A stretch of 64,000 nt of DNA from Candidatus Baltobacteraceae bacterium (GTDB lineage Bacteria > Vulcanimicrobiota > Vulcanimicrobiia > Vulcanimicrobiales > Vulcanimicrobiaceae), in assembly GCA_036489885.1 (NCBI GenBank), contig DASXEW010000001.1, positions 62,001 to 126,000 of the forward strand. Reading direction: 5' to 3'. Shown here piece by piece: positions 1-64,000 of this stretch. Position numbers and translations under genes: made by a program. Every line of letters starts with the position of its first letter. The first letter of the stretch is position 1. The notes beneath the pieces are model-generated. The model ran no database searches, was not told the DNA's origin, and worked only from the letters and a program-made list of their open reading frames with translations.

Positions 1-823
1 ACGCGTCTTCATCGCGTGTGTCCAGGACGATGGCGCCGGCTTCGTGCCGTGCGCGAACGTCCTGCGGTGAGAGCGGCTGAGGTGCTTGCAGCTGATCGAG
101 CGGCGTTGCGCCTTTGCGATTCAGCTCGACGTCCGTCGCAAAATAACCGGGACGGTCGGGGAGCTCGGAGGTCAATAGTTCGACAAACGACGCTTTGTCG
201 GGAGCTTGCAGCGCATAATTCGTCTGACGTTCGCGACCGATCGTCGAGCTGCGATCGGTGCTCATCGCGCGACCGCACAGCGAACCCGCGCCGTGCGCGG
301 GAAATACCGCAACGTCGTCCGGAAGCTTCATGAGCTTGCCGTGCAGGCTGTCATACAACATTGCGGCGAGGTCTTTGGGATCGCCACCCAAATCCGGACG
401 GCCGACGTCGCCGATAAACAGCGTGTCGCCGGTGAGTACCATCGCCGGCTTTGCCAATTCGTCTTGGACGACGATGCTGATGCTTTCCAGCGTGTGTCCC
501 GGCGTCTCGAGAAACGCAAGGCGGCAATTGCCGACAAGCAGCTCGTCGCCTTCATGTACATCGACGTGCGGAAACGTCGCGTGGGCACGGGCGCCGAGAT
601 AGATTTGTGCGCCCGTGCGTGCGGCCAGCTCTTGATGTCCGCTTACGAAGTCGGCGTGTAGGTGCGTCTCGATCACGTAGCAGATCTTGAATCCGTGTTC
701 TTCGGCTTCGCGCAGATAGATTTCGACGTCGCGTTGAGGATCGACGACGGCTGCGACGCCGTCGGAACCGATGAAATACGATGCATGCGCAAGACAGCTT
801 AGAAAAAACTGTTGAAAATACAC
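1..823 (-). CDS. MBL-fold hydrolase with C-terminal rhodanese domain, probable persulfide dioxygenase family (partial)
   Basis: The frame is open from a GTG at 823 to the window edge, so the 3' end is missing. A GGAGG six bases upstream supports this start. The first ~235 residues are a metallo-beta-lactamase fold of the ETHE1/CstB type: THLHADFVSGH holds the iron-binding His-x-His-x-Asp set, TPGHTLES and LTGDTLFIGDVGRPDL follow, then FPAHGAGSLCG. After a linker, LSPQDVRARHEAGAIVLDTR looks like the beginning of a rhodanese domain. Fusions of this kind oxidise or transfer sulfane sulfur from persulfides in the cytoplasm. The neighbour denD is divergent (62 bases away) and gives no functional hint. 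Family call is firm; exact substrate is inference. Confidence 0.82.
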   Translation of the reverse strand, partial: MYFQQFFLSCLAHASYFIGSDGVAAVVDPQRDVEIYLREAEEHGFKICYVIETHLHADFVSGHQELAARTGAQIYLGARAHATFPHVDVHEGDELLVGNCRLAFLETPGHTLESISIVVQDELAKPAMVLTGDTLFIGDVGRPDLGGDPKDLAAMLYDSLHGKLMKLPDDVAVFPAHGAGSLCGRAMSTDRSSTIGRERQTNYALQAPDKASFVELLTSELPDRPGYFATDVELNRKGATPLDQLQAPQPLSPQDVRARHEAGAIVLDTRDEDA

Positions 824-885
824 GGCTCGCCTCCGCAATGGGATTGCGGTGGTATCCAGGCGCCTAAGGCCGAATTCCCTGCCGC

Positions 886-1830
886 GTGAATATCGTGATT
901 ACCGGCGGCAACGGCTTCATCGGCCGGCGTCTCGTCCGACGCCTCTTAAAGCGTCCTGAGCTAAAGCGGCTCGTCCTTTTCGACGTCGCCGTTCGAGGTG
1001 GCATCGACGACCCACGCGCTGAGGAAATCGCAGGCGACGTAGGTGATGCCGCGACCGTTGCACGCGTCATCGCAACCGGAACGACGAGCATCTTCCATCT
1101 CGGCGCGGTTGTCAGCGCAGGCGCCGAGGCCGATTTCGATCTCGGAATGCGCGTCAATCTCGAAGGCACACGTAACGTCCTTGAAGCCTGCCGGCGGCTC
1201 GGAACTTCACCGCGGCTGGTTTTCGGAAGCAGCGAAGCCGTTTACGGCGGCGCATTGCCGGCCGTGATCGACGACGACACACCGCTCTATCCGCAGACGT
1301 CGTACGGCGCGCAAAAAGCATGCGGCGAGCTCTTGATCAGCGACTACAGCCGTAAGGGCTTCATCGACGGGCGCTCGCTGCGATTCCCGACAATCGTCGT
1401 GCGGCCGGAACCGAACCTCGCGGCGTCGACCTTTACGTCGACGATCATCCGCGAACCGCTTTCGGGTCGCGCGACCGACTGTCCGGTGAGCAGCGATTCG
1501 GTGATGACGTTGATGTCGGTCGAAAAGCTGCTCGATTGCATCGAGCTTGCGCACGAGCTTCCCGCAGCGGAATTCGGAACGCACCGCTCACTCTTGCTGC
1601 CCGCAATTTCCGCATCGGTCAGCGACATCATCGAAGCGGTCCGGCGCGCGGGGGGAGCCCAAGCCGCCAACCGTATTACGATTCGTCCGGATCCGAAGAT
1701 TCAGCGAATCGTCGACACGTGGCCGCGCGCAGTATTCGCGCAACGTGCGACCGCGCTCGGGCTCACAGCCGACGCGAGCGTCGATGCGATAATCGCATCG
1801 TATCTTGCCTCTTTGCCATCCCGAGCGTAG
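886..1830 (+). CDS. denD: NAD-dependent epimerase/dehydratase, D-erythronate dehydrogenase-like (DenD)
   Basis: A 314-residue short-chain dehydrogenase of the extended type. The Rossmann motif GGNGFIG is at residues 7-13, and the catalytic Ser115/116, Tyr140 and Lys144 (SYGAQKACGELL) are present. The stretch around SLRFPTIVVRP and ASTFTSTIIREPL is characteristic of DenD, which oxidises D-erythronate to 2-oxo-tetronate in four-carbon sugar acid use. The other den genes (DenK/OtnI/OtnC types) are not nearby, so the substrate is inferred from similarity only. The start is GTG at 886. The last residues and the TAG stop are encoded by the first unit of a tandem repeat (see 1817-1888), so the C-terminus may have been reshaped by repeat insertion. 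Confidence 0.8.
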   Translation: MNIVITGGNGFIGRRLVRRLLKRPELKRLVLFDVAVRGGIDDPRAEEIAGDVGDAATVARVIATGTTSIFHLGAVVSAGAEADFDLGMRVNLEGTRNVLEACRRLGTSPRLVFGSSEAVYGGALPAVIDDDTPLYPQTSYGAQKACGELLISDYSRKGFIDGRSLRFPTIVVRPEPNLAASTFTSTIIREPLSGRATDCPVSSDSVMTLMSVEKLLDCIELAHELPAAEFGTHRSLLLPAISASVSDIIEAVRRAGGAQAANRITIRPDPKIQRIVDTWPRAVFAQRATALGLTADASVDAIIASYLASLPSRA

Positions 1831-1888
1831 CGGCGCCATTGTCATCCCGAGCGTGGCGGCGCCATTGTCATCCCGAGCGTAGCGGCGC
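1817..1888 (+). repeat. Tandem 26-bp repeat, REP-like (CATCCCGAGCGTAGCGGCGC core)
   Basis: Three copies in direct tandem: 1817-1842, 1843-1868 and 1869-1888, the last cut short. The core CATCCCGAGCGTAGCGGCGC varies by one base in copy two. The third copy continues into a GC-rich extension ending in AGTCGAGGGGCGCG at 1901-1914. The first copy contains the denD stop codon. Confidence 0.85.
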
Positions 1889-2059
1889 GCGGCGCCGCGT
1901 AGTCGAGGGGCGCGAGACAGCAATCCGGGTCGCGTAACGATCGTCGCAAATTGCGGGCACGATCGTGCCCTCGGTCTTCTCGCATCGTTTCGCGGCCGGC
2001 GTGATTCGGGCGCGTCCCTCGACTGCGCGCTCCTGCGGAGCGCTACGCTCGGGATGACA
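1866..2059. repeat. Inverted pair of dispersed REP-like elements
   Basis: TGTCATCCCGAGCGTAGCG at 1866-1884 is repeated as its exact reverse complement at 2041-2059 (19 bp arms). A second pair of arms, AGTCGAGGGGCGCG at 1901-1914 and CGCGTCCCTCGACT at 2011-2024, matches at 13 of 14 positions. The two elements therefore face each other around ~95 bases of unique sequence. Elements beginning GTCATCCCGAGCG are widespread dispersed repeats in many genomes. No gene was found in 1831-2192. Confidence 0.75.
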
Positions 2060-2124
2060 ACATTGGCGCAATCGTGCTTTTTGAAGTGGCCCTTTGCGAT
2101 GGGTGGCTGGCATGCGGGGATCGA

Positions 2125-2187
2125 ACGTGCGCCCGGTCATCGTGCACGTGCGCCCGGTCATCGTGCACGTGCGCCCGGTGATCATGC
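2125..2187. repeat. Three tandem copies of a 21-bp unit (ACGTGCGCCCGGTCATCGTGC)
   Basis: Copies lie at 2125-2145, 2146-2166 (identical) and 2167-2187 (two changes near the end). The unit length is a multiple of three, but no open frame uses it convincingly. It lies just downstream of the stop of the leftward small gene at 2193-2561. Confidence 0.8.
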
Positions 2188-2192
2188 GAGCG

Positions 2193-2561
2193 TTATCCTG
2201 ACGCCTTATGCGCCCAAATAGAACCGTCGGCGAATTTTACGCGGACGATCGAGCACGCGTCGGGCTCGTCGCGCCAGTAATTGGCGCCGGCGAAATTCGG
2301 AAACATCGTCTTGATTTGCACGCCTGGACTGAAGTTGCCGGCATCGGTCATGAGCTCGGTGCGATTTGCATAGCTGACGCGCAGCGTCACTTGCGTTGCG
2401 GCTTGTGAGGCGCGATTCACGAAGGTGACCGCGACTCCGGCAGCCAGCGGCTGAGCCGGCGCGGGCTTATCCGGCATGATCGGCATCGCCATTGGCACCC
2501 GGCAACTTTGCAGATCGACTGGTGCGGTTTGCATCGCGAGCATCAGAACAAAAAGAAACAC
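2193..2561 (-). CDS. Small exported hypothetical protein
   Basis: A 122-residue protein I do not recognise. The first ~12 residues are hydrophobic (FLFVLMLAMQTA), like a short signal peptide, followed by a domain with VAVTFVNRAS and VTLRVSYANR. That pattern suggests a small beta-sandwich, and the end, VRVKFADGSIW, is typical of small secreted proteins with an immunoglobulin-like fold. Two Cys residues (near residues 20 and 103) could pair outside the cytoplasm. The GTG start at 2561 lies inside the terminator hairpin of the upstream porin gene and has no ribosome binding site. In-frame ATG codons at 2543 and 2534 are alternatives, but they would shorten or remove the hydrophobic segment. Reality of the gene is likely, function unknown. 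Confidence 0.55.
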   Translation of the reverse strand: MFLFVLMLAMQTAPVDLQSCRVPMAMPIMPDKPAPAQPLAAGVAVTFVNRASQAATQVTLRVSYANRTELMTDAGNFSPGVQIKTMFPNFAGANYWRDEPDACSIVRVKFADGSIWAHKASG

Positions 2562-2584
2562 GGGGGAACTTTCGTTCCCCCGTG
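2551..2584 (-). terminator. Rho-independent terminator of the SLH porin gene
   Basis: A perfect 11-bp stem (2559-2569 with 2574-2584, CACGGGGGAAC) with a four-base loop is followed on the minus strand by TTTCTTTTTGTT. It lies 25 bases after the stop of the leftward porin gene. Confidence 0.9.
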
Positions 2585-2608
2585 CGTTTGGTTTTAACCT
2601 GGTCTACG

Positions 2609-4543
2609 TTAGAACGCGAAGAGCGTTTGGAGGTAGATAGCGTTCTTGGTGTCGCCGGAGATATAGCATCCGGGGCACGTCGAGCTACCTGCCGGAATTG
2701 CAGTACCGTTCAGGATCGTATGACGCTGAAGGATAATCGCAATGTCCGCGTTGTTCGCGATCTTGTAGTGCAAGCTACCGTAAACGATCTGGTAGCCCGC
2801 CGGGTTGCCGACATAGATCGGGAAGTAGGTCGTGGTCGACGTGATGCCGCCCTCGACTGACTCACCGTTGAAGCCGGTCGCGATGTAACCGATGTCACCC
2901 CATGGCGTGCCTTTTCCGCCGGCGTTGTTGCCGAGCGTCACGACGCCCCAGAGGCCGTTGGGTTGTGACCACGTCGCGCCCGTGAACGGGTCGTTTCCGA
3001 AGTGGTGCACGCCTTCAACGTTGACGTGGAGATAATCGCTCATGCGATAGGTCAGGAACACTGAGCCGAACGTCATGTTCGTTCCGTGGAACGCCGGGCA
3101 GCCCGTCGTCGTCAGCGTTGCCGCTAACTGGATGCCGCAGTATGCGCCGGTGACTTGCGTACCCGTGATTGTGCTCAACACGGGGGCACCTTTCACGAAT
3201 CCGTTACCCGATGCCTGATAGACCATCGGAGCCGAAGGATCCCAGAGCGTTTCGGAGTTGCCGATTTCCGAGACCCATGCTGCGCCGATGTTCAAGTGCT
3301 TCGGCATGATGTCGTAGCTGACTTGACCCCAGAGCTGCTGCTGCGTGATATGCGTAGCATTGCCTTGAAGTGAAGGCTGTCCGACACCGTAACCGCCTTC
3401 GATCCGCAACGTTGCCAGCGGTCCGCTCGTCGGAGCGTAACCGATCAGGCCGCCGTTGAAGTAGTCGGAGTAGGTCAGGTTGACGGGTTGTCCGCCGAGG
3501 TCGCTGCCCCCGTCGCCTTGGACGAGACGTCCGCCCTGCACGTAGAAGCCGCCGGGCGTGTGCCACGTCAGCTGCGCGATGTTGAGGCGGAACGTTTCAT
3601 TCGAAGGATAGTCCGAGCCAACCGGACAGGTCGTCGCGCTCGCAGGGAGCGGAGCGGCCTGAGCCGCGAGGCTCGTGCAGTAGAACGGAGCGCTTCCCGA
3701 ATTACCGATCGTCGCTGCCGGAGCGCCGTAGTTCGGCGTTTCCATGTAGTAGCGATTTTCGAGACGGAAGATGTAGCTGACGTTCGGATCGATGTCGCCC
3801 GTGAAGAGCAACCGGTTGACCATATAGGCCGTACCGTACGTTTCCGAACCGGTATACGACGCGTTTTGTCCAGCGACGCCGCCCGGGCTTCCGAGCGAGT
3901 CGTTGCTGACGAGACGCGTTCCCTGAACGATCGCACCGCCGGCCGGTGCGTTGATCGCCATGCCGTTCGTCGTCGAACTAGCTGCCGGACCGTTGAAGGC
4001 CGACACCGAGTCCTGATACGAGCCAGGCGCGCGCAGGAAGGTGTACAGGTGGAATTGTTGCCGCTTGAGCAGCGTCGAATCCGCCCGCTCGGCGGCATCG
4101 ATCGCTGCAACCTTGGTATCGAGCGCGGCTACGTGATCTTGCACTGCCTTGAGCTCGGCACCGAAGGCATCGACGAGCTTTTTGAGCGTCGCGATGTCGG
4201 CTGCATTCTGTTTCTGACCAGCCGCGATTTGTGCTTCCATCTTATCGACGGCGCGATTGATCAGGACGGCCATCTCATAGCGCGTCATCGGGCGGTTGCC
4301 CTCGAACTTGCCATTCGGATAGCCTTCGACAAGACCGTCGGCGGCGAGCGCCTTTACGGCTTGGTACGCCCAGCTATTAGCCGGAACGTCTGAGAATGGA
4401 TTACCGCTTTGAGCAACAGCCGTGCCGTTGCTGTCGTCTTGCGTGGCCTGTTGCGCGAACACGGGGCTCGTGCACATTGCTGCTATTCCTAGTAATATCG
4501 CAGCGACCCGCAAGCCGACGATGAGTCGGCGTAGTTGTGACAA
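2609..4543 (-). CDS. SLH-domain outer-membrane porin
   Basis: A 644-residue exported protein. An N-terminal signal peptide ends at VFAQ (about residue 31). One S-layer-homology motif spans about residues 48-100 (NPFSDVPANSWAYQAVKALA ... GYPNGKFEGNRPMTRYEMAV). A coiled-coil stretch of ~45 residues follows, rich in alternating A, K and D. The remaining ~490 residues are an amphipathic, Gly/Asn/Tyr-rich beta-barrel ending in the aromatic YLQTLFAF expected for outer-membrane insertion. This architecture is that of cyanobacterial and Deinococcus/Negativicute-type SLH porins, where the SLH domain ties the outer membrane to the cell wall. The start is TTG at 4543, seven bases after GAGGG; the binding site sits in a hairpin loop. 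Single gene with its own terminator at 2551-2584. Confidence 0.88.
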   Translation of the reverse strand: MSQLRRLIVGLRVAAILLGIAAMCTSPVFAQQATQDDSNGTAVAQSGNPFSDVPANSWAYQAVKALAADGLVEGYPNGKFEGNRPMTRYEMAVLINRAVDKMEAQIAAGQKQNAADIATLKKLVDAFGAELKAVQDHVAALDTKVAAIDAAERADSTLLKRQQFHLYTFLRAPGSYQDSVSAFNGPAASSTTNGMAINAPAGGAIVQGTRLVSNDSLGSPGGVAGQNASYTGSETYGTAYMVNRLLFTGDIDPNVSYIFRLENRYYMETPNYGAPAATIGNSGSAPFYCTSLAAQAAPLPASATTCPVGSDYPSNETFRLNIAQLTWHTPGGFYVQGGRLVQGDGGSDLGGQPVNLTYSDYFNGGLIGYAPTSGPLATLRIEGGYGVGQPSLQGNATHITQQQLWGQVSYDIMPKHLNIGAAWVSEIGNSETLWDPSAPMVYQASGNGFVKGAPVLSTITGTQVTGAYCGIQLAATLTTTGCPAFHGTNMTFGSVFLTYRMSDYLHVNVEGVHHFGNDPFTGATWSQPNGLWGVVTLGNNAGGKGTPWGDIGYIATGFNGESVEGGITSTTTYFPIYVGNPAGYQIVYGSLHYKIANNADIAIILQRHTILNGTAIPAGSSTCPGCYISGDTKNAIYLQTLFAF

Positions 4544-4563
4544 GTTTGTACCCTCTTACAAAC
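4544..4563 (-). promoter_or_regulatory. Hairpin presenting the ribosome binding site of the SLH porin
   Basis: GTTTGTA and TACAAAC (7-bp perfect arms) enclose AGAGGG, the Shine-Dalgarno sequence, directly in front of the TTG start codon at 4543. A second stem-loop, CCCGAAC/GTTCGGG at 4585-4602, lies further up in the presumed leader. Both suggest a structured 5' leader; a regulatory role is inference. Confidence 0.6.
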
Positions 4564-4734
4564 GTGCGAAGCGAGACCCAGCAACCCGAACCGTCGTTCG
4601 GGCCCCTAGTGTCTCTTCTATAACCTTTGGTAGCTTGCTTCGCTATTTAAAGAAATGACCAAAGTCACTCTTCAGCGACTTTTCCGGTCGCCTGGTCGTT
4701 CTTGGGGGGTGAGAATCCCTCCTGGGAGCTTAGA

Positions 4735-5310
4735 TTGAGAAACGCTCACCTTCTTGCCTTGTTAGCCGTAGGAGCAGCCTTAATTCTGGGGCTGGCGGCC
4801 TGGGCGGCTGTCCAAATCAGGGCCCACGAGAACCTGGCTTACGATTTCCGGTTGACGGACCAGGACGGGAAGCCGTTCCGGCTCTCGGACGAGCGCGGGC
4901 ATGCCGTCGCGATCTATTTCGGCTACACGCGCTGCACGGACACGTGCTTGACGACCATGGCGCACCTGGCAAGCGCCCGCCGGACAATGGGACCCGCCGG
5001 CGCACAGACCCGCGTTCTCTTCGTCACGATCGATCCGGACCACGATACGCCGAGCCTATTAAAGGAATACTTGGCGCACTTCGACCCGTCGTTCGTCGGC
5101 CTCACGGGGACCCGGGCCGAGCTTGCGCCCGTCTATCGCGCCTATCACGTTGCGTTCGAGGTGGCGCCGAAATCGCAGCGCGCGGGCGATCCGTTCGAGA
5201 TGCACACCTCGATGGTTTGGATCATCGATCGCAACGGGCATCCGGCCGGTTTTGCCGATTCGAGCGACTCCACGAGCGCGCTTGCGCAAGATTTGAGGGA
5301 AGCTTCGTAG
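4735..5310 (+). CDS. SCO1/SenC-type copper chaperone for cytochrome oxidase
   Basis: A 191-residue membrane-anchored thioredoxin-fold protein. One N-terminal transmembrane helix (about residues 5-27) is followed by the SCO domain with Cys67-x3-Cys71 (FGYTRCTDTC) and the conserved His157 (EMHTS), the three copper ligands. SCO proteins deliver copper to the CuA site of cytochrome oxidase subunit II, and ctaC is present 10 kb away. I chose TTG at 4735 because GGGAG lies six bases upstream; an in-frame TTG at 4702 lacks a binding site. The DUF2249-Crp gene begins 20 bases downstream and may be cotranscribed. Confidence 0.88.
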   Translation: MRNAHLLALLAVGAALILGLAAWAAVQIRAHENLAYDFRLTDQDGKPFRLSDERGHAVAIYFGYTRCTDTCLTTMAHLASARRTMGPAGAQTRVLFVTIDPDHDTPSLLKEYLAHFDPSFVGLTGTRAELAPVYRAYHVAFEVAPKSQRAGDPFEMHTSMVWIIDRNGHPAGFADSSDSTSALAQDLREAS

Positions 5311-5330
5311 CTCTGCCCTAAATTACGACC

Positions 5331-6251
5331 ATGGGAGGAGTGCTCGACCTCCGCAGCACGCCGTCGTGGGAACGTCACGGTCTCGTCCTTAGCGCGTTCT
5401 CCGATATGCGCGACCACGACACGCTGCAAGTGATCTACGAGTACGATCCGCTTCCGCTCCGCCGACGTTTCGAAGATGCGCAGGCACAACGCTACGTTTG
5501 GCTGCAGCGGCGGCTCGGTAGCGAACATTGGGAAGTCTCGCTTCGCAAACTGCCGGCATCGGCAAACGGATCGATCGCGGATTTCATGACCCGTTGTCCC
5601 ATCTTCGCCACCGCCGCGCAATCGACGCACGCTGCTCTTGCGTTCGCCGCGCAGTCGCGCGTGCTTCCACGCAAAACGATCATTGCCGAACAGGAAGCGT
5701 CGTGGCCTTTCTTGGGTGTGGTGCGAAAGGGCAAAGTGTTTGCGATCGTTGGAACGCCTGCCGGGCGCGAGCAAATTCTTTTCGAAGCGCTCGAGACCGA
5801 AGTCTTCGGCAACAATGCGATTCTCGACGGCGGCTCGACTTTTTCGCGCTTTGCGACACTCTCGGACGCAGCCGAGATCCTGTTGTTCCCGAAATTGGTC
5901 GTGCTCCAATTCGCAGAAGCTGATTCGCGTTTTGCGCTTGCGCTCGCGGCATCCTCAACCCAGCAGATGCGTACGATCGTCGATCTCGTGCACGGGCACG
6001 TATCGAAGAAAACGATCGCACGCGTCGCAAGTGCGCTCGTTCCATACGCTCCGAGCGAGAGCGGTCTGGCGCCGGTGGACCCCGTTCACTTGCCCTCGTT
6101 GCGCCTCACGCAGATCGCGGCGGCCACCGGCAGTGTCAAGGAAGTCGTGGCGCGCGCCGTTGCCGATCTCGAGCTGGCGAGTGCAATTCGTCGTGTACGC
6201 GGCCGCATCGCTTATATCGACCGTTTGAAGTTGACCTCATTCGCCTCGTAG
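5331..6251 (+). CDS. DUF2249-Crp/Fnr fusion transcription regulator
   Basis: A 306-residue protein with two parts. Residues ~4-75 match the DUF2249 pattern: LDLRSTPSWERHGLVLSAF, then DHDTLQVIYEYDPLPLRRRF and SEHWEVSLRKL. Residues ~85-300 form a Crp/Fnr regulator: a cyclic-nucleotide-binding jelly roll (VVRKGKVFAIVGTPAGREQI), then a winged helix-turn-helix (LRLTQIAAATGSVKEVVARA). No Cys cluster typical of Fnr is seen. DUF2249 domains are usually small separate proteins near respiratory, hemerythrin or denitrification genes, so this fusion may sense a redox or nitrogen-oxide signal (inference). The start ATG at 5331 has no Shine-Dalgarno; TAAATT lies ~12 bases before it, so the mRNA could be leaderless. 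Confidence 0.78.
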   Translation: MGGVLDLRSTPSWERHGLVLSAFSDMRDHDTLQVIYEYDPLPLRRRFEDAQAQRYVWLQRRLGSEHWEVSLRKLPASANGSIADFMTRCPIFATAAQSTHAALAFAAQSRVLPRKTIIAEQEASWPFLGVVRKGKVFAIVGTPAGREQILFEALETEVFGNNAILDGGSTFSRFATLSDAAEILLFPKLVVLQFAEADSRFALALAASSTQQMRTIVDLVHGHVSKKTIARVASALVPYAPSESGLAPVDPVHLPSLRLTQIAAATGSVKEVVARAVADLELASAIRRVRGRIAYIDRLKLTSFAS

Positions 6252-6295
6252 ACGAAGCGCGCCGGCAAGAACGCCGCGCACGTTCGCGGCGGCTG

Positions 6296-7195
6296 GTGCG
6301 GCGTTCGATGTTATTCGTTCCGGCCAATGTTCCGCGTTACATCGAGCGCGCGCACGAACGCGGCGCCGATGCAATCATACTCGATCTCGAAGATTCGGTA
6401 CCGGAAAGCGAAAAGGGGTCGGCTCGAACCGTGTTGCGTGCGGCATATGCCGGCGTGAGCCGCAATGGCGCCGACGTCTTGGTGCGTGTCAACAAACCGT
6501 TCGAGCAGCTCATTTTGGATTTGGACGCCGCGATCGCTACCGGCGTCAACGGGATTCTCTTTCCGAAGCTCGAGACGGCGCAAGAGCTGGCGATTCTCGA
6601 TGCACTGATCCACGAGCGAGAGCTTGCGGCAGGCCTATCGTCCGGATCGGTCGGCGTGCTGTGCGCGATCGAAAGTGCGCGCGGCGTCTTGAACGTCAAC
6701 GAGATCGTCGCGGAGTGCGAGCGCGTAGAGCGCGTCTTCGGTATCTCGTACGGCGCAGAAGATGCAACCGAGGAGCTCGGCGTCGAGACCACGCTCGAAG
6801 GCTGGGAGCGCTTCTACGGCAACGCGCTTTCGGTGCAAGCCGCTGCGGCAGCCGGAGTTCAAGCCTACGGACGTCTCGGCAGCGCCTTCGATTTTCGCGA
6901 CTTGACCGAATATGAAGAGTCGGCAGTCCGCTCGGCGCAATTCGGGTTCAAAGGCGCGTCGTGCATTCACCCGGCGCAAGTTCCGGTGCTCAACCGCGCG
7001 TTCTCGCCGAGCGCCGAACAAGTCGAGCGCGCGCATAAGACGATCGAGCTGATGCAAGAAGCGTTGCGAGGCGGGCGCGCATCCGCGAGCCTCAATGGGC
7101 GCATGATCGATACGCCGACGCTGCGGCGTGCCGAGCGCATTCTGGAACGTCAGGCAGCAATCGAGCAGAAGGAGGCGCGTAAGGTCGCGAGATAG
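6296..7195 (+). CDS. CitE-like CoA ester lyase (HpcH/HpaI family)
   Basis: A 299-residue TIM-barrel lyase. The start RRSMLFVPANVPRYIERA, the metal-site segment AIILDLEDSVPESEK, the RVN substrate motif (VRVNKP), FPKLETA, and the second metal site near AIESARGVLNVNEI and SYGAEDATEELG are all typical of citrate-lyase beta / malyl-CoA lyase relatives. The C-terminal GASCIHPAQVPVLNRAFSPS is also characteristic. Such enzymes cleave or form (3S)-malyl-CoA, citramalyl-CoA or similar beta-hydroxyacyl-CoA thioesters in the cytoplasm. Which substrate is used here cannot be read from the sequence. GTG at 6296 is the best start. The gene is followed within 20 bases by an ABC importer and may be part of that operon. 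Confidence 0.8.
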   Translation: MRRSMLFVPANVPRYIERAHERGADAIILDLEDSVPESEKGSARTVLRAAYAGVSRNGADVLVRVNKPFEQLILDLDAAIATGVNGILFPKLETAQELAILDALIHERELAAGLSSGSVGVLCAIESARGVLNVNEIVAECERVERVFGISYGAEDATEELGVETTLEGWERFYGNALSVQAAAAAGVQAYGRLGSAFDFRDLTEYEESAVRSAQFGFKGASCIHPAQVPVLNRAFSPSAEQVERAHKTIELMQEALRGGRASASLNGRMIDTPTLRRAERILERQAAIEQKEARKVAR

Positions 7196-7215
7196 GTGTC
7201 GCGAGGAGGGTTCAC

Positions 7216-8490
7216 GTGACGAAACGCTTATCGCTCGGGTTCGTTTCGGTTATCGTCGTCGCTGCCGGCATTGCGACGCTTTTCTCCGGAATGCGCGCGC
7301 ACGCCGCGCCGCCACCCATCAAGATCGGGGTCATCGTTCCGCTGACCGGAGTATCGGCTCCGAGCGGACAGGCGATGAAAGCTGCGATCGAGCTTGCTGC
7401 CAAGATCGTCAACGAAGGCAACAGCAAGGATCTCGCTCCGCTACCGTTGACCTCGTCGGCCGGATTACCGAATCTCGGCGGCGCGACGATCGAACCGATC
7501 TTTGCGGACAGCCAAGGCAATCCGTCCGTCGGGCAAACGCAAGCCGTGCGTCTGGTCACGCAAGAGCACGTGGTTGCGCTATTCGGCTCGTATCAATCCG
7601 GCGTCACGAAGACGACCAGCGAAGTCGCGGAGCGTTACGGGATCCCATTCGTGTGCGGTGATTCCGTCGCAGCCGACCTGACCGAGCGCGGCTACAAGAC
7701 GTTCTTCCGCGTCACGCCCGCGATTACGGAATTCGCGAAAGTCTACATGTCGTTCTTCGACGATCTGAAGAAGCAAGGCAAAAACATCAAAACGATTGCG
7801 GTCGTCCACGAGAACACGGACTACGGAACTGCCGTCGGCGACGCAATGGAAGCCGTAACCAAAGGCACGGCCTATCAAATCGTCGCACGCATCCCGTACA
7901 CGGCCAGCGCAACCGACCTTTCGGCTGAAGTGAACCAGCTCAAAGCCAAGAAGCCGGACGCGGTGCTCTTCGCGAGCTACACGTCCGACTCGATCCTGTT
8001 TGCCAAGACGATGAACGAGCTCGGCTTCACGGCGCCGGCGATCATCGGCGATGATTCAGGATTCGTCGATGGTACGTTCCTGAAAACGTCGTCATCGATC
8101 ATGGAAGGCGCAATGAGCCGCTCGTCATGGGCGCCGCCCAAACCCGGAACGCCGGCCTATAAGATCAATCAGATGTACAAGGCGATGGGTTTCGACTTCG
8201 ATACGTTCGAGGCGGCCGCGCGCGACATCCAGGGCTTCTGGGTGCTGATGGACGCGATCAATCGCGCCAAATCGACAAACCCGGATGCGGTCATCGCTGC
8301 GTTGCACGCGACGAATCTCTCGCCCCAGCAGCTGCTCTTGCCGTATCACGGAGTGAAGTTCGACGCAAAGGGACAGAACTTCGAGGGCGCAGCCATCATG
8401 GAGCAGATTCAGGGCGGCAAGTACGTCGTCGTCTGGCCTGCATCGTACGCGCAAGCCAAGCTCGAGTGGCCGTTCGTCGGCAAGAAGTAA
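7216..8490 (+). CDS. livK: Branched-chain-type ABC transporter, substrate-binding protein (system 1)
   Basis: A 424-residue periplasmic-binding protein of the type I (LivK) fold. A signal peptide ends around MRAHAA (residue ~31). The mature start IKIGVIVPLTGVSAPSGQAM and the segments LFGSYQSGVTKTTSEVAE and TIAVVHENTDYGTAVGDAME are characteristic. This family binds branched-chain amino acids but also many organic acids, amides and aromatics. GTG at 7216 is preceded by AGGAGGG with a five-base gap. First gene of a five-gene importer (livKHMGF). The CitE-like lyase upstream suggests a carboxylic acid ligand, but that is only inference. Confidence 0.88.
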   Translation: MTKRLSLGFVSVIVVAAGIATLFSGMRAHAAPPPIKIGVIVPLTGVSAPSGQAMKAAIELAAKIVNEGNSKDLAPLPLTSSAGLPNLGGATIEPIFADSQGNPSVGQTQAVRLVTQEHVVALFGSYQSGVTKTTSEVAERYGIPFVCGDSVAADLTERGYKTFFRVTPAITEFAKVYMSFFDDLKKQGKNIKTIAVVHENTDYGTAVGDAMEAVTKGTAYQIVARIPYTASATDLSAEVNQLKAKKPDAVLFASYTSDSILFAKTMNELGFTAPAIIGDDSGFVDGTFLKTSSSIMEGAMSRSSWAPPKPGTPAYKINQMYKAMGFDFDTFEAAARDIQGFWVLMDAINRAKSTNPDAVIAALHATNLSPQQLLLPYHGVKFDAKGQNFEGAAIMEQIQGGKYVVVWPASYAQAKLEWPFVGKK

Positions 8491-8496
8491 CACGTC

Positions 8497-9366
8497 ATTC
8501 AGCTCGTCCAAATCCTCATTGACGGGCTGCTCTTAGGTGCCGTTTACGCGCTGATCTCAGTCGGCTTGACGCTGATCTGGGGGATGATGAACGTCCTCAA
8601 CTTCGCGCACGGCGAGTTTGTAACGCTCGGCATGTTCACGGCCTTCCTGGCGTTTTCGTTTTGGCATACGGGACCGCTCGTATTCATACCGCTGGCGGCA
8701 ATCGTGCTTTTCGTCATCGGTCAGGTCGTTTATTACGCGCTGATTCGTGACGTGATGCGCGGCCCGATGTTCGCACAGGTCCTCGCGACGTTCGGCTTGC
8801 TGTTGTTCATCCGGTACATGCTCTTCTGGATATTCTCGCCCAACTATCGAACCTTGCCCTCGACGTTGCTGGGCGGTACGGCGCATATCGACGGGTTGTA
8901 CGTCAGTTATCCGAAGCTGATCGCCGCGCTGGTTGCGATCGCGCTCACCGCCGCCGTATACTATCTCCTGGTTCGCACGCAGATCGGCAGTCAAATGCTC
9001 GCAGTCGCGGAAGATCGTGAGGCTGCGCGTTTGATGGGCATCGATCCCGACCGGGTGCAAGCACTGGCGTGGGGAATCTCGGCGGCATGCGCAGGCGTCG
9101 CCGGAGCACTGCTTGCAACGTTCTATTATATTTCGCCTGAGGTCGGCGGGACGTTCGTACTGTTCGCATTCGTCGCCGTGACGCTCGGCGGTTTCGGGAG
9201 CGTGCCCGGCGCAATGCTGGCCGGACCGATCATCGGTGTCGTGCAGGTCGCGACGGGATACTACACGAGCCCACAATTCGCCGAGATCGCCGTGTTCACG
9301 CTGTTCATCTTGGTCTTGTGGCTGCGTCCGCAAGGTCTGCTCGGCCGAAGCATCGGGGGAACATGA
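8497..9366 (+). CDS. livH: Branched-chain-type ABC transporter permease LivH (system 1), start codon uncertain
   Basis: About 289 residues, eight or so transmembrane helices, with the LivH hallmarks LLLGAVYALISVGLTLIWG and MNVLNFAHGEFVTLGM at the N-terminus and LGGFGSVPGAMLAGPIIG near the end. The conserved N-terminal helix is encoded from about 8497, yet no ATG, GTG or TTG exists in frame between the livK stop (8490) and a TTG at 8566, which would cut the helix. Possible starts are ATT at 8497, a CTG at 8527 or 8551, or an error in the sequence. I give 8497 as the start of homology. Overlaps livM by four bases (ATGA). Confidence 0.8.
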   Translation: MQLVQILIDGLLLGAVYALISVGLTLIWGMMNVLNFAHGEFVTLGMFTAFLAFSFWHTGPLVFIPLAAIVLFVIGQVVYYALIRDVMRGPMFAQVLATFGLLLFIRYMLFWIFSPNYRTLPSTLLGGTAHIDGLYVSYPKLIAALVAIALTAAVYYLLVRTQIGSQMLAVAEDREAARLMGIDPDRVQALAWGISAACAGVAGALLATFYYISPEVGGTFVLFAFVAVTLGGFGSVPGAMLAGPIIGVVQVATGYYTSPQFAEIAVFTLFILVLWLRPQGLLGRSIGGT

Positions 9367-10319
9367 CGCGGCCGCGTCTCACGCTCATCGTCTGCGCGCT
9401 GGCTCTCGTCGTTTACCCGTTCATCATGACGAGCACGTTCGGTCAACGGGTCGGCGTGCTGGTGCTTCTTGCGGCGCTTTCGGGAACCGCTTGGAACATC
9501 GTCGGCGGTTACGCAGAACAGGTTTCGATCGGTCACGCCGTGTTCTACGGCATCGGCGCCTACGTGCCGCTGCTCTTCTATACGCAGACTAAGGGCAATC
9601 CGGTTCTGATGATTCCGTTTGCCATGGCGCTCGCGGCGCTCGTCGCGCTATGCATCGGAATTCCGACCTTCCGGCTACGCGGGCATTATTTTTCGATGGC
9701 GACGCTGGCACTCGGTGAGCTCTTCCTGCTGGGCGTGACGATTACGCCGGCGCTCGGTGGCGCCAGCGGTCTCTCGGGGCCGGTCGAGCAGAATCCGTGG
9801 GAACTTTCGATGCGCAGCCCGCTGCCGTACTATTACGTCCTTCTCGTCGCGCTTGCGCTGATGATCGGTCTCGTTGCCTGGCTCGAACGTAACCGCGTCG
9901 GTTATTATCTACGCGCCATCCAATCCAGCGAGCGCGCAGCGCGAAGCCTGGGTGTGCCGGTTTATCGCTACAAGCTGATCGCATTGATGATCAGTGCCGC
10001 GTGCACGGCGCTGGCAGGGTCGTTCTACGCGCTTTTTGTCGGCTTCGTCAATCCGGACAGCGTTTTCGGACTGCTCGTTTCCGTGCAGATGGTAATCGTC
10101 GCAACGCTCGGCGGCGCGGGCACGCTTTACGGCCCGCTGCTTGGGGCTGTGATTCTCGTTCCGACGCAAGAGTGGGCAAATGCTACCTTCGGCGGAGGTG
10201 GAACCGGACTGTCGTACGTCGTTTACGGCGCCGTCATCATGGTGCTCACGCGCTTCGAACCCGGCGGCTTGCTCGGTCTTTGGAACCGGTTGCGATTCCG
10301 TGCTGCTGCAAGCGCGTAA
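9363..10319 (+). CDS. livM: Branched-chain-type ABC transporter permease LivM (system 1)
   Basis: 318 residues with about nine to ten membrane helices. Typical LivM segments are seen: GYAEQVSIGHAVFYGIGAY, IGIPTFRLRGHYFSMATLAL, and the cytoplasmic loop RAIQSSERAARSLGVPVYRYK, which contacts the ATPases (EAA-like). The ATG at 9363 overlaps the livH stop and has GGGGGA just upstream, so translation is coupled. Forms the membrane channel with LivH. Confidence 0.88.
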   Translation: MTRPRLTLIVCALALVVYPFIMTSTFGQRVGVLVLLAALSGTAWNIVGGYAEQVSIGHAVFYGIGAYVPLLFYTQTKGNPVLMIPFAMALAALVALCIGIPTFRLRGHYFSMATLALGELFLLGVTITPALGGASGLSGPVEQNPWELSMRSPLPYYYVLLVALALMIGLVAWLERNRVGYYLRAIQSSERAARSLGVPVYRYKLIALMISAACTALAGSFYALFVGFVNPDSVFGLLVSVQMVIVATLGGAGTLYGPLLGAVILVPTQEWANATFGGGGTGLSYVVYGAVIMVLTRFEPGGLLGLWNRLRFRAAASA

Positions 10320-11019
10320 TCTTTCGAAGCTGTTCGGCGGTCTCGCTGCGGTCAACGACGTTTCGATCGACGTCGGGCCAAACGAGATCGTCGGCTTGAT
10401 CGGACCGAACGGCGCAGGAAAATCGACGCTGTTCAACTGTTTGGCCGGCGACTATCGTCCGACGAAGGGTTCGATCGTCTTCGACGGCGTCGACGTAACG
10501 CGAGCGGAGCCGGAGCGCCGCGCGCGCCTCGGCATCGGGCGGACGTATCAAATTCCGCTCGCATTCGGGCGCATGAGCGTCGTCGATAACGTTGCGGTCG
10601 GGGCGTACCTTCGGGCGCGAACGCGTGCGAGTGCTATTGCGAAGGCTCACGAGATTCTCGCGCTGGTTGGACTCTCGGAGCGTCGCGACGCGTTCGGCGC
10701 TACGCTCGGAACGCTTGGACGCAAACGCCTCGAGATCGCACGTGCCCTCGCCACCGGGCCGCGCGTCTTGTTCTTGGATGAAACGCTTGCCGGGCTTACG
10801 CCCGTCGAGACCCAGGAAGCGATCGAGCTCATACGGCGCGTCCACTCATCGGGTATCGCGCTCGTGATCGTCGAGCACGTCATGGAAGTCATCATGGCGC
10901 TTGCGCAGCGCGTCGTGGTGATGGACGAAGGAAAAGTCATCGCGTCCGGTAGCGCGGAGGACGTCGTGCGCGATCCGCGCGTTGCGGAAGCCTACCTCGG
11001 ACGGCGAGCACAACGATGA
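10300..11019 (+). CDS. livG: Branched-chain-type ABC transporter ATPase LivG (system 1), atypical signature and Walker B
   Basis: 239 residues. Walker A is GPNGAGKST at about residues 33-41; the Q-loop region is RTYQIPLAF; the H-loop is IVEHVMEVI. The signature loop reads LGTLGRKRLEIARAL, where LivG normally has LSYGQQR before the same RLEIARAL. Walker B reads VLFLDETLAGL, with Thr in place of the usual Pro after the catalytic Glu. The ATPase still has the catalytic Glu and switch His, so activity is likely but the LSGGQ-type contact is unusual. GTG at 10300 overlaps livM by 20 bases; the next gene overlaps by ATGA. Confidence 0.85.
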   Translation: MLLQARNLSKLFGGLAAVNDVSIDVGPNEIVGLIGPNGAGKSTLFNCLAGDYRPTKGSIVFDGVDVTRAEPERRARLGIGRTYQIPLAFGRMSVVDNVAVGAYLRARTRASAIAKAHEILALVGLSERRDAFGATLGTLGRKRLEIARALATGPRVLFLDETLAGLTPVETQEAIELIRRVHSSGIALVIVEHVMEVIMALAQRVVVMDEGKVIASGSAEDVVRDPRVAEAYLGRRAQR

Positions 11020-11726
11020 GCCGTCTGCGCGTCAACAATATCGAAGTTCGTTACGGGGACCTCATCGGCGTCTCGCATGTATCGCTCGAGGTTCCTACCG
11101 GCGCCGTCGTGGCATTGATCGGCGCGAACGGATCGGGAAAGAGTACGACCCTCCGCGCAATCATCGGTCTCTCGACGCCGAGCGCGGGAACGATCGAATG
11201 GGACGATCGGCGAATCGACGGAATGAGTGCGAATGCAATCATTCGCTGCGGTCTGACGCTGGCGCCCGAAGGCTGGCGTCTTTTTGCGCAGCAGAGTGTC
11301 GAGCAGAATCTCCGTCTCGGCGCGACGATCTTGCGAAGCCGGACGCGAACCACCGAGCTCCTGACACGCGTCTACGATCTCTTTCCGCGATTACGCGAGC
11401 GCTACGCGCAAATCGCCGGGACGCTCTCAGGCGGCGAGCGCCAAATGCTTGCGATCGGACGCGCCTTGATGTCGGATCCGCAGCTTTTGATGCTCGACGA
11501 ACCGAGCCTCGGCTTAGCGCCCGTGATCGTCGAGCGGCTCTACGATACGATCGCGCAGCTCGCGCGCGATGGGCTCACGCTGCTTTTGGCCGAGCAGTCG
11601 ATCGAGCAGGCCTTGGATGTTGCAACGTACGGCTACGTGTTGCAGGCCGGAGCCACGATCATCGAGGGCAAGCCGGAGGATCTGCGCGCCGATCCCGCAG
11701 TTCAGCACGCATATCTCGGCGTCTAG
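11016..11726 (+). CDS. livF: Branched-chain-type ABC transporter ATPase LivF (system 1)
   Basis: 236 residues with an orthodox set of motifs: Walker A GANGSGKST, signature LSGGERQML, Walker B LLMLDEPSLGLAP, and H-loop LAEQSIEQAL. EGWRLFAQQSVEQNL matches the LivF-specific region. It forms a heterodimer with LivG to power uptake. The ATG at 11016 overlaps the livG stop (ATGA). The stop codon overlaps the stop of the convergent qcrC (CTAG at 11723-11726), so no terminator separates them. Confidence 0.9.
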   Translation: MSRLRVNNIEVRYGDLIGVSHVSLEVPTGAVVALIGANGSGKSTTLRAIIGLSTPSAGTIEWDDRRIDGMSANAIIRCGLTLAPEGWRLFAQQSVEQNLRLGATILRSRTRTTELLTRVYDLFPRLRERYAQIAGTLSGGERQMLAIGRALMSDPQLLMLDEPSLGLAPVIVERLYDTIAQLARDGLTLLLAEQSIEQALDVATYGYVLQAGATIIEGKPEDLRADPAVQHAYLGV

Positions 11727-12412
11727 CGCTTGTGGGCACGCAGCGTTTCGCCGACGAGTAGCATGACGATCGCTCCACCGCCGACGCCAATGATCCACGC
11801 AAGCAAACCTTCTCCGACGGGTCCGGAGCTTTCGACCGAGTAGCCGCCGATATCCGGCGGATGGCGAAGGGTTATTACGTACGCGACGAGCGCATCGAGA
11901 TCGTTGCCTGAAATCAGACGAGCGTCGAAGCGCGGCATGATCCCGGGTCCGAACCGAACGGCTTCCGCTACCTCCGTCGCATCGACGTCGTGCAACGCAG
12001 GCGCGATCCAACCGTACCCGGTGGTGGCGCCGGTTCCGAGCGCGCCGTGACAGGCTTGACAGTTGTTATCGAAGAGAACGCGTCCGCGTTCGAGCGCATC
12101 CGAGTGTGCGACGGTTGGAATCGGTGGGCCCGAGCCTGCGCCACGCGCAAGGGTGTACCCCACGATTGCGTCGATCTGCTGAAGCGTAAGTTGCGGCGGA
12201 GCAGGGAGTGCTTCCGTATCCGGAACTTCGAGCGGCATCCGTCCGGTTCGCAACATGAAATCGACCGCCGCTGCACCCGTGTGTTGCAAACTTGGGCCGT
12301 TCGTCGTTCCGTGCAGATCGGCACCATGACACGAGCTGCAGTGCACGGCGTAAAGAATGCCGCCGGCCGACGTTGCGGCTGCCATGAGCGCGGCTGCGAG
12401 AAACGCGATCAT
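11723..12412 (-). CDS. qcrC: Cytochrome bc complex diheme cytochrome c subunit QcrC
   Basis: 229 residues with two CxxCH haem c sites, Cys25-x2-Cys28-His29 and Cys118-x2-Cys121-His122. An N-terminal helix serves as signal or anchor, and a C-terminal transmembrane helix spans about residues 203-223. Axial methionines are probably in GRMPL and GPGIMPRF. This is the actinobacterial/Chloroflexi QcrC layout, in which the diheme subunit passes electrons from the bc complex straight to cytochrome oxidase, without soluble cytochrome c. Last gene of the leftward ctaE-qcrA-qcrB-qcrC operon; its ATG overlaps the qcrB stop. Confidence 0.9.
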   Translation of the reverse strand: MIAFLAAALMAAATSAGGILYAVHCSSCHGADLHGTTNGPSLQHTGAAAVDFMLRTGRMPLEVPDTEALPAPPQLTLQQIDAIVGYTLARGAGSGPPIPTVAHSDALERGRVLFDNNCQACHGALGTGATTGYGWIAPALHDVDATEVAEAVRFGPGIMPRFDARLISGNDLDALVAYVITLRHPPDIGGYSVESSGPVGEGLLAWIIGVGGGAIVMLLVGETLRAHKR

Positions 12413-13779
12413 GGCGTCGGGATGCTTTCTTCTTCGAAGCCGCCTTCAGACGTTCGAACCAGGAGCACGCGGTTTGGTTTGCCCGCAGCATGACGCCGCT
12501 GCAACTCCCGGCACACCAGCCACGCGATCGCGGCGGCGAAGAACGGCAAGATAACGGTCGCCATGCGGTACGCCCACGCGATCGTTTGAATATCCATCTG
12601 TCCGATTCGTGCTTGTACGTCATCGCTCGCTGCTCCGAGCAGCAGCGCGATGTACGTCGCCAAGCCGGCTCCAACCGCAACGCGTCCGGGATTCTGCCAC
12701 GGAAACTGCAGGAGCTCGTGCTCGGCGTCATCATGCGTGAATCGTTGTTCGATGAACGGCCACGCGAATAAGAACGCGAACAAAACTCCAGGCATCACGA
12801 CAGCCGGCCAAAATGGCGCTGCAATTGAGTGATTGCCGAGTCGAATCGCGAAGCGCGGCGCGATGCGCAGCGCGCCTTCGAGCCAACCGATGTACCAATC
12901 GGGTTGCGCGGGGGACGCGAGCGTCCACGGATCGTACGGTCCGTACTCCCAGACCGGATTGATTTCGATCAACCCGCCCATCAACAGAAGAATGCCGAAC
13001 GTCGCCATCGTCAGTGCAGCCGATTTGAGCGCGTAGTTCGGAAAGAGCGGCGAGCCGACGACGTTTCGTTCCGTGCGGCCTTCACCCGGAAACTGCGTGT
13101 GCTTTTGATGCCACAGTATCGCGACGTGCGCGCCGAGCAACGCCGCGATGGCGGCCGGCAAAAACAGAACGTGAATCGGAAAGAGGCGCGAGGTGACGTC
13201 GTGCGTCGGAAAGGCCCCGCCGAAGAGAAGCGTCGCGAGCCAGGTTCCGACGAGCGGGATCGAGAGCGCAATCGAATATGCAATTCGTAGGCCTCCGCCC
13301 GAGAGATTGTCACCCGGAAGCGAGTAGCCGGTGAAGCCGTCACCCATCACGAGCAGCAACAGCGTCAGGCCAATGATCCAATTGATCTCGCGTGGCTTGC
13401 GAAACGCGCCGGTGAAGAAGATGCGTCCCATGTGCACGACGATCGCGGCCACGAACACGTCGGCGCACCAGTGGTGCGCCTGGCGAATCAAGAGGCCGAC
13501 CTTTGATTGCAGCGAGAGCTGCAACACCGATGCATAGCCTTCGGTCATCGTTCGGCCGTCGAGCGAGCGCATTGAGCCGTGGTAAACGACCGTAGCATCC
13601 GAGGGATGGAAGAAGAATGTGAGATAGGTACCGCTGAGCAGGATGAAGAGGAAGCAGTTCGCGGCCAGCTCGCCCAGCATGAACGACCAGTGATCCGGAA
13701 ACGCCTTGCGCAGGGCGCGCCGCAAAAAGGACGATGAGCCAAGGCGATCGTCGAGATAGTTGACGAGCCCGCGAATCAC
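12409..13779 (-). CDS. qcrB: Cytochrome bc complex cytochrome b subunit QcrB
   Basis: 456 residues. The N-terminal half holds the haem b four-helix bundle (VGLLIRQAHHWCADVFVAA and FLPAAIAALLGAHVAILWHQ carry haem ligand His residues). The C-terminal half has the quinol site segment PDWYIGWLEGALR (the PEWY motif here with Asp). The long single-chain form and the loop GEGRTERNVVGSPLFP are those of actinobacterial-type QcrB. The start is GTG at 13779, overlapping the qcrA stop (GTGA). Longer frames reaching 14043 run over the Rieske gene and are not real. Oxidises menaquinol in the membrane. Confidence 0.9.
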   Translation of the reverse strand: MIRGLVNYLDDRLGSSSFLRRALRKAFPDHWSFMLGELAANCFLFILLSGTYLTFFFHPSDATVVYHGSMRSLDGRTMTEGYASVLQLSLQSKVGLLIRQAHHWCADVFVAAIVVHMGRIFFTGAFRKPREINWIIGLTLLLLVMGDGFTGYSLPGDNLSGGGLRIAYSIALSIPLVGTWLATLLFGGAFPTHDVTSRLFPIHVLFLPAAIAALLGAHVAILWHQKHTQFPGEGRTERNVVGSPLFPNYALKSAALTMATFGILLLMGGLIEINPVWEYGPYDPWTLASPAQPDWYIGWLEGALRIAPRFAIRLGNHSIAAPFWPAVVMPGVLFAFLFAWPFIEQRFTHDDAEHELLQFPWQNPGRVAVGAGLATYIALLLGAASDDVQARIGQMDIQTIAWAYRMATVILPFFAAAIAWLVCRELQRRHAAGKPNRVLLVRTSEGGFEEESIPTP

Positions 13780-14624
13780 GCGCCGTGATCCCAGTTGTCG
13801 GGACCGATGAAATCCGACATCTCTCCGCCGGCGCGCAAGTTTCCGTCCGAGTCGATATTCAAGGGAAGCTGCGGCAACGCACGAGCGGCGGGGCCGAACA
13901 CGACGCTGCCGCCGTCCAGCACGTTGAAGATCGATTGGTGGCACGGACACATCAGCTGCTGCGGTCCTTGCCGATAGAGTCCTAGCGGACAGCCAAGGTG
14001 CGTGCAGATTTTCGAGTACGCGAGATATCCAGCGGGTGCCCAACCGGAACGCGCAGCCGGAAGCTTCAGCTCATGCGGTGTCACGCGCACCACCATTACG
14101 GCATCGCTGGCCATGCTCTCGATCTTCTCACCGCCGACGAAGCCTTCCGGAAATGCGGTCGCGACGCTTCCGATCTCGAGAGCATCCGCGCGTAACGGCG
14201 TTCCGTCGTCGCGCACGAGACGCGCGCCTTTGCGCCAATCGCTCGCGCCGATCCGTCCGCTCGGGTTCGGACCGAACGTGCGTATCGGAAAGAGCGCCGC
14301 GATTCCGAGGACACTGACCGCGGCGAGGCCTAGGCGTACGAGCCAGTTCTTGCGCGCGGTAATCTGCCGCACGCCGCTTTCGAGCTCATCCAGCGTCGCG
14401 TCGCGGTCGTCATCCGTTGAGCGCTTCGGATGCTGTTCGTCGACGGCGGTCGCGTTCGGCATGAAATTGCGGCTCCAGACGATCAGTGCGCATGCGACGG
14501 AGAGACACGCGACGCCCAGGCTTGCGCCTTCGATCTGCGTGCTCGCATCCAGTGCAAAGCCTGCCGCGAACGCGACGCTTGCAACGATTGCGAGCAACAG
14601 CCACAACGCAGCCACGATCGTCAC
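13776..14624 (-). CDS. qcrA: Cytochrome bc complex Rieske iron-sulfur subunit QcrA
   Basis: 282 residues. Three transmembrane helices (about 3-22, 35-50 and 95-113) precede the Rieske domain. The [2Fe-2S] ligands are Cys207-Thr-His209 with Leu-Gly-Cys212 and Cys226-Pro-Cys228-His229; Cys212 and Cys228 form the usual disulfide. Three helices rather than one is the QcrA form found in actinobacteria. The GTG start at 14624 overlaps the ctaE stop (GTGA). Cotranscribed with ctaE, qcrB and qcrC. Confidence 0.9.
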   Translation of the reverse strand: MTIVAALWLLLAIVASVAFAAGFALDASTQIEGASLGVACLSVACALIVWSRNFMPNATAVDEQHPKRSTDDDRDATLDELESGVRQITARKNWLVRLGLAAVSVLGIAALFPIRTFGPNPSGRIGASDWRKGARLVRDDGTPLRADALEIGSVATAFPEGFVGGEKIESMASDAVMVVRVTPHELKLPAARSGWAPAGYLAYSKICTHLGCPLGLYRQGPQQLMCPCHQSIFNVLDGGSVVFGPAARALPQLPLNIDSDGNLRAGGEMSDFIGPDNWDHGA

Positions 14625-15211
14625 CGGATGAAGTAGATCATCGGCCAGATACCGAGGAACCAGACGAAGAAAACGAAGTGCCAATAGTAGCCGATGGCCT
14701 CGGCGCCGGCTGCATCCGCGCCGACGAACGCCGATCGGTTTGCGCCCCAAAATGCATAGATCAGCGCAATCACGCCGGCCGCGACATGCAAACCGTGAAA
14801 GCACGTGACGCCGAAGTACACGGAGCCGTATGCGGACGTACTAATTCCGAAGCTGTTCGAGATCCACCCGTGAATCGCGATCGCGAGAAAAATGACGCCA
14901 CAAGCGATCGCTCCGCCGAACCACGATCGGGCCGCCAGCTGCCGTTCGTTGCGAACGTTGCGGACCGCGAAGTAGACGAACAAGCTCGAGATGCCGAGGA
15001 AGAACGTCCCAACGGTCGATTCGAGCGTGTCGAGATGAACGTATGGCGGCGGCCAAACCGCAGTGCGTCCGCGCAAGTCGAAATACGTCGCGAACCATGC
15101 TGCGAAGAACATGAGCTCCGACCCGAGGAACAGGACCACGCCGAGTATCAGCGCATGTCCTCGGACTTCCAGGCGCCCATCTCGAGCGCGATAGCCTATC
15201 GGTGTGGACAC
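14621..15211 (-). CDS. ctaE: Cytochrome c oxidase subunit III (CtaE)
   Basis: 196 residues with five transmembrane helices, the short subunit III form. FLGSELMFFAAWFATYF carries the conserved membrane Glu, GVTCFHGLHVAAGV the lipid-binding His pair, and YYWHFVFFVWFLGIW the conserved end. Starts with GTG at 15211 and diverges from ctaC, leaving about 80 bases for two promoters. Having subunit III head the qcr operon, apart from ctaCDF, makes the bc complex and oxidase two linked divergent units, consistent with a supercomplex. Confidence 0.9.
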   Translation of the reverse strand: MSTPIGYRARDGRLEVRGHALILGVVLFLGSELMFFAAWFATYFDLRGRTAVWPPPYVHLDTLESTVGTFFLGISSLFVYFAVRNVRNERQLAARSWFGGAIACGVIFLAIAIHGWISNSFGISTSAYGSVYFGVTCFHGLHVAAGVIALIYAFWGANRSAFVGADAAGAEAIGYYWHFVFFVWFLGIWPMIYFIR

Positions 15212-15291
15212 GCTCCTCGGTATCTACCCGCGGAATTGCGCCGTTACGCCCGGCGGTTCGGGTGCCTCTTAGTGGGTAGGAACAAGCCAGG

Positions 15292-15927
15292 ATGCAGCCA
15301 GCCACGGTGCAAGCCGGCGAGCTCCGCAGTGTCTGGGAAGTTTTCATTCTCGCAGGCATTGCGGTGTACGCAATTGTCGCGGGGTTGATCGTGTGGTGCG
15401 CGATTGCGTACCGCAGGCGCGACCCTGCCCAGAAACAAGGCGCGACGTTTCACGAAAACAAGCCGCTCGAGTTATTGTGGACGGTTATCCCAATCCTGAT
15501 CGTCATCGGCTTGTTCGTGAAGACGTACGTGGTCGAAGCCAAGGTCGAGACGGTGGTGCCGAAGCCGGATGAGATCGTCAACGTCTCCGCCTACCGCTGG
15601 TCGTGGCGCTTCGCGTATCCTCGGCACAACCTGGCGGTAAACGGAACGCCGCGCGCTTCGCCGGTCATGATGCTTCCCGTGGACGCAACAACGCAGATCA
15701 ATTTGAGGTCGGACGACGTCATCCACGAATTCTGGGTGCCCACATTCATGTTCAAGCGCGATGCCGTACCCGGGAGGCCGACGTCGTTCGACCTACGCCC
15801 AATGCGCGTAGGTACGTATCGCGGCGAATGCAGCGAGTATTGCGGTACCTTTCACGCCCAGATGGGATTTACGGTGCGCGTTCTTTCGGCAGCCGACTAC
15901 GCGCGTTGGCTGGCGGAGCACAAATGA
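15292..15927 (+). CDS. ctaC: Cytochrome c oxidase subunit II (CtaC)
   Basis: 211 residues. Two transmembrane helices (about 13-38 and 60-80) precede the cupredoxin domain. The CuA ligands are His145, Cys180, Glu182, Cys184, His188 and Met191 (ECSEYCGTFHAQM). No fused cytochrome c domain is present, which fits electron delivery by QcrC. ATG at 15292; stop overlaps ctaD by ATGA. Accepts electrons at the outer face of the membrane. Confidence 0.92.
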   Translation: MQPATVQAGELRSVWEVFILAGIAVYAIVAGLIVWCAIAYRRRDPAQKQGATFHENKPLELLWTVIPILIVIGLFVKTYVVEAKVETVVPKPDEIVNVSAYRWSWRFAYPRHNLAVNGTPRASPVMMLPVDATTQINLRSDDVIHEFWVPTFMFKRDAVPGRPTSFDLRPMRVGTYRGECSEYCGTFHAQMGFTVRVLSAADYARWLAEHK

Positions 15928-17516
15928 TCGGGTGGCTGATCACTACCAATCACAAGAGGATCGGCATCCTCTACATGGTGACGAGCCTCGCGTTTTTCTG
16001 CGTCGCGGGGTTCTTGGCCGACCTGATACGTGCGCAGCTCGCGGTTCCCAACAATTCGCTCGTCAGCGCGCACGTTTTCAACGAGGCGTTCACGATTCAC
16101 GGGACGGCGATGATCTTTTTGTTTATCGCGCCGTTCGGCTTTGGTCTCGCGAACTATCTGGTGCCGATTCAAATCGGCGCCCCAGACGTCGCGTTCCCGC
16201 GGATGAACGCCTACTCGTACTGGATGTACCTGCTCGGCGGACTGACGATTCTTTCAGGGTTCTTGACGGTAGGCGGCGCTTCCGACGTGGGTTGGTATGC
16301 GTATGCGCCGCTCTCCGAGCTTCACGTCGCCGGCGGCGCGGGCGAGGATCTGTGGATATTAGGGGTAACGCTCACCAGCATTTCGTCGATCGTTACGTCG
16401 ATCAACTTGATCGTCACGATCCTTGTCTTTCGTGCTCCGGGGATGTCGATGTGGCGCATCCCGATTTTCTGCTGGGACATGCTCGCGACCGCGCTGATGG
16501 CAATCATGGCGTTTCCGTCGCTGACGGCCGTGCAATTCATGCTGCTGCTCGACCGGCATCTCGACGCAAAATTCTTCAATCCGGCGGGCGGCGGCGATGC
16601 GATTCTCTACCAGCATTTGTGGTGGTTCTTCGGGCACCCCGAAGTCTACATCATGATCTTGCCGATGTTCGGTGCTATCAGTGAAATAATTCCGGTGTTT
16701 TCACGCAAGCCGATCTTCGGGTACAGCGGTCTTGCGATTTCAGGAATTGCGATCGCCGGATTGTCGATGACCGTCTGGGCGCATCACATGTTCACGACGG
16801 GCGCCGTGAACGATCCGTTTTTCTCGGCGATGTCGTATGCGATCGCCGTTCCGACCGGAATCAAGTTCTTCAACTGGATCGGTACGATGTGGCGCGGCGC
16901 GATCACGTTCGAGACGCCGATGCTTTTCGCGGTCGCATTCATGCTGAATTTCTTGGTCGGTGGAATCACAGGAGTGATGGTCGCTTCGCCACCGATCGAC
17001 TTTCAAGCCCAAGGCAGCTACTTTCTCGTCTCACACTTTCACTACGTGCTCGGCGGTGGCTCGATGTTCGCGATCTTCGCGTCGCTCTATTTTTGGTGGC
17101 CGAAGATTTGGGGTGTGAAGCTCAACGAGACGCTTGGGAAGATCCACGCCTGGTTCATGTTCGTCGGCTTCAACGTCGTGTTCTTTCCAATGATGCTGCT
17201 CGGCGTGATGGGGATGCCGCGCCGCGTGTTCACCTACCCGAATCTCCCGCACTGGGGCGAGCTCAACTTCATCGAGACAATCGGCGCCGCGATCATAACG
17301 GTCGGCACGGGGGTGTTTGCCTGGAACATCATCGTCTCACACGTCTTCGCGCGCGAGAAGCAACCCGACGATCCGTGGGGCGCAGGCAACGCGCTCGAAT
17401 GGGCGACCACGTCGCCTCCGCCCGAATTCAATTTCAAGTCGCTGCCGCCGATCCGTTCGAAGCGTCCGGCGTTTGATTTACACCATCCGGAATTCGCGAA
17501 GGATTCGCCCCGGTGA
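15924..17516 (+). CDS. ctaD: Cytochrome c oxidase subunit I (CtaD), A1-type haem-copper oxidase
   Basis: 530 residues, twelve helices. Haem ligands are His59 and His373; CuB ligands are His238, His287 and His288, with Tyr242 placed for the His-Tyr cross-link; His371 accompanies the active haem. Glu240 in FGHPEVY marks the A1 subfamily D-channel, and the K-channel Lys314 (PTGIKFF) is present. Catalyses oxygen reduction to water with proton pumping. Real start is ATG 15924, overlapping ctaC; a longer frame to 15603 is an overlap with ctaC. Confidence 0.93.
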   Translation: MIGWLITTNHKRIGILYMVTSLAFFCVAGFLADLIRAQLAVPNNSLVSAHVFNEAFTIHGTAMIFLFIAPFGFGLANYLVPIQIGAPDVAFPRMNAYSYWMYLLGGLTILSGFLTVGGASDVGWYAYAPLSELHVAGGAGEDLWILGVTLTSISSIVTSINLIVTILVFRAPGMSMWRIPIFCWDMLATALMAIMAFPSLTAVQFMLLLDRHLDAKFFNPAGGGDAILYQHLWWFFGHPEVYIMILPMFGAISEIIPVFSRKPIFGYSGLAISGIAIAGLSMTVWAHHMFTTGAVNDPFFSAMSYAIAVPTGIKFFNWIGTMWRGAITFETPMLFAVAFMLNFLVGGITGVMVASPPIDFQAQGSYFLVSHFHYVLGGGSMFAIFASLYFWWPKIWGVKLNETLGKIHAWFMFVGFNVVFFPMMLLGVMGMPRRVFTYPNLPHWGELNFIETIGAAIITVGTGVFAWNIIVSHVFAREKQPDDPWGAGNALEWATTSPPPEFNFKSLPPIRSKRPAFDLHHPEFAKDSPR

Positions 17517-17887
17517 CGATCGCCTTGCGTGTCTTTGCGCTCTCGATGGCATTCGGGCTCGTCGTTTCGGCGGCGTATTGGTTCGATACGCGCGAAGCGG
17601 CCGGGACGATTCTCATCGGCGTTATGGGGCTTGCATTTGTTTGGGTGATTTCATATCTGCTCGGAACGCGCAAATCGACGCACTATGACGGCGACGAGCA
17701 ACGCCTGCCTTCAGAGCTTGCCGGGGAGCACATCGGCATTTTCGCCGCCGAATCACCGTGGCCAATCGTGCTCGCACTCGCCAGCGCGGCTCTTCTGATC
17801 GGAATCGTGCTCCACCCAATGTTGGGTGTATTTGCGATTTTGGCCGTGTTCATCATCATGTGGCAGCTCGTGCGCGAGAGTACTTAG
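17513..17887 (+). CDS. ctaF: Cytochrome c oxidase subunit IV-like small subunit (CtaF-like)
   Basis: 124 residues. Two N-terminal and two C-terminal membrane helices flank a short polar middle (STHYDGDEQRLPSE). The size, position after ctaD and helix pattern match the actinobacterial-type subunit IV; sequence identity to known families was not testable. GTG at 17513 overlaps the ctaD stop (GTGA). The stop codon overlaps the convergent transporter stop (TTAG at 17884-17887). Confidence 0.7.
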   Translation: MTIALRVFALSMAFGLVVSAAYWFDTREAAGTILIGVMGLAFVWVISYLLGTRKSTHYDGDEQRLPSELAGEHIGIFAAESPWPIVLALASAALLIGIVLHPMLGVFAILAVFIIMWQLVREST

Positions 17888-19140
17888 TGCAGGTTCAACA
17901 CGATCCAAGTAGCGAGTGACGCCGTCATGATCGCAAAGAGAATCCAGCCCAGCGCGTTGCTGAGCGGAGAGTTGGCATGGCGTCCCATGACGCGCGAGCT
18001 GCGCGCCAGATTGATGACCATGAACACCATCACCGGCGAGATGATGCCGCTCAGAACTGCCGAGTAGAACAGCAAGCGGAACGGCGGTATCGGCAACGCG
18101 TTGACGAGCAATCCTGCAAGCGACGTGCCCACGATAATCCAATAGAACGTCGGCTCTTTCGAAGGACGCTCTGCAAGACTGCCGGGTAAGTCGAGAGCGC
18201 CGGTAACGGCGTATGCCGAGCTGGCCGCGATTACCGGGATCGAGATCAAACCGGCGCTCATGATGCCGAGCGTGAAGAGGGCGAACGTCGCGTTGCCGGC
18301 TAGTGGCCGCAAAGCTTGCGCGGCTTGCGCGGCCGTGTCGACGGTCGTGATGCCGTGCGCGCCGAGCGTCAATGCCGAGGCGAGAATGATGAAATACATG
18401 ACCAGATTGGCAACGAACATGCCGAAGGCGGTATCCCAACGCACGAAAGCGAGGTGTAACTGACCTTCGGACGGGCGCTCGCCCTCGTGCGAGATCGCGT
18501 GCTCCTGAACGAGCTCCTCGACTTCTTCGCTGGATTCCCAGAAGAACTCGAACGGAGAGATGGTCGTGCCCAACACGGCCACCAGCGCCAGCAAGAAGTC
18601 TTTGTCGAAGCGTAGCGTCGGGATGAACGTGGCGCGCAGCAACGCGTGCCAGTCGATCTTGAGGGTCGATGCGGCGGCAATGTACGAAAGCAGCGTCAAG
18701 CCGATGACTCGCAAATACGCGACGTAGATAGCGTATGGAATGAAAACGATCAGTGGAATCGTGATGCACGTCGTGATCGCCAGCCACACGAGATACGGGA
18801 TATGCCAGAGCAGTTGTCCGCTCTGCGCCATTCCGCTCAGATCCGCGCCGATCGTTACCGTATTGACCAGCACTTGCGTGCCGACGAGCACATAAACAAT
18901 CGGCCGCGCATAGTGACGCCGCATCACGCCGGCGAGGCCGAGTCCTGTAACGCGCCCGATCCGGCCGCACATCTCTTGAATCGCGGAGAGCAGCGGCCAC
19001 ACGAACGGTGCGGTCCAAAGCTGGGCTAGACCGAATTGCGCGCCGGATTGCGCGTAGGTTGCGATCGCGGACGGATCGTCATCCGAGACGCCGGTGATAA
19101 AGCCCGGACCGAGCCGCTTGAAGAGGCTCGCGATCGTCAT
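17884..19140 (-). CDS. Nramp-family divalent metal transporter, non-canonical (copy 1)
   Basis: 418 residues, about eleven helices. It opens with LGPGFITGVSDDDPSAIATY where transition-metal Nramps have a DPGN motif. Helix six reads GTTISPFEFFWESSEEVEE where Nramps have a Met-Pro-His motif. The metal-binding Asp of helix 1 has counterparts, but the soft-metal-selecting Met is missing. This is reminiscent of Nramp-related magnesium transporters, so Mg2+ or Mn2+ is more likely than iron (inference). Tandem paralogue of the next gene; the ATG directly follows its stop. Last gene of the sdh-thioesterase run. Confidence 0.8.
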   Translation of the reverse strand: MTIASLFKRLGPGFITGVSDDDPSAIATYAQSGAQFGLAQLWTAPFVWPLLSAIQEMCGRIGRVTGLGLAGVMRRHYARPIVYVLVGTQVLVNTVTIGADLSGMAQSGQLLWHIPYLVWLAITTCITIPLIVFIPYAIYVAYLRVIGLTLLSYIAAASTLKIDWHALLRATFIPTLRFDKDFLLALVAVLGTTISPFEFFWESSEEVEELVQEHAISHEGERPSEGQLHLAFVRWDTAFGMFVANLVMYFIILASALTLGAHGITTVDTAAQAAQALRPLAGNATFALFTLGIMSAGLISIPVIAASSAYAVTGALDLPGSLAERPSKEPTFYWIIVGTSLAGLLVNALPIPPFRLLFYSAVLSGIISPVMVFMVINLARSSRVMGRHANSPLSNALGWILFAIMTASLATWIVLNLH

Positions 19141-20409
19141 CTATTGACCGCGCGCGATGAAGTAGAACATACCCGCGCACGCGCCCGTCATCAGCACGAC
19201 AGTGCCCCATCCCCAAGCGCGCGCAACGACCGAGCTGCGCCACTTCCCCATGATCTTTTTGTTGGATGCGAGCCAGACGATGACGGCGAGAAGAGGAACG
19301 GCAGCGACGCCGTTGAGGACCGCAGACCAGAAGAGCGCTTTGATCGGATCAACGCGCAGCAAATCGATCGCAATCCCGATGAGGATGCCGGCGATGATGA
19401 CGATGTAGAATTGCGGTGCTCTCATGAAACGCTGGCTCAGACCTTCGCGAAAGCGAAACGTTTCGCTGACCACGTATGCCGAAGAACACGCCAGGACGGG
19501 CACTGCGAGAATGCCGGTGCCGATCATGCCGAGTGTAAAAAGCAGCGCCGCAAAATTTCCCGCCAGCGGACGCAGTGCTTCCGCGGCCTGCTCGGCGGTT
19601 GCAATGCCGTGTTTCCCGTGCGCGCCGAGCGTTGCGGCGGTCGTTACGATGATGAAAAGCGCCACGAGGTTCGAGTAGATCATCCCGGCGTTGATGTCGG
19701 CGTGGGCGTCGCTAACCGATTGCGCATCGGTCCCCCTTCGGGACGCGAGCGTCGTACGTCCGTGCGCCTTCTCTTCTTCGACCATCAGCGAAGACTGCCA
19801 AAAGAAGAGATAGGGCGTGATCGTGGTTCCTAAGACGCCGACCATTGTCGAGAGCCATCCCGAATCGAAGTGTAATTCCGGCACCGCGAGGTGCTTCAGA
19901 ACCGTTGCCCATGGTGGATGAACGACGAACGCGGTTACGACATAGGCGAAAAGCGTAAGCGTCAACCACTTGAAGACACGCGAAATTTGTTCGTAATCGA
20001 AACGAATCTGCGCGGCGATGAGAGCAACGCCGAAGATGACGGTCCACACGACGACCGGCACGGGGGAGAGAAGATGCGCCGCCGCACCCATACCGCCGAT
20101 GTCGGCACCGATGTTGAACGTATTCGCCACAACTACTATTGCGACGAGTAGATAGACGAGCGGCCGAGGAAGCCGCTTGCGGATTACTCCGGCTAAGCCT
20201 TGTCCGGTCACGAGCGCGATTCGCGCGCACATGCCTTGAACGACGGCCATCATTGGCGTTGATATCAGCGTCAGCCATAACATCGAATAGCCGGCGCTGG
20301 CGCCGGCCACCGAGTACGTCGAAATTCCGGAGGGATCGTCATCGGCGGCCCCGGTGATCAAACCAGGCCCAAGCGTTCGGAAAAACTGAAGAACGCGTGC
20401 CGGGATCAG
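19141..20409 (-). CDS. Nramp-family divalent metal transporter, non-canonical (copy 2), apparent CTG start
   Basis: About 422 residues, paralogous to copy 1 (DDDPSGISTY in helix 1 and GTTITPYLFFWQSS in helix 6, again without DPGN or the Met-Pro-His motif). The family start LGPGLITGAADDD needs codons upstream of the first usual start (TTG at 20361), which would remove half of helix 1. The only sensible choice is CTG at 20409, which forms a CTGA overlap with the stop of the thioesterase gene, matching the ATGA/GTGA/TTGA overlaps elsewhere in the window. Tandem pair with 17884-19140. Confidence 0.78.
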   Translation of the reverse strand: MIPARVLQFFRTLGPGLITGAADDDPSGISTYSVAGASAGYSMLWLTLISTPMMAVVQGMCARIALVTGQGLAGVIRKRLPRPLVYLLVAIVVVANTFNIGADIGGMGAAAHLLSPVPVVVWTVIFGVALIAAQIRFDYEQISRVFKWLTLTLFAYVVTAFVVHPPWATVLKHLAVPELHFDSGWLSTMVGVLGTTITPYLFFWQSSLMVEEEKAHGRTTLASRRGTDAQSVSDAHADINAGMIYSNLVALFIIVTTAATLGAHGKHGIATAEQAAEALRPLAGNFAALLFTLGMIGTGILAVPVLACSSAYVVSETFRFREGLSQRFMRAPQFYIVIIAGILIGIAIDLLRVDPIKALFWSAVLNGVAAVPLLAVIVWLASNKKIMGKWRSSVVARAWGWGTVVLMTGACAGMFYFIARGQ

Positions 20410-20795
20410 CGCGTTGCTTTTGCTTCTAGGCGTTTTGCGAGACGTGCGACGTCAATGATCATCCGCTCGTGCGTTCCTTCGCCGATCAGCTCGTCCTCGT
20501 CTTTGGCGCGCACGTTGAACTCGATTCGGCGTCCGTCGACGTGCGTAACCTCGGCTTCGCCGGTAACGTGCATGCCGACCGGCGTCGCTGCGAGATGCTT
20601 GATGTCGACGCGCGTTCCGACCGCGCTTTCGCCCGGCTCGAGGTAGGCTTTAATGGCGTTGAGCGCGGCATTCTCCATCACCATCACCATGACGGGCGTC
20701 GAGAATACCGGCGGAAGAGTCGCGTCTTTGAATCGGGAGGCGAGGTGATCGGGCTTGACCTCGAGAGCGAACGTGCCTTTCGCGCCGAGCGGCAC
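20406..20795 (-). CDS. Hotdog-fold thioesterase, FlK-like
   Basis: 129 residues with the single hotdog domain of FlK-type (fluoroacetyl-CoA thioesterase-like) proteins. FSTPVMVMVMENAALNAI matches the helix that carries the catalytic Thr and Glu in FlK, and SAVGTRVDIKHLAATPVG the following strand. Most members are housekeeping acyl-CoA thioesterases; a true FlK role is unlikely without further evidence. GTG at 20795, five bases after the sdhE stop, so likely cotranscribed with sdh genes. Confidence 0.75.
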   Translation of the reverse strand: MPLGAKGTFALEVKPDHLASRFKDATLPPVFSTPVMVMVMENAALNAIKAYLEPGESAVGTRVDIKHLAATPVGMHVTGEAEVTHVDGRRIEFNVRAKDEDELIGEGTHERMIIDVARLAKRLEAKATR

Positions 20796-20800
20796 CGTCT

Positions 20801-21685
20801 TCAGACTTTGAGCTCGACTTTTTCGAGAGCGCGCTTGGTCGAGACGACGTGATGGTTGAGTCGCAGCTCTTCGGGCGAGAAGCCAAGCGCCAATCCAAGC
20901 AGTTGCGGCAAATGGAAGATCGGCGTCTCGAGAGGCCTCGAGATGGCGAGCGCGGCGTCAGGCTGTTGCCCGTCCAGATTCAAATGGCAGAGCGGGCACG
21001 GCGTGACCATCGCATCAGCGCCCTTTTCCTTCGCTTCGAGAATGTGATTGCCGCCCATCGCAAGCGACTTGTCGCGGTTGAACGTCAGCATCGGGAAGCC
21101 GCAGCATTTGCCCGAACCCGTGTAGTCGACGCGTTCCGCGCCGAGCAATTCAATCAGCTGCTCGAGATACGTCTTGCGTTCGGGACGCTCTTTGAGACCG
21201 AGCGAATCGCTCGGACGTAGGATGTAGCACCCGTAGAACGGCGCAATCTTGAGTCCGGTCAGCTTACGTTTTATCACCGACTTGAGTTTGTCGACGCCGA
21301 TGTCTTCGAACAACATCCACAAAAGATGCTTGACTTTTGTAGTGCCTTTGTACGTGTAGCCTTGGTCCGCGATCGTTTTATTGGCTTTTTCGAGCCGCTC
21401 GGGTTTCTTTTCGAACGTGTGGTTGACGCTGGAGAGCACGCCCTGGCAGGTGCTGCAGATCGTCATCAAGTTGCCGCCCATGCTCTCTGCCATCGCGAGC
21501 GTCAAGGCGTTGAGCGAATCGCCGAGGTCCGGATTCTGTTCGCTGAGCACGCCTGCTCCGGTGCACGGCGCTTCGGTGAGCTCCTGAAGCTCAAGTCCCA
21601 ACGTTCCGGCGATTTTTGTCGCTGAAACGTAGAGCTCCGGGCACGCGCCCTTTGAGACGCAGCCGGGATGAAACGCGACTTTCAC
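20801..21685 (-). CDS. sdhE: SdhE-type succinate dehydrogenase subunit with two CCG domains (HdrB-like)
   Basis: 294 residues, no membrane helices. Two CCG (cysteine-rich) domains like heterodisulfide reductase HdrB: the first is Cys9, Cys41, Cys77, Cys80 with Thr replacing the second Cys of the pair; the second is complete with Cys153, Cys194-Cys195, Cys230 and Cys233. In archaeal and some bacterial class E succinate:quinone reductases this subunit replaces the usual haem b anchors (SdhC/SdhD), which are absent here, and carries electrons toward quinone. GTG at 21685 overlaps the sdhB stop (GTGA). Confidence 0.85.
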   Translation of the reverse strand: MKVAFHPGCVSKGACPELYVSATKIAGTLGLELQELTEAPCTGAGVLSEQNPDLGDSLNALTLAMAESMGGNLMTICSTCQGVLSSVNHTFEKKPERLEKANKTIADQGYTYKGTTKVKHLLWMLFEDIGVDKLKSVIKRKLTGLKIAPFYGCYILRPSDSLGLKERPERKTYLEQLIELLGAERVDYTGSGKCCGFPMLTFNRDKSLAMGGNHILEAKEKGADAMVTPCPLCHLNLDGQQPDAALAISRPLETPIFHLPQLLGLALGFSPEELRLNHHVVSTKRALEKVELKV

Positions 21686-22689
21686 TTGAACCTTCCTCCA
21701 ACGCGATCGAAGATCGCTTTAATACGTTTGACGCCAGGGATCGTTTTATGGATGATCGGCGGCAGCTTTCCGGCGCGGATCATGTTGAACGCGCTGGGCA
21801 ACGTTGCCAGCTGCCCGAGAACATTGAAAAAGCCGACCGATTTCGGCAACAGCGTTAGCTCGTTCAGCCGTCCGCTGTGCTTGACGGATTCTGCGAACGC
21901 GTCGGCGTGACGCGTCCCCGCATTGTGCGTGTATCCGGCATTGACCGCCATGCGGCGCAGCTTGAGGATCTGCTCGAGCGGCTCAACGCCCTTGGGACAC
22001 TGCTGGACGCACTCGAAGCAGTGCGTGCAATCCCAAACGCCACCCTGCTGGCTATATTCGCCGAGGCGTTTTTGCGTCTCATCATCGCGCGGGTCGGCGG
22101 CGTAACGATACGCTTTTGCGAGGGCATGTGGACCCATGAAGTCTTTGTTGACGGCGAAAGACTCGCAGTCCATCAAGCAGCAGCCGCAGCTGATGCATGT
22201 GACTTCTTGAATCAGCTCTTCCATTGCTTCGTTGGTGACGCGATACTCTTGCATCGGCGGCGGAAGCGGTTTGTTCTCGAGCCACGGCGTCACGCGGCGG
22301 TGATTATCCCAGAACGGCTTCATATCCCAAACGAGATCGCGGATAACCGGCATCGACGGCGGCGACTCGACGCGCGTCTTACCGTCTTTGGTGAATTCTT
22401 GCAGCTTGCTCTTGCATGCCAGATGCGCGTGACCGTTGACCCACATCGCGCACGAACCGCAGATCGCGCTGCGGCAGGCGCAGCGAACCGCGACCGACTC
22501 GTCCTGATATTCGCGGATCTCGATGAGCGCGTCGAGGACGACGGCGTGTTCCGGAAGATCGACTTCGTACGACTGATAGCGCCGTGGCGGAGACGACGCC
22601 CACGGTGCCGGGTACGGCGCGCCCTGCTTGGCGTCGTCCGCGTACGTCCCTTCGGGATTGTAGCGTCCGACCTCGATCGTGAACTTCAT
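21682..22689 (-). CDS. sdhB: Succinate dehydrogenase iron-sulfur subunit SdhB
   Basis: 335 residues. The plant-type [2Fe-2S] site is Cys72-x4-Cys77-x2-Cys80-x11-Cys92 (CRSAICGSC). Two further C-x2-C-x2-C-x3-C motifs follow: Cys165/168/171/175 and Cys221/224/227/231. Ordinary SdhB has only three ligands at the third site, giving a [3Fe-4S] cluster; four here indicate a second [4Fe-4S], as in SdhE-type enzymes. The C-terminus is longer than in classical SdhB. ATG at 22689 overlaps the sdhA stop (TGATG). Confidence 0.9.
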   Translation of the reverse strand: MKFTIEVGRYNPEGTYADDAKQGAPYPAPWASSPPRRYQSYEVDLPEHAVVLDALIEIREYQDESVAVRCACRSAICGSCAMWVNGHAHLACKSKLQEFTKDGKTRVESPPSMPVIRDLVWDMKPFWDNHRRVTPWLENKPLPPPMQEYRVTNEAMEELIQEVTCISCGCCLMDCESFAVNKDFMGPHALAKAYRYAADPRDDETQKRLGEYSQQGGVWDCTHCFECVQQCPKGVEPLEQILKLRRMAVNAGYTHNAGTRHADAFAESVKHSGRLNELTLLPKSVGFFNVLGQLATLPSAFNMIRAGKLPPIIHKTIPGVKRIKAIFDRVGGRFK

Positions 22690-24368
22690 CAGTACGTGCG
22701 AGCCTCCGGCTTCCATTTGGTGATCGTGACAGGTAGGTACGTGATCTCTGGTGCTTTGTCGCCACGAAAGTGGACGAGGATGTGCTTGAGCCACTCCGCG
22801 TCGTTGCGTTGCGGATAGTCGGTACGCGCTTGCGCGCCGCGGCTTTCTTTGCGTAAGATCGCGCTGCGAATGATCGTCTCGGCGACGTCGATCATGTAGC
22901 CGAGCTCGAGTGCGAACGTCAGGGCTTGATTGTATACGCGGCCTTTGTCGCCGACTGCGACCGATGCATAGCGTTTCTTAAGGTCTTGCTGTTTCTTGAG
23001 GGCTTCTTCAAGACCGGCTTCGTCGCGATAAACGCCGACGTATTTGTCCATCATGGTCGCGAGCTCGAGGCGCAACCGTGCGTGCGTCTCGCCCGTATAC
23101 GGCCGCGCCAATAGATCGGAGATACGCGCTTGCTCGGATTTCAAAAGGCGCTCGCCGCCCTTTGAATCCGGAACCGTTTTCACGTATTCCGAGGCGTGCT
23201 TACCGGAATGCCGTCCGAAGACAATCGTGTCGAGCAGTGAGTTCGCGCCGAGCCGATTGCCGCCGTGCACGCTCACGCATGCGACTTCACCGGCTGCATA
23301 GAGACCCGGAACCTGAGTCGCACCATTGGCATCCGTCTTCACGCCGCCCATCATGTAGTGCATGCCGGGCCGAACCGGAATCGGGTCTTTGAGCATGTCC
23401 AAGCCCAAATAGTCGAGCGCCATCTCGTGAACTTGCGGCAGCTTTTTCAGTACGATCTCGGGGCCAAGATGGCGCAGGTCGAGCAGAACGTTGCCGTCGA
23501 TGCCGCGACCCGCCGCGATCTCCGTTGCTTCCGAGCGCGAAACGACGTCGCGTGACGCAAGCTCCACCATTTTGGGCGCGTACGTCTTCATGAAGCGGTC
23601 GCCCTCGGAATTCAAGAGGTACGCGCCTTCACCACGCGCGGCTTCCGTCATCAGGAATCCACTGCCCGCGAGCGTCGTTGGATGGTATTGCACCATCTCC
23701 ATGTCCATGAGCGGCGCACCGGCGCGATATGCGAGACCGTAACCGTCGCCCGTGCAGATCAACGCATTCGTGCTTGGCTCGTAAAGCCGACCGACACCGC
23801 CCGCGCCGTTGATCACGGCCTTTGCGCGCAAGAGGTGCAGCTCGCCCGTTATCATTTCGAGCGCAACGACGCCGCGGCAGCGACCGTCTTCCATATATAG
23901 GGACGTAGCAAACCACTCTTCGTAGACTTTGACGCCGGCCTTGAGGATCTGGTCGTACAGCGTCACCAGCAGCGCCTGTCCCGTGATGTCGCCTACGAAG
24001 TACGTCCGCGCTTGCGATGCGCCACCGAACGCGCGCGTCCCGAGCTTGCCTTCAGCGTTGCGATAGAAGATGACGCCCATGTGCTCGAATTCCATGACGT
24101 CGGCGGGCGCCTCGCGGCACATGATCTCGACGGCGTCCTGGTCGGCTAGATAGTCGCTTCCCTTGATCGTGTCAAAAGCGTGCGATTCCCAGGTGTCGCC
24201 CTCGCCGATCGCGGCATTGATGCCGCCTTGCGCGGCGTTCGAATGGCTGCGCAACGGATGGACTTTGGTGACGACGGCAACGCTCGTGCCATTACGGGCT
24301 GCTTCAAGTGCCGCCCGCATCCCGGCAAGGCCGGCACCCAGGACGACGATGTCGTGATCGGTTATCAC
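22689..24368 (-). CDS. sdhA: Succinate dehydrogenase flavoprotein subunit SdhA
   Basis: 559 residues. The FAD motif [10 protein letters not shown] is at 11-20 and His42 (SHSNAAQGG) is the covalent FAD attachment site. The active-site region [39 protein letters not shown] and the capping domain [13 protein letters not shown] are orthodox. Oxidises succinate to fumarate (TCA cycle). GTG at 24368 with GGAGG nine bases upstream. First gene of sdhABE; a TATAAT lies 34-39 bases before the start. Confidence 0.93.
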
Positions 24369-24401
24369 GCGGCGGAACCTCCTCGTCTCGAAAACGACGG
24401 G

Positions 24402-24407
24402 ATTATA
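24402..24407 (-). promoter_or_regulatory. Probable -10 element of the sdh operon
   Basis: Minus-strand TATAAT, about 35 bases before the sdhA start, in the 91-base gap after comE-like gene. No convincing -35 hexamer at 17 bases was seen. Confidence 0.45.
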
Positions 24408-24459
24408 TACCCGCGCGGTACTTCGTTCCTATGACGTATGAATGAGCACACGCGCCCGG

Positions 24460-25065
24460 TTACGGTTTACCCGTCAAGGCCTCCCGCATGCGGTGCTTGG
24501 TATACGTCGCTTCCAGCGGTGGAATGACCAGCTTCGCCTTATTGGGCAGGATTTTCACTACGGTGAACACGGGCCCGTCGGCTTCGCGAATCTTCGGCAG
24601 CGCCGCGTCCAGCTCGGCCTGTGAATACACCGTTTCAGCGTTGCGAATCGCGCACGCGCGGGCAACCGCCGCAAGGTCGACGCCGCGACCCGTGTGGGTC
24701 GGCTGTGCGCCCGTTTCGAGGTAAACCTCGTTGTCGAGGACGACGACCGACAGATTCTTCGGGGCGGCGACGCCGATCGTCGCCAGGATGCCGAGTGACA
24801 TCAAGAGCTCGCCGTCGCCCGTGATGACGAGCATGCGTTTTTTGGGTTGCGCGAGGGCGAGACCGAGACCGATCGCCGCTGCGCTGCCCATTGCACCGTT
24901 GAGGTAGAAGTTCATCGGATGATCGCCGGAGGCGGCCAGATCCCAGCATGGGCTACCGATGCCGGCAATTGCGAGCAAGTCGTTGCCGCGATTGGCCACG
25001 AGCGCATTGACGACGTTGCGTCGCTCGAGCGCAATGCGCGGTTTAGCGGAAGTTGTCGTCGTCAT
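24460..25065 (-). CDS. ThDP-dependent decarboxylase, C-terminal (beta) subunit, ComE-like
   Basis: 201 residues covering the pyrophosphate-binding half of a ThDP enzyme: GDGELLMSLG begins the Mg/ThDP motif and ends at VVVLDNEVY. ASGDHPMNFYLNGAMGSAAA matches sulfopyruvate and phosphonopyruvate decarboxylases. Those enzymes convert 3-sulfopyruvate to sulfoacetaldehyde (coenzyme M route) or phosphonopyruvate to phosphonoacetaldehyde. Neither coenzyme M nor phosphonate genes lie in the window, so the substrate is open. ATG overlaps the stop of the alpha subunit (ATGA). Confidence 0.75.
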   Translation of the reverse strand: MTTTTSAKPRIALERRNVVNALVANRGNDLLAIAGIGSPCWDLAASGDHPMNFYLNGAMGSAAAIGLGLALAQPKKRMLVITGDGELLMSLGILATIGVAAPKNLSVVVLDNEVYLETGAQPTHTGRGVDLAAVARACAIRNAETVYSQAELDAALPKIREADGPVFTVVKILPNKAKLVIPPLEATYTKHRMREALTGKP

Positions 25066-25598
25066 GCTGCCACGAATTTCTTGGTACCGATCAACCGCTG
25101 CGCCAAGAGGACTGCAACGGGGACCGAGGAGTCAAATGAAAGCCATGTTGCGGCTTCGATCGTCGCGTGAACGTCGCTGTCACGCTCGACTTCATAAACG
25201 ATGACGCCCATCGCTTCGAGCACTTCGCGCGTGGCTTGTCCCATCGGAACTTGCCACGGCATTCCCTCGCCCCATTCTCCGCGCATCGAGACGATCATGA
25301 GGATGGGAAACTTTCCGTGCTTCAACACGGAGAGTGCGTTCATACAATTGCCGACGCCACTGGATTGGATCAACAGCGCGCCGCGCGTTCCGCCGAGCCA
25401 CGAACCGATTAACATACCGACGCCTTCCTCTTCGGTCGTCAGCGTTACGGTTGTCATTTCGGGATCGGCTTCACACCGCTTGATCAGCTTGGCGTGTCCG
25501 CCGTCCGGAACGTGCGCAACGTGGCGCACACCGTTTTCACGGAAGATATCGTAGATTTGATCGCGCCAATCGGTCGCGCCGTTCGTCGTCGTTGTCAT
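25062..25598 (-). CDS. ThDP-dependent decarboxylase, N-terminal (alpha) subunit, ComD-like
   Basis: 178 residues covering the pyrimidine-binding half. VRHVAHVPDGGHAKLI and TLTTEEEGVGMLIGSWLGG include the catalytic Glu that activates ThDP. LLIQSSGVGNCMNALSVL is characteristic of ComD and phosphonopyruvate decarboxylases. Works only with the beta subunit encoded next. ATG at 25598; both subunits begin with the same MTTTT-type tail. Diverges from the FecR-type gene. Confidence 0.75.
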   Translation of the reverse strand: MTTTTNGATDWRDQIYDIFRENGVRHVAHVPDGGHAKLIKRCEADPEMTTVTLTTEEEGVGMLIGSWLGGTRGALLIQSSGVGNCMNALSVLKHGKFPILMIVSMRGEWGEGMPWQVPMGQATREVLEAMGVIVYEVERDSDVHATIEAATWLSFDSSVPVAVLLAQRLIGTKKFVAA

Positions 25599-25696
25599 GC
25601 TACGAATGCTCTTTTCTTTCTATGATTGCAGACCCTCGCTCCCCAGCGGCACTCCAGCCAAGTAAGCGATAATGTATTCGGTAGGAGGAACGGTCG

Positions 25697-26962
25697 ATGG
25701 CTCGTCCGCTTCACAGCTTCATAACAGCTTTGGCGCTCTTAGCCCTCCTGATTGCCCCGGCAAATGCCGACGCGCTGACTGACGGGTTTGTCGTCGCCGC
25801 CCATGTGAGTTATGACGGCGGGGATATTGCGATTTCGGAAGACGACTGGGCCGAGTCAGGCGTACTCAATGCGCCCGTTTTCGCCGGCGACTTCGTGAGG
25901 ACGACGACCGGCAATGCCGAGCTCGAGATCGATGCGGCGACTGCGGTGCGGATGGCGCCGCGTTCGCTGATCTATATTGCCAGATTGGATGTAGGCAACA
26001 CGTCGCTCGAAGTCGACGGTGGTACGATCGAGATACGCATATTCCAGTCTCGGGCCGTAACGGTTGTCACGCGCTCCTCGACGATCCAAATCAGCCAAGC
26101 CGGAACGTATCGCATCGAGGTGGTCCCGGCAGTCTCGACGCGCGTGACGGTTAGAGACGGAAGAGCAGATGTTCCGCTTCCGGTCGGAGATTCGCTCGCG
26201 GTCGATTCCGGGATGTCGCTGCAAGTCACCGGTACGCGAAAAAATCCGGTCACGGATATCACCGTCGCGACAAACGCGGATGAGTTCGATCGGTGGAACG
26301 ATCAGCGCGACGTCGTTCTGGCTGCAGGCGCTACCGATAAACGCGTAAACCCGATCCTCGGTGCAAACGAGCTCGAAAACTATGGGCAGTGGATTACCTA
26401 CAAAACTTATGACATGGTTTGGTCACCCGGCGAGAAGCCGGGTTGGGCGCCGTACACGATAGGATCGTGGATGACATCGCCGGTCTTCGGACCGGTTTGG
26501 CTCAGCGCCGAACCGTGGGGCTGGGCTCCCTACCACTATGGCCGCTGGATCGACGACGCTGAATTCGGTTGGTTGTGGATTCCCGAACAGAGCGTCGTTT
26601 CGTGGGAGCCGGCTCTTGTTTCGGCGATCCCCGTACCGCCTTTGGCGCCGGTCGGCGCGATATGGTGGCATCCGCTTGGCCCCGGCGATTTCTACGAACC
26701 GTGGTACGACACAACGAACGTCGTCGTCAGCCCGAGCAACCATATGAACAAGAATGGATTGCACGTACCGCCACCGATGCACAGTTACGTGCGCTCCGGC
26801 GTACCGTTTCCGCGCAATCCATCCGTTCGAGTCCCTGAAGCGCAGCGCGGCGGAACTCCGGTGCGCAATCGTATATACGGCGGCGGTGCGCGCAGCGGCG
26901 GAGGCGCTGGTCGCTCAGGCGGCGGTCACTCAGGTGGCGGCGGCGGAAGCAGTCGCAAGTAG
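25697..26962 (+). CDS. FecR-domain / DUF6600-type exported protein
   Basis: 421 residues. Signal peptide to about residue 25 (ANADA). Residues ~60-180 resemble the FecR sensor fold: GDFVRTTTGNAELEIDAATA, LEVDGGTIEIRI, STIQISQAGTYRIEV. Residues ~250-320 carry repeated Trp motifs (GWAPYTIGSWMTSP, WGWAPYHYGRWIDD, GWLWIP) typical of DUF6600 surface proteins. The C-terminus is a low-complexity Gly/Ser tail ending SGGGGGSSRK. It is probably a secreted or cell-surface structural protein; no sigma factor or TonB partner adjoins it, so a signalling role is unlikely. ATG at 25697 follows GTAGGAGGAACGG. Confidence 0.75.
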   Translation: MARPLHSFITALALLALLIAPANADALTDGFVVAAHVSYDGGDIAISEDDWAESGVLNAPVFAGDFVRTTTGNAELEIDAATAVRMAPRSLIYIARLDVGNTSLEVDGGTIEIRIFQSRAVTVVTRSSTIQISQAGTYRIEVVPAVSTRVTVRDGRADVPLPVGDSLAVDSGMSLQVTGTRKNPVTDITVATNADEFDRWNDQRDVVLAAGATDKRVNPILGANELENYGQWITYKTYDMVWSPGEKPGWAPYTIGSWMTSPVFGPVWLSAEPWGWAPYHYGRWIDDAEFGWLWIPEQSVVSWEPALVSAIPVPPLAPVGAIWWHPLGPGDFYEPWYDTTNVVVSPSNHMNKNGLHVPPPMHSYVRSGVPFPRNPSVRVPEAQRGGTPVRNRIYGGGARSGGGAGRSGGGHSGGGGGSSRK

Positions 26963-26965
26963 CGC

Positions 26966-27616
26966 TTACGCGCCGGACTTCACGAGATTCGGATAGGTGC
27001 GGCGCAGCGCATCGAGTTTCGGCTTGTCATTGTAGACGATGTACGGATAGTTTGGATTCTTCTGCATGAAGTGCTGGTGGTACGCTTCCGCAGGATAGAA
27101 GACGTGCAGCGGAACGATTTGCGTCACGATCGGATGCGAAAATGCTTTTGCCGCGGTTAGCTCGTGCACGTAAGCTTCGGCGAGATCGCGCTGCTGCGGC
27201 GTCGCGTAAAAGATCGCCGAGCGATATTGCGTGCCTTGATCGGGTCCTTGATAGTTGAGCTCGGTTGGATCGTGCGCGACCGAAAAATAGACTTTGAGCA
27301 ATTCACCAAACGAAATCTTCGCGGGATCGTACGTGATCTCGACGGATTCGGCGTGACCCGTCATGCCGGTGCTCACCATCTCGTAGTGCGCGGTCCCAGC
27401 TTGGCCGCCGGAATATCCCGAGACGACGTTGCTGACGCCCCGCAGCGATTCGAAGACGCCTTCCATCCCCCAGAAGCACCCGCCGGCCAGCACGATTTTG
27501 GCGGTGCCGGGCGCCGCCTGCGCTTGCTCCGCGGGCGGGTCCGGAAAAGCGGCGGCGCCGAGCGCGAAAACCGCGGCGCCGGCGAGCAGGACGTTCTTGA
27601 GGAAGCGCATGTTCAT
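26966..27616 (-). CDS. msrA: Exported peptide methionine sulfoxide reductase MsrA
   Basis: 216 residues. An N-terminal signal peptide (about 30 residues) precedes the MsrA domain with the catalytic Cys in AGGCFWGMEGVFE. GYSGGQ, HAESVEITYDP and FFWxxHDPT-like SVAHDPTELNYQGPD QGTQYRS are conserved; HQHFMQKNPNY ends the fold. Reduces S-sulfoxides of methionine in the envelope. Diverges from the beta-lactamase gene with 53 bases between. Confidence 0.9.
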   Translation of the reverse strand: MNMRFLKNVLLAGAAVFALGAAAFPDPPAEQAQAAPGTAKIVLAGGCFWGMEGVFESLRGVSNVVSGYSGGQAGTAHYEMVSTGMTGHAESVEITYDPAKISFGELLKVYFSVAHDPTELNYQGPDQGTQYRSAIFYATPQQRDLAEAYVHELTAAKAFSHPIVTQIVPLHVFYPAEAYHQHFMQKNPNYPYIVYNDKPKLDALRRTYPNLVKSGA

Positions 27617-27669
27617 CGCTCCTCATTATCGCAGCGCCGCCCGAAAAGGTTCCGTAGGGCGCCTTACAT

Positions 27670-28566
27670 ATGAAGAAGCCGATGAAAAGGCGTGCGTTTG
27701 CGGCCGGCACGCTCGCGGCTGTCTCAGGGTTGCGAGGGGTCGCGTTCGCGCAAGACATCGATACCAAACTTGCGCAGCTCGAAGAAACGAGCGGCGGCCG
27801 CTTAGGGGTTGCGGTTTTCGACGCGCACGGCGTGCAACGCGTGAGCTATCGGCCGGGCGAACGTTTTCTGATGTGCAGCACGTTCAAGTTGCTCGCCGTT
27901 GCGGATGTGTTGGCGCGCGTCGACGCAGGTACGCTGCGGCTCGAGCATCGCATGCACTACTCAAAGGACGATTTGCTGGAGTACGCGCCGGTTACGCGCG
28001 CGAACGTCGGCCGCGGGTGGATGACGATGCGGGAGCTTTGCGCGGCTGCGATCGAGTTGAGCGACAACACTGCTGCCAACCTCATACTCAAACGCGTCGG
28101 CGGTCCCGCAGGCATGACTCGCTACGTGCGCAGTGTTGGTGACCACTACACGCGCCTCGATCGTATCGAGCCGTATCTCAATCGGCCGACTCCGGGTGAT
28201 TCGCGTGACACGACGACGCCCGAAGCGATGGGATTCGATGCCTATCGTCTGTTGCTGCGCGATCAGATCTTGAGCGCGAGGTCACGTGCGATGTTGACCG
28301 ACTGGATGCGCCGCTCGACGACGGGTCTCGATTTATTGCGTGCCGGATTTCCGGCGTCGTGGCGCGCGGGCGACAAAACGGGACTTGGCGGTGGACACAC
28401 GCCAAACGGTGATAACGATACGCGCAACGACGTCGCGATCGTGTGGCCGCCGGGACGCTCACCGTTCATCGCGTCCGTCTATCTTACCGACGTTACCGTT
28501 GCGGCGGAAAAGCGTGACGCCGTGCTCGCGGATGTGGCTCGCGCTATCGTGGGCATGAAATGGTAG
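27670..28566 (+). CDS. Class A beta-lactamase, Tat-type signal
   Basis: 298 residues. A twin-arginine signal (KRRAFAAG) ends near AFAQ. All class A residues are present: Ser70-x2-Lys73 (STFK), Ser131-Asp-Asn133, Glu167 with Asn171 (EPYLN) in the omega loop, and Lys236-Thr-Gly238. AGDKTGLGGGH replaces the usual Ser/Thr after KTG by Leu. Cys69 and Cys124 could form the disulfide seen in some carbapenemase-like class A enzymes. Hydrolyses beta-lactams in the periplasm; spectrum not predictable. Followed by an overlapping deacylase gene. Confidence 0.9.
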   Translation: MKKPMKRRAFAAGTLAAVSGLRGVAFAQDIDTKLAQLEETSGGRLGVAVFDAHGVQRVSYRPGERFLMCSTFKLLAVADVLARVDAGTLRLEHRMHYSKDDLLEYAPVTRANVGRGWMTMRELCAAAIELSDNTAANLILKRVGGPAGMTRYVRSVGDHYTRLDRIEPYLNRPTPGDSRDTTTPEAMGFDAYRLLLRDQILSARSRAMLTDWMRRSTTGLDLLRAGFPASWRAGDKTGLGGGHTPNGDNDTRNDVAIVWPPGRSPFIASVYLTDVTVAAEKRDAVLADVARAIVGMKW

Positions 28567-29030
28567 ATCCCGCCGTCCAGAAAGTGCTCGACGGTATTCA
28601 CGCCGGATGGGAGATCGTCGCGTGCGATCCTGCTCTGGCCGACACCGCGAATTTCGTGCAAGCATATGGCTATTCGCTCGAAGATTCCGCAAACACGATC
28701 GTTGTGATCGGGAAAGCGGACCCGCCCCGTTATGCTGCGTGCGTCGTTCTCGCTAACACGCGGCTCGACGTGAATCGTGCCGTAAAACAGAAGATCGGCG
28801 CGCGCGCGTCATTCGCGTCGGGCGAAGACGTCGAGCGGATGACCGGCATGACGATCGGGGGCGTCACGCCGATCGGGATCACCGATATTCCGATTTGGGT
28901 CGATGCGCGCGTAATGACGCGCGAAAAAATCATCTTGGGCGGCGGAAATCGTTCGAGCAAGATCCTCGCCCCGCCGGGCATCTTTTTGGCCCTCCCGAAC
29001 GCGGAGATCGTCGAGGGTCTCGCGATTTAA
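28560..29030 (+). CDS. YbaK/ProX-type aminoacyl-tRNA deacylase
   Basis: 156 residues, a single YbaK domain. TANFVQAYGYSLEDSANTIVV, the central VNRAVKQKIGARASFAS (with the substrate-binding Lys) and GMTIGGVTPIGI correspond to the trans-editing family. These proteins hydrolyse mischarged tRNAs such as Cys- or Ala-tRNA(Pro). The ATG at 28560 overlaps the beta-lactamase stop by seven bases. Confidence 0.8.
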   Translation: MVDPAVQKVLDGIHAGWEIVACDPALADTANFVQAYGYSLEDSANTIVVIGKADPPRYAACVVLANTRLDVNRAVKQKIGARASFASGEDVERMTGMTIGGVTPIGITDIPIWVDARVMTREKIILGGGNRSSKILAPPGIFLALPNAEIVEGLAI

Positions 29031-29227
29031 AAGGAGGCGTGTCGATTTGGGGCCGCGCCGTTCGACATGTTGGCGAAAGAACTCGTCGCTATAAGCTGCG
29101 ATTGCCACCTGCCATGTGCGCGCATTTCGTACCCGCGCTGCGAACGCGAGCTGCTGCGAAAACGCGCCTCCAGTTAGGCTTTTCGGGCGAGAATGACAAG
29201 AGTGCCCCCTCGTCATATGGTGACGTT

Positions 29228-30577
29228 GTGGAGCGTCCAACGCGCGTAGCCATTTTCGGAGCCGGACCATCCGGCTTGTTCCTTGCCGATGCGCTCCTGA
29301 AAGCGAATCCGGGACCGCTTTCGATTGACATCATCGATCGCTTACCCGCACCGTACGGACTCGTGCGGTATGGCGTCGCACCGGATCACCCGAAGATTAA
29401 ATCGGTCATCAACACGTTCGTGAAGACGTTCGAAGACAAACGCGTCCGCTTTCTCGGCAACGTCGCGTTCGGCGTCGATCTGATGCTCGAGGACGTGCAG
29501 AAATACTACGACGTAGCCGCGTACACGGTGGGCGCCGCCGTCGACCGGATGCTTGGGATTCCGGGTGAGAATCTGCCCGGTAACTATTCGTCGACGGAGT
29601 TCGTCGCGTGGTACAGCGGACATCCGGATCAGCACGGCCGCTCGATTGCGCTCGACTCGGAAGCGGTCGCAGTCATCGGCGTCGGCAATGTCGCAATTGA
29701 CGTGGCGCGTATTTTGGCGAAGCATGTCGACGAGTTGCGTACGACCGACATGCCGGAATACGTGCTTGACGAGTTGGCGGTGAGCCGCATCCGCGACATC
29801 TATCTCGTGGGACGCCGAGGCCCCGCGCAAGCCAAGTTTACGACGCCCGAACTGCGCGAGCTGGGTGAGATCGCGAACGCCGACGTGATCATCGATCCCA
29901 AAGCGCTCGAGCTCGATGAAGCCAGCGCAAAAACAGTCGCCGAAAAGTCCGCGCTCAAACGCAATCTCGATGTCTTGGGCGAGCTTTCCGCGCGTAAGCC
30001 GGAAGGGCGTCCGCGAAGGATCCACTTGGTCTTCCTCGCGTCTCCGGTTGAAATCAAGGGCACGGATCGCGTGCGGGAGATCGTGCTCGAACGCAATCGT
30101 CTCGACGAACGCGAGAACGCCGTCGCGACCGGCGTGAAGGACAATATTGCAGTTGGGATGGTTTTCCGCGCCGTCGGTTACCGCGGAATCCCGTTGCCTG
30201 GTTTACCGTTCGATTCACGCGTGCATGTCATCACGAACCTAGCTGGGCGCGTGGTTGACGAAAACGGTGCCGGCGTTAGCGGGCAGTATGTCGCCGGTTG
30301 GATCAAGCGCGGCCCAAGCGGCGTCATCGGGACGAATAAAGCGGATGCCGCGGAAACCGTGCGCGCCATCGTCCAGGATCTCCCGAGCCTCCCTCGGGCA
30401 CCCGAAGGGAGCGAGGCGGCGCTCGATGCGCTCTTGCAATCACGCGGCGTTAACGTGTGTTCATGGGACGACTGGCTGGCAATCGATCGTCACGAACGGG
30501 AGCTGGGATCGAAAAACGGCCGCGAGGAGCGGGTCAAAGTCACCGATTTTACCTCACTGCTTGCCGGGAAGGGGTAG
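29228..30577 (+). CDS. NADP-dependent ferredoxin/adrenodoxin reductase-like flavoprotein (FprA type)
   Basis: 449 residues. The FAD motif is AIFGAGPSGLFLADALL; LPAPYGLVRYGVAPDHPKIK is diagnostic for the FprA/adrenodoxin reductase family; the NADP site is VIGVGNVAIDVARIL. The C-terminal WIKRGPSGVIGTNKADA closes the FAD site. Transfers electrons from NADPH to ferredoxins and could serve Rieske or Fe-S enzymes. The frame is open far upstream; GTG at 29039 follows AAGGAGG but with one base spacing, so I prefer GTG at 29228 next to the FAD motif. The 197-base gap before it holds nothing else clear. Confidence 0.85.
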   Translation: MERPTRVAIFGAGPSGLFLADALLKANPGPLSIDIIDRLPAPYGLVRYGVAPDHPKIKSVINTFVKTFEDKRVRFLGNVAFGVDLMLEDVQKYYDVAAYTVGAAVDRMLGIPGENLPGNYSSTEFVAWYSGHPDQHGRSIALDSEAVAVIGVGNVAIDVARILAKHVDELRTTDMPEYVLDELAVSRIRDIYLVGRRGPAQAKFTTPELRELGEIANADVIIDPKALELDEASAKTVAEKSALKRNLDVLGELSARKPEGRPRRIHLVFLASPVEIKGTDRVREIVLERNRLDERENAVATGVKDNIAVGMVFRAVGYRGIPLPGLPFDSRVHVITNLAGRVVDENGAGVSGQYVAGWIKRGPSGVIGTNKADAAETVRAIVQDLPSLPRAPEGSEAALDALLQSRGVNVCSWDDWLAIDRHERELGSKNGREERVKVTDFTSLLAGKG

Positions 30578-30603
30578 GCGAGCAGGCTCCGTGGACGGGT
30601 ACT

Positions 30604-30609
30604 TATAAT
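30604..30609 (+). promoter_or_regulatory. Possible -10 element of the rpsR operon
   Basis: TATAAT about 55 bases before the rpsR start; no good -35 hexamer at the expected distance. Confidence 0.35.
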
Positions 30610-30664
30610 CTCGTCCGGTCCCAAAAGTCCGAAATTCGTTCGTATATTAAGGAAGAACAGGTAA

Positions 30665-30916
30665 TTGGCAGCTACGAAAAAGCGCGCGGCGGCAAAGAAA
30701 GAGCGTCGGCCGAAGCGCAAGATCTGTAATTTTTGCGCAGAGAAGACCGACGCGATCGATTACAAAGACACGACGCGTCTGCGTAAGTACATCTCGGAAC
30801 GCGGCAAGATTCTGCCGCGCCGTATATCCGGAAATTGCGCCAAACATCAACGCGGTTTGACGACCGCCGTCAAGCGCGCACGTATCATCGCGCTTTTGCC
30901 TTTCGTCGCGGAGTAG
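30665..30916 (+). CDS. rpsR: 30S ribosomal protein S18
   Basis: 83 residues; [17 protein letters not shown] and SGNCAKHQR hold the four zinc-ligand positions of the C+ form of S18, and [16 protein letters not shown] is invariant in the family. Start is TTG 30665. Binds 16S rRNA beside S6. The usual upstream partners rpsF and ssb are not here; an unrelated reductase precedes it. Confidence 0.95.
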
Positions 30917-30917
30917 C

Positions 30918-31364
30918 ATGCGCGTCATTCTCCTGAGCGACGTCAAGGCGCTCGGTAAGCGCGGAGCCATCGTCGAAGTCGCCGAGGGTTACGCGAATAA
31001 TTTTCTGATACCGAAAAAGCTCGCCGCCGAAGCATCGGCGGGCGCGCTTGCGACGCTCGAGCAGCAAAACAAGGCGAAGGCCAAGCGTCAAGCCGAGGAT
31101 CTCGCGCAATCGCAAGAGCTAGCGCGCATCCTCGAGAGCAAGCCGCTTTCGGTCCAGGCACGCGCCGGCGGCAACGGTAAGCTCTTCGGAACGATCACGA
31201 ACGCGCAGATCGCCGACGCGATTCAGCGCAGCTTCGACATTGCGCTCGATCGCCACAAGATCGAGCTCAAGACGCCGATCAAAGCGGTCGGAACGTATCC
31301 CGTCGAAGTCAAGCTCGGAAATAACGTCACGGCAAAGGCGACGGTCGAGGTCGTACCCGCGTAA
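30918..31364 (+). CDS. rplI: 50S ribosomal protein L9
   Basis: 148 residues, full length. The N-terminal rRNA-binding domain MRVILLSDVKALGKRGAIVE with GYANNFLIPKKLA, a long connecting helix, and the C-terminal domain NGKLFGTITNAQIADAI are orthodox. One base separates it from rpsR. Confidence 0.96.
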   Translation: MRVILLSDVKALGKRGAIVEVAEGYANNFLIPKKLAAEASAGALATLEQQNKAKAKRQAEDLAQSQELARILESKPLSVQARAGGNGKLFGTITNAQIADAIQRSFDIALDRHKIELKTPIKAVGTYPVEVKLGNNVTAKATVEVVPA

Positions 31365-31370
31365 GCATCG

Positions 31371-33344
31371 GTGGCTACAGCGAAGGACAGCGATAACCGG
31401 TTCGTTCGTCGCTTCCGCCGCAAGTACGGAGGCGAGGGCGAAGTGCGACGGCATGTCGACGCTTTGTACGCGTTGCTTGCCGAACTGCTCGGTGCGGAGA
31501 AGATCGTGTTGCGTGCGGGGAAGCTTGGCGCGCTCAAAGGCATGCGCAGCGAGCGCGTTGGCGATCGTATTCACGCGCTGCAGCGGCTTGTGTTCGAAGA
31601 CCCGACGATTGAAGGTCCGCCTGCACCGAACGCATTTCGAAAGAAGCTCGAGGAGTGTGAGGACGGCTTAGCCGAGCTCATCGCGCAGCGCACGGTCGAA
31701 GATAATCTCGATCGCAAGATCAACGCGAAGATGGCGGCTCGCCACAACGACTATCTTCGTGAGCTCAAGCTCGAAGCACTCAAAGACGATCTCGGACCCG
31801 AGACGCCGGCGACACAGAAGAAGCTCGAAGAGCTTGGCATAATGGAAGGACGCGCGCTCTCGGATTCCGCGCTGATGCAATTGCGTCCGAAGAAGCTCGA
31901 TCAAGTCGTCGGGCAAGATGCGGCCGTGCGGTCGTTGCTCGCAAAGATCGCGTCGCCGTATCCGCAGCACGTTATCTTGTTCGGACCTCCCGGTGTCGGA
32001 AAGACGACCGTGGCGCGGCTCGCACTCGAAGAGGCCAAACGACTTGGCCGCGGGCCGTTCGTTCCGGACGCGCCATTCGTTGAAGCCAACGGCGCGACGC
32101 TGCGATGGGACCCGCGTGAAACGACGAACCCGCTGCTCGGCAGCGTGCACGATCCGATCTATCAAGGCTCGCGGCGCGAATTCGCCGAGGGCGGCATTCC
32201 CGAGCCGAAGCTCGGTCTCGTGACCCGTGCGCACGCGGGCGTACTGTTTATCGACGAGATCGGCGAGATGGATCCGCTCTTGCAGAGCAAGTTGCTCAAA
32301 GTGCTCGAGGACAAACGCGTAATGTTCGAATCGTCGTACTATGACGACAGCGATCCGTCCGTCCCCGCGTACGTCCGCAAGCTTTTCAAAGAAGGCGCGC
32401 CGGCGGATTTCGTACTGATCGGTGCGACGACGCGCGAACCGGATGAGATCGATCCAGCGATTCTCTCACGCACGGCCGCGGTGTACTTTCAGCCGCTCAC
32501 CCAGTCGCAGGTTGCCGCGATCGTTACGTCGGCCGCAAAACGACTGGGCGTGCGCTGTTCGAAAGCCGTCGCCGAGCTGATCGCATCCTACACGATCGAA
32601 GGCCGCAAAGCGGTCCAGATCTTAGCCGATGCCTTTGGCCTTGCACTCGTGCGCCGCGGGAAGAGCAAACGCAAGGCGGGGATCGTGGCCGACGACGTTC
32701 TGGCGGTCGTCCAATCCGGACGTATGCTACCGCACACACCCGTGCGGGCACGACGGACGCGCGAAGTCGGAAAATCGTTCGGCTTGGGCGTCGTACATTA
32801 TTTGGGCAGCTTGATCGAGATTGAAGCGATCGTCTTTCGCGCGTCGCATCAGGGCAAAGGAACGGTGCGTTTCAACGAGACTGCCGGATCGATGGCAAAA
32901 GACAGTGTGTTCAACGCCGCCGCGGTTTTGCGTGCGCTCGCCGGAATCGATCTGGCCGACTACGATCTGCACGTCAACATCATCGGCGGCGGTAACATCG
33001 ACGGTCCCTCCGCCGGCCTCGCCGTGTTCCTCGCGACGTACTCGGCGCTTACGAAGAAAGCATTACCGCAAAACATTGCCGTCACCGGCGAGATCTCGAT
33101 TCAAGGTCGCGTGCGACCGATCGGCGGCGTCGTCGAGAAACTCTACGCGGCGCGACAAGCCGGCATGCGCGCGGTCATCATTCCAAAGGAGAATGCGCGC
33201 GAGCTCGATCGCATGACGCTCGGGCTCGATGTGATCCCCGTCTCGACGGTGCAGGAAGCGCTCGCAGCCTACGGACTCGATGCGCCTGCGCGTAAGAAAA
33301 CGGTGCGGGTCCCGCCCAACCTGCGGCGAACCCGAAACCGATGA
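31371..33344 (+). CDS. lonC: Lon-family ATP-dependent protease, LonC type
   Basis: 657 residues. A ~170-residue helical N-terminus unlike LonA precedes an AAA+ module: Walker A GPPGVGKT at 205-212, Walker B VLFIDEIGEMD near 291-301. The protease domain has the Ser547-Lys590 dyad (DGPSAGLA and GGVVEKLYAAR). The AAA part retains a LonB/sigma54-like insertion (RWDPRETTNPLLGSVHDP). This is the architecture of LonC, known from spore-forming Firmicutes, where to my knowledge it also sits between rplI and dnaB. GTG start at 31371; stop overlaps dnaB (ATGA). Role here probably protein quality control. Confidence 0.88.
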   Translation: MATAKDSDNRFVRRFRRKYGGEGEVRRHVDALYALLAELLGAEKIVLRAGKLGALKGMRSERVGDRIHALQRLVFEDPTIEGPPAPNAFRKKLEECEDGLAELIAQRTVEDNLDRKINAKMAARHNDYLRELKLEALKDDLGPETPATQKKLEELGIMEGRALSDSALMQLRPKKLDQVVGQDAAVRSLLAKIASPYPQHVILFGPPGVGKTTVARLALEEAKRLGRGPFVPDAPFVEANGATLRWDPRETTNPLLGSVHDPIYQGSRREFAEGGIPEPKLGLVTRAHAGVLFIDEIGEMDPLLQSKLLKVLEDKRVMFESSYYDDSDPSVPAYVRKLFKEGAPADFVLIGATTREPDEIDPAILSRTAAVYFQPLTQSQVAAIVTSAAKRLGVRCSKAVAELIASYTIEGRKAVQILADAFGLALVRRGKSKRKAGIVADDVLAVVQSGRMLPHTPVRARRTREVGKSFGLGVVHYLGSLIEIEAIVFRASHQGKGTVRFNETAGSMAKDSVFNAAAVLRALAGIDLADYDLHVNIIGGGNIDGPSAGLAVFLATYSALTKKALPQNIAVTGEISIQGRVRPIGGVVEKLYAARQAGMRAVIIPKENARELDRMTLGLDVIPVSTVQEALAAYGLDAPARKKTVRVPPNLRRTRNR

Positions 33345-34699
33345 CCGCAGGCAGCGTCGATCGCATCCCGCCCCAGAATCTCGAGGCGGAGATGGCGCTG
33401 CTCGGCTCGATTTTGGTCGACCGGGAAATGATGGCGACCGTGGCCGAGATCATCGAGCCGGCTGATTTTTACGCGGCGATGCACGAGACGATCTACACGG
33501 CGTTGCTCGCTTTGTACGAACGCGGTGAGCCGCTCGACAAGATTACACTTTCCGAAGAACTGAAGCGTCGCGGGCAACTCGAGAAGATCGGCGGGCTCGC
33601 TTATCTGACGTCCTTGATGGACACCGTCCCGACGGCCGCATCTGCCGAATACTATGCGAACATCGTACGCGAGAAGTCGTCGCTGCGCGGTCTCATCCAC
33701 GCCGGAACGCAGATCACGCGCATCGGGTACGAAGGCGAAGAAGACGTCGAAGGTTCGCTCGATCGCAGCGAACAGATCGTTTACGAAGTCGGGCGCCGGC
33801 AGATGCACGGAAAATTCACGCCGGTCTCGCAGATGCTCAAGCCGGTCTTCGACAATCTCGATCAGCTGTTCAGCCAGCGCGGCGATCGCACCGGGATAAC
33901 TTCCGGTTTCCGCGACATCGACGATCACACGGCTGGGTTTCAGCCAGGGAACTTGATCATTCTCGCGGCGCGTCCCGGCATGGGAAAGACGTCGCTCGCC
34001 CTCACGATGGCGGCCGAGGCCGCGCGCATCGATCAGAAGCCTGTCGCGTTCTTCTCGCTCGAGATGACCAACGAAGAGCTCGTCCAGCGCTTGCTGGCAT
34101 CAGCCGCGCGGCTCGATTCGCAGAAACTCAAACGCGGAAACATCCACGATAATGAGTGGACGATGCTCAGCGAAGCGATGAGTCAGCTTTCGAGCATGCC
34201 GATCTATCTGGACGATTCGGCTTCAGTATCCGTGACGGAGATTCGCAGCCGCGCGCGTCGCCTCAAAGCCTCATCGAATGGGCTCGGGATTATTTTCATT
34301 GACTATTTGCAGCTGGTGCGTCCAGGTCAATTGAGTAAAGGCGCCAACCGCAACGACGAGATCTCGGAAATTTGCCGCACACTCAAAGCGACCGCTAAAG
34401 ATCTAGAGGTGCCGATCGTTGCTCTTGCGCAGCTCAACCGCGCGGTTGAAGCCCGTCAAGATAAACGCCCGATGCTTTCGGACCTTCGTGATTCGGGCGC
34501 TATCGAACAGGAAGCGGATATCGTCGCATTCATCTATCGCGATGAATACTACAATAAGGAAACCGCCGACCCGGGCGTCACGGAACTAATTCTCGCCAAG
34601 CATCGCAACGGACGAACCGGAACGGTGAAGATGATGTTCCAGCCGGAGTTTACGAAGTTCGTCGCGTACGCCGACACCGGACGATACGCAACGCCCTGA
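33341..34699 (+). CDS. dnaB: Replicative DNA helicase DnaB
   Basis: 452 residues. N-terminal primase-interacting domain (PPQNLEAEMALLGSILVD) and RecA-like C-terminal ATPase with Walker A ARPGMGKTSLAL and Walker B IIFIDYLQLV; the DnaB motif 4 LSDLRDSGAIEQEADIV is present. No intein. Hexameric helicase of the replication fork. Coupled to lonC by a four-base overlap; end of the rpsR operon. Confidence 0.96.
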   Translation: MTAGSVDRIPPQNLEAEMALLGSILVDREMMATVAEIIEPADFYAAMHETIYTALLALYERGEPLDKITLSEELKRRGQLEKIGGLAYLTSLMDTVPTAASAEYYANIVREKSSLRGLIHAGTQITRIGYEGEEDVEGSLDRSEQIVYEVGRRQMHGKFTPVSQMLKPVFDNLDQLFSQRGDRTGITSGFRDIDDHTAGFQPGNLIILAARPGMGKTSLALTMAAEAARIDQKPVAFFSLEMTNEELVQRLLASAARLDSQKLKRGNIHDNEWTMLSEAMSQLSSMPIYLDDSASVSVTEIRSRARRLKASSNGLGIIFIDYLQLVRPGQLSKGANRNDEISEICRTLKATAKDLEVPIVALAQLNRAVEARQDKRPMLSDLRDSGAIEQEADIVAFIYRDEYYNKETADPGVTELILAKHRNGRTGTVKMMFQPEFTKFVAYADTGRYATP

Positions 34700-34771
34700 C
34701 GTACTGAGTAGGTGACTGCGGCACGAGCGCAAAAAGCCCGTGCAACACTACTCTGCGGAAAAGGTTCTCAC

Positions 34772-35944
34772 ATGTTGAGACTTTCAGCCATTGTTGGCAG
34801 CGCACTTCTTGCAGTGCTTACCTTAAATGTCGCGACGATTGCGCAAGAGGCGCCGGGTGGAACCGTCACCGGCGATACGATCGTCCTTGGGCAAACCGCT
34901 GCGCAATCGGGGCCACAGGCTCCAATCGGCGCCTCACGCTGGGGACTGGAAGCGTTCATCGCATCCGTCAACGACCGCGGTGGCGTTCACGGAAAGAAGC
35001 TGCGCTTGATATCGTACGACGACAGCTATCAGCCTTCGCAAACGACAGCGCTCGATAAGAAGCTGGTGTACGAAGATCACGTCTTCGCAATCGTCGGTCC
35101 GATTGGAAGTCCGACGACCGCGGCGGTGTACAAGATGTTGGATGACGCGCAGGTTCCGCTGATCTCGATGGGCAGCGGGAGTCCGATTTTTTACGCGAGT
35201 GGACTGAAATACGTCTTTCCTTCGTGGCCGATCTACACGACCGACGGAAAAACTATGGGCGCTTTCGTGAAGAAGCAGTTCCCGGGACAAGCGACGGCCG
35301 TGATCTACCAAGATGACGCGTTCGGAAAGCCGATCCTCGAAGGCATTCAGAGCGAGCTCGGCAAGGTCGACATGACGATTCCTTACGTACCGTCGCAAGT
35401 CGATTTCAGCAGCGACGTGATCAAGCTGAAAGCAGCCGGCATCAAAGTCGTCATGCTCGCCACGATTGCGGCAGCCGGAGCTCAAGTGCTCAATCAAATG
35501 GCGAGCCTGGACTATCATCCGGCTCGAATTTTGACGGCGTCGGCCTGCGGTTACACCGGCATCTTCAAAACGATTGCAAGTCTCGAAGGATCGTATTGCA
35601 CGGCGTTCCTTCCCGCACCGGGAAGCAGCGATCCCCGCTGGAACGCGTTCGCAAGCGCGATGGCTAAATACGAACCCGGACACGCGCCGGATATTTATGC
35701 AGCGTGGGGCTGGCTCGCGGGACAAACGGTGTATGGCGGTCTGGATCGCATCAAGGGGCCGATCACACGCGACGCGCTCGTTAGCGCACTGAACACGTTA
35801 CACGGTTACGATACGATCGGCGGTAAGCTCAACTATACTGCCGAGCAGCATGAGGGTCTGTGCTGTCAAGTCGTGTGGCAAGCGAAGGGCGATCATTGGG
35901 AAACCGCCGCCGGCAGCATGTTCAACGGCTCGACCATGAAGTAG
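34772..35944 (+). CDS. livK: Branched-chain-type ABC transporter, substrate-binding protein (system 2)
   Basis: 390 residues. Signal peptide to about IAQE (residue 25). Mature start DTIVLGQTAAQSGPQAPIG, AIVGPIGSPTTAAVYKML and FPSWPIYTTDGKTM are typical of LivK-like proteins; several such proteins in the family bind aromatic acids. The position just ahead of an oxygenase operon favours an aromatic or cyclic acid (inference). ATG at 34772 has AAGG seven bases upstream. Starts a second livKHMGF set. Confidence 0.87.
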   Translation: MLRLSAIVGSALLAVLTLNVATIAQEAPGGTVTGDTIVLGQTAAQSGPQAPIGASRWGLEAFIASVNDRGGVHGKKLRLISYDDSYQPSQTTALDKKLVYEDHVFAIVGPIGSPTTAAVYKMLDDAQVPLISMGSGSPIFYASGLKYVFPSWPIYTTDGKTMGAFVKKQFPGQATAVIYQDDAFGKPILEGIQSELGKVDMTIPYVPSQVDFSSDVIKLKAAGIKVVMLATIAAAGAQVLNQMASLDYHPARILTASACGYTGIFKTIASLEGSYCTAFLPAPGSSDPRWNAFASAMAKYEPGHAPDIYAAWGWLAGQTVYGGLDRIKGPITRDALVSALNTLHGYDTIGGKLNYTAEQHEGLCCQVVWQAKGDHWETAAGSMFNGSTMK

Positions 35945-35945
35945 C

Positions 35946-36824
35946 ATGATCCAATACGTCCTCCAGCTCGCGCTGGCTGGACTCGCGCAAGGGAGTCTCT
36001 ACGCGCTGGCTGCCTTGGGTTTGGTTGTCATCTACAACGCCAGCACCGTCGTCAATTTTGCACAAGGCGCCATGGGAATGGCAGCGACGTACGTTGCGTA
36101 CTTGTTGCTCACGAACGCTCAGGTTCCGTTCCCCGTTGCCTTGCTCGGCGCGATCCTGACCGCATTTCTCATCGGCGTCGTGGTTCAAACCGTTCTGCTC
36201 GGCCGAATCGCCGACGCGCCGATCCTCACGCAAGTGGTCTTGACTCTCGGGCTCTTCATGTTCATCGAAGGAATGCTCGGAATATTCTTCGGTTACAATC
36301 CGCGGCCGATGGCGATTCCGCTCGGCATCGGGCCGGTGCTCATCGGCGGACTCGTCCTACGGCCACAAGACGTCGTCGAGCTTGCACTCTTAATCGTGCT
36401 CAGCATCGGCTTAGCTACGTTATTCCGCACGACGAAGATTGGTCTGGGCATGCGGGCGATCACCGAAAACATGTACGCTGCGCGTTTGATGGGGATCCCG
36501 ATCGGGCGCGTGCTCTCGCTTGCATGGGGCATCGGCGTGATGCTGGGCGGCGTTGCAGCCGTGCTGGCCGCACCGACGACATCCGTGACGCCGAACATGA
36601 TGGACACGATCGTCGTGTATGCATTTGTCGCAGCAATCCTCGGCGGCTTCGGATCACTGCTCGGCGCGGTTATCGGTGGTCTCGTCCTCGGCGTCATCGT
36701 CAATCTTATCGACGCGTTTCTTGCGCCCGAGCTCGCGATGTCAATCGTCTTCGGATTGCTGCTCGTCATTCTTTACGTCAAGCCCGACGGTTTGTTCGGG
36801 CGGCGAACGGTCGAAAAGGTTTGA
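35946..36824 (+). CDS. livH: Branched-chain-type ABC transporter permease LivH (system 2)
   Basis: 292 residues, about eight helices. LAQGSLYALAALGLVVIYNA, VVNFAQGAMGMAATYVAY and LGGFGSLLGAVIGGLVLG are LivH signatures; the ATPase-contact loop is RAITENMYAARLMGIPIGR. ATG at 35946, one base after the livK stop. Confidence 0.9.
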   Translation: MIQYVLQLALAGLAQGSLYALAALGLVVIYNASTVVNFAQGAMGMAATYVAYLLLTNAQVPFPVALLGAILTAFLIGVVVQTVLLGRIADAPILTQVVLTLGLFMFIEGMLGIFFGYNPRPMAIPLGIGPVLIGGLVLRPQDVVELALLIVLSIGLATLFRTTKIGLGMRAITENMYAARLMGIPIGRVLSLAWGIGVMLGGVAAVLAAPTTSVTPNMMDTIVVYAFVAAILGGFGSLLGAVIGGLVLGVIVNLIDAFLAPELAMSIVFGLLLVILYVKPDGLFGRRTVEKV

Positions 36825-37765
36825 GCATCCGGCGCGACGTCGTTGCAATCGTCTTCGTTGCAGTCTGTGCGCTCCTGCCGCTAGCGCTTCAGGCGATAGG
36901 ACAACGCCAAGTCTACTGGCTGTTCGTCGTCTCCGAATTATTTATATTCGCAGTCGTAGCGATCAGCTTGGATCTGTTGATGGGACGAAGCGGACAGATC
37001 TCTCTGGGACACAGCGGATTCTTCGCCGTCGGCGCATATACGGCCGCGATATTGAACGAACACTATCGAGTTGACGTCGTGCTCAGCTTGCTGGCGGGCG
37101 GATTGCTTTCAGCGCTCGCGAGCTTGATCGTGGGACTCCCGGCGACGCGTCTGCGCGGACACTATCTCGGCATCGTGACCCTGGGCTACGGCATCGCGGT
37201 CGACCAGATTGCGCTGAAATGGGACGCGCTCACAGGCGGCGACCAAGGGATTCATCTGCACCAACCGACGTTCTTTGGCTTAAAGATCGGATCGCCGGTC
37301 GCAATGTACTATATCTCGCTTGCCGTGCTGGTCGTCGTCATCGTTCTTACGTGGAATCTGCTTCGTACGCGGATCGGACGTTCGTTCGCGGCGATTCGTG
37401 ATAGCGAGGTCGCAGCCGCAGCCATGGGCGTGCCGATCGCGCGGACCAAAGTTCTGGCGTTCGTCTGCAGCGCATTCTTGGCCGGAGTTGCGGGGGCGCT
37501 GTACGCATTTCTCGCTGGTTTCGTCGCGCCTGAAGACTTCGGCATCGATCAAACGCTCTTGTTCTTCGCGATGGTCGTGATCGGCGGGATGGGATCGATT
37601 GCGGGCGCAATCGGTGGGACCGTTTTGGTCGACGGGCTGCGCGTCGCAGCGTCCACCGTGAGCGGCTTGTCGCTCGCAATCCTGGGCGGCGTCATCGTTT
37701 TGGTCGTGTTGTTTGCGCCGAGCGGCCTCAAGGGGCTGTTGCGCGTAAAGCCGAGGTCCCGATAA
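36821..37765 (+). CDS. livM: Branched-chain-type ABC transporter permease LivM (system 2)
   Basis: 314 residues with about nine helices. LDLLMGRSGQISLGHSGFF, GLPATRLRGHYLGIVTLGYG and RDSEVAAAAMGVPIARTK are typical. TTG at 36821 forms a TTGA overlap with the livH stop and follows AAAAGG; a longer frame upstream is antisense-like overlap with livH. Confidence 0.88.
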   Translation: MSIRRDVVAIVFVAVCALLPLALQAIGQRQVYWLFVVSELFIFAVVAISLDLLMGRSGQISLGHSGFFAVGAYTAAILNEHYRVDVVLSLLAGGLLSALASLIVGLPATRLRGHYLGIVTLGYGIAVDQIALKWDALTGGDQGIHLHQPTFFGLKIGSPVAMYYISLAVLVVVIVLTWNLLRTRIGRSFAAIRDSEVAAAAMGVPIARTKVLAFVCSAFLAGVAGALYAFLAGFVAPEDFGIDQTLLFFAMVVIGGMGSIAGAIGGTVLVDGLRVAASTVSGLSLAILGGVIVLVVLFAPSGLKGLLRVKPRSR

Positions 37766-38517
37766 TGCTGACGGTACGCGGCGTGACCGTCCGTTTCGGC
37801 GGCCTTACGGCGGTCAATCAGTTCGACATCGACGTCCCCGGCTCGGGCGTGTTTGCGCTCGTTGGTCCGAACGGTGCAGGAAAGACGACGTTGATCAACG
37901 CGCTGAGCCGCGTGTGTCCCGTCTCGGAGGGCAGCATCGAGCTAAATGGACGCGACATTCTCGCCTTACGCTCGCACGAAGTCGTCGGCGCCGGAATCGC
38001 ACGCAGCTTTCAACGCGCCGAAGTCTTTCCGACTCTCAGCGTCATGGAAAATCTGCTCGTCGGATTGCACGTTGACATGACGACCGGCATCGAGGGAGCG
38101 CTCTACCTACCCGCAACGCGTGCACAAGAACGTGATGCGCAGGCGCGAGCGGAAGAGCTGTTGCGCCGTCTCGATCTTTGGGGCGATCGGGATCAGTCGC
38201 CCGCCGATCTGCCGTACGGTCATCAAAAGCTGCTCGACGTCGCGCGCGCAATTATCTCCGACCCGAAGGTGTTGTTGCTCGACGAGCCTTTCGCGGGGTT
38301 AACCGACGCGGAAACTCCGCAACTGATCAAGTGTATCGTCGATGCCGGCGCGCGTTGCGCAGTTCTGATGATCGAGCACCATTTCGAACTTCTGGAAAGC
38401 ATCGCCGAGCGCATTACTGTGATGGATTTCGGACGAAAAGTTACCGAGGGACCACCCGCGCAGGTTCGTATCGATCCCGAAACCGTGCGCTGTTATCTGG
38501 GTACGAGCCGATGCTGA
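37765..38517 (+). CDS. livG: Branched-chain-type ABC transporter ATPase LivG (system 2)
   Basis: 250 residues. Walker A GPNGAGKTT, signature LPYGHQKLLDVARA, Walker B VLLLDEPFAGL and H-loop IEHHFELL are in place, unlike the altered LivG of system 1. TAATG overlap with livM; seven-base overlap with livF. Confidence 0.9.
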   Translation: MLTVRGVTVRFGGLTAVNQFDIDVPGSGVFALVGPNGAGKTTLINALSRVCPVSEGSIELNGRDILALRSHEVVGAGIARSFQRAEVFPTLSVMENLLVGLHVDMTTGIEGALYLPATRAQERDAQARAEELLRRLDLWGDRDQSPADLPYGHQKLLDVARAIISDPKVLLLDEPFAGLTDAETPQLIKCIVDAGARCAVLMIEHHFELLESIAERITVMDFGRKVTEGPPAQVRIDPETVRCYLGTSRC

Positions 38518-39200
38518 AGCTCGAGAACGTCCACGCATATTACGGACACGTTCACGTCCTGCACGGCATCAGTCTCGAAGTCCCGGACGGAAGCGTCGTG
38601 GCGCTGTTGGGTGCGAACGGTGCCGGAAAATCAACGACGCTGAAAGTGATCTCCGGACTGATTCGTGACGTGCGCGGCTCGATTTCGTTCGACGGGGAGA
38701 ACATCACGAGGCTTGCTCCCTCGGCAATCGTGCGTCGCGGAGTTGTTCACTGCCCGGAAGGGCGCCAAGTATTTCCGGGCTTGACCGTTCGCGAGAACCT
38801 TAGCCTCGGGACGTATGCGCGCGGAAGCATTTCCCAGCTCGATCGCATCCTCGAGATTTTCCCAGCATTGCGCGATCGTCTGCAACAGCTTGCGGGCACG
38901 CTCTCGGGCGGCGAGCAACAAATGCTCGCGATGGGACGGGCGCTGATGGGAGAGCCGCGTCTCCTCATGCTTGACGAACCAAGCCTCGGGCTCGCGCCGT
39001 TGATCGTCGAGCACATCTTCGAGATCATTGCCGGCTTTCGGGCGCAGAATATTTCGGTGCTGCTGGTCGAGCAGAATGCGAATCTTGCGCTCGAGTTTGC
39101 GGACTGGGCCTATGCACTATCGCACGGTGTTATTCGGTTCTCCCACGCCGCGAGCGACGTGCGCGGCTCCGATTTGGTAGAACGTGCGTATTTAGGATGA
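38511..39200 (+). CDS. livF: Branched-chain-type ABC transporter ATPase LivF (system 2)
   Basis: 229 residues. Walker A GANGAGKST, signature LSGGEQQMLAMGRAL, Walker B LLMLDEPSLGLAP, H-loop VEQNANLAL. EGRQVFPGLTVRENL is LivF-specific. ATG at 38511 overlaps livG by seven bases. The C-terminal part (AHGVIRFSHAASDV-like) is somewhat divergent. Ends system 2; the oxygenase operon starts 93 bases later. Confidence 0.9.
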   Translation: MLKLENVHAYYGHVHVLHGISLEVPDGSVVALLGANGAGKSTTLKVISGLIRDVRGSISFDGENITRLAPSAIVRRGVVHCPEGRQVFPGLTVRENLSLGTYARGSISQLDRILEIFPALRDRLQQLAGTLSGGEQQMLAMGRALMGEPRLLMLDEPSLGLAPLIVEHIFEIIAGFRAQNISVLLVEQNANLALEFADWAYALSHGVIRFSHAASDVRGSDLVERAYLG

Positions 39201-39226
39201 AAAGATTTGACCGCGGGAGACACAAC

Positions 39227-39262
39227 TTGATACCATCATTATACGGTTTAATATTCCGTATA
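39227..39262 (+). promoter_or_regulatory. Promoter with overlapping palindromic operator of the Rieske oxygenase operon
   Basis: TTGATA (39227-39232) and TAATAT (39249-39254) are spaced by 16 bases as -35 and -10 elements. A perfect palindrome with arms TATACGG and CCGTATA and a nine-base centre (39240-39262) covers the -10 box. A repressor bound there would block the promoter; the IclR regulator encoded at the operon end is the obvious candidate (inference). Confidence 0.65.
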
Positions 39263-39293
39263 GTGAGACAATTTAGGCGGGAGGTTCGGTTCG

Positions 39294-40421
39294 ATGATTC
39301 GCAATTCGTGGTATGTCGCCGGTTTGTCGCGTGGCTTCAAATACGAGCTTCAAAAGAAGATCATAACGGCGCTGCCGATTGTGATGTGGCGAACGCAAGA
39401 GGGCAAAGTCGTCGCGTTCGACGGACGCTGCTGCCACAAGCGCTTCCCGCTGTGGGACGGCAAGCTGCTGGACAACGGCATCTTGCGTTGTGCATATCAC
39501 GGATTGTGCTATGACGGCGAGGGTAAGTGCGTCGACATTCCAATGCAACGCGACTTCCCGATTTCTCCGGCCGCGCAGCTGCATCGGTTCCCCGTCGTCG
39601 AGCAAGACGGGCTCGTTTGGTTGTGGCCGGGAGATCCGGCGAACATGGGCGACATCAAGCCGCCACGCATTCCGGAGCTCGCCGACCCACGCTACGAAGC
39701 GGTTATTTCCGATCCGCCTCTGCGCGTTCGCGCGAACTACCGGTTGTTGATCGAGAATCTGCTCGACATCACGCACTTCTTTCCGTTGCATGACGGCAAC
39801 ATCGGTGACCTTGCAAACTCGATGATCCCCGTTGGGCTGGTCGAAGACACCGTCGACGGCAATCCCAAAGTCATGACCACGCGCGAAGCCAAGAACTACA
39901 CGCTGCCTCCCTACTACCAGCGTTGGTTCGGGCTGGATGTCGTCGATCGCGACCACACGCACGGCATGATGGGCCCGGGTCTCGTGCGCGTGCAACTGCG
40001 CGTTGCGCCGCCCGGAAAGCTCGGTACGGACGAAGAGGAAGGCTACATACTGTGCCACACCGACACGCCGATTGACGACGTGAATCTCGAGTGGCACTGG
40101 ATCATGATTACGAAGGCCGGAAAACGTTTTCCACCGGATCGCTCGATGACGCTCGCGCAAGGAATGGCGTTCGAGTTTCCGGCCGTCGTCGCGCAAGATG
40201 AGTGGGCTTTGGCTCGGCAGCAACAGATGCTGGAGTTCTCCGATGGCTTCTCGGATGGGGCAACCTACCGTGAAGTAAACGTCCGCTCGGACGTCGGCGT
40301 GGTTCACGCGCGTCGCGTGCTTGCACGGATGGAGAAGGCTGAGGGGAACGACCTCTTCGGCACGCCGGCATCCTCGCTCGAGATGGCCAAGTACGCTACG
40401 GACCTAACGCGGGCAAAATAA
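39294..40421 (+). CDS. Rieske non-haem iron oxygenase, terminal oxygenase component (VanA/LigX-like)
   Basis: 375 residues. N-terminal Rieske centre: Cys46-x-His48, 17 residues, Cys66-x2-His69. The mononuclear iron site is Asn155-x2-Asp158-x2-His161-x4-His166 (NLLDITHFFPLHD). The start MIRNSWYVAGLSR and overall length match aromatic O-demethylases and related monooxygenases. It hydroxylates or demethylates an aromatic or cyclic substrate using electrons from the ferredoxin and reductase encoded next. Substrate unknown; CoA-transferase and enoyl-CoA hydratase downstream suggest that the product is metabolised as a CoA thioester. ATG follows GGCGGGAGG. First gene of a six-gene operon. Confidence 0.87.
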   Translation: MIRNSWYVAGLSRGFKYELQKKIITALPIVMWRTQEGKVVAFDGRCCHKRFPLWDGKLLDNGILRCAYHGLCYDGEGKCVDIPMQRDFPISPAAQLHRFPVVEQDGLVWLWPGDPANMGDIKPPRIPELADPRYEAVISDPPLRVRANYRLLIENLLDITHFFPLHDGNIGDLANSMIPVGLVEDTVDGNPKVMTTREAKNYTLPPYYQRWFGLDVVDRDHTHGMMGPGLVRVQLRVAPPGKLGTDEEEGYILCHTDTPIDDVNLEWHWIMITKAGKRFPPDRSMTLAQGMAFEFPAVVAQDEWALARQQQMLEFSDGFSDGATYREVNVRSDVGVVHARRVLARMEKAEGNDLFGTPASSLEMAKYATDLTRAK

Positions 40422-40612
40422 TGAAAGTCGTCGTCGACATGAAGGCGTGCATGAGCAACGCGCTGTGCATGATGGCCGCGCCTGAAGTCTTCGAAGTGCG
40501 CGAAGACGGCATGCTCTACATTCTGAACGAAACGCCGCCCGAGGAGCTTCGTGCAAAGGTTGTGGAGGCAGTGCGCCTTTGCCCGACGCAGGCGATAACG
40601 ATCGAAGGCTAG
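40421..40612 (+). CDS. Small [3Fe-4S]/[4Fe-4S] ferredoxin
   Basis: 63 residues with Cys10, Cys16 and Cys54-Pro, the pattern CxxXxxC(x)nCP of the short ferredoxins that serve P450s and some Rieske oxygenases. Position 13 is Asn rather than Cys, so a [3Fe-4S] cluster, or a [4Fe-4S] with a non-Cys ligand, is expected. Electron carrier between the next gene product and the oxygenase. TAATG overlap with the oxygenase; TAGTG overlap with the reductase. Confidence 0.85.
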   Translation: MKVVVDMKACMSNALCMMAAPEVFEVREDGMLYILNETPPEELRAKVVEAVRLCPTQAITIEG

Positions 40613-41790
40613 TGAGTCTCCGATCGGTCGTTATCGTCGGGGCCTCGCTCGCGGGGCTCGCTGCTGCACATCGTTTGCGCGACCTCGCCTTCGACGGAAC
40701 CATCACGATCGTTGGAGAAGAAGAATCTCCTCCATATCAGCGTCCACCGCTTTCGAAACAATTTCTTACCGGGGACTGGGAGCGGCCGCGACTCGATCTG
40801 CGCATTCAACGTCAGGATTTCGATTGGCGGCTCGGCGCGCGCGCCACGGGACTTAACGTCGCCGAGCGGCGCGTCACGCTGGCATCCGGAGAACATGTGC
40901 CTTTTGACGGCCTCGTCATCGCAACGGGCGCACGTGCGCGCGCACCCGCCGGCTTCGCCGGGCGCAACGGCGCATACACGCTTCGCACGGTTGAGGACGC
41001 ATCCGCGATTCGCGACCGCATCGCGCGCGGCGCGCGCAAAGCCGTCGTCGTCGGCGCGGGGTTCATCGGCTGCGAGGTCGCGTCGTCGCTGCGCAAGCTC
41101 GGTTGCGATGTGACGGTTGTTGAGATGGATCGGCTTCCGTTGCTGCGCGTGCTGGGCGAACGCTTGGGCGAGGTGTGCCGTACGCTCCACGAAGCACACG
41201 GCGTGAAACTCGAACTTGGCATCGGCGTCGACGGTTTCGCCGGTAGCGATGCGATCGAAGGCGTCCGTCTGAGTGACGGTCGCGTCATCGAGGCCGAAAT
41301 CGTGATTGCCGGCATCGGCGTCACGCCCAACGTCGGTTGGCTCGAAGATAGTGGTCTCGACCTGCAGAACGGCGTCCTTTGCGATGCAACCGGGATGGCG
41401 GCGGAAAATATCGTGGCGGCCGGCGACGTCGCGCGTTGGGATCATCCGCGCTACGGTCCGGTTCGGATCGAACATTGGGACAGCGCGATCGGGCAAGGCG
41501 AGGCCGCGGCTGCGACGCTCATCTCGGGTCGCGAGCGCGCTGCGGCATTCGACATGACGTCGTTCTTTTGGTCGGATCAATACGAAAACAAGATGCAGCT
41601 CGTCGGGATGCCGCAGTCCCCAGACGAGCTACGCGTCGTGGAAGGCGCACTTGACGAGCGCCGTTTCGTTGCCGTCTTTCTGCGCGGCGGTCGAGTCACC
41701 GGCGCATTTCTGTACAACAGCATGCACCGCGTCATCGCGTATAAAGCGATGGTCGATTCGAACGCGCACTTGGAGGCAAAAACCGCATGA
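40612..41790 (+). CDS. Ferredoxin reductase, rhodocoxin/putidaredoxin reductase type
   Basis: 392 residues. FAD motif VIVGASLAGLAAAHRLRD, second GxGxxG for NAD(P)H VVVGAGFIGCEVASSLRK, and YQRPPLSKQFLTGDW plus VIATGARAR typical of the oxygenase-coupled family; AAGDVARWDHP binds FAD. The C-terminal domain contacts the ferredoxin. GTG at 40612 overlaps the ferredoxin stop; stop overlaps the CoA-transferase by four bases. Confidence 0.9.
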   Translation: MSLRSVVIVGASLAGLAAAHRLRDLAFDGTITIVGEEESPPYQRPPLSKQFLTGDWERPRLDLRIQRQDFDWRLGARATGLNVAERRVTLASGEHVPFDGLVIATGARARAPAGFAGRNGAYTLRTVEDASAIRDRIARGARKAVVVGAGFIGCEVASSLRKLGCDVTVVEMDRLPLLRVLGERLGEVCRTLHEAHGVKLELGIGVDGFAGSDAIEGVRLSDGRVIEAEIVIAGIGVTPNVGWLEDSGLDLQNGVLCDATGMAAENIVAAGDVARWDHPRYGPVRIEHWDSAIGQGEAAAATLISGRERAAAFDMTSFFWSDQYENKMQLVGMPQSPDELRVVEGALDERRFVAVFLRGGRVTGAFLYNSMHRVIAYKAMVDSNAHLEAKTA

Positions 41791-42968
41791 GCGATCTGCA
41801 CGCACCGCTGCAGGGGCTGCGCGTGCTGGAATTCGGACACATTGCCGCCGTCCCGTTCTGCGGAATGCTCCTCGCAGATCTCGGCGCCGACGTCGTCAAA
41901 GTCGAGCCGCCGCAAGGTGACGGTCTGCGAACCTGGCCGCCTTTCGCCGAAAATGATGGCGAGAGTTACAGCATGAACTTTGCCGCGCTCAACCGCGGCA
42001 AGCGCAGCGTCGTTGCCGACCTGAAGAATCCCGGGGACCTCGAACGCATTCGCCGGTTGTGCGCGGTTACGGACGTGATCATCGAAAACTACCGGCCCGG
42101 CGTTTTGGATCGGTTAGGCTTGGGGTTCGACGAGGTCGCAAAACTGCAAAGCGAGATCGTCTATTGCTCGATCTCGGGGTACGGGCATCGCGGGCGTTAT
42201 GCCAAGCGCGGTGCATTCGACGTCGTGATCCAAGGCATGTCGGGTTTGATGAGCGTTACCGGTGATGAAGATGGCGAGGCCGCGAAGGCGGGTGTTCCGG
42301 TCGGGGACATGACCGCCGCGCTGTACGCGGCGTATACGATCCTTGCGATGCGCGACGTTGCAAAACGCGAGCATCGTGCCGTTCACTTGGATTGCCCGAT
42401 GCTGGATTGTTTGCTCGGCATTTCCGGATTGCAGACCAGCGAATATTGGGGCACGGGCATTTCTCCCAAGCGATTGGGCTCGGCCCATCCACGCAATGCA
42501 CCGTATCAGGGATATCACGCAAGTGATGCGCCGTTCATTATTGCGGCCGGCAACGATTCGCTCTGGGAACAAGTCTGCGAAGCGACCGGGAAACGCGAGC
42601 TGCTCGCCGATCCGCGTTTTTCGACAATAAGCGATCGCGCGCGAAATCAAAAAGAGCTAACGCAAATCTTGCAGCCGGTCTTCGTTACGCGCACGTCGGC
42701 CGAATGGATCGCCGAGTTCGAGAAGCGCGGTGTGCCGACCGGACCAATCAACTCATTTGCCGAGATTCTGGCAGATCCTGAGCTCGCAAGGAGCGGACTC
42801 GTCACCGAATTCGACGTGCCGGTAGCCGGCAGGAGTAAAACGGTCGCGTATCCGGTGCAGATTAATCAGACGCGGCCGCCAATGCCCCACGCACCGCCGC
42901 GCCTGGGCGAACACAACGACGAAGTGCAATCCGACTGGCTCACTAGCCGCACCGGTGCCCAAACATGA
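41787..42968 (+). CDS. Family III CoA-transferase (CaiB/BaiF)
   Basis: 393 residues. LEFGHIAAVPFCGMLLADLGADVVKVE, in two segments, and the catalytic Asp174 (PVGDMTAAL) identify the family, which forms acyl-CoA from a carboxylic acid using another CoA ester as donor. VIIENYRPGVLDRLGLG and GFDEVAKLQSEIVYCSISGYG are conserved. It likely activates the acid substrate or the oxygenase product. ATGA overlaps on both sides place it firmly in the operon. Confidence 0.9.
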   Translation: MSDLHAPLQGLRVLEFGHIAAVPFCGMLLADLGADVVKVEPPQGDGLRTWPPFAENDGESYSMNFAALNRGKRSVVADLKNPGDLERIRRLCAVTDVIIENYRPGVLDRLGLGFDEVAKLQSEIVYCSISGYGHRGRYAKRGAFDVVIQGMSGLMSVTGDEDGEAAKAGVPVGDMTAALYAAYTILAMRDVAKREHRAVHLDCPMLDCLLGISGLQTSEYWGTGISPKRLGSAHPRNAPYQGYHASDAPFIIAAGNDSLWEQVCEATGKRELLADPRFSTISDRARNQKELTQILQPVFVTRTSAEWIAEFEKRGVPTGPINSFAEILADPELARSGLVTEFDVPVAGRSKTVAYPVQINQTRPPMPHAPPRLGEHNDEVQSDWLTSRTGAQT

Positions 42969-43720
42969 GCCACGGCGTTAGGATCGCGCACGAGTCTGCG
43001 CATCCGGGCGCGGTTCGCATCACGCTTGATGACGTGCAAAACGCGAACGCTCTCTCGCCTGAGCTCGTAGCGCAGCTTGATGAAGCATTGCAAACAGCTT
43101 GCGGCGAAACGACACGCGCGATCGTGCTGCAAAGCTCGGGGACCCGCTTCTGCGCGGGGTTCGGTCTTGCCGATATCGATCAGGTCGACGATGCGACGCT
43201 GGCTGCGCGCTTCGTTTCCATTGAGACGATGCTCGAACGAATTCGCCGCGCGCCGGCACTGACGATAGCGCTCGTCAATGGAGTCGCAATGGGCGCGGGC
43301 GCGGATCTCGTTGCGGCATGCGATTATCGTATCGGGACGGAGCGCGCTCGCCTCGGATTCCCAGGCTCGCGATTCGGCGTCATCTTGGGGACGCGTCATC
43401 TTAGCGGCTTGATCGGCGGACAGCAAGCGCGCGAAACGTTGATCGAGGGAAAAATCCTCGATGCGCACGCCGCGCGTGCAAACGGTCTGCTCAGCGAGCT
43501 GTGCGAGCCGGAACGTCTCGAGGCTCGCCTCGATGAGATTCTTGCGAAGGCTTTGGAATTTGACGCCGAGACGTTGCGAACGATCCTTCGCCTGACGCGT
43601 CAGTCCGCATCGGGCACAGATATGGAAGAGCTGCAGCGCGCGACGGCGCGTAAGGGTCTCGCGGAGCGCATGCGTGCGCATACGCGTAAGGTTTTGCCAG
43701 CAAAAGCAAAGGAGAGTTGA
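42965..43720 (+). CDS. Enoyl-CoA hydratase/isomerase-family protein lacking both catalytic glutamates
   Basis: 251 residues of crotonase fold. The oxyanion-hole segments are CAGFGLADI (63-71) and GVAMGAGADLVAACD (106-120). At the positions of the hydratase glutamates (the FGxPE and GxGGT regions) the sequence is GFPGSRFGVILGTRHLSGLIG (residues 131-151), with no Glu. It is therefore probably not a standard hydratase; other crotonase reactions such as isomerisation, decarboxylation or ring opening are possible. Coupled to the CoA-transferase by ATGA. Confidence 0.82.
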   Translation: MSHGVRIAHESAHPGAVRITLDDVQNANALSPELVAQLDEALQTACGETTRAIVLQSSGTRFCAGFGLADIDQVDDATLAARFVSIETMLERIRRAPALTIALVNGVAMGAGADLVAACDYRIGTERARLGFPGSRFGVILGTRHLSGLIGGQQARETLIEGKILDAHAARANGLLSELCEPERLEARLDEILAKALEFDAETLRTILRLTRQSASGTDMEELQRATARKGLAERMRAHTRKVLPAKAKES

Positions 43721-43722
43721 GG

Positions 43723-44478
43723 ATGGCGCAATCGACCACGTCCGCTGCCAAAACGCTTGCCGTCCTGGAATGCATCGGTCTTTCCGGCAGCCGAAGCCTG
43801 TCCGAAATCGCCGCGGAGATGAAGCTTCCGAAATCGACCTTGCTGCGGCTCATCGGGATTCTGGTTTCCAAAGGCTTCGTTCGCCGCACGGCGCACGGCG
43901 AATATGCGCTGGGTCTGAAGATGTGGCGCATCGGCTGCAATGCCGTGAATTCCGAAACCGTGCGCGATGAGGTGATACCGATCTTGCGCGATCTCGTCGA
44001 GCGGACCGGCGAGACGGCGCACTATGCCGTCTACGAAGACGGCTACTCGGTGTATGTCGAGAAAGTCGATGGACTACACCCGATTCGCTCGTACACGTCC
44101 GTCGGTGGGCGCTCGCCTGCCTATGCGACCGCAACGGGGAAAGCGCTCCTTGCGTGGCGTCCCGAGAACGAGATCGTGACGGTCGCCGAAAGCGGGAAAC
44201 GTTTTACCGCGAGCACGCTCGTCGGCGTGAAAAAGATCGTTGCGCACATGGCCGAGATTCGTCGCATCGGGCACGCCGTCAATCGGGGCGAGTGGCGCGA
44301 ATCGGTCTGGGGAATCGGCGCCCCGGTTTTCGATCGCTACGGCAAGGTGATCGCCGCGGTCGGCATTTCAGGTCCCGGCGATCGCGTCGAGCCGAGCATC
44401 ACAAAATTTGCAGAACATGTCTGCTCTGCGGCACACGACATCTCACGCCGGCACGGCGCGTTCGAACGAGTCTCTTAA
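43723..44478 (+). CDS. IclR-family transcription regulator of the oxygenase operon
   Basis: 251 residues. N-terminal winged helix (TLAVLECIGLSGSRSLSEIA, PKSTLLRLIGILVSKGFVRR) and the C-terminal effector domain (GETAHYAVYEDGYSVYVEKV, SPAYATATGKALLA, VWGIGAPVFDRYGKVIAAVG). IclR proteins control aromatic and acid catabolism and sense a small metabolite. I chose ATG 43723 with GGAG ten bases upstream; a TTG at 43717 (TTGA overlap) is possible. Last gene of the operon; its likely target is the palindrome at 39240-39262. Stop overlaps the convergent gene (TTAA at 44475-44478). Confidence 0.87.
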   Translation: MAQSTTSAAKTLAVLECIGLSGSRSLSEIAAEMKLPKSTLLRLIGILVSKGFVRRTAHGEYALGLKMWRIGCNAVNSETVRDEVIPILRDLVERTGETAHYAVYEDGYSVYVEKVDGLHPIRSYTSVGGRSPAYATATGKALLAWRPENEIVTVAESGKRFTASTLVGVKKIVAHMAEIRRIGHAVNRGEWRESVWGIGAPVFDRYGKVIAAVGISGPGDRVEPSITKFAEHVCSAAHDISRRHGAFERVS

Positions 44479-45233
44479 GGCGCCTCTTTCGAAGACGTGG
44501 GTCCGAGGCGCCATTCGTAAGCGGCATATGCGTGCACGCTCTCGGGTGCAAGTGCGCGGCCAAACGACCACAGCCACGCGTGATACTTTCCGATATCGGA
44601 AATCATGCCGACGCCGATGTCCGTGTAACCGGGTAAGGTGATGCCTTGCGGCGTTTGGCGATAGAATTCCACGCCGACGTTCGTCGCGCCGACGTCACGC
44701 GTGATCGCGATGCCCTCGTGCCAGGACAAGTCGCCGCCGGCCTCACGATCGAGCTGTAACCCTCCACCGCCGAAGATCGTCCACTTGCCCCACGTTTTTT
44801 GCCCCCAAACAGGTAAAAACAACGTGCCGTGTCCTTCGCCTAGACCCGTCGCCGCATTACCGGTTGCAACCGTTACGGAGGGATAGAACGAAATTTGCGG
44901 CCGTCCAAGCGTCTCCGGGACGAAACGATACTTCAGTCCGATCTCGAGATCGCCGATTCCATTGCCGGCTGAAGAGCTTGACGACGGGATCGATACCGAA
45001 AACTGCGTGTTAGGCAGCACTCCGTAATTGAATTCGAGCGTCGCCGCACTCGCCGCAATGTTTTCTAAGATCCGATGATAGTCACCGTAGAGATAGATTT
45101 CGTAGTTTCGGTAATCCGTCGGCTCAGGATCGTCGGTCTCGTACGGTGGACCCGCATACGCGAACGCGTGAAGCGACAGAAACGCGCACATTGCGAAAAA
45201 GAAGATTCTGAGATGATGGCGGCGCCGGGACAT
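44475..45233 (-). CDS. Outer-membrane protein, MetA-pathway-of-phenol-degradation-like
   Basis: 252 residues. Signal peptide ends around AYAGPP. Then alternate-residue beta strands: ATLEFNYGVLPNTQFSVSI, GNGIGDLEIGLKYRFV, FYPSVTVATGNA, GEGHGTLFLPVWGQKTWGKW. GIGDLEIGLKYRF is typical of the phenol_MetA_deg family of outer-membrane channels. No function beyond a channel or surface role can be given. Nine bases after the MFS gene, so it ends the leftward operon beginning at 50732 rather than belonging to the IclR operon. Confidence 0.72.
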   Translation of the reverse strand: MSRRRHHLRIFFFAMCAFLSLHAFAYAGPPYETDDPEPTDYRNYEIYLYGDYHRILENIAASAATLEFNYGVLPNTQFSVSIPSSSSSAGNGIGDLEIGLKYRFVPETLGRPQISFYPSVTVATGNAATGLGEGHGTLFLPVWGQKTWGKWTIFGGGGLQLDREAGGDLSWHEGIAITRDVGATNVGVEFYRQTPQGITLPGYTDIGVGMISDIGKYHAWLWSFGRALAPESVHAYAAYEWRLGPTSSKEAP

Positions 45234-45242
45234 TAGTGCTCC

Positions 45243-46556
45243 TTAGGCTTGGGTTCGGCCCACCTGACGGGTTGCGTTCACGAACAAGATGATGATCGCT
45301 CCGAGGATCAAGAGTGTAGAACCAACCATGAAGCCTGCGCGCCACGAGCCTGTACGATCGACGAGGATTCCGAAAACCAGAGGCGACAGGATGCCCGCGA
45401 CACCAAACCCAGTGTTCATGAAACCCGAGACGGTTCCGGCAAAGTTCCGTCCACCCAAGTCCATCGCGACGGCCCAACAATTGGATACCGCGCATTCGAG
45501 CATAAACATCGCGAGAGCAAACAGGATGATCGCGAGAGCGACGTTGCCGGCGAAGAGCGCCGGGACGATGAACACGACCGTGCCGATGAAAGACACGGCA
45601 ATCAGCGTGCGGCGCGCAAGGTTGAGGCTTCCGGTGCGCTTGTAGATCTCATCGGAGAGCCAACCGCCGACCAGATCGCCGGGGACTCCGCCTGCAAGCG
45701 GTACCGTTACTGCGAGCGCAAGTGCTCCGAATGCAAGGTGACGCGCCTCCGTCAGATACGTCGGCAGCCACGTGATGTAGATCCAAAATGTGTAGCCGTA
45801 CGCGAAATATGCGAGCGTCAAGAGCCAGATATCGGGGCTGGCAAAAATCTGACCCCACGGAACAGCTCGCTGTTGCGGCGCCTCAGGCGTCGTCGATGCC
45901 GCGCCTCGGATGTACGCGAGCTCTTCCGGGTTGACCCTAGGCACGTCTGACGGTGAGTTGCGGTACATGACGTAAAAAGCGATAGCCCATGCGAGCCCAA
46001 GTACTCCGAGGATGAAGAAGACGTATCGCCAGTTGCCGGTCCACACGACGATCGCAACGACGATCATCGCCGATACTGCGCCGCCGCTGCGCGAGCAGGC
46101 ATGCAATATCCCTTGCAGCGAGCCGCGCATTTCCTTGGGAAACCATGCCGATAGCGCGCGCGTCGAGACCGGGAAACCGCCCGCTTCGCCAAACCCGAAC
46201 AACAGACGCGCAATGAACAACGTCAGGAAGCTAGTCGCAGCACCGGTGGCAGCGGTGAACACCGACCACAGCGCCATGAGAAACGTCAGCACGCTGCGCG
46301 GACCGAAACGGTCGCCGAGCGTACCGCCGACGATTTGCAGCAGCGCGTAGGTCGTCGCAAAGGCCGAGAAGATCAAACCCATCGTCGCTTTGTTGAAGTG
46401 AAACTCTTTGATCATCGCAGGAGCGGTGACAGAGATTGCCGTGCGATCCAGATACGAAAGGAAATACAAGATGCAGATAAGCGTGAGGATCGCGTAACGT
46501 ACATGCGACGCTCCGACCGCGCGGGTCGCGGGCGCCATTGTCTGCTGGACACTCAT
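45243..46556 (-). CDS. MFS transporter, anion:cation symporter (ACS) family
   Basis: 437 residues, twelve helices in two bundles. LSYLDRTAISVTAPAMIKEF, LGDRFGPRSVLTFLMALWS and FGFGEAGGFPVSTRALSAWFP are hallmarks of the ACS group, which takes up hexuronates, galactonate, glucarate, phthalate and similar acids. In this operon it should import the acid handled by the neighbouring dehydrogenase and aminotransferase (inference). The ATG overlaps the stop of the dehydrogenase gene (ATGA). Confidence 0.87.
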   Translation of the reverse strand: MSVQQTMAPATRAVGASHVRYAILTLICILYFLSYLDRTAISVTAPAMIKEFHFNKATMGLIFSAFATTYALLQIVGGTLGDRFGPRSVLTFLMALWSVFTAATGAATSFLTLFIARLLFGFGEAGGFPVSTRALSAWFPKEMRGSLQGILHACSRSGGAVSAMIVVAIVVWTGNWRYVFFILGVLGLAWAIAFYVMYRNSPSDVPRVNPEELAYIRGAASTTPEAPQQRAVPWGQIFASPDIWLLTLAYFAYGYTFWIYITWLPTYLTEARHLAFGALALAVTVPLAGGVPGDLVGGWLSDEIYKRTGSLNLARRTLIAVSFIGTVVFIVPALFAGNVALAIILFALAMFMLECAVSNCWAVAMDLGGRNFAGTVSGFMNTGFGVAGILSPLVFGILVDRTGSWRAGFMVGSTLLILGAIIILFVNATRQVGRTQA

Positions 46557-49525
46557 CGTGTTTTGGCCCTTTCCGTAGAAGATGTGAGAGCCGAGTGCAG
46601 AACGCGCGCGACGTGCATCGCCTCTCTGTGTGCGCCGTCGTGGATTTGATGCCGGCAGCTTGTGCCGTCGGCGACGATGAAAGCGGAATCTCCGGCAGCA
46701 CGAACTGCCGGCAGCAAACTCAATTCAGCCATCTTCATCGAAATGTCGAAGTGGTGAGCGTCGTAGCCGAACGTTCCCGCCATGCCGCAGCAGCTTGACT
46801 GGACGGTCTCAACCTTGAGTCTTGGAATGAGCGCGAGGACGCGCTGCGCAGGCGTCAGTGCTCCGAAAGCCTTCTGATGACAATGACCGTGGAGCAACGC
46901 ACGATGGGTATCGCCCGGCAGCGCCTGCAGCTTCAGTGCGAAGCGCCCGGCCTCGAGCTCGCGCACCAGAAACTCTTCGAACAGAAACGCTTGCTTGGCG
47001 AGTGCCTGCGTTCCGGCGCCCGGCAGCACCGAGAGTGCTTCGTCGCGAAACGTCAGGAGACACGACGGCTCGAGTCCGACGATCGGCGTACCCGCCGCAA
47101 CGTACGGCTGCAGCGTTGCAACCGAGCGGCGTATCTCCGTGCGAGCATCGTCGACCAAGCCCGCGGAGAGAAACGTGCGGCCACAGCAGAGCGGCCTGCG
47201 TTTGTCCACCGGTGCCGGCACGATGACGTTATAACCGGCCGCCTCGAGCACATCGCGCGCGGCCCACGCGTTCTCGGGTTCGAAGTACGTGTTGAACGTG
47301 TCGACCAACAAGACGACGTCTTTTGCTCCGGTTGGTGAGGTGGCGCTCGAGGGGTCCCAGTGATCGAAGACATCGCGCCGCCACGCCGGGAGGGTTCGGC
47401 GTGCGCTGATTCCGGTGACGCGTTCCGCAAGATGGCGCGCCACGGATGATGTGGCGCCGGCTTGCAGTAGCGGCGCAATGCGCCTTAGTGCTGGAGCGTA
47501 GCGCGGCAAATTCGCAACGAGACGATCTTTGAGACCGAGGCCGTGCTTGCGGCGATACCGGTGCAAGAACTCCAGCTTCATTTTTGCCATGTCGACGCCG
47601 GTCGGGCATTCCCGCCGGCAGCCTTTGCACGAAACGCAAAGATCAAGGGTCTCGTACATTGCTTGCGAGGTCAGCGCGTCCGCGCCGAGCTGTCCCGAAA
47701 GCGCGAGACGCAGCGTGTTCGCTCGGCCACGCGTCGTGTGTTCTTCGTCTTTCGTGACCATGTACGACGGACACATGAGGCCGTCGTCTTTGCGGCATGC
47801 TCCATTGTTGTTGCACATCTCTACGGCCCCGCTAAGGCCGCCCGGCCATGCTGACCAGTCGAGCGTCGTGTCGAGCGGCAACGCGCTGTACTCAGGCCGA
47901 TAACGAAACAGCGTGCGATCGTCCATGCGCAATGGGCGCACGATCTTACCCGGATTCATGACTCCGTTCGGATCGAACGCGTCCTTTACGTCTTCGAACG
48001 CCCGAACAAGGCGTTCGCCGAACATTTCGGCGTGAAACTCGGAGCGCAGAATACCGTCGCCGTGCTCGCCGGAATGCGAACCCTTGTATTTGCGGACGAT
48101 TGCAAACCCTTCTTCCGCAATGCCGCGAAATTTCGCGACGTCTTCCGCGCTTTTCATGTTGAGAACCGGCCGCACGTGCAAGCAGCCCACCGACGCGTGC
48201 GCGTACCACGTGCCTTTGGTTCCAAAGCGCTCGAACATGTCGTTCAGCTCTTGCGTGAATTCGGCGAGGTCGGCAAGCCCGACGGCACAATCCTCGACGA
48301 TCGAGACCGGCTTGCCGTCGCCCGTCATCGAGGACATGATGTCGAGTCCGGCTTTGCGAACGTTCCAGATATCGCTTTGATCCGTGTTCGAAATCAGGTT
48401 AACGACTGCGCCGGAAAGGTGCAAACCCTCCATCACGCCTTCGACGTCATCGAGTTTGCGGGTAAGCGCAGACGCGTCCGAACCGGAGAACTCGACGAGT
48501 AAGAGCGCATCGGGTTCGCCGTGCACGAACTTCTCGATCGTCGGACGGAAGATCGGAATGTTGCGCGAGAGATCGACCATCGTGCGATCGACGAGCTCGA
48601 CCGCGGATGGCTGCAGAGCGACCAGATGACGCGTGGCGTCCATCGCGGCGTAGAACGTCGGGAAATGACAAATCGCGAGCATGCGATGCGGTGGAATGTC
48701 GGCCAGTCGGAGCTCGATCGACGTGAAGAAGCCGAGCGTCCCTTCGGATCCGATGAGGACCTTGGCGAGGTTGTGGCCCTTCGGCGAGATCGTGTCTATG
48801 TTGTAGCCGCCGACGCGTCGCAACAATTTCGGGAAGCGGAGAGCAACCTCGTCCGCTTCCCGTAGACCGATATCGCGGAGCGATTTTGCGATACGGCCAT
48901 AGCCGTCATCGGGCAACGCGCTGAGGTCTGCAGGCAATTCGCCGAAGCGGAAGCTTTCGTTTGAGGGCAAGATCGCCTCGATGGCGAGGACGTTGTCGAC
49001 CATGGTGCCGTACTCGATCGAGCGTGCGCCGGAACTGTTGTTTGCGGTCATGCCGCCAAGCGTCGCGCGGCTCGCAGTCGACGGATCGACCGGAAAGAAC
49101 AGCCCGTGCTTTTTTAATTGCTTATTGAGCTGATCGAGAACGATGCCGGGCTGCACGACGGCGGTTTTGGCTGCGGCGTCGACGCTCAACAGCGCGTTGA
49201 GATGTTTGCTCGTATCGATGACGACGCCGGTGCCGATCGTTTGACCGCACTGCGACGTCCCGCCGCCGCGCGGTACGATCGGCGCGCCGAGGTCAGTGCA
49301 GATCGCAATTGCGGCTTTGAGAGAATTCAGCGACGCCGGTACAACGACTGCCGCCGGTTCGATTTGGTAGATCGACGCATCGGTGCTGTAACGGCCGCGG
49401 TTGAATGCGTCGAAGTAGATGTCGCCCGTGACCTCGCGCCTCAGCCGTGCTTCGAGCAGCTTGGAGTCAAAGACGGAGCTACGCTCAGGGCGTGCCGGAA
49501 TGGCGCGCTGTTCTGCGGTTCGCAC
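46553..49525 (-). CDS. FAD-linked oxidase fused to Fe-S/CCG protein (GlcD-GlcF/YdiJ-like 2-hydroxyacid dehydrogenase)
   Basis: 990 residues. An N-terminal vanillyl-alcohol-oxidase type FAD domain (PRGGGTSQCGQTIGTGVVI at 85-103, LGGMTANNSSGARSIEYG), the FAD-oxidase C domain (GEHGDGILRSEF, DPNGVMNPGK), then Fe-S motifs: Cys571, Cys577, Cys585 and CVSCKGCRRECPTGVD (Cys630, 633, 636, 640), and CCG segments near GLEPSCLLTF and SSCCGMAGTFGY. This one-chain layout combines glycolate oxidase GlcD and GlcF and resembles D-2-hydroxyglutarate/D-lactate dehydrogenases such as YdiJ. With the next genes it could oxidise glycolate or another 2-hydroxyacid to glyoxylate or a keto acid. GTG at 49525, ten bases after the aminotransferase stop. 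Confidence 0.87.
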   Translation of the reverse strand: MRTAEQRAIPARPERSSVFDSKLLEARLRREVTGDIYFDAFNRGRYSTDASIYQIEPAAVVVPASLNSLKAAIAICTDLGAPIVPRGGGTSQCGQTIGTGVVIDTSKHLNALLSVDAAAKTAVVQPGIVLDQLNKQLKKHGLFFPVDPSTASRATLGGMTANNSSGARSIEYGTMVDNVLAIEAILPSNESFRFGELPADLSALPDDGYGRIAKSLRDIGLREADEVALRFPKLLRRVGGYNIDTISPKGHNLAKVLIGSEGTLGFFTSIELRLADIPPHRMLAICHFPTFYAAMDATRHLVALQPSAVELVDRTMVDLSRNIPIFRPTIEKFVHGEPDALLLVEFSGSDASALTRKLDDVEGVMEGLHLSGAVVNLISNTDQSDIWNVRKAGLDIMSSMTGDGKPVSIVEDCAVGLADLAEFTQELNDMFERFGTKGTWYAHASVGCLHVRPVLNMKSAEDVAKFRGIAEEGFAIVRKYKGSHSGEHGDGILRSEFHAEMFGERLVRAFEDVKDAFDPNGVMNPGKIVRPLRMDDRTLFRYRPEYSALPLDTTLDWSAWPGGLSGAVEMCNNNGACRKDDGLMCPSYMVTKDEEHTTRGRANTLRLALSGQLGADALTSQAMYETLDLCVSCKGCRRECPTGVDMAKMKLEFLHRYRRKHGLGLKDRLVANLPRYAPALRRIAPLLQAGATSSVARHLAERVTGISARRTLPAWRRDVFDHWDPSSATSPTGAKDVVLLVDTFNTYFEPENAWAARDVLEAAGYNVIVPAPVDKRRPLCCGRTFLSAGLVDDARTEIRRSVATLQPYVAAGTPIVGLEPSCLLTFRDEALSVLPGAGTQALAKQAFLFEEFLVRELEAGRFALKLQALPGDTHRALLHGHCHQKAFGALTPAQRVLALIPRLKVETVQSSCCGMAGTFGYDAHHFDISMKMAELSLLPAVRAAGDSAFIVADGTSCRHQIHDGAHREAMHVARVLHSALTSSTERAKTR

Positions 49526-49535
49526 TGCTTGCCGG

Positions 49536-50732
49536 CTAGGCCGTGGCCAGCGTCGCGATCTTGGCTTGTTTCGAGTCGCTAAGGTATTTGAGAGCGGCGG
49601 AAACGCCGTCGCCGTGCGGAATGTTCATCACATCGAGACCCATCTGCACGCCGCACAGCGTTCCGGCCAACATCAAGTCGTTGAAATGGCCGAGATGTCC
49701 GATACGGAAAACCTTGCCCTTGAGTCGTCCGAGACCGGTTCCAAGCGACATATCGTAACGATCGAGAATTGCCGCTCGCAACTCGTCTGCATTTACGCCG
49801 TCGGGGACGACTATTGCCGTCAGCGAATTCGAATACTCGCGCGGATCGGCCGCCAGCAGCTCGAGATTCCAGCCGCCGACGGCGCGGCGTGTTGCTTCAC
49901 CGTGACGCGCATGGCGCTCGAATACCGCGGACAGGCCCTCCTCGTGCAGCATCGCAATCGCCTCGCGTAGTCCGTACAACATGTTGGTGCTGGGCGTATA
50001 AGGCCAGAAACCATTTTGGTTCGCCTTGATGATCTCGAGCCAACCCCAATATGATTTACCGAAGCGTGAACGCTGCGCCGCGTCGAGCGCTTTTAGCGAT
50101 ACGGCGTTGAATCCAAGGCCGGGAGGCAACATCAAGCCTTTTTGTGAGCCACCGACCGTTACGTCGACACCCCACTCGTCATGACGATAATCAATCGATG
50201 CGAGTGAAGAGATCGTATCGACCATCAAGAGCGCCGGGTGACTCGTGCGATCGATTGCCGCGCGCACGTCGGGAATACGTGTCGTAACGCCGGTCGAGGT
50301 CTCGTTGTGCACGACCATGACGGCCTTGAACTCGCGCTTGGTATCACGTTCGAGCCGCCGCTCGACTTCAGCCGCGTCGACACCGTGTCGCCAATCGCCG
50401 GGTACGAATTCCACGCTGACACCGACGCGTTCGGCCATTTCACGCCAGAGCGACGCGAACCAGCCCGTTTCGAACATGAGGACTTTGTCGCTGGGCGAGA
50501 GCGTATTGACGAGCGCAGCCTCCCACGCTCCGGTGCCCGAGGACGAATAAATGATGACGGGATTCTGGGTTTGGAAGATCGTCTTAATCCCGGCCAAGAC
50601 TTCGAGTCCGAGCGCTGCGAATTCAGGGCCCCGATGGTCGATCGTGGGTCTGTCGATGGCGCGCAAAACACGGTCGGGGACGTTGGTCGGGCCGGGGATC
50701 TGCAGAAAGTGGCGCCCAGTCGCGGTCGGCAT
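49536..50732 (-). CDS. Class V aminotransferase, serine-glyoxylate aminotransferase type
   Basis: 398 residues. GPTNVPDRVLRAIDRPTIDHRG in two overlapping motifs, SSSGTGAWEAAL and VHNETSTGV are characteristic of SgaA/AGXT; the PLP Lys is 198 in GGSQKGLMLPPGL. It transfers the amino group of serine (or alanine) to glyoxylate, giving glycine and hydroxypyruvate (or pyruvate). Hydroxypyruvate is the substrate of the hyi gene 6.5 kb away under the same putative operator. Heads the operon that continues with the dehydrogenase, MFS carrier and outer-membrane protein. Confidence 0.87.
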   Translation of the reverse strand: MPTATGRHFLQIPGPTNVPDRVLRAIDRPTIDHRGPEFAALGLEVLAGIKTIFQTQNPVIIYSSSGTGAWEAALVNTLSPSDKVLMFETGWFASLWREMAERVGVSVEFVPGDWRHGVDAAEVERRLERDTKREFKAVMVVHNETSTGVTTRIPDVRAAIDRTSHPALLMVDTISSLASIDYRHDEWGVDVTVGGSQKGLMLPPGLGFNAVSLKALDAAQRSRFGKSYWGWLEIIKANQNGFWPYTPSTNMLYGLREAIAMLHEEGLSAVFERHARHGEATRRAVGGWNLELLAADPREYSNSLTAIVVPDGVNADELRAAILDRYDMSLGTGLGRLKGKVFRIGHLGHFNDLMLAGTLCGVQMGLDVMNIPHGDGVSAALKYLSDSKQAKIATLATA

Positions 50733-50791
50733 GTTTAGTCCTACCTTCGATGGAATGGGGACGTGTAGAATAGTACGGTGGACTGTCTTAT

Positions 50792-50811
50792 GAATATTGC
50801 ATTCAATATTC
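50792..50811. promoter_or_regulatory. Palindromic operator A (probable GntR site) between aminotransferase operon and GntR gene
   Basis: GAATATTGCATTCAATATTC is a perfect palindrome of 8-bp arms around CATT, AT-rich in a GC-rich surrounding, lying between two divergent genes (59 and 28 bases from the starts). The 16-base core ATTGCATTCAATATTC recurs with one change at 55677-55692 and, reversed, at 59033-59048. A further AATGCAA half-site is at 50816-50822. It fits autoregulation plus control of the left operon by the GntR protein. Confidence 0.75.
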
Positions 50812-50839
50812 GACTAATGCAAGTCGAAAGCATATCTAT

Positions 50840-51610
50840 ATGGTTTCCGCCGGCCGGCCGCCGCTCGAGAGCCGTTTGACGGCCCGGGCTATTGCCCGCA
50901 CCTCGCTGCACGACGAGGTCGTTGCCCGGCTGCGGGAGATGATCGAGGAAGGAGAGCTTGACGCGGGCGATCGCATTCCCGAGCGCGAGATCTGCGAGCG
51001 CTTCAAGATCTCCCGGACGCCGCTGCGCGAGGCCCTTAAGGTGCTGGCCTCCGAGGGACTCGTGGAGATCCACCTCAACCGAGGGGCTCGCGTCACACAA
51101 CTGACCGAGAGCGCGGTCCGAGAGATGTTCGAAGTGATGGGTTCGCTCGAGGCGTTGGCGGGGCAATTGGCTTGCGAACGCATGTCCGATGCCGCGATCG
51201 CCGTCGTCGAGAACTTGAACCGCAAGATGGCGCAGTATCACGACAACCACGATCTACGGTCGTATTTCCGATTGAATCGAGAAATCCACGAGCGAATCAT
51301 AAGAGGTACTGATAACTCACTGCTGTTGGGTTTGTACATGAATCTGAATGCACGCATTCGTCGAGCACGCTATGCGGCGAACCGCACGCAACCGCGTTGG
51401 GATGAGGCTATGCACGAACACGAGAGCATTGTGTCTGCGCTCGTGCAGCGCGATGGTGCGGGCTTATCGCAGATCCTTCGGACCCATCTTTCGCATACGT
51501 GTGACGCGATCGTCGGGATGTTGCGAAAGATGAGTGGCGATGAACCGGTTGCGGAGAGTGTGCTCCCTGCGGCAATCAGCCGCGCACGGAAACGAGCAGC
51601 GCGCTCCTAG
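50840..51610 (+). CDS. GntR-family regulator, FCD (FadR) subfamily
   Basis: 256 residues. Winged helix at about 22-85 (LHDEVVARLREMIEEGELD, RIPEREICERFKISRTPLRE, ALKVLASEGLVEIHLNRGA), followed by an all-helical FCD effector domain with the metal-ligand residues in NREIHERI, EHESIVSAL and LRTHLSHT. FCD regulators often sense 2-hydroxy or keto acids. Its position between the glyoxylate genes and the shared motif make it the likely master regulator of the cluster. Stop codon overlaps the convergent porin stop (CTAG at 51607-51610). Confidence 0.88.
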   Translation: MVSAGRPPLESRLTARAIARTSLHDEVVARLREMIEEGELDAGDRIPEREICERFKISRTPLREALKVLASEGLVEIHLNRGARVTQLTESAVREMFEVMGSLEALAGQLACERMSDAAIAVVENLNRKMAQYHDNHDLRSYFRLNREIHERIIRGTDNSLLLGLYMNLNARIRRARYAANRTQPRWDEAMHEHESIVSALVQRDGAGLSQILRTHLSHTCDAIVGMLRKMSGDEPVAESVLPAAISRARKRAARS

Positions 51611-53046
51611 TATTTGTACTTGAAGGCCATCTCCCAGCGTGATGCGTTGGTGTCGGGTAGTGCGAGGCCCGAACGAAACGCTTTCGTGCCGTTCATATAC
51701 TCGATACCGATGTCAATTGGCTTCATCGGACTCCAAATCGTGTTGATGTGCAACGTTCTCGTGAGCGCCGGTTCAGAATCGGTGAGCGGAAGAAACGAGA
51801 ACCACTGCATGGCGTAGGTGCCGTAGCCGACGTTTGAGCGGAACTCGGCACTCCACACGTGCAGCGCGTAGATTGCAAGTCCGTGCGAGTTGGCTGCGTA
51901 GATCTGCTGATTGGGCGTATTGATATTGTTGATCTGCGCGCTCGATACCGGACCGAAGTCATCGGGCGAATAGCGCTCGATCCCGCTACCGAACCACGTT
52001 TCACCACCGACGGCACTGTATTGTCCGAGGTTCAACGTACCGCCGACCAGCATGCCGCCGCCGGTCGTCATCGTGCGGTGGTAAGCGCCATCGTCGTATG
52101 CAAGTTTGCGCCAGACACCGGAGACTTGGAGGTGTCCAGCCTTTCCGCCGACCTCGTATCGCGTTTCGAAATCCGGTACCGGATTGTACGCCGATGCACT
52201 CTCGACATCGCTCGCGCTGTCGCTACCGGCATAATCGGTGGCCGGGCTGTTGGCCGCGACCGCAAGACTTCCGATACCGAGCTTGTGCGTGTATCGAAGC
52301 TCGAGCACTTGTTCCGCCGGAACCCCGGTCGGACCCGAAAGGTCGAGACTATCCATCGAATCGGGGTCGTCTTGGAACAGCGACCACTGCTTGCCGATGC
52401 GGAAACCGCCGAGCTCGCCCCACGCTTCACGCACGCGTGGTGTGTAGTTGTTGTTCTGGATCGTCTGCCCGGGACCGTTTGCCTGGCTGTTAAAGAAGTC
52501 CATCGAGAAGAACGTCTTCAGCGTTCCCAAATGGTCGCTGGGCGTCTCGGTCGCGATGTTGATTCTCGTCAGCTTGCCTTGGGCGTGAAAGGTTCCGGCG
52601 GTTTGTGCTTGCGCACCGCTCGGTGGCAGAATGTTTCCGACTTGGAACTTGTCGCCTAGATTTTGCTGCGGATCGTAAAATGTTTGGAGGTCGACGAAGC
52701 CGTCGATCTTGATCGACGTATTTGTGCCCGGGACTTTGAATGAACCGGGGAATGATCCGGTCGATACCACTTTATCCTGGGCGGCCTTCGTTTCGAGCTG
52801 CTTTTGTTGAGCCTGAATGGTCGCGTCTTCGGCCTGCTGCGCGGCTTCGAGTTTTTCGAGTCGCGCTTTGAGCTCTTGAATTTCAGCGTCGCGTTCGGCC
52901 GCTGACATGCTCGCGCCGGCCGGAGCCGCCGACGAGCTTGCTTGCGCGACCGTGTTGTCTGCGGCTCGAGCGGAGGTCGAAGCCACGATCAACGCGGCGC
53001 CGAGCACGCTCATAAGAGTAAACGATAAAAGAACGTTCTTTCGCAT
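51607..53046 (-). CDS. DcaP-like trimeric porin
   Basis: 479 residues. Signal peptide to about ARAADN. A coiled-coil segment of ~45 residues (AERDAEIQELKARLEKLEAA) is followed by a beta-barrel starting at SIKIDGFVDLQTFYDPQQ and ending with the aromatic WEMAFKYKY. The coiled coil plus barrel matches DcaP-type porins, which in Acinetobacter pass negatively charged dicarboxylates. ATG at 53046 has GAGGAG seven bases upstream; the longer frame to 53199 overlaps the next gene. Third gene of the beta-propeller operon, 18 bases after it. Confidence 0.8.
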   Translation of the reverse strand: MRKNVLLSFTLMSVLGAALIVASTSARAADNTVAQASSSAAPAGASMSAAERDAEIQELKARLEKLEAAQQAEDATIQAQQKQLETKAAQDKVVSTGSFPGSFKVPGTNTSIKIDGFVDLQTFYDPQQNLGDKFQVGNILPPSGAQAQTAGTFHAQGKLTRINIATETPSDHLGTLKTFFSMDFFNSQANGPGQTIQNNNYTPRVREAWGELGGFRIGKQWSLFQDDPDSMDSLDLSGPTGVPAEQVLELRYTHKLGIGSLAVAANSPATDYAGSDSASDVESASAYNPVPDFETRYEVGGKAGHLQVSGVWRKLAYDDGAYHRTMTTGGGMLVGGTLNLGQYSAVGGETWFGSGIERYSPDDFGPVSSAQINNINTPNQQIYAANSHGLAIYALHVWSAEFRSNVGYGTYAMQWFSFLPLTDSEPALTRTLHINTIWSPMKPIDIGIEYMNGTKAFRSGLALPDTNASRWEMAFKYKY

Positions 53047-53063
53047 TCTGGTACTCCTCACCA

Positions 53064-54173
53064 TTAGTTGCGGTAGCCGTAGACATTGATGCCGCCCGCG
53101 CTCGTCGCACTGGGAGCGACTGGGACGAACACGCGACCCGTTTTCGCGTCGGTGGCGACCGAGTGCGCGTTCGGTCCTGTAGGTACGTTGCTGATCCAAG
53201 AGAGCGTCCTGGCGTCAATCACGCCAAGCACCGGCGTCACGGCGCCTTTGCCTGCGATCCCGCTCGCGGTCATGTCGCGCGAAGCTGTGTAGAAGCGCTG
53301 CCGGGCGTCGTCATACGCAACCTGGTCCTCGCCGCCGACTTGCGCGATCATCTTCAAGATCGCGCCGCTCGCGGCGTTCATCACGAGCGTGAGCAGTTTC
53401 ACTCCTTTTTTATCTGCGGAACAGCCCAGCAGCAATTTCTCGTCGCGTGCGAGTGCCATGCCCGCCAGCGCACATCCGGGAACCGCGTACGCAACGGAAA
53501 TGACCGGATGGTTTTTGAGCACCGACGAGGCCGGAATGACGTCGACTTCGCCGCCGGGGTTCTTCGGCGTTCCGTCGTTGTTGACGAGAAAATTCTTGGT
53601 GTGCGGATCGTACACGCACTGCTCGAGTCCGTCTGCGACGAATTGCAAACGTGCGATGCGTTTGTTCGTCGCCGTCGAAATCCACGTTACGAACGGTTTC
53701 AGATCGTCGGGATTCGCGAACATCGCGACCCGATCGTCCGCGTCGTAACAGCCTTCGTCCGTACGCATCTTTGCGTTCGGAATCGGAATCGAAGCGACAA
53801 TCTTGCCGGCCATGAAATCGACCAGCTTGATGCTGCCGATGTCTCCGGCATAAACGAGCGAGGTGCCCGGAATACCGGCGAGGCCGTTCGGTCCGGAGCT
53901 CGACGATGTCTTGGCTGCGCCGGTGAAGCCCTTGACGAGTTTGATCAGCTTTCCGGTCCGCGCATCGAAAACGTCAACGGCACTATTCGTGCGATCGGAG
54001 AGCATGTAGCGGCCGCTCGCTGCATCGACGTAACTGATATCGAATGAGAAGTCGCCGCCCGCAACAACGTTCGGAACCGGAATGGACTTGATGATTCCGA
54101 AGCGCGCTGCGAGCACGAGAGTCGGAATGGCCGCGAAGACGACGGCGATCCCGATTATGAGGGCACGTCTCAT
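53064..54173 (-). CDS. Exported YncE-like beta-propeller protein (2)
   Basis: 369 residues. Signal-anchor at residues 1-22, then repeated blades of the YVTN/YncE type: GRYMLSDRTNSAVDVFDART, GTSLVYAGDIGSIKLVDF, NKRIARLQFVADGLEQCVYD, HSVATDAKTGRVFVPVAPS. Four or five Cys (for example GCYDADDR, VPGCALAG, LLGCSADK) could form disulfides outside. Role unknown: such propellers can be structural, binding proteins or lactonase-like hydrolases; no catalytic signature was recognised. ATG overlaps the stop of propeller 1 (ATGA). Confidence 0.78.
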   Translation of the reverse strand: MRRALIIGIAVVFAAIPTLVLAARFGIIKSIPVPNVVAGGDFSFDISYVDAASGRYMLSDRTNSAVDVFDARTGKLIKLVKGFTGAAKTSSSSGPNGLAGIPGTSLVYAGDIGSIKLVDFMAGKIVASIPIPNAKMRTDEGCYDADDRVAMFANPDDLKPFVTWISTATNKRIARLQFVADGLEQCVYDPHTKNFLVNNDGTPKNPGGEVDVIPASSVLKNHPVISVAYAVPGCALAGMALARDEKLLLGCSADKKGVKLLTLVMNAASGAILKMIAQVGGEDQVAYDDARQRFYTASRDMTASGIAGKGAVTPVLGVIDARTLSWISNVPTGPNAHSVATDAKTGRVFVPVAPSATSAGGINVYGYRN

Positions 54174-55597
54174 TTGCCCTCGGTGATGGCCGCGAGATAG
54201 GGCTCGTTTCCGACGCCCGTTACGGTGCCCACGACTTTGAATGTCTGAAGGTCGATGATCCAAACGACGCCGCCCGATTTTACGTAAGGCGGACCACCGG
54301 AGATTACCGCATAACGGCTGTCCGGCGTAATTGCGACGCCACGCGGACGCGGCTTCGGACCGCCGTTCGGTGGAGCTTCGACCGGGATGCGCGCGATCTC
54401 GGGATGCGGATCGCCACTGACCGCTTTCTTGAGATCGACGACCGAAATGTTACCAGCGAGATCGCACGCGGTGACAATGTATTTTCCGTTCGGCGTGAAC
54501 GCAAGCCCGAATGGATGACTGCCGCCGTCTTCTTTATCGGTACCGACCAGAACGCGACGGATTTCCGCGTGCGGATCTTTGTTGATCGCTCGCTGGACGT
54601 CAATTATCGAGATGAACTGTCCGGGTACATCGGTTTGGTCGTTGTCGCGATCGGTGACGGCAACGTACTTGCCGTCCGGGCTCGTCGTGATCGCCCATGG
54701 ACCGCTCGCGACCGGTATGCGAGATTCTTCAAAGTGTGGATCGCCGGCGATTGCTTTGTGCATGTTGATGACGCCGACGTCGAGCGTGCCCTCGTTCGCG
54801 GAGAAGATATAGCCGCCTCCGCGCGGGGAGTACGCCAGGCCGTTTGGATTTGGAAAGCAGCCGAAATTGATGTCCGGCGAGGAGTGTGGGATCAGCCCCG
54901 GGTTGATCTTGATCTCGTCGCATCCGTGGCCAGGCTGATGATGGGCGCCGCCTTTTCCCCACGCTTGCAGCAAGACGCGCTCGAGCTCGTGCGTTTTTAA
55001 ATTGATGAGCCCGATTTCAAGCGCGCCGTCTTCGCTGTTCGGACCTTCGGAATTGGCAACGAACGCGTAATGATCGTCTTGCGTGACGACGACACCAGCA
55101 GGACCCCATCCACCCGTGCGATAGATCGCATCGATGGCGTTTGTCGTGTTGCTGTTAGCCGGGTTCAGCGTTTTGCTGACGTCCATAACGGTCAACGCGC
55201 CGGCGTAGCCGTGCGGCATACCGGCCTCGACATCGACGGGTCGCGCCCAACCTGCATGATCGACGACGTAGAAATGGTTGCCGTGCGGTCCGAGGATGAC
55301 GTTGTTGGGCAGTGCTTGCGCCGGGATCATATGGATCCCGATAAATTTGCTGCTGGAAACCTCAGAGTCGAGATTCGGGACGTTCGGTGAAACGCGAGGG
55401 CGGCTGACGATGGCTTTATCAGTAAGGTTATTGGCGGGATCGATCGCCTTCGAGATGTCGATGACGAAGAGGTTAGGATCGCGCCGCCCGGTGACGACGG
55501 CGTAAGGTCCTGACGTTGCGGAGCCCGCCAAGCCGATCGTTGACGAGAACAACGTGGCGCCGAGCGTCAGGGCGAGCCAGAACTTGGTACCCCTCAT
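54170..55597 (-). CDS. Exported beta-propeller protein (1), LVIVD/YVTN-type repeats
   Basis: 475 residues. Signal peptide to about GLAGSA. Blades repeat the phrase visible in SGPYAVVTGRRDPNLFVIDI, AGALTVMDVSKTLNPA, DGALEIGLINLKTHE, GQFISIIDVQRAINKDPHAE and NISVVDLKKAVSGDPHPEI; each ends in a DPH-like turn. A His-rich insert (GGAHHQPGHGCDEIKINPG) might bind metal. Function unknown; it may act with propeller 2 and the DcaP porin, encoded in the same operon behind operator B. Starts with ATG at 55597. Confidence 0.78.
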   Translation of the reverse strand: MRGTKFWLALTLGATLFSSTIGLAGSATSGPYAVVTGRRDPNLFVIDISKAIDPANNLTDKAIVSRPRVSPNVPNLDSEVSSSKFIGIHMIPAQALPNNVILGPHGNHFYVVDHAGWARPVDVEAGMPHGYAGALTVMDVSKTLNPANSNTTNAIDAIYRTGGWGPAGVVVTQDDHYAFVANSEGPNSEDGALEIGLINLKTHELERVLLQAWGKGGAHHQPGHGCDEIKINPGLIPHSSPDINFGCFPNPNGLAYSPRGGGYIFSANEGTLDVGVINMHKAIAGDPHFEESRIPVASGPWAITTSPDGKYVAVTDRDNDQTDVPGQFISIIDVQRAINKDPHAEIRRVLVGTDKEDGGSHPFGLAFTPNGKYIVTACDLAGNISVVDLKKAVSGDPHPEIARIPVEAPPNGGPKPRPRGVAITPDSRYAVISGGPPYVKSGGVVWIIDLQTFKVVGTVTGVGNEPYLAAITEGK

Positions 55598-55672
55598 GAT
55601 TCCTCCGTGCTAGGTCGATAGAGAAATCGGGCTAAATCGCATAATGCATGCGAAATTCAGTTCGATTTGTCA

Positions 55673-55692
55673 CACTATTGCATTCAAAATTC
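55673..55692. promoter_or_regulatory. Operator B upstream of the beta-propeller/porin operon
   Basis: CACTATTGCATTCAAAATTC matches operator A at 17 of 20 positions. It lies ~80 bases upstream of the propeller 1 start. Its 16-base core is identical to that of operator C. Confidence 0.65.
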
Positions 55693-55779
55693 TTTTTGCG
55701 CAAGGAGTGAAAAGCGTACCTATATGCGATTCCCCTCCTGAGAGAATTTTCGAGCGCTCGTTCGGCGCTCGCAAAGAGG

Positions 55780-56473
55780 CTAGCGAGCGTCCGCTTGAGC
55801 CTCGATCAACATGCGCAAAAGGCTCTGGTCGAAGACGACGTGCGCGACCGGTAGGTCAAGCCCGGCCTTATGGGCGGCAGTCCGCGATCGCAAAGATATT
55901 TGCGGTACAGCATGGCTTTGAAGCCGGGTGCGAACTGTCGACCCAGCATTCGTTGACCGTGCACATCGAGAACGCGGCTTTGCGCAAACCCGCCGAGTAA
56001 CGCTTGGCGTACTTTGGCAGCGTCGACGCCGGATGCTTCGGCGAGCGCCAGCGCTTCGGCGACGGCTTCGATCGTGATACCGACGACGATCTGATTGCAC
56101 AGTTTGGCGACTTGACAGGCGCTGCACTCGCCGATGTGCACGATGTTCCGGCCCAGCTTTTCCAAAATCGGCAGCATCGCATCGAATGTCTTTTCCGGAC
56201 CGCCGACCATGATCGAGAGCGTACCATCGATCGCGCCGCGTTGGCCGCCGCTGACCGGGGCGTCGAGTGTATCAACGCCGTCGTTCGCGAGCGTCTTTGC
56301 AATAGCGCGCGGAGTCGGCGCGGAACGCGCACCTGACGCGACGAGCTTCGGTGACGTCCCGCATGGCGTTCGTCGACAACGATAGCGAAATTGGCGCGCA
56401 GTAAGTTCGCTGCCATCGGCGCACCCATGATGCCCAGGCCGATGAAGCCGATCGCCGGGAGCGCGTCCCTCAT
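55780..56473 (-). pseudogene. glxR: Decayed 2-hydroxy-3-oxopropionate (tartronate semialdehyde) reductase
   Basis: Parts of a GarR/GlxR protein are spread over three frames. The start, ATG 56473, gives LPAIGFIGLGIMGAPMAANL and FAIVVDE. The frame is lost between about 56345 and 56375. The second frame gives LVASGARSAPTPRAIAK and runs directly into TLANDGVDTLDAPVSGGQRG, skipping roughly 55-60 residues present in intact enzymes. It continues with VAKLCNQIVVG to GFKAMLYRK, then shifts again near 55880-55900; the end KAGLDLPVAHVVFDQSLLRM lies in the third frame. Two frame changes plus a deletion mean no functional reductase. Its ATG overlaps the hyi stop, so it was the last gene of gcl-hyi-glxR. 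Confidence 0.85.
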
Positions 56474-57276
56474 CGCACCTCGACTGCCATACGTTCAAAT
56501 CCGTATGCTTCGATCCAACTGAAGCTCTCGCGCGTCCTGTTCGATGGTTTGTATTCGAGACCGACCCAGTCCGGATACCCGAACGCATCGAGCGATCGTA
56601 GGATGCGATCGTACGCAAGCTCGCCGGTTCCTGGTTGGTTGCGTCCGGGTGAGTCGGCGATCTGCACGTGCCCGATCTTTTCAATGTGAGCTTGCAGCGT
56701 CGCGATCAGATTGCCTTCGGCACGCTGCGCGTGATAGCAATCGTATTGAAGCTTGAAGTTTGGCTGCTGCACTTCGGCAATGAGCTCGAGCGCCTCGCTG
56801 CTCGTCCCAATCGCGAAGCCGGGCGTCTCGATGCGGTTGAGCGGTTCGATCAGCAGCGTCAGGCCGGCAGGCTTGAACGCGTCCGCTGCATAGCGGAGAT
56901 TGTCGACGAGTGTCGCGCGCGTCGTCGCCGCGTCGACGTCGGGAAGCGTCTTGCCGATCAGGCAGTTGATGCGCGGGCAACCGAGCTCGCCGGCAATGCG
57001 GATCGCATCCGCGACGCCGGCGCGAAACTCCGCAACGCGCCGTGGATCGACGGCGATGCCCCGTTCGCCATTCGCGAAATCGCCGGCAGGCAAATTGAAG
57101 AGCGCCTGTTTCATTTTGCGTTGCTGCAAGCGAGCACGCAGGGCGCCAACATCCTCGGCGTACGGAAACATGTACTCGACCGCATTGAAGCCGCACTCAG
57201 CGGCCGCGTCGATGCGCTCGACCATCGTGCCAAGCTCGCCGAAGAGAAACGACAAGTTGGCTGAAAACCTAAGCAA
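56470..57276 (-). CDS. hyi: Hydroxypyruvate isomerase
   Basis: 268 residues, TIM barrel of the AP-endonuclease-2 superfamily. LRFSANLSFLFGE, NCLIGKTLPD, LTLLIEPLNRIETPGF and YDCYHAQRAEGNL are Hyi hallmarks; metal/catalytic residues sit in LIEPLN and in LQYDCYHAQ. Interconverts hydroxypyruvate and tartronate semialdehyde, linking Gcl to the aminotransferase. TTG start at 57276, overlapping the gcl end by eight bases. Confidence 0.88.
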   Translation of the reverse strand: MLRFSANLSFLFGELGTMVERIDAAAECGFNAVEYMFPYAEDVGALRARLQQRKMKQALFNLPAGDFANGERGIAVDPRRVAEFRAGVADAIRIAGELGCPRINCLIGKTLPDVDAATTRATLVDNLRYAADAFKPAGLTLLIEPLNRIETPGFAIGTSSEALELIAEVQQPNFKLQYDCYHAQRAEGNLIATLQAHIEKIGHVQIADSPGRNQPGTGELAYDRILRSLDAFGYPDWVGLEYKPSNRTRESFSWIEAYGFERMAVEVR

Positions 57277-59008
57277 TCGCCGGCTCCCCACGAGGCGCGA
57301 GATCGACGATTTCGTCGAACTCTTTGACCGCAGCAATCGATGCGCCCATCGCTGCGTTCTCTTCTTTCTCGATGAGAATCTCGACGAGGGTCGGGATGCG
57401 CTCGGCATTTGAGGTCGAGCGAGCCCAGGCAAGCGCGTCGCGGATGCGTGTGGGGTCGGTGACGCGCACACCGCGCGCGCCCATTGCTTCCATCACTTTG
57501 ACGTGATCGATTCCGTAACCGTCGGATCCGTAGCCAATCCCGACTTCATAGTTGGCATCAAATCCGAAAGCGCCGCGTTCGGCCTGCCGAATCAGGCCGA
57601 GATACGCATTGTTCAGCATGACGAGCACGAACGGAATGCGATGTTGCACAGCGACCGCGATCTCTTCCATCAAGAACTGGAAAGAATAGTCGCCCACGAT
57701 TCCGACAATCTCGCGCTCGGGTGCAGCGACTTTTGCACCGGTACACGCGCTGATCTCCCAACCGAGCGGGCCAGCCTGGCCGCAAACCAAGTAGCGTCGA
57801 GGTTTGCGAGTGATTTGAAATTGGCCCGACCAGATTTGATACAAGCCGATCGCGGTGACGAACGTCGTGTCGCCGTCGTAGAACGCATTGAGCTCGTTGA
57901 AGACGCGCGGCGCCTTGATCGGCACGTCTGCAAAATCCATGCGCCGGAGAATCGTACGGCGAGCCTCCGTGATGCGCCGTGTCCACGCCGCGCGCTGCAC
58001 GCCTTGCGGATAGAGCCGGCGCGCTTCGGCCAGCATCGCTTCGAGCGTGAGCCGCGCGTCGCCGACAATCCCCAGCGTCGGCTCGAAGATGCGACCGATC
58101 TGCGTGGCTTCGACGTCGACATGGATGAAGCGCCGCTCTCCTCGATACGTCGGGAGATCGCCCGTATGCCGCGACGCAAAGCGCGCGCCGATCGCACACA
58201 CGGTGTCCGATTCGAGGAATAATGCGTTGGCGAAACGTTGCTGGGTCTGGATCCCGACGATGCCCATATACAACGGATGCAACTCGTCGATCGCGCCTTT
58301 GCCCATCAGCGTCGGGCTGACCGGCATCTGGAAATGTTCGGCCAGCGCAACCAGAGGTTCAGATGCCTCCGCAATGATGACCCCGCCACCGGGCATCAGG
58401 ACGGGACGTTCGGCCGTTGCCAGCATCTCGACTGCGCACCGCACCTTCGCACGGCTCGGCGGCATCGCGAACACCGGGAGCGGCTCGTCGATCGCCGCGT
58501 CGTAAGCAATCAACTGCTGTTGCACGTCCTGTGGCAAGTCGATATGCACCGGGCCGGGCCGTCCTTCGCGCGCGAGCCGGAAGGCCTCGCGGAAAACGGC
58601 CGGAACCTGCGCGGCTTCCTTACAAAGGAAGGCGCGCTTGACGACAGGCTTCACGATCTCGCAAATGTCGACGGCTTGGAAGCCCTCGCGGTGCAGTTGC
58701 CCGACCGGAACTTGCCCGGTGATCGTGATGATCGGGATCGAGTCCGCCATCGCCGTGTACAGCCCGGTGACGAAGTTGGTCCCGGCCGGTCCCGACGTTG
58801 CCAGGGCAACACCGACCTTGCCGGTGACCCGGGCATAGCCGTCGGCGGCGTGACTCGCACCCTCCTCGTGGCGGGTGACGATGTGCCGGATGCTCGACTT
58901 CCGCAACGCATCGTAGACCGGGAGAATCGAGGCCCCCGGGATCCCGAAAATGACCTCGACTCCCTCGCTCTCGAGGACACGAACCGCAGCTTCGGCGGCA
59001 GTCATCAT
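57269..59008 (-). CDS. gcl: Glyoxylate carboligase (tartronate-semialdehyde synthase) with canonical Glu
   Basis: 579 residues, three-domain ThDP enzyme. CGQAGPLGWEI, GDYSFQFLMEEIAVAVQ with NNAYLGLIRQAERG, GYGIDHVKVMEAMG and HREGFQAVDICEIVKP are specific to Gcl. Condenses two glyoxylates to tartronate semialdehyde and CO2. In E. coli Gcl the usual ThDP-activating Glu is Val51 (RHVEGASH); here the same place reads RHEEGASH, with Glu48. That may change rates or side reactions (inference). ATG at 59008 follows GAGGG by seven bases; an in-frame TTG at 59047 falls inside operator C and is less likely. Confidence 0.88.
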   Translation of the reverse strand: MMTAAEAAVRVLESEGVEVIFGIPGASILPVYDALRKSSIRHIVTRHEEGASHAADGYARVTGKVGVALATSGPAGTNFVTGLYTAMADSIPIITITGQVPVGQLHREGFQAVDICEIVKPVVKRAFLCKEAAQVPAVFREAFRLAREGRPGPVHIDLPQDVQQQLIAYDAAIDEPLPVFAMPPSRAKVRCAVEMLATAERPVLMPGGGVIIAEASEPLVALAEHFQMPVSPTLMGKGAIDELHPLYMGIVGIQTQQRFANALFLESDTVCAIGARFASRHTGDLPTYRGERRFIHVDVEATQIGRIFEPTLGIVGDARLTLEAMLAEARRLYPQGVQRAAWTRRITEARRTILRRMDFADVPIKAPRVFNELNAFYDGDTTFVTAIGLYQIWSGQFQITRKPRRYLVCGQAGPLGWEISACTGAKVAAPEREIVGIVGDYSFQFLMEEIAVAVQHRIPFVLVMLNNAYLGLIRQAERGAFGFDANYEVGIGYGSDGYGIDHVKVMEAMGARGVRVTDPTRIRDALAWARSTSNAERIPTLVEILIEKEENAAMGASIAAVKEFDEIVDLAPRGEPAIA

Positions 59009-59023
59009 GAATCGACCCTCGCT

Positions 59024-59048
59024 TTGCATTCTGAATTTTGAATGCAAT
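59024..59048. promoter_or_regulatory. Operator C upstream of gcl
   Basis: GAATTTTGAATGCAAT (59033-59048) is the reverse complement of the operator B core. The site also forms a palindrome of TTGCATTC (59024-59031) and GAATGCAA (59040-59047). It lies 16-40 bases before the gcl start, so it would cover the promoter or the 5' end of the transcript. Confidence 0.7.
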
Positions 59049-59095
59049 CACGCTAGCGGATTCCCCGGCCGCCTGTCAATGGAGCATCGGGATTC

Positions 59096-59239
59096 GACAG
59101 GCCGCCGTATTGGTTTTGAACGCCAATCTCTCCAAGACCGTCGGACATTTGACGTTCAATCTCGGCCTCAACAACCTGTTCAACAACGACGCGTCGCAAT
59201 GGGGGATTGATCGGCTTCGGAGTTGTGAGTAAGGTTTAA
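59096..59239 (+). pseudogene. Remnant of a TonB-dependent receptor C-terminus
   Basis: The frame reads VLNANLSKTVGHLTFNLGL and then NNLFNNDASQWG, typical last strands of a TonB-dependent receptor barrel. After the run of five G at 59201-59205 the sense continues one base over as LIGFGVVSKV and a TAA at 59239. Everything upstream of the last ~45 residues is missing, so the gene is a degraded fragment. The remaining parts of 59049-59095 and 59240-59324 contain nothing recognisable. Confidence 0.65.
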
Positions 59240-59324
59240 CGTCATCTCCACAGGCGCGGAGGAGTTCGGTCTTCCATTTCGACAGACTTGGTCGACAACG
59301 ACGTTCCACGTTTAGGGAGTTGAA

Positions 59325-60242
59325 ATGCCGATAATCGTGCCCGTCACCGCAGCCGCGCCGGTTCGAGCCTACAGCGGGTTTGACTATGTCACTGTCGACG
59401 CGGTACGCCGTCGCATCTATGCTGCGCACGGCGGGAGCGGCCGCTTGCTCGTCGCCGATGCAGATACCGGCAAAGTAATCTGCCAAGTCCACGTCGGCCC
59501 GATGCACGGTTCCGCTCCGGATCTTGCAACTGGTGACGTCTATACGGGAAATGGGACGGACCGTACCGTCAGCAAAGTCGATCCCGTCGCGTGCAAGTCG
59601 GCGACGGACGTCGACGTTGCGGGACCGATCGACGCTATCACGTACGATCCGTTCTATCACCGTATCTACGCGGATGAAGACGGCGGCTCGCGCGTGTTTG
59701 TCATCGATGTACGTACCATGCAGCGTGTCGGAACGGTCACGCTGCCGGGCCACGATGAAGAGTATCTCGTCGTCGATCCGGTGACGCACGTCGTCTATCA
59801 AAATGTCCCCGACCTGAACGAGTTCGTCGAGATCGATCCCAAGGCGATGCGTGTCTTCAAGACGGTCAAGACGCCGATGTTGGAGTCCAATCATCCGCTT
59901 CAGTACGACGCGACCTATCACGAGATCGTCGTCGGCGGAACGAATGGCGTCCTTGCCGTTTACGCTCCGTCCGGACGTTTCATCGCGCAAACCACATATC
60001 CGTCGCACGTCGATCAGTGCGATTTGGATCAGCAGCGCCATTTACTTGCCTGCGCGGGACGCGGCACGATCGCCGTCTTGCGTTTGCGTCGCGGTGCTGC
60101 TCCGACGCCGGTCGCATCGCTCATCACCAAGCATCCGATTCACACGCTGGCGATCGATCCTAAGACGGGTTATATCTGGGCCGTCTGGGCTAGCGCAAAC
60201 GGCTCAGGTGATTACATTCAGAGGTTCCGCATCACATCATGA
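59325..60242 (+). CDS. YncE-like beta-propeller protein (3), no clear signal peptide
   Basis: 305 residues, nearly all beta-propeller blades: DYVTVDAVRRRIYAAHGGSG, ATGDVYTGNGTDRTVSKVD, ITYDPFYHRIYADEDGGSRV, YLVVDPVTHVVYQNVPD. The N-terminus MPIIVPVTAAAPVRA is not a proper signal peptide and a stop lies in frame just upstream, so export may have been lost or the gene shortened. ATG follows GGGAG. It comes after the TonB receptor remnant, with which it may once have formed a pair. Function unknown. Confidence 0.7.
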   Translation: MPIIVPVTAAAPVRAYSGFDYVTVDAVRRRIYAAHGGSGRLLVADADTGKVICQVHVGPMHGSAPDLATGDVYTGNGTDRTVSKVDPVACKSATDVDVAGPIDAITYDPFYHRIYADEDGGSRVFVIDVRTMQRVGTVTLPGHDEEYLVVDPVTHVVYQNVPDLNEFVEIDPKAMRVFKTVKTPMLESNHPLQYDATYHEIVVGGTNGVLAVYAPSGRFIAQTTYPSHVDQCDLDQQRHLLACAGRGTIAVLRLRRGAAPTPVASLITKHPIHTLAIDPKTGYIWAVWASANGSGDYIQRFRITS

Positions 60243-60312
60243 CAACTTGCGTCACGTCGGCAATCCCGGCGTTCAGGCGATGGCGCCGCTCTTCGCGCTG
60301 CGTTAGAAGAGT

Positions 60313-60864
60313 CTAGACTTTCGCTTCGGCGAGCTCGTGGAGCTCGGGGTCACCAATACCCTGCCTGAGGTACGAGCGCGAGAGTTTTACGTATTCAGGC
60401 GGTGCGTGCTCGCACCAGCCGACAGCCTCGCCTTCGAGCGGTTTTTTCACCTTTGCGGGTGCGCCGGCCGCGACGGTGAGAGGCGGAATATGCGAGTTCG
60501 CGCCGACGACGCTCCCCGCGCCGATCAGGGATTTGCGTCCAACGACCGCGCCGTTCAAGACGACGGCGTTGCTACCGACGAGCGCCCAATCTTCGATGTG
60601 ACAATCTTCGAGTGTTACGCTGTGGCCGATCGTGACGTCGTTGCCGACGACGGTTTCGCAATCGTGGCTGACGTGCAGGACCGAGTTATCTTGAATCGAG
60701 CTGCGTGCACCGACGCGAATCGGCCCGTTGTCGCCGCGGAGGACGGCGCCGAACCAAACGCTCGATTCCTCACCTATCTCGACGTCACCGATCAATACGG
60801 CCGTCGGCGCGATAAATGCGCTTTCTGCCACCTTTGGCCGCTTCCCGCGGTACTCGATGAACAT
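60313..60864 (-). CDS. Gamma-class carbonic anhydrase-like hexapeptide protein
   Basis: 183 residues of left-handed beta-helix: repeated APTAVLIGDVEIGEESSVWF, VLRGDNGPIRVGARSSIQDN, then the metal-site His residues in SVLHVSHD and TIGHSVTLEDCHIED. The family (YrdA/CaiE/PaaY-like) includes gamma carbonic anhydrases, which hydrate CO2, but many members have unproven activity. I start at ATG 60864 with GGAGGAG ahead; an upstream in-frame ATG at 60900 lacks one. Convergent with propeller 3. Confidence 0.85.
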   Translation of the reverse strand: MFIEYRGKRPKVAESAFIAPTAVLIGDVEIGEESSVWFGAVLRGDNGPIRVGARSSIQDNSVLHVSHDCETVVGNDVTIGHSVTLEDCHIEDWALVGSNAVVLNGAVVGRKSLIGAGSVVGANSHIPPLTVAAGAPAKVKKPLEGEAVGWCEHAPPEYVKLSRSYLRQGIGDPELHELAEAKV

Positions 60865-60963
60865 GACGCTGCTGCTCCTCCCCCGAACGTTAGGCCCCAA
60901 CAGTTATCGTTTAGGCGCGAGGACCCTTTGAGTTCCCATCGACATCAAACAGCACTGCGCGGT

Positions 60964-61179
60964 GTGAAGGCAGTGCCGAATCCGAAGCCCGATGATGCGC
61001 GCTACTCGAGCGTGAACTACGAGTATGCCGGCAAGACCGGACATGTTCACGAAGTTGTAGAGATCGGCGGCGAACAGCTTGTGAAAGTCGGCTTCGACGA
61101 TCGCAAGATCGTCTACTACTATCTCGACGATCTCGTGTTAGACGAAAGCGCGCAGCGCGGGACGTTCCACGACCAATAG
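60964..61179 (+). CDS. Small conserved-looking cytoplasmic protein
   Basis: 71 residues, charged, no signal: VNYEYAGKTGHVHEVVEIGG, KVGFDDRKIVYYYLDDLVLD. The predicted strands suggest a small beta-barrel. The frame remains open far upstream (antisense to the carbonic anhydrase gene), so only the last part is credible; GTG 60964 or 60973 are possible starts, without a clear binding site. Not recognised. Its stop lies directly against the stop of the convergent TonB receptor. Confidence 0.5.
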   Translation: MKAVPNPKPDDARYSSVNYEYAGKTGHVHEVVEIGGEQLVKVGFDDRKIVYYYLDDLVLDESAQRGTFHDQ

Positions 61180-64000
61180 CTACTGATCCCGCACGCTGCC
61201 GCCGCCTTGTGGCAGCTGTCGCGGCTGTACGCCGAAGATTCCGATGCCGGGCGCATATCCCATGAACACGCGTCCATTCGTATCGATGCCTTTTGCTTTG
61301 GCCTGATCCGGCGTGAGCAAAGCGATGTATTCGCACGCGAAGATTGCGCGGAAGCGCTCCGGACCTTCACCGCGACGACGCGGACCTGCGCTGCCTGACG
61401 GTTCGGGTCGCGGCGAGATCTCCGGCGCACCATTGATCGCAACGTTTTGACTCGAACCCCGCTGTGGGAAAGGCCTTGCGCCGTTCGGTGGACCGCCGGG
61501 TGGAAGTTGCGGACGTATCTCAAGCCAATAGGGAACCGCGCTGCCGGCTGCCGTCATGTGTGCGATGACGGTGTACTCGCCTGCCGGCGGAAGCGGGGCT
61601 TTGTTTTCGTATGCGGTAACGTACGCGCGCAATCCGTCGAGCAAGGGCTTCGCAATCTCTTGGGCTGCCGCATTGCAGAGTGGGTTATCGGTCGCGAGCG
61701 AAAACGGATCGCCACCCGCCGGAAGAACGTTACGGCGGAAGGCACCCGGACCACCGGGCCGCCGGCCGAATCCGCCCCCAACATTAGGTGCGCCGCTTTC
61801 GCCTCCGCCGCCGGCACGCGCCGCCATGCGTGCGGCATTTGCAAGTGTCGACGGAGATTTTTGCGCGCCTTTTCCGACGGCCACGGTATAGTTCAGGCTG
61901 ATCGTCCGCGGCAAGAGCGGATTCGCAGCAAAGAACACGACGCCGCCGCCGCTGACCGGAACCGGATTGGCGTATAAAAGCGTCGAGAACTCCCCGGAGA
62001 CTGCGTTGAACGCATTCGTTTCGAACAGCGTCAAGCGTCCGGGTCCGAATGCGTGCGAGATTCCCCAATTGACGGTCGTGTAGGGATCGAGATAGCGATT
62101 GTTATTCGAGCCTGTGTACTGCGCGTTTGCGAGCAGCTCGAAACCGTTATGCGGAAGCTCTGCATCGAACGTCACGCCTTCGCGATGAATGGGTCGCCCA
62201 GGAAGCTGCGCACCGACGATCGAGGTTGATTGAGCAGTCGTCAGGCGCGAATCGGCAGCCAGGAGTATCGCGCTGTTGAGTGCGTACGTTGGAAGCACGA
62301 CGACGTTCGGTCCGAGCGCGATTCGTCCGCTTACATCGAAGCCTTGATATGCCCGCGCCGTTCCCGCTATAGGCTCGTTAACGTAAACGCCGCTCGGGTT
62401 GAACGGAAGGGCTCCGCAGATCGTCCCTTGCGACCATGTTTGTCCGATCGAACCGACGTATCCGGCGGGGAAATAATCGGGCGGCTCACCATCGGCGTTG
62501 ACGAGCGCGTTGATCGTCTGGCCGATTTGCGTTTGACGAAATGCATTGAAGGTGATCTGTCCGGTTCGCCAGAGATGCGTCCAATCAAGGTTGTAGCTCG
62601 TCGATGATTGCTTTTGGTCACCTTGGTCGCCCGGGCCGCTGACGATCGAAGTTCCGGCGTCGCAATTGAAGCGCGCTAGCGCCGGATCGCTGAACGTGCG
62701 CGGCGTCGTCGGCGGCGGCTGAGCGCTTCCGAGATTGAGCGCAAGCTGAACGGTATCGTGCCCGGTCGGCCGCCATGTCGCGCCGCCTCCGCCCAGGACC
62801 GAATAGCCGACACCCGACGTATCCGCGAGCGAACCGTTAAAATTGAGATTGAGCTTGTCCGTCGATTTGATCGAATCGGCGAAGTTCAGCTGGTGAGCGT
62901 TGACGCCGATTCCGGACTGAACTACGAACGGCGTGAACGTCAGCGGCGTAAACTGGTTCATCGAGCTTTCGATGTTGCCGGTCAGCGTAAAGGTATGTTT
63001 GTTGTGCGCGACCGATGCCGTGAACGCGTAGCCGTTCGTCCGGCTTTGGCTGAGCGTTTCGAGCGGGTTGGGAACATCGTCGATGAACTCGTTGAGATCG
63101 TCGACGAGATTGTGACTCGTGATCGAGAACGCGGTCGCCGTGAACGCGACGTTTCCGATCAGCGAGGCCGCGGTAAGATAGTCGAACTGAAATTTGTTGT
63201 ATCGGTTGTTGTCGGGTCCGATGCCGCATGGGAGTACCGTGGCCCACTGCGTGCAGACCTGCGAGATCGAACCGTTCGAGGACAGAAACGAACCCGTCAA
63301 CGTAACGGCATCTCCGAAACGATAGCGCAGCTTGACGAGATCGCCGAGATTGTCGCTGAAGCCGCCGTGCGGATATGTTATGCCGCTCGAGTCTTCGTAA
63401 TCTTGAAACGTGAGCGGATTGTTGCCCCCTCGGTCGGTGTGCATGACCGCTATTCCAAGCGGACCGATGCTCCCCGTGGCCTGAACCGCGTAATTCCAAC
63501 GGTCGTACGTTCCGTACGTAGTCGAGAGCTTTTCGTTCCAGCTCTGCGTCGGTTCGATCGTGCGGAAGTTCACGCCGCCGCCGAGGCCGGATGCGGTTGG
63601 ACTGAAGCTAACGCTGGCGCCGGAGAAAAGATCGCTGTTGACGCCACGCATGTTGGTGGCCGTTCCGGGCATTCCGAGCGGTATGCCGTCAAGTGAAATC
63701 GCAGTCTGCGATTCGTCGTGTCCGTTCAGTGAGACGGTCACCGCGGAATCAGGATCGTTCGAATCTTGGTTGACGGAAACGCCGGCCATCTTGTCGAGTG
63801 CATCCATCATCGAATCCGAGATACGCCGGATCGGGCTTTCATCGGAGATATCGTTGGTGTTGATCCGCACGTTCGAATGCACGACTACCGTGCCGATGAC
63901 GCGCAAATTGCTTTGGTTCGCCTGACCTCCCGGTTGCGAGGGGATCATCGCGAACTTCACCGTCACATCTTTACCGTCCAGAACCTCGAACTCGTTGCTT
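61180..64000 (-). CDS. TonB-dependent receptor with long C-terminal extension (5' end outside window)
   Basis: At least 939 residues; the frame is still open at the window edge, so the N-terminus is missing. Plug domain: RRISDSMMDALDKMAGVSVN, SLNGHDESQTAISLDGIPLG, VNSDLFSGASVSFSPTASGL, GGGVNFRTIEPT. A 22-strand-type barrel follows up to TISLNYTVAVGKG (about 230 residues before the end). Normally the receptor ends there; here a Gly/Pro/Arg-rich linker and a folded-looking segment (LPPAGEYTVIAHMTAAGSAV, PYWLEIRPQL, FACEYIALLTPDQAKAKGID) continue. Imports an unknown siderophore, cofactor or oligomer across the outer membrane. Confidence 0.85.
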   Translation of the reverse strand, partial: SNEFEVLDGKDVTVKFAMIPSQPGGQANQSNLRVIGTVVVHSNVRINTNDISDESPIRRISDSMMDALDKMAGVSVNQDSNDPDSAVTVSLNGHDESQTAISLDGIPLGMPGTATNMRGVNSDLFSGASVSFSPTASGLGGGVNFRTIEPTQSWNEKLSTTYGTYDRWNYAVQATGSIGPLGIAVMHTDRGGNNPLTFQDYEDSSGITYPHGGFSDNLGDLVKLRYRFGDAVTLTGSFLSSNGSISQVCTQWATVLPCGIGPDNNRYNKFQFDYLTAASLIGNVAFTATAFSITSHNLVDDLNEFIDDVPNPLETLSQSRTNGYAFTASVAHNKHTFTLTGNIESSMNQFTPLTFTPFVVQSGIGVNAHQLNFADSIKSTDKLNLNFNGSLADTSGVGYSVLGGGGATWRPTGHDTVQLALNLGSAQPPPTTPRTFSDPALARFNCDAGTSIVSGPGDQGDQKQSSTSYNLDWTHLWRTGQITFNAFRQTQIGQTINALVNADGEPPDYFPAGYVGSIGQTWSQGTICGALPFNPSGVYVNEPIAGTARAYQGFDVSGRIALGPNVVVLPTYALNSAILLAADSRLTTAQSTSIVGAQLPGRPIHREGVTFDAELPHNGFELLANAQYTGSNNNRYLDPYTTVNWGISHAFGPGRLTLFETNAFNAVSGEFSTLLYANPVPVSGGGVVFFAANPLLPRTISLNYTVAVGKGAQKSPSTLANAARMAARAGGGGESGAPNVGGGFGRRPGGPGAFRRNVLPAGGDPFSLATDNPLCNAAAQEIAKPLLDGLRAYVTAYENKAPLPPAGEYTVIAHMTAAGSAVPYWLEIRPQLPPGGPPNGARPFPQRGSSQNVAINGAPEISPRPEPSGSAGPRRRGEGPERFRAIFACEYIALLTPDQAKAKGIDTNGRVFMGYAPGIGIFGVQPRQLPQGGGSVRDQ

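Follow-up and report, generated by a model that had tools for sequence, protein, structure and literature searches.

What might a DUF2249 domain do at the front of a Crp/Fnr-type DNA-binding protein, and which genes would such a protein control? The question is raised by a gene in a 64-kb stretch of DNA (the window, by which we always mean the whole stretch). A sequence-only reading had described the product of this gene as DUF2249 in its N-terminal part with a Crp-type regulator as the rest, had placed it next to a copper chaperone and had proposed DUF2249 as a sensory input.

The window protein is a DUF2249-Crp/Fnr fusion

The open reading frame at 5331-6251 is on the + strand, is open throughout and encodes a product of 306 aa, in which we assign the following features.

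5331-6251, + strand: DUF2249-Crp/Fnr fusion regulator, 306 aa (from the ORF, Pfam, phmmer and the model)
5340-5549, + strand: DUF2249 domain, residues 4-73, with a predicted TusA/SirA-like beta-alpha-beta-alpha-beta-beta fold (PF10006, 42.4 bits; domain model pLDDT 89; Z 9-11)
5373-5378, + strand: R15-H16 motif of group B (see below), invariant in a 12-row (A1) and a 22-row (A2) alignment
5661-5921, + strand: Crp effector (cNMP-type) domain with a degenerate phosphate-binding cassette (Pfam; alignment with GlxR)
6021-6236, + strand: HTH_Crp_2 DNA-binding domain (Pfam; K270/E271/R275)

Pfam hmmscan matched PF10006 (DUF2249) to residues 4-73 over model positions 1-70 of 70, with an E value of 6.3e-11 and a score of 42.4 bits against a gathering cut-off of 29.5; the window protein thus carries a full-length DUF2249. 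The domain lies within residues 1-80, where its absence from a profile search had been named beforehand as grounds for giving up the claim. In the same protein the cNMP_binding (residues 111-197, 25.4 bits) and HTH_Crp_2 (residues 231-302, 20.7 bits) profiles score below their Pfam cut-offs of 27.5 and 27, respectively. Despite these scores the Crp identity is secured, because the best phmmer match of the window protein among solved Crp-family chains is 7pza (E 8e-08), the related fusion L201 lies above all three Pfam cut-offs (DUF2249, cNMP_binding and HTH_Crp_2), and residues ~77-306 of a whole-protein AlphaFold2 model (mean pLDDT 87, pTM 0.70) align with Crp/FNR structures at Z scores of 18-19. 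The protein therefore combines the cNMP-type effector barrel and C-terminal Crp HTH of the Crp/Fnr family, and both halves of the domain assignment in the sequence-only reading are confirmed. For the model, most whole-chain rows have an rmsd of ~12, which suggests an arrangement of barrel and HTH different from that in Crp/FNR structures. Within the HTH, we take K270, E271 and R275 to be the counterparts of CRP positions 180, 181 and 185.

The fusion is class-wide and falls into four groups

With the group-B fusion L077 as query, matches at E 1e-20 or better were obtained in 114 of the 117 genomes of the class (Vulcanimicrobiota/Ca. Eremiobacterota), the full length of the fusion being seen among the matches listed. 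A search with the window protein in a sample of 60 genomes gave matches in 54, comprising 54 of the 55 from the class and none of the five from other families of the phylum; DUF2249 itself is present in other phylum families (for example f4, f5, f8 and f11). DUF2249-Crp is a real, conserved architecture. The sequence-only reading had understated its reach, which is class-wide and in four groups; the fusion as a rare event is rejected by the 114 of 117 class genomes. Outside the class, a single contig scan with two peptide patterns, whose limited reach makes it no proof of absence elsewhere, returned full-length fusions only in Ca. Eremiobacterota/WPS-2 (Vulcanimicrobiota) or unassigned bacterial MAGs; in two Chloroflexi loci the match was confined to the Crp part, and in one Roseateles locus to DUF2249. 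The window genome (3.48 Mb, four contigs) has two DUF2249 matches over cut-off, both of them Crp fusions, and no stand-alone DUF2249 over cut-off, a third match reaching only 13.5 bits.

We first distinguished four groups by eye in the alignment. A tree of 76 fusions built by a quick method, from which four of 80 fusion-like ORFs had been dropped because their match to the window protein started after residue 15, contains groups A (41 rows), B (13, including the window copy), C (13) and D (9). In a careful 43-row tree, which used 9 of the 41 A rows and 6 of the 13 C rows and omitted one long group-B row, the split of A+C versus B+D is firm (100/99) and group B forms a single clade with support of 76/68. 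The window copy pairs with L200, to which it is 69% identical, at 100/100, and falls inside B weakly (86/73). The window copy thus probably belongs to group B, with moderate support. We also observed three DUF2249-Crp genes within 10 kb of one contig (L078:7420-16970), two of them in group B and one in group D on the 76-row tree.

In the group-B alignment R15 is present in 13 of 13 rows and H16 in 12, and the group mostly keeps this RH motif together with a DHEPRPLR stretch. H16 is retained in 10 of 13 rows of group C, 4 of 41 of group A and none of the nine of group D. Across all groups D6 and W67 are invariant, and R8 occurs in 73 of the 76 fusion rows. The window copy retains R15-H16 but reads EYDPLPL at the DHEPRPL stretch, where the histidine found in 11 of 13 group-B rows is Y38; because this histidine is lost, the ligand of the window copy may differ from that of group B. 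The presumed recognition residues of the HTH are mostly K/R-E in B, K-E in D and R-D in A and C.

No cAMP clasp or FNR cysteine set in the Crp part, and a predicted TusA-like fold for DUF2249

In an alignment with the cAMP binder GlxR, the GlxR cassette FGELSIFDPGPRTSSA is matched by FGNNAILDGGSTFSRFA in the window protein, in which the Arg-Thr pair is missing. The Arg-Ser/Thr of the cNMP cassette are, we assume, the residues that hold the cAMP phosphate; the clasp expected of a cAMP receptor such as CRP is absent from the window protein. FNR needs four cysteines for its [4Fe-4S] cluster. The window copy has one cysteine and group B conserves none. Sensing of the cAMP or FNR type by the window regulator was rejected on these grounds, the degenerate cassette and the missing FNR cysteines. 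Because the Crp part has neither the phosphate clasp nor the FNR cysteines, DUF2249 is the likeliest signal input, and these losses, together with the gene company described below, make it plausible that the domain is the sensor. A Cys-Pro at residue 89 was discarded as evidence, Cys89 being kept in only 8 of 13 group-B rows.

Since the Crp part fills a fold search with the whole protein, the DUF2249 domain was modelled separately. The domain model (pLDDT 89) has the order beta-alpha-beta-alpha-beta-beta, and its top structure is 8k1r, a TsuA-TsuB entry (Z 11.0, rmsd 1.7, 72 aligned). The SirA-like 3hz7 (Z 9.9, rmsd 2.1, 71 aligned) and TusA in 3lvj (Z 9.6, rmsd 2.3, 72 aligned) also match, and other folds (Alba and others) rank lower (Z at most 8.3). 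The predicted fold is thus that of the TusA sulfur carriers by comparison of the domain model (Z 9-11), while Foldseek alone is weak, with nothing reaching E 0.001 and a best match at E 4.8e-3. TusA sulfur carriers have a Cys-Pro motif at the start of helix 1, and we equate the position of its cysteine, by eye, with the region of residue 12 in the window protein. The window protein has Ser at position 12, and groups A and B have no cysteine at positions 9-17. Unlike the TusA/SirA-like proteins, which it resembles in the order of its elements and which rank best against its model, the window domain therefore lacks a cysteine at the presumed sulfur-carrier position, and identity to 3lvj, 3hz7 and 8k1r is 10-19%. 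Because the TusA cysteine is without counterpart, sulfur transfer by the DUF2249 domain is unlikely.

Group B occurs with an sNOR-type NO reductase

Group-B fusions, with 222 bits against L077 as the lower limit for the call, occur in 28 of the 117 genomes, and an sNOR-type oxidase (NOR) likewise in 28; both are present in 21 genomes, only the group-B fusion in 7, only the NOR in 7 and neither in 82 (Fisher p 1e-11, uncorrected for relatedness), with counts of both blurred by incomplete genomes. Genera g20 and g24 each have one group-B member on the tree and further members by score alone. Because kinship inflates such co-occurrence, we compared congeners. Within the eight genera that have both states, the NOR is present in 12 of 16 B-positive versus 3 of 44 B-negative genomes (p 5e-7); g24 supplies 7 of the 12, and without this genus the NOR is present in 5 of 8 versus 3 of 42 (p 0.0012). 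Linkage accompanies co-occurrence, the group-B fusion and the NOR lying at most 6 kb apart on one contig in 13 of the 21 genomes (five genera; one of the 13 is a NOR fragment).

All 37 aligned rows of NOR subunit I, some of them partial or repeated, have Asn where the window CtaD has the Tyr of HPEVY. Table A4 of PMC8756737 lists oxygen reductases with Tyr and both sNOR and CuANOR with Asn, so that sNOR and CuANOR are not told apart by this residue. The neighbour enzyme of the relatives, which is not encoded in the window, has both Asn for the active-site Tyr and a CuA-type subunit II.

We surveyed the neighbours in 12 group-B loci (one a 3-kb contig), with clusters from an all-against-all comparison. 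Stand-alone DUF2249 (clusters c35 and c96) is found in 7 of the 12; a DUF59/FeS_assembly_P protein and a divergent haem-copper oxidase subunit I with CuA-type subunit II (the NOR) in 4 each; a radical SAM protein in 3; a sco gene in 2; and membrane-type proteins without a Pfam match in 5 and 3. Around groups A, C and D the representatives of the gene clusters are mostly of housekeeping type, with a cytochrome c gene also present in D, and the fusion as such is therefore not tied to NO.

Other genes of these loci were noted. Two clusters of ~400-aa, hydrophobic-looking proteins lie beside group-B genes (L077:8474-9670 and L084:2313-3653); at the thresholds applied, neither matched any family of Pfam or NCBIfam, and a PDB match was also lacking for the L077 protein. 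The radical SAM gene at L084:7448-8548 is over cut-off for TIGR04053, with haem b and d1 synthesis families next best, and stands beside DUF2249 and NOR genes. DUF488 cluster genes (among them L076:8898-9269 and L078:12743-13336) occur in 4 of the 12 group-B loci.

The proposal that DUF2249 is a sensory input gains indirectly from the degenerate cAMP cassette, the missing FNR cysteines, the group-B RH motif and the linkage to NO reductase and stand-alone DUF2249; it is plausible and now better founded, through the relatives more than through the window itself. The same gene company would also suit a protein-docking domain whose partner (stand-alone DUF2249, DUF59 or another assembly protein) reports the status of a metal site or FeS cluster, in place of a small molecule. 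A TusA-fold protein is known to dock a partner, 3lvj being the IscS-TusA complex, and such partners would be at hand in the 7 loci with stand-alone DUF2249 and the 4 with a DUF59 protein, for a regulator that conserves no cysteine of its own. However, the window genome is without a stand-alone DUF2249 over cut-off, and DUF2249 is kept in all four groups despite their different neighbours, and we regard docking as unlikely.

The window copy lies beside sco

The genes around the window copy begin with sco.

4702-5310, + strand: sco (SCO1/SenC copper chaperone), first gene of a presumed operon (PF02630, E 7.2e-36; CxxxC in GYTRCTDTCL)

The fusion gene starts 20 bases after sco on the same strand, an HpcH/HpaI-type lyase gene lies 44 bases beyond the fusion gene, and a cytochrome bc complex and an aa3-type oxidase are encoded at 11.7-17.9 kb in the window. 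The copper chaperone seen next to the regulator in the sequence-only reading is indeed of the SCO1/SenC type. The L200 ortholog (69%) has a CusF-Sco gene 1.2 kb downstream in otherwise different surroundings, and proximity to sco thus recurs, with two cases being too few for a test. At L200:2793-3824 a single 343-aa protein carries a CusF domain ahead of a Sco domain. In the window, genes of a branched-chain amino-acid-type ABC transporter (by a look at the translations only) follow the lyase gene on the same strand at 7216-11726, and transcription of the sco operon may continue into them.

The window genome has two COX1 genes (534 and 519 bits), and the active-site letters given above were read for the window's own CtaD. 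Searches of this genome gave no match to an sNOR-type NOR and no NirK-like match at E 1e-30 or better; TIGR02376 matches 11 of the 117 genomes, none over cut-off and none in the window genome. A search for NnrS in the window genome was uninformative, its control having matched nowhere. In another genome, a NirK-like copper oxidase match at G050:C29:3294-4097 contains one internal TAG. Because the window genome is without matches to sNOR and NirK-like proteins and without a stand-alone DUF2249 over cut-off, an NO signal for the window copy is borrowed from its relatives.

This setting suggests a further alternative, in which the signal for window-type copies is copper or a failure of CuA assembly, their target is sco, and the NOR link of the relatives reflects the CuA of sNOR. 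The position of sco beside the window copy and of CusF-Sco 1.2 kb from its 69% ortholog would fit this idea, as would the CuA-type subunit II of the NOR and the presence of a member of this sco cluster at the G010 NOR locus. Yet the regulator has no conserved Cys, the sco cluster appears in only 2 of the 12 group-B loci, and passages of PMC11218638 and PMC6282519 tie stand-alone DUF2249 to nitrate/NO metabolism; a regulator of copper or CuA maturation is therefore improbable.

A candidate operator precedes sco

For a DUF2249-driven regulator, a candidate operator comes from the relatives. The palindrome TGAC-N4-GTCA was picked by eye upstream of NOR genes in two genera other than that of the window and then counted on the same regions. 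It is present in 8 of 29 regions upstream of NOR subunit II (2 of 15 genera, taking one per genus), 39-89 bases before the start, and the exact palindrome is missing from the other 21 regions and 13 genera. Because the motif was chosen from the same sequences, its recovery in 0 of 2000 single-base shuffles is no independent test. The window was searched after the motif had been chosen.

4656-4667, no strand assigned: candidate operator TGACCAAAGTCA, a perfect TGAC-N4-GTCA palindrome; the window's sole exact match, with its start 46 bases ahead of the sco ORF

One exact site was found in the 64-kb window and 0.98 is expected by chance. From the 40 exact sites of the window genome, 0.0018 would be expected in the 158-base stretch between ORFs upstream of sco. 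Mechanical ORF maps place 39 of the 40, 33 of them inside ORFs; four of the six outside ORFs, the window site included, are clear of an ORF start. A terminator-like hairpin at 4661-4682 also uses the right half of the 4656-4667 palindrome as an arm. A search of 4450-6400 for sigma-70-like promoters gave none, and self-palindromes upstream of fusion genes share no motif. The L200 ortholog has a one-mismatch site only, 90 bases upstream of the regulator, where 3.4 such sites are expected in the locus.

The loci of group B contain 12 sites in 166,706 bases versus 13 in 845,191 for A, C and D; in this count L078 is entered under B as well as D, a tandem repeat accounts for three of the 12, and several sites are inside genes. 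An exact site at most 350 bases upstream of its own start was found for 1 of 13 group-B fusion genes, so that the other candidate sites of group B precede other genes. At L083, AGCATGACAGTAGTCAGCAT occurs three times (7367, 7528 and 7689) with a spacing of 161 bases. Operators at cta/qcr were rejected, as the only exact window site is that at 4656 and sites with at most one mismatch are at chance level (23 found versus 22 expected). The effect on cta/qcr promoters suggested by the sequence-only reading is thus not supported, the only exact candidate operator in the window preceding sco.

Comparison with known systems and proposed mechanism

We take COG4309 to be the COG of DUF2249. In the passages of PMC1274295 that we draw on, COG4309 is linked to NO-reductase genes, and TTGACnnnnGTCAA sites for HcpR adjoin hcp and norB in two cyanobacteria. 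The fusion resembles DNR, NnrR and HcpR (those passages of PMC1274295) in its Crp fold, in the NO-reductase linkage of its group-B relatives and in a TTGAC-N4-GTCAA-like candidate operator as for HcpR, the tie to their NO-dependent control lying in gene linkage and palindrome. Unlike them, it has an extra N-terminal DUF2249 and shows no sequence sign of an FeS site, and the NOR linked to group B is of the sNOR type, which is absent from the window genome. For DUF2249 itself, passages of PMC6282519 propose Thermus DrpA/DrpB as nitrate sensors and mention the domain with hemerythrin and response-regulator domains, and passages of PMC11218638 report four DUF2249 genes induced on denitrification in Haloferax; the DUF2249 passages of these two papers describe no DUF2249-Crp fusion. 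The Thermus and Haloferax proteins share with ours the Pfam domain, a respiratory or nitrogen-oxide setting and a proposed signalling role, whereas they are stand-alone, duplicated or joined to DUF1858 or a P-loop NTPase and here the domain is part of a Crp-type DNA-binding protein.

We tentatively propose, as quite possible, a one-component regulator with DUF2249 as its input that acts on its own sco operon under NO or respiratory stress. The protein would be a homodimeric Crp/Fnr one-component transcription factor whose signal enters through the N-terminal TusA-fold DUF2249 and not through cAMP or an FeS cluster. Binding or modification at a DUF2249 pocket around R15-H16 would be passed to the effector barrel, from there to the long dimer helix and on to the HTH, which would bind TGAC-N4-GTCA. 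In group-B relatives the signal would be NO or a nitrogen oxide akin to it, and the regulator would control genes for the sNOR-type NO reductase and for DUF2249/DUF59 proteins. The window organism is without such a NOR; there the copy would have been kept beside sco, presumably in a single operon with it, and would most likely regulate this operon and with it copper delivery to the CuA oxidase; the direction of this regulation, like the use of the operator, we infer. A wider claim is rather doubtful, namely that DUF2249 is a TusA-fold sensor of NO or nitrogen oxides, that the class-wide Crp fusion family replaces haem or FeS sensing with it, and that the window copy has been repurposed to oxidase copper delivery. 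Very improbable is a structural relic (a dimer or folding aid), with either the degenerate Crp barrel as the sensing part or no sensing in a constitutive protein, since the domain, although kept in A and D where little of the RH motif survives (H16 in 4 of 41 and 0 of 9), has the invariant D6 and W67 and the nearly constant R8 in all groups and mostly keeps RH and DHEPRPLR in group B.

DUF2249 has no assigned function, though it recurs near denitrification genes. Its natural fusion to a DNA-binding protein, as in the regulator proposed here, makes the question of its ligand a simple matter of DNA binding in vitro, for which a whole bacterial class offers natural variants with the RH motif kept or lost.
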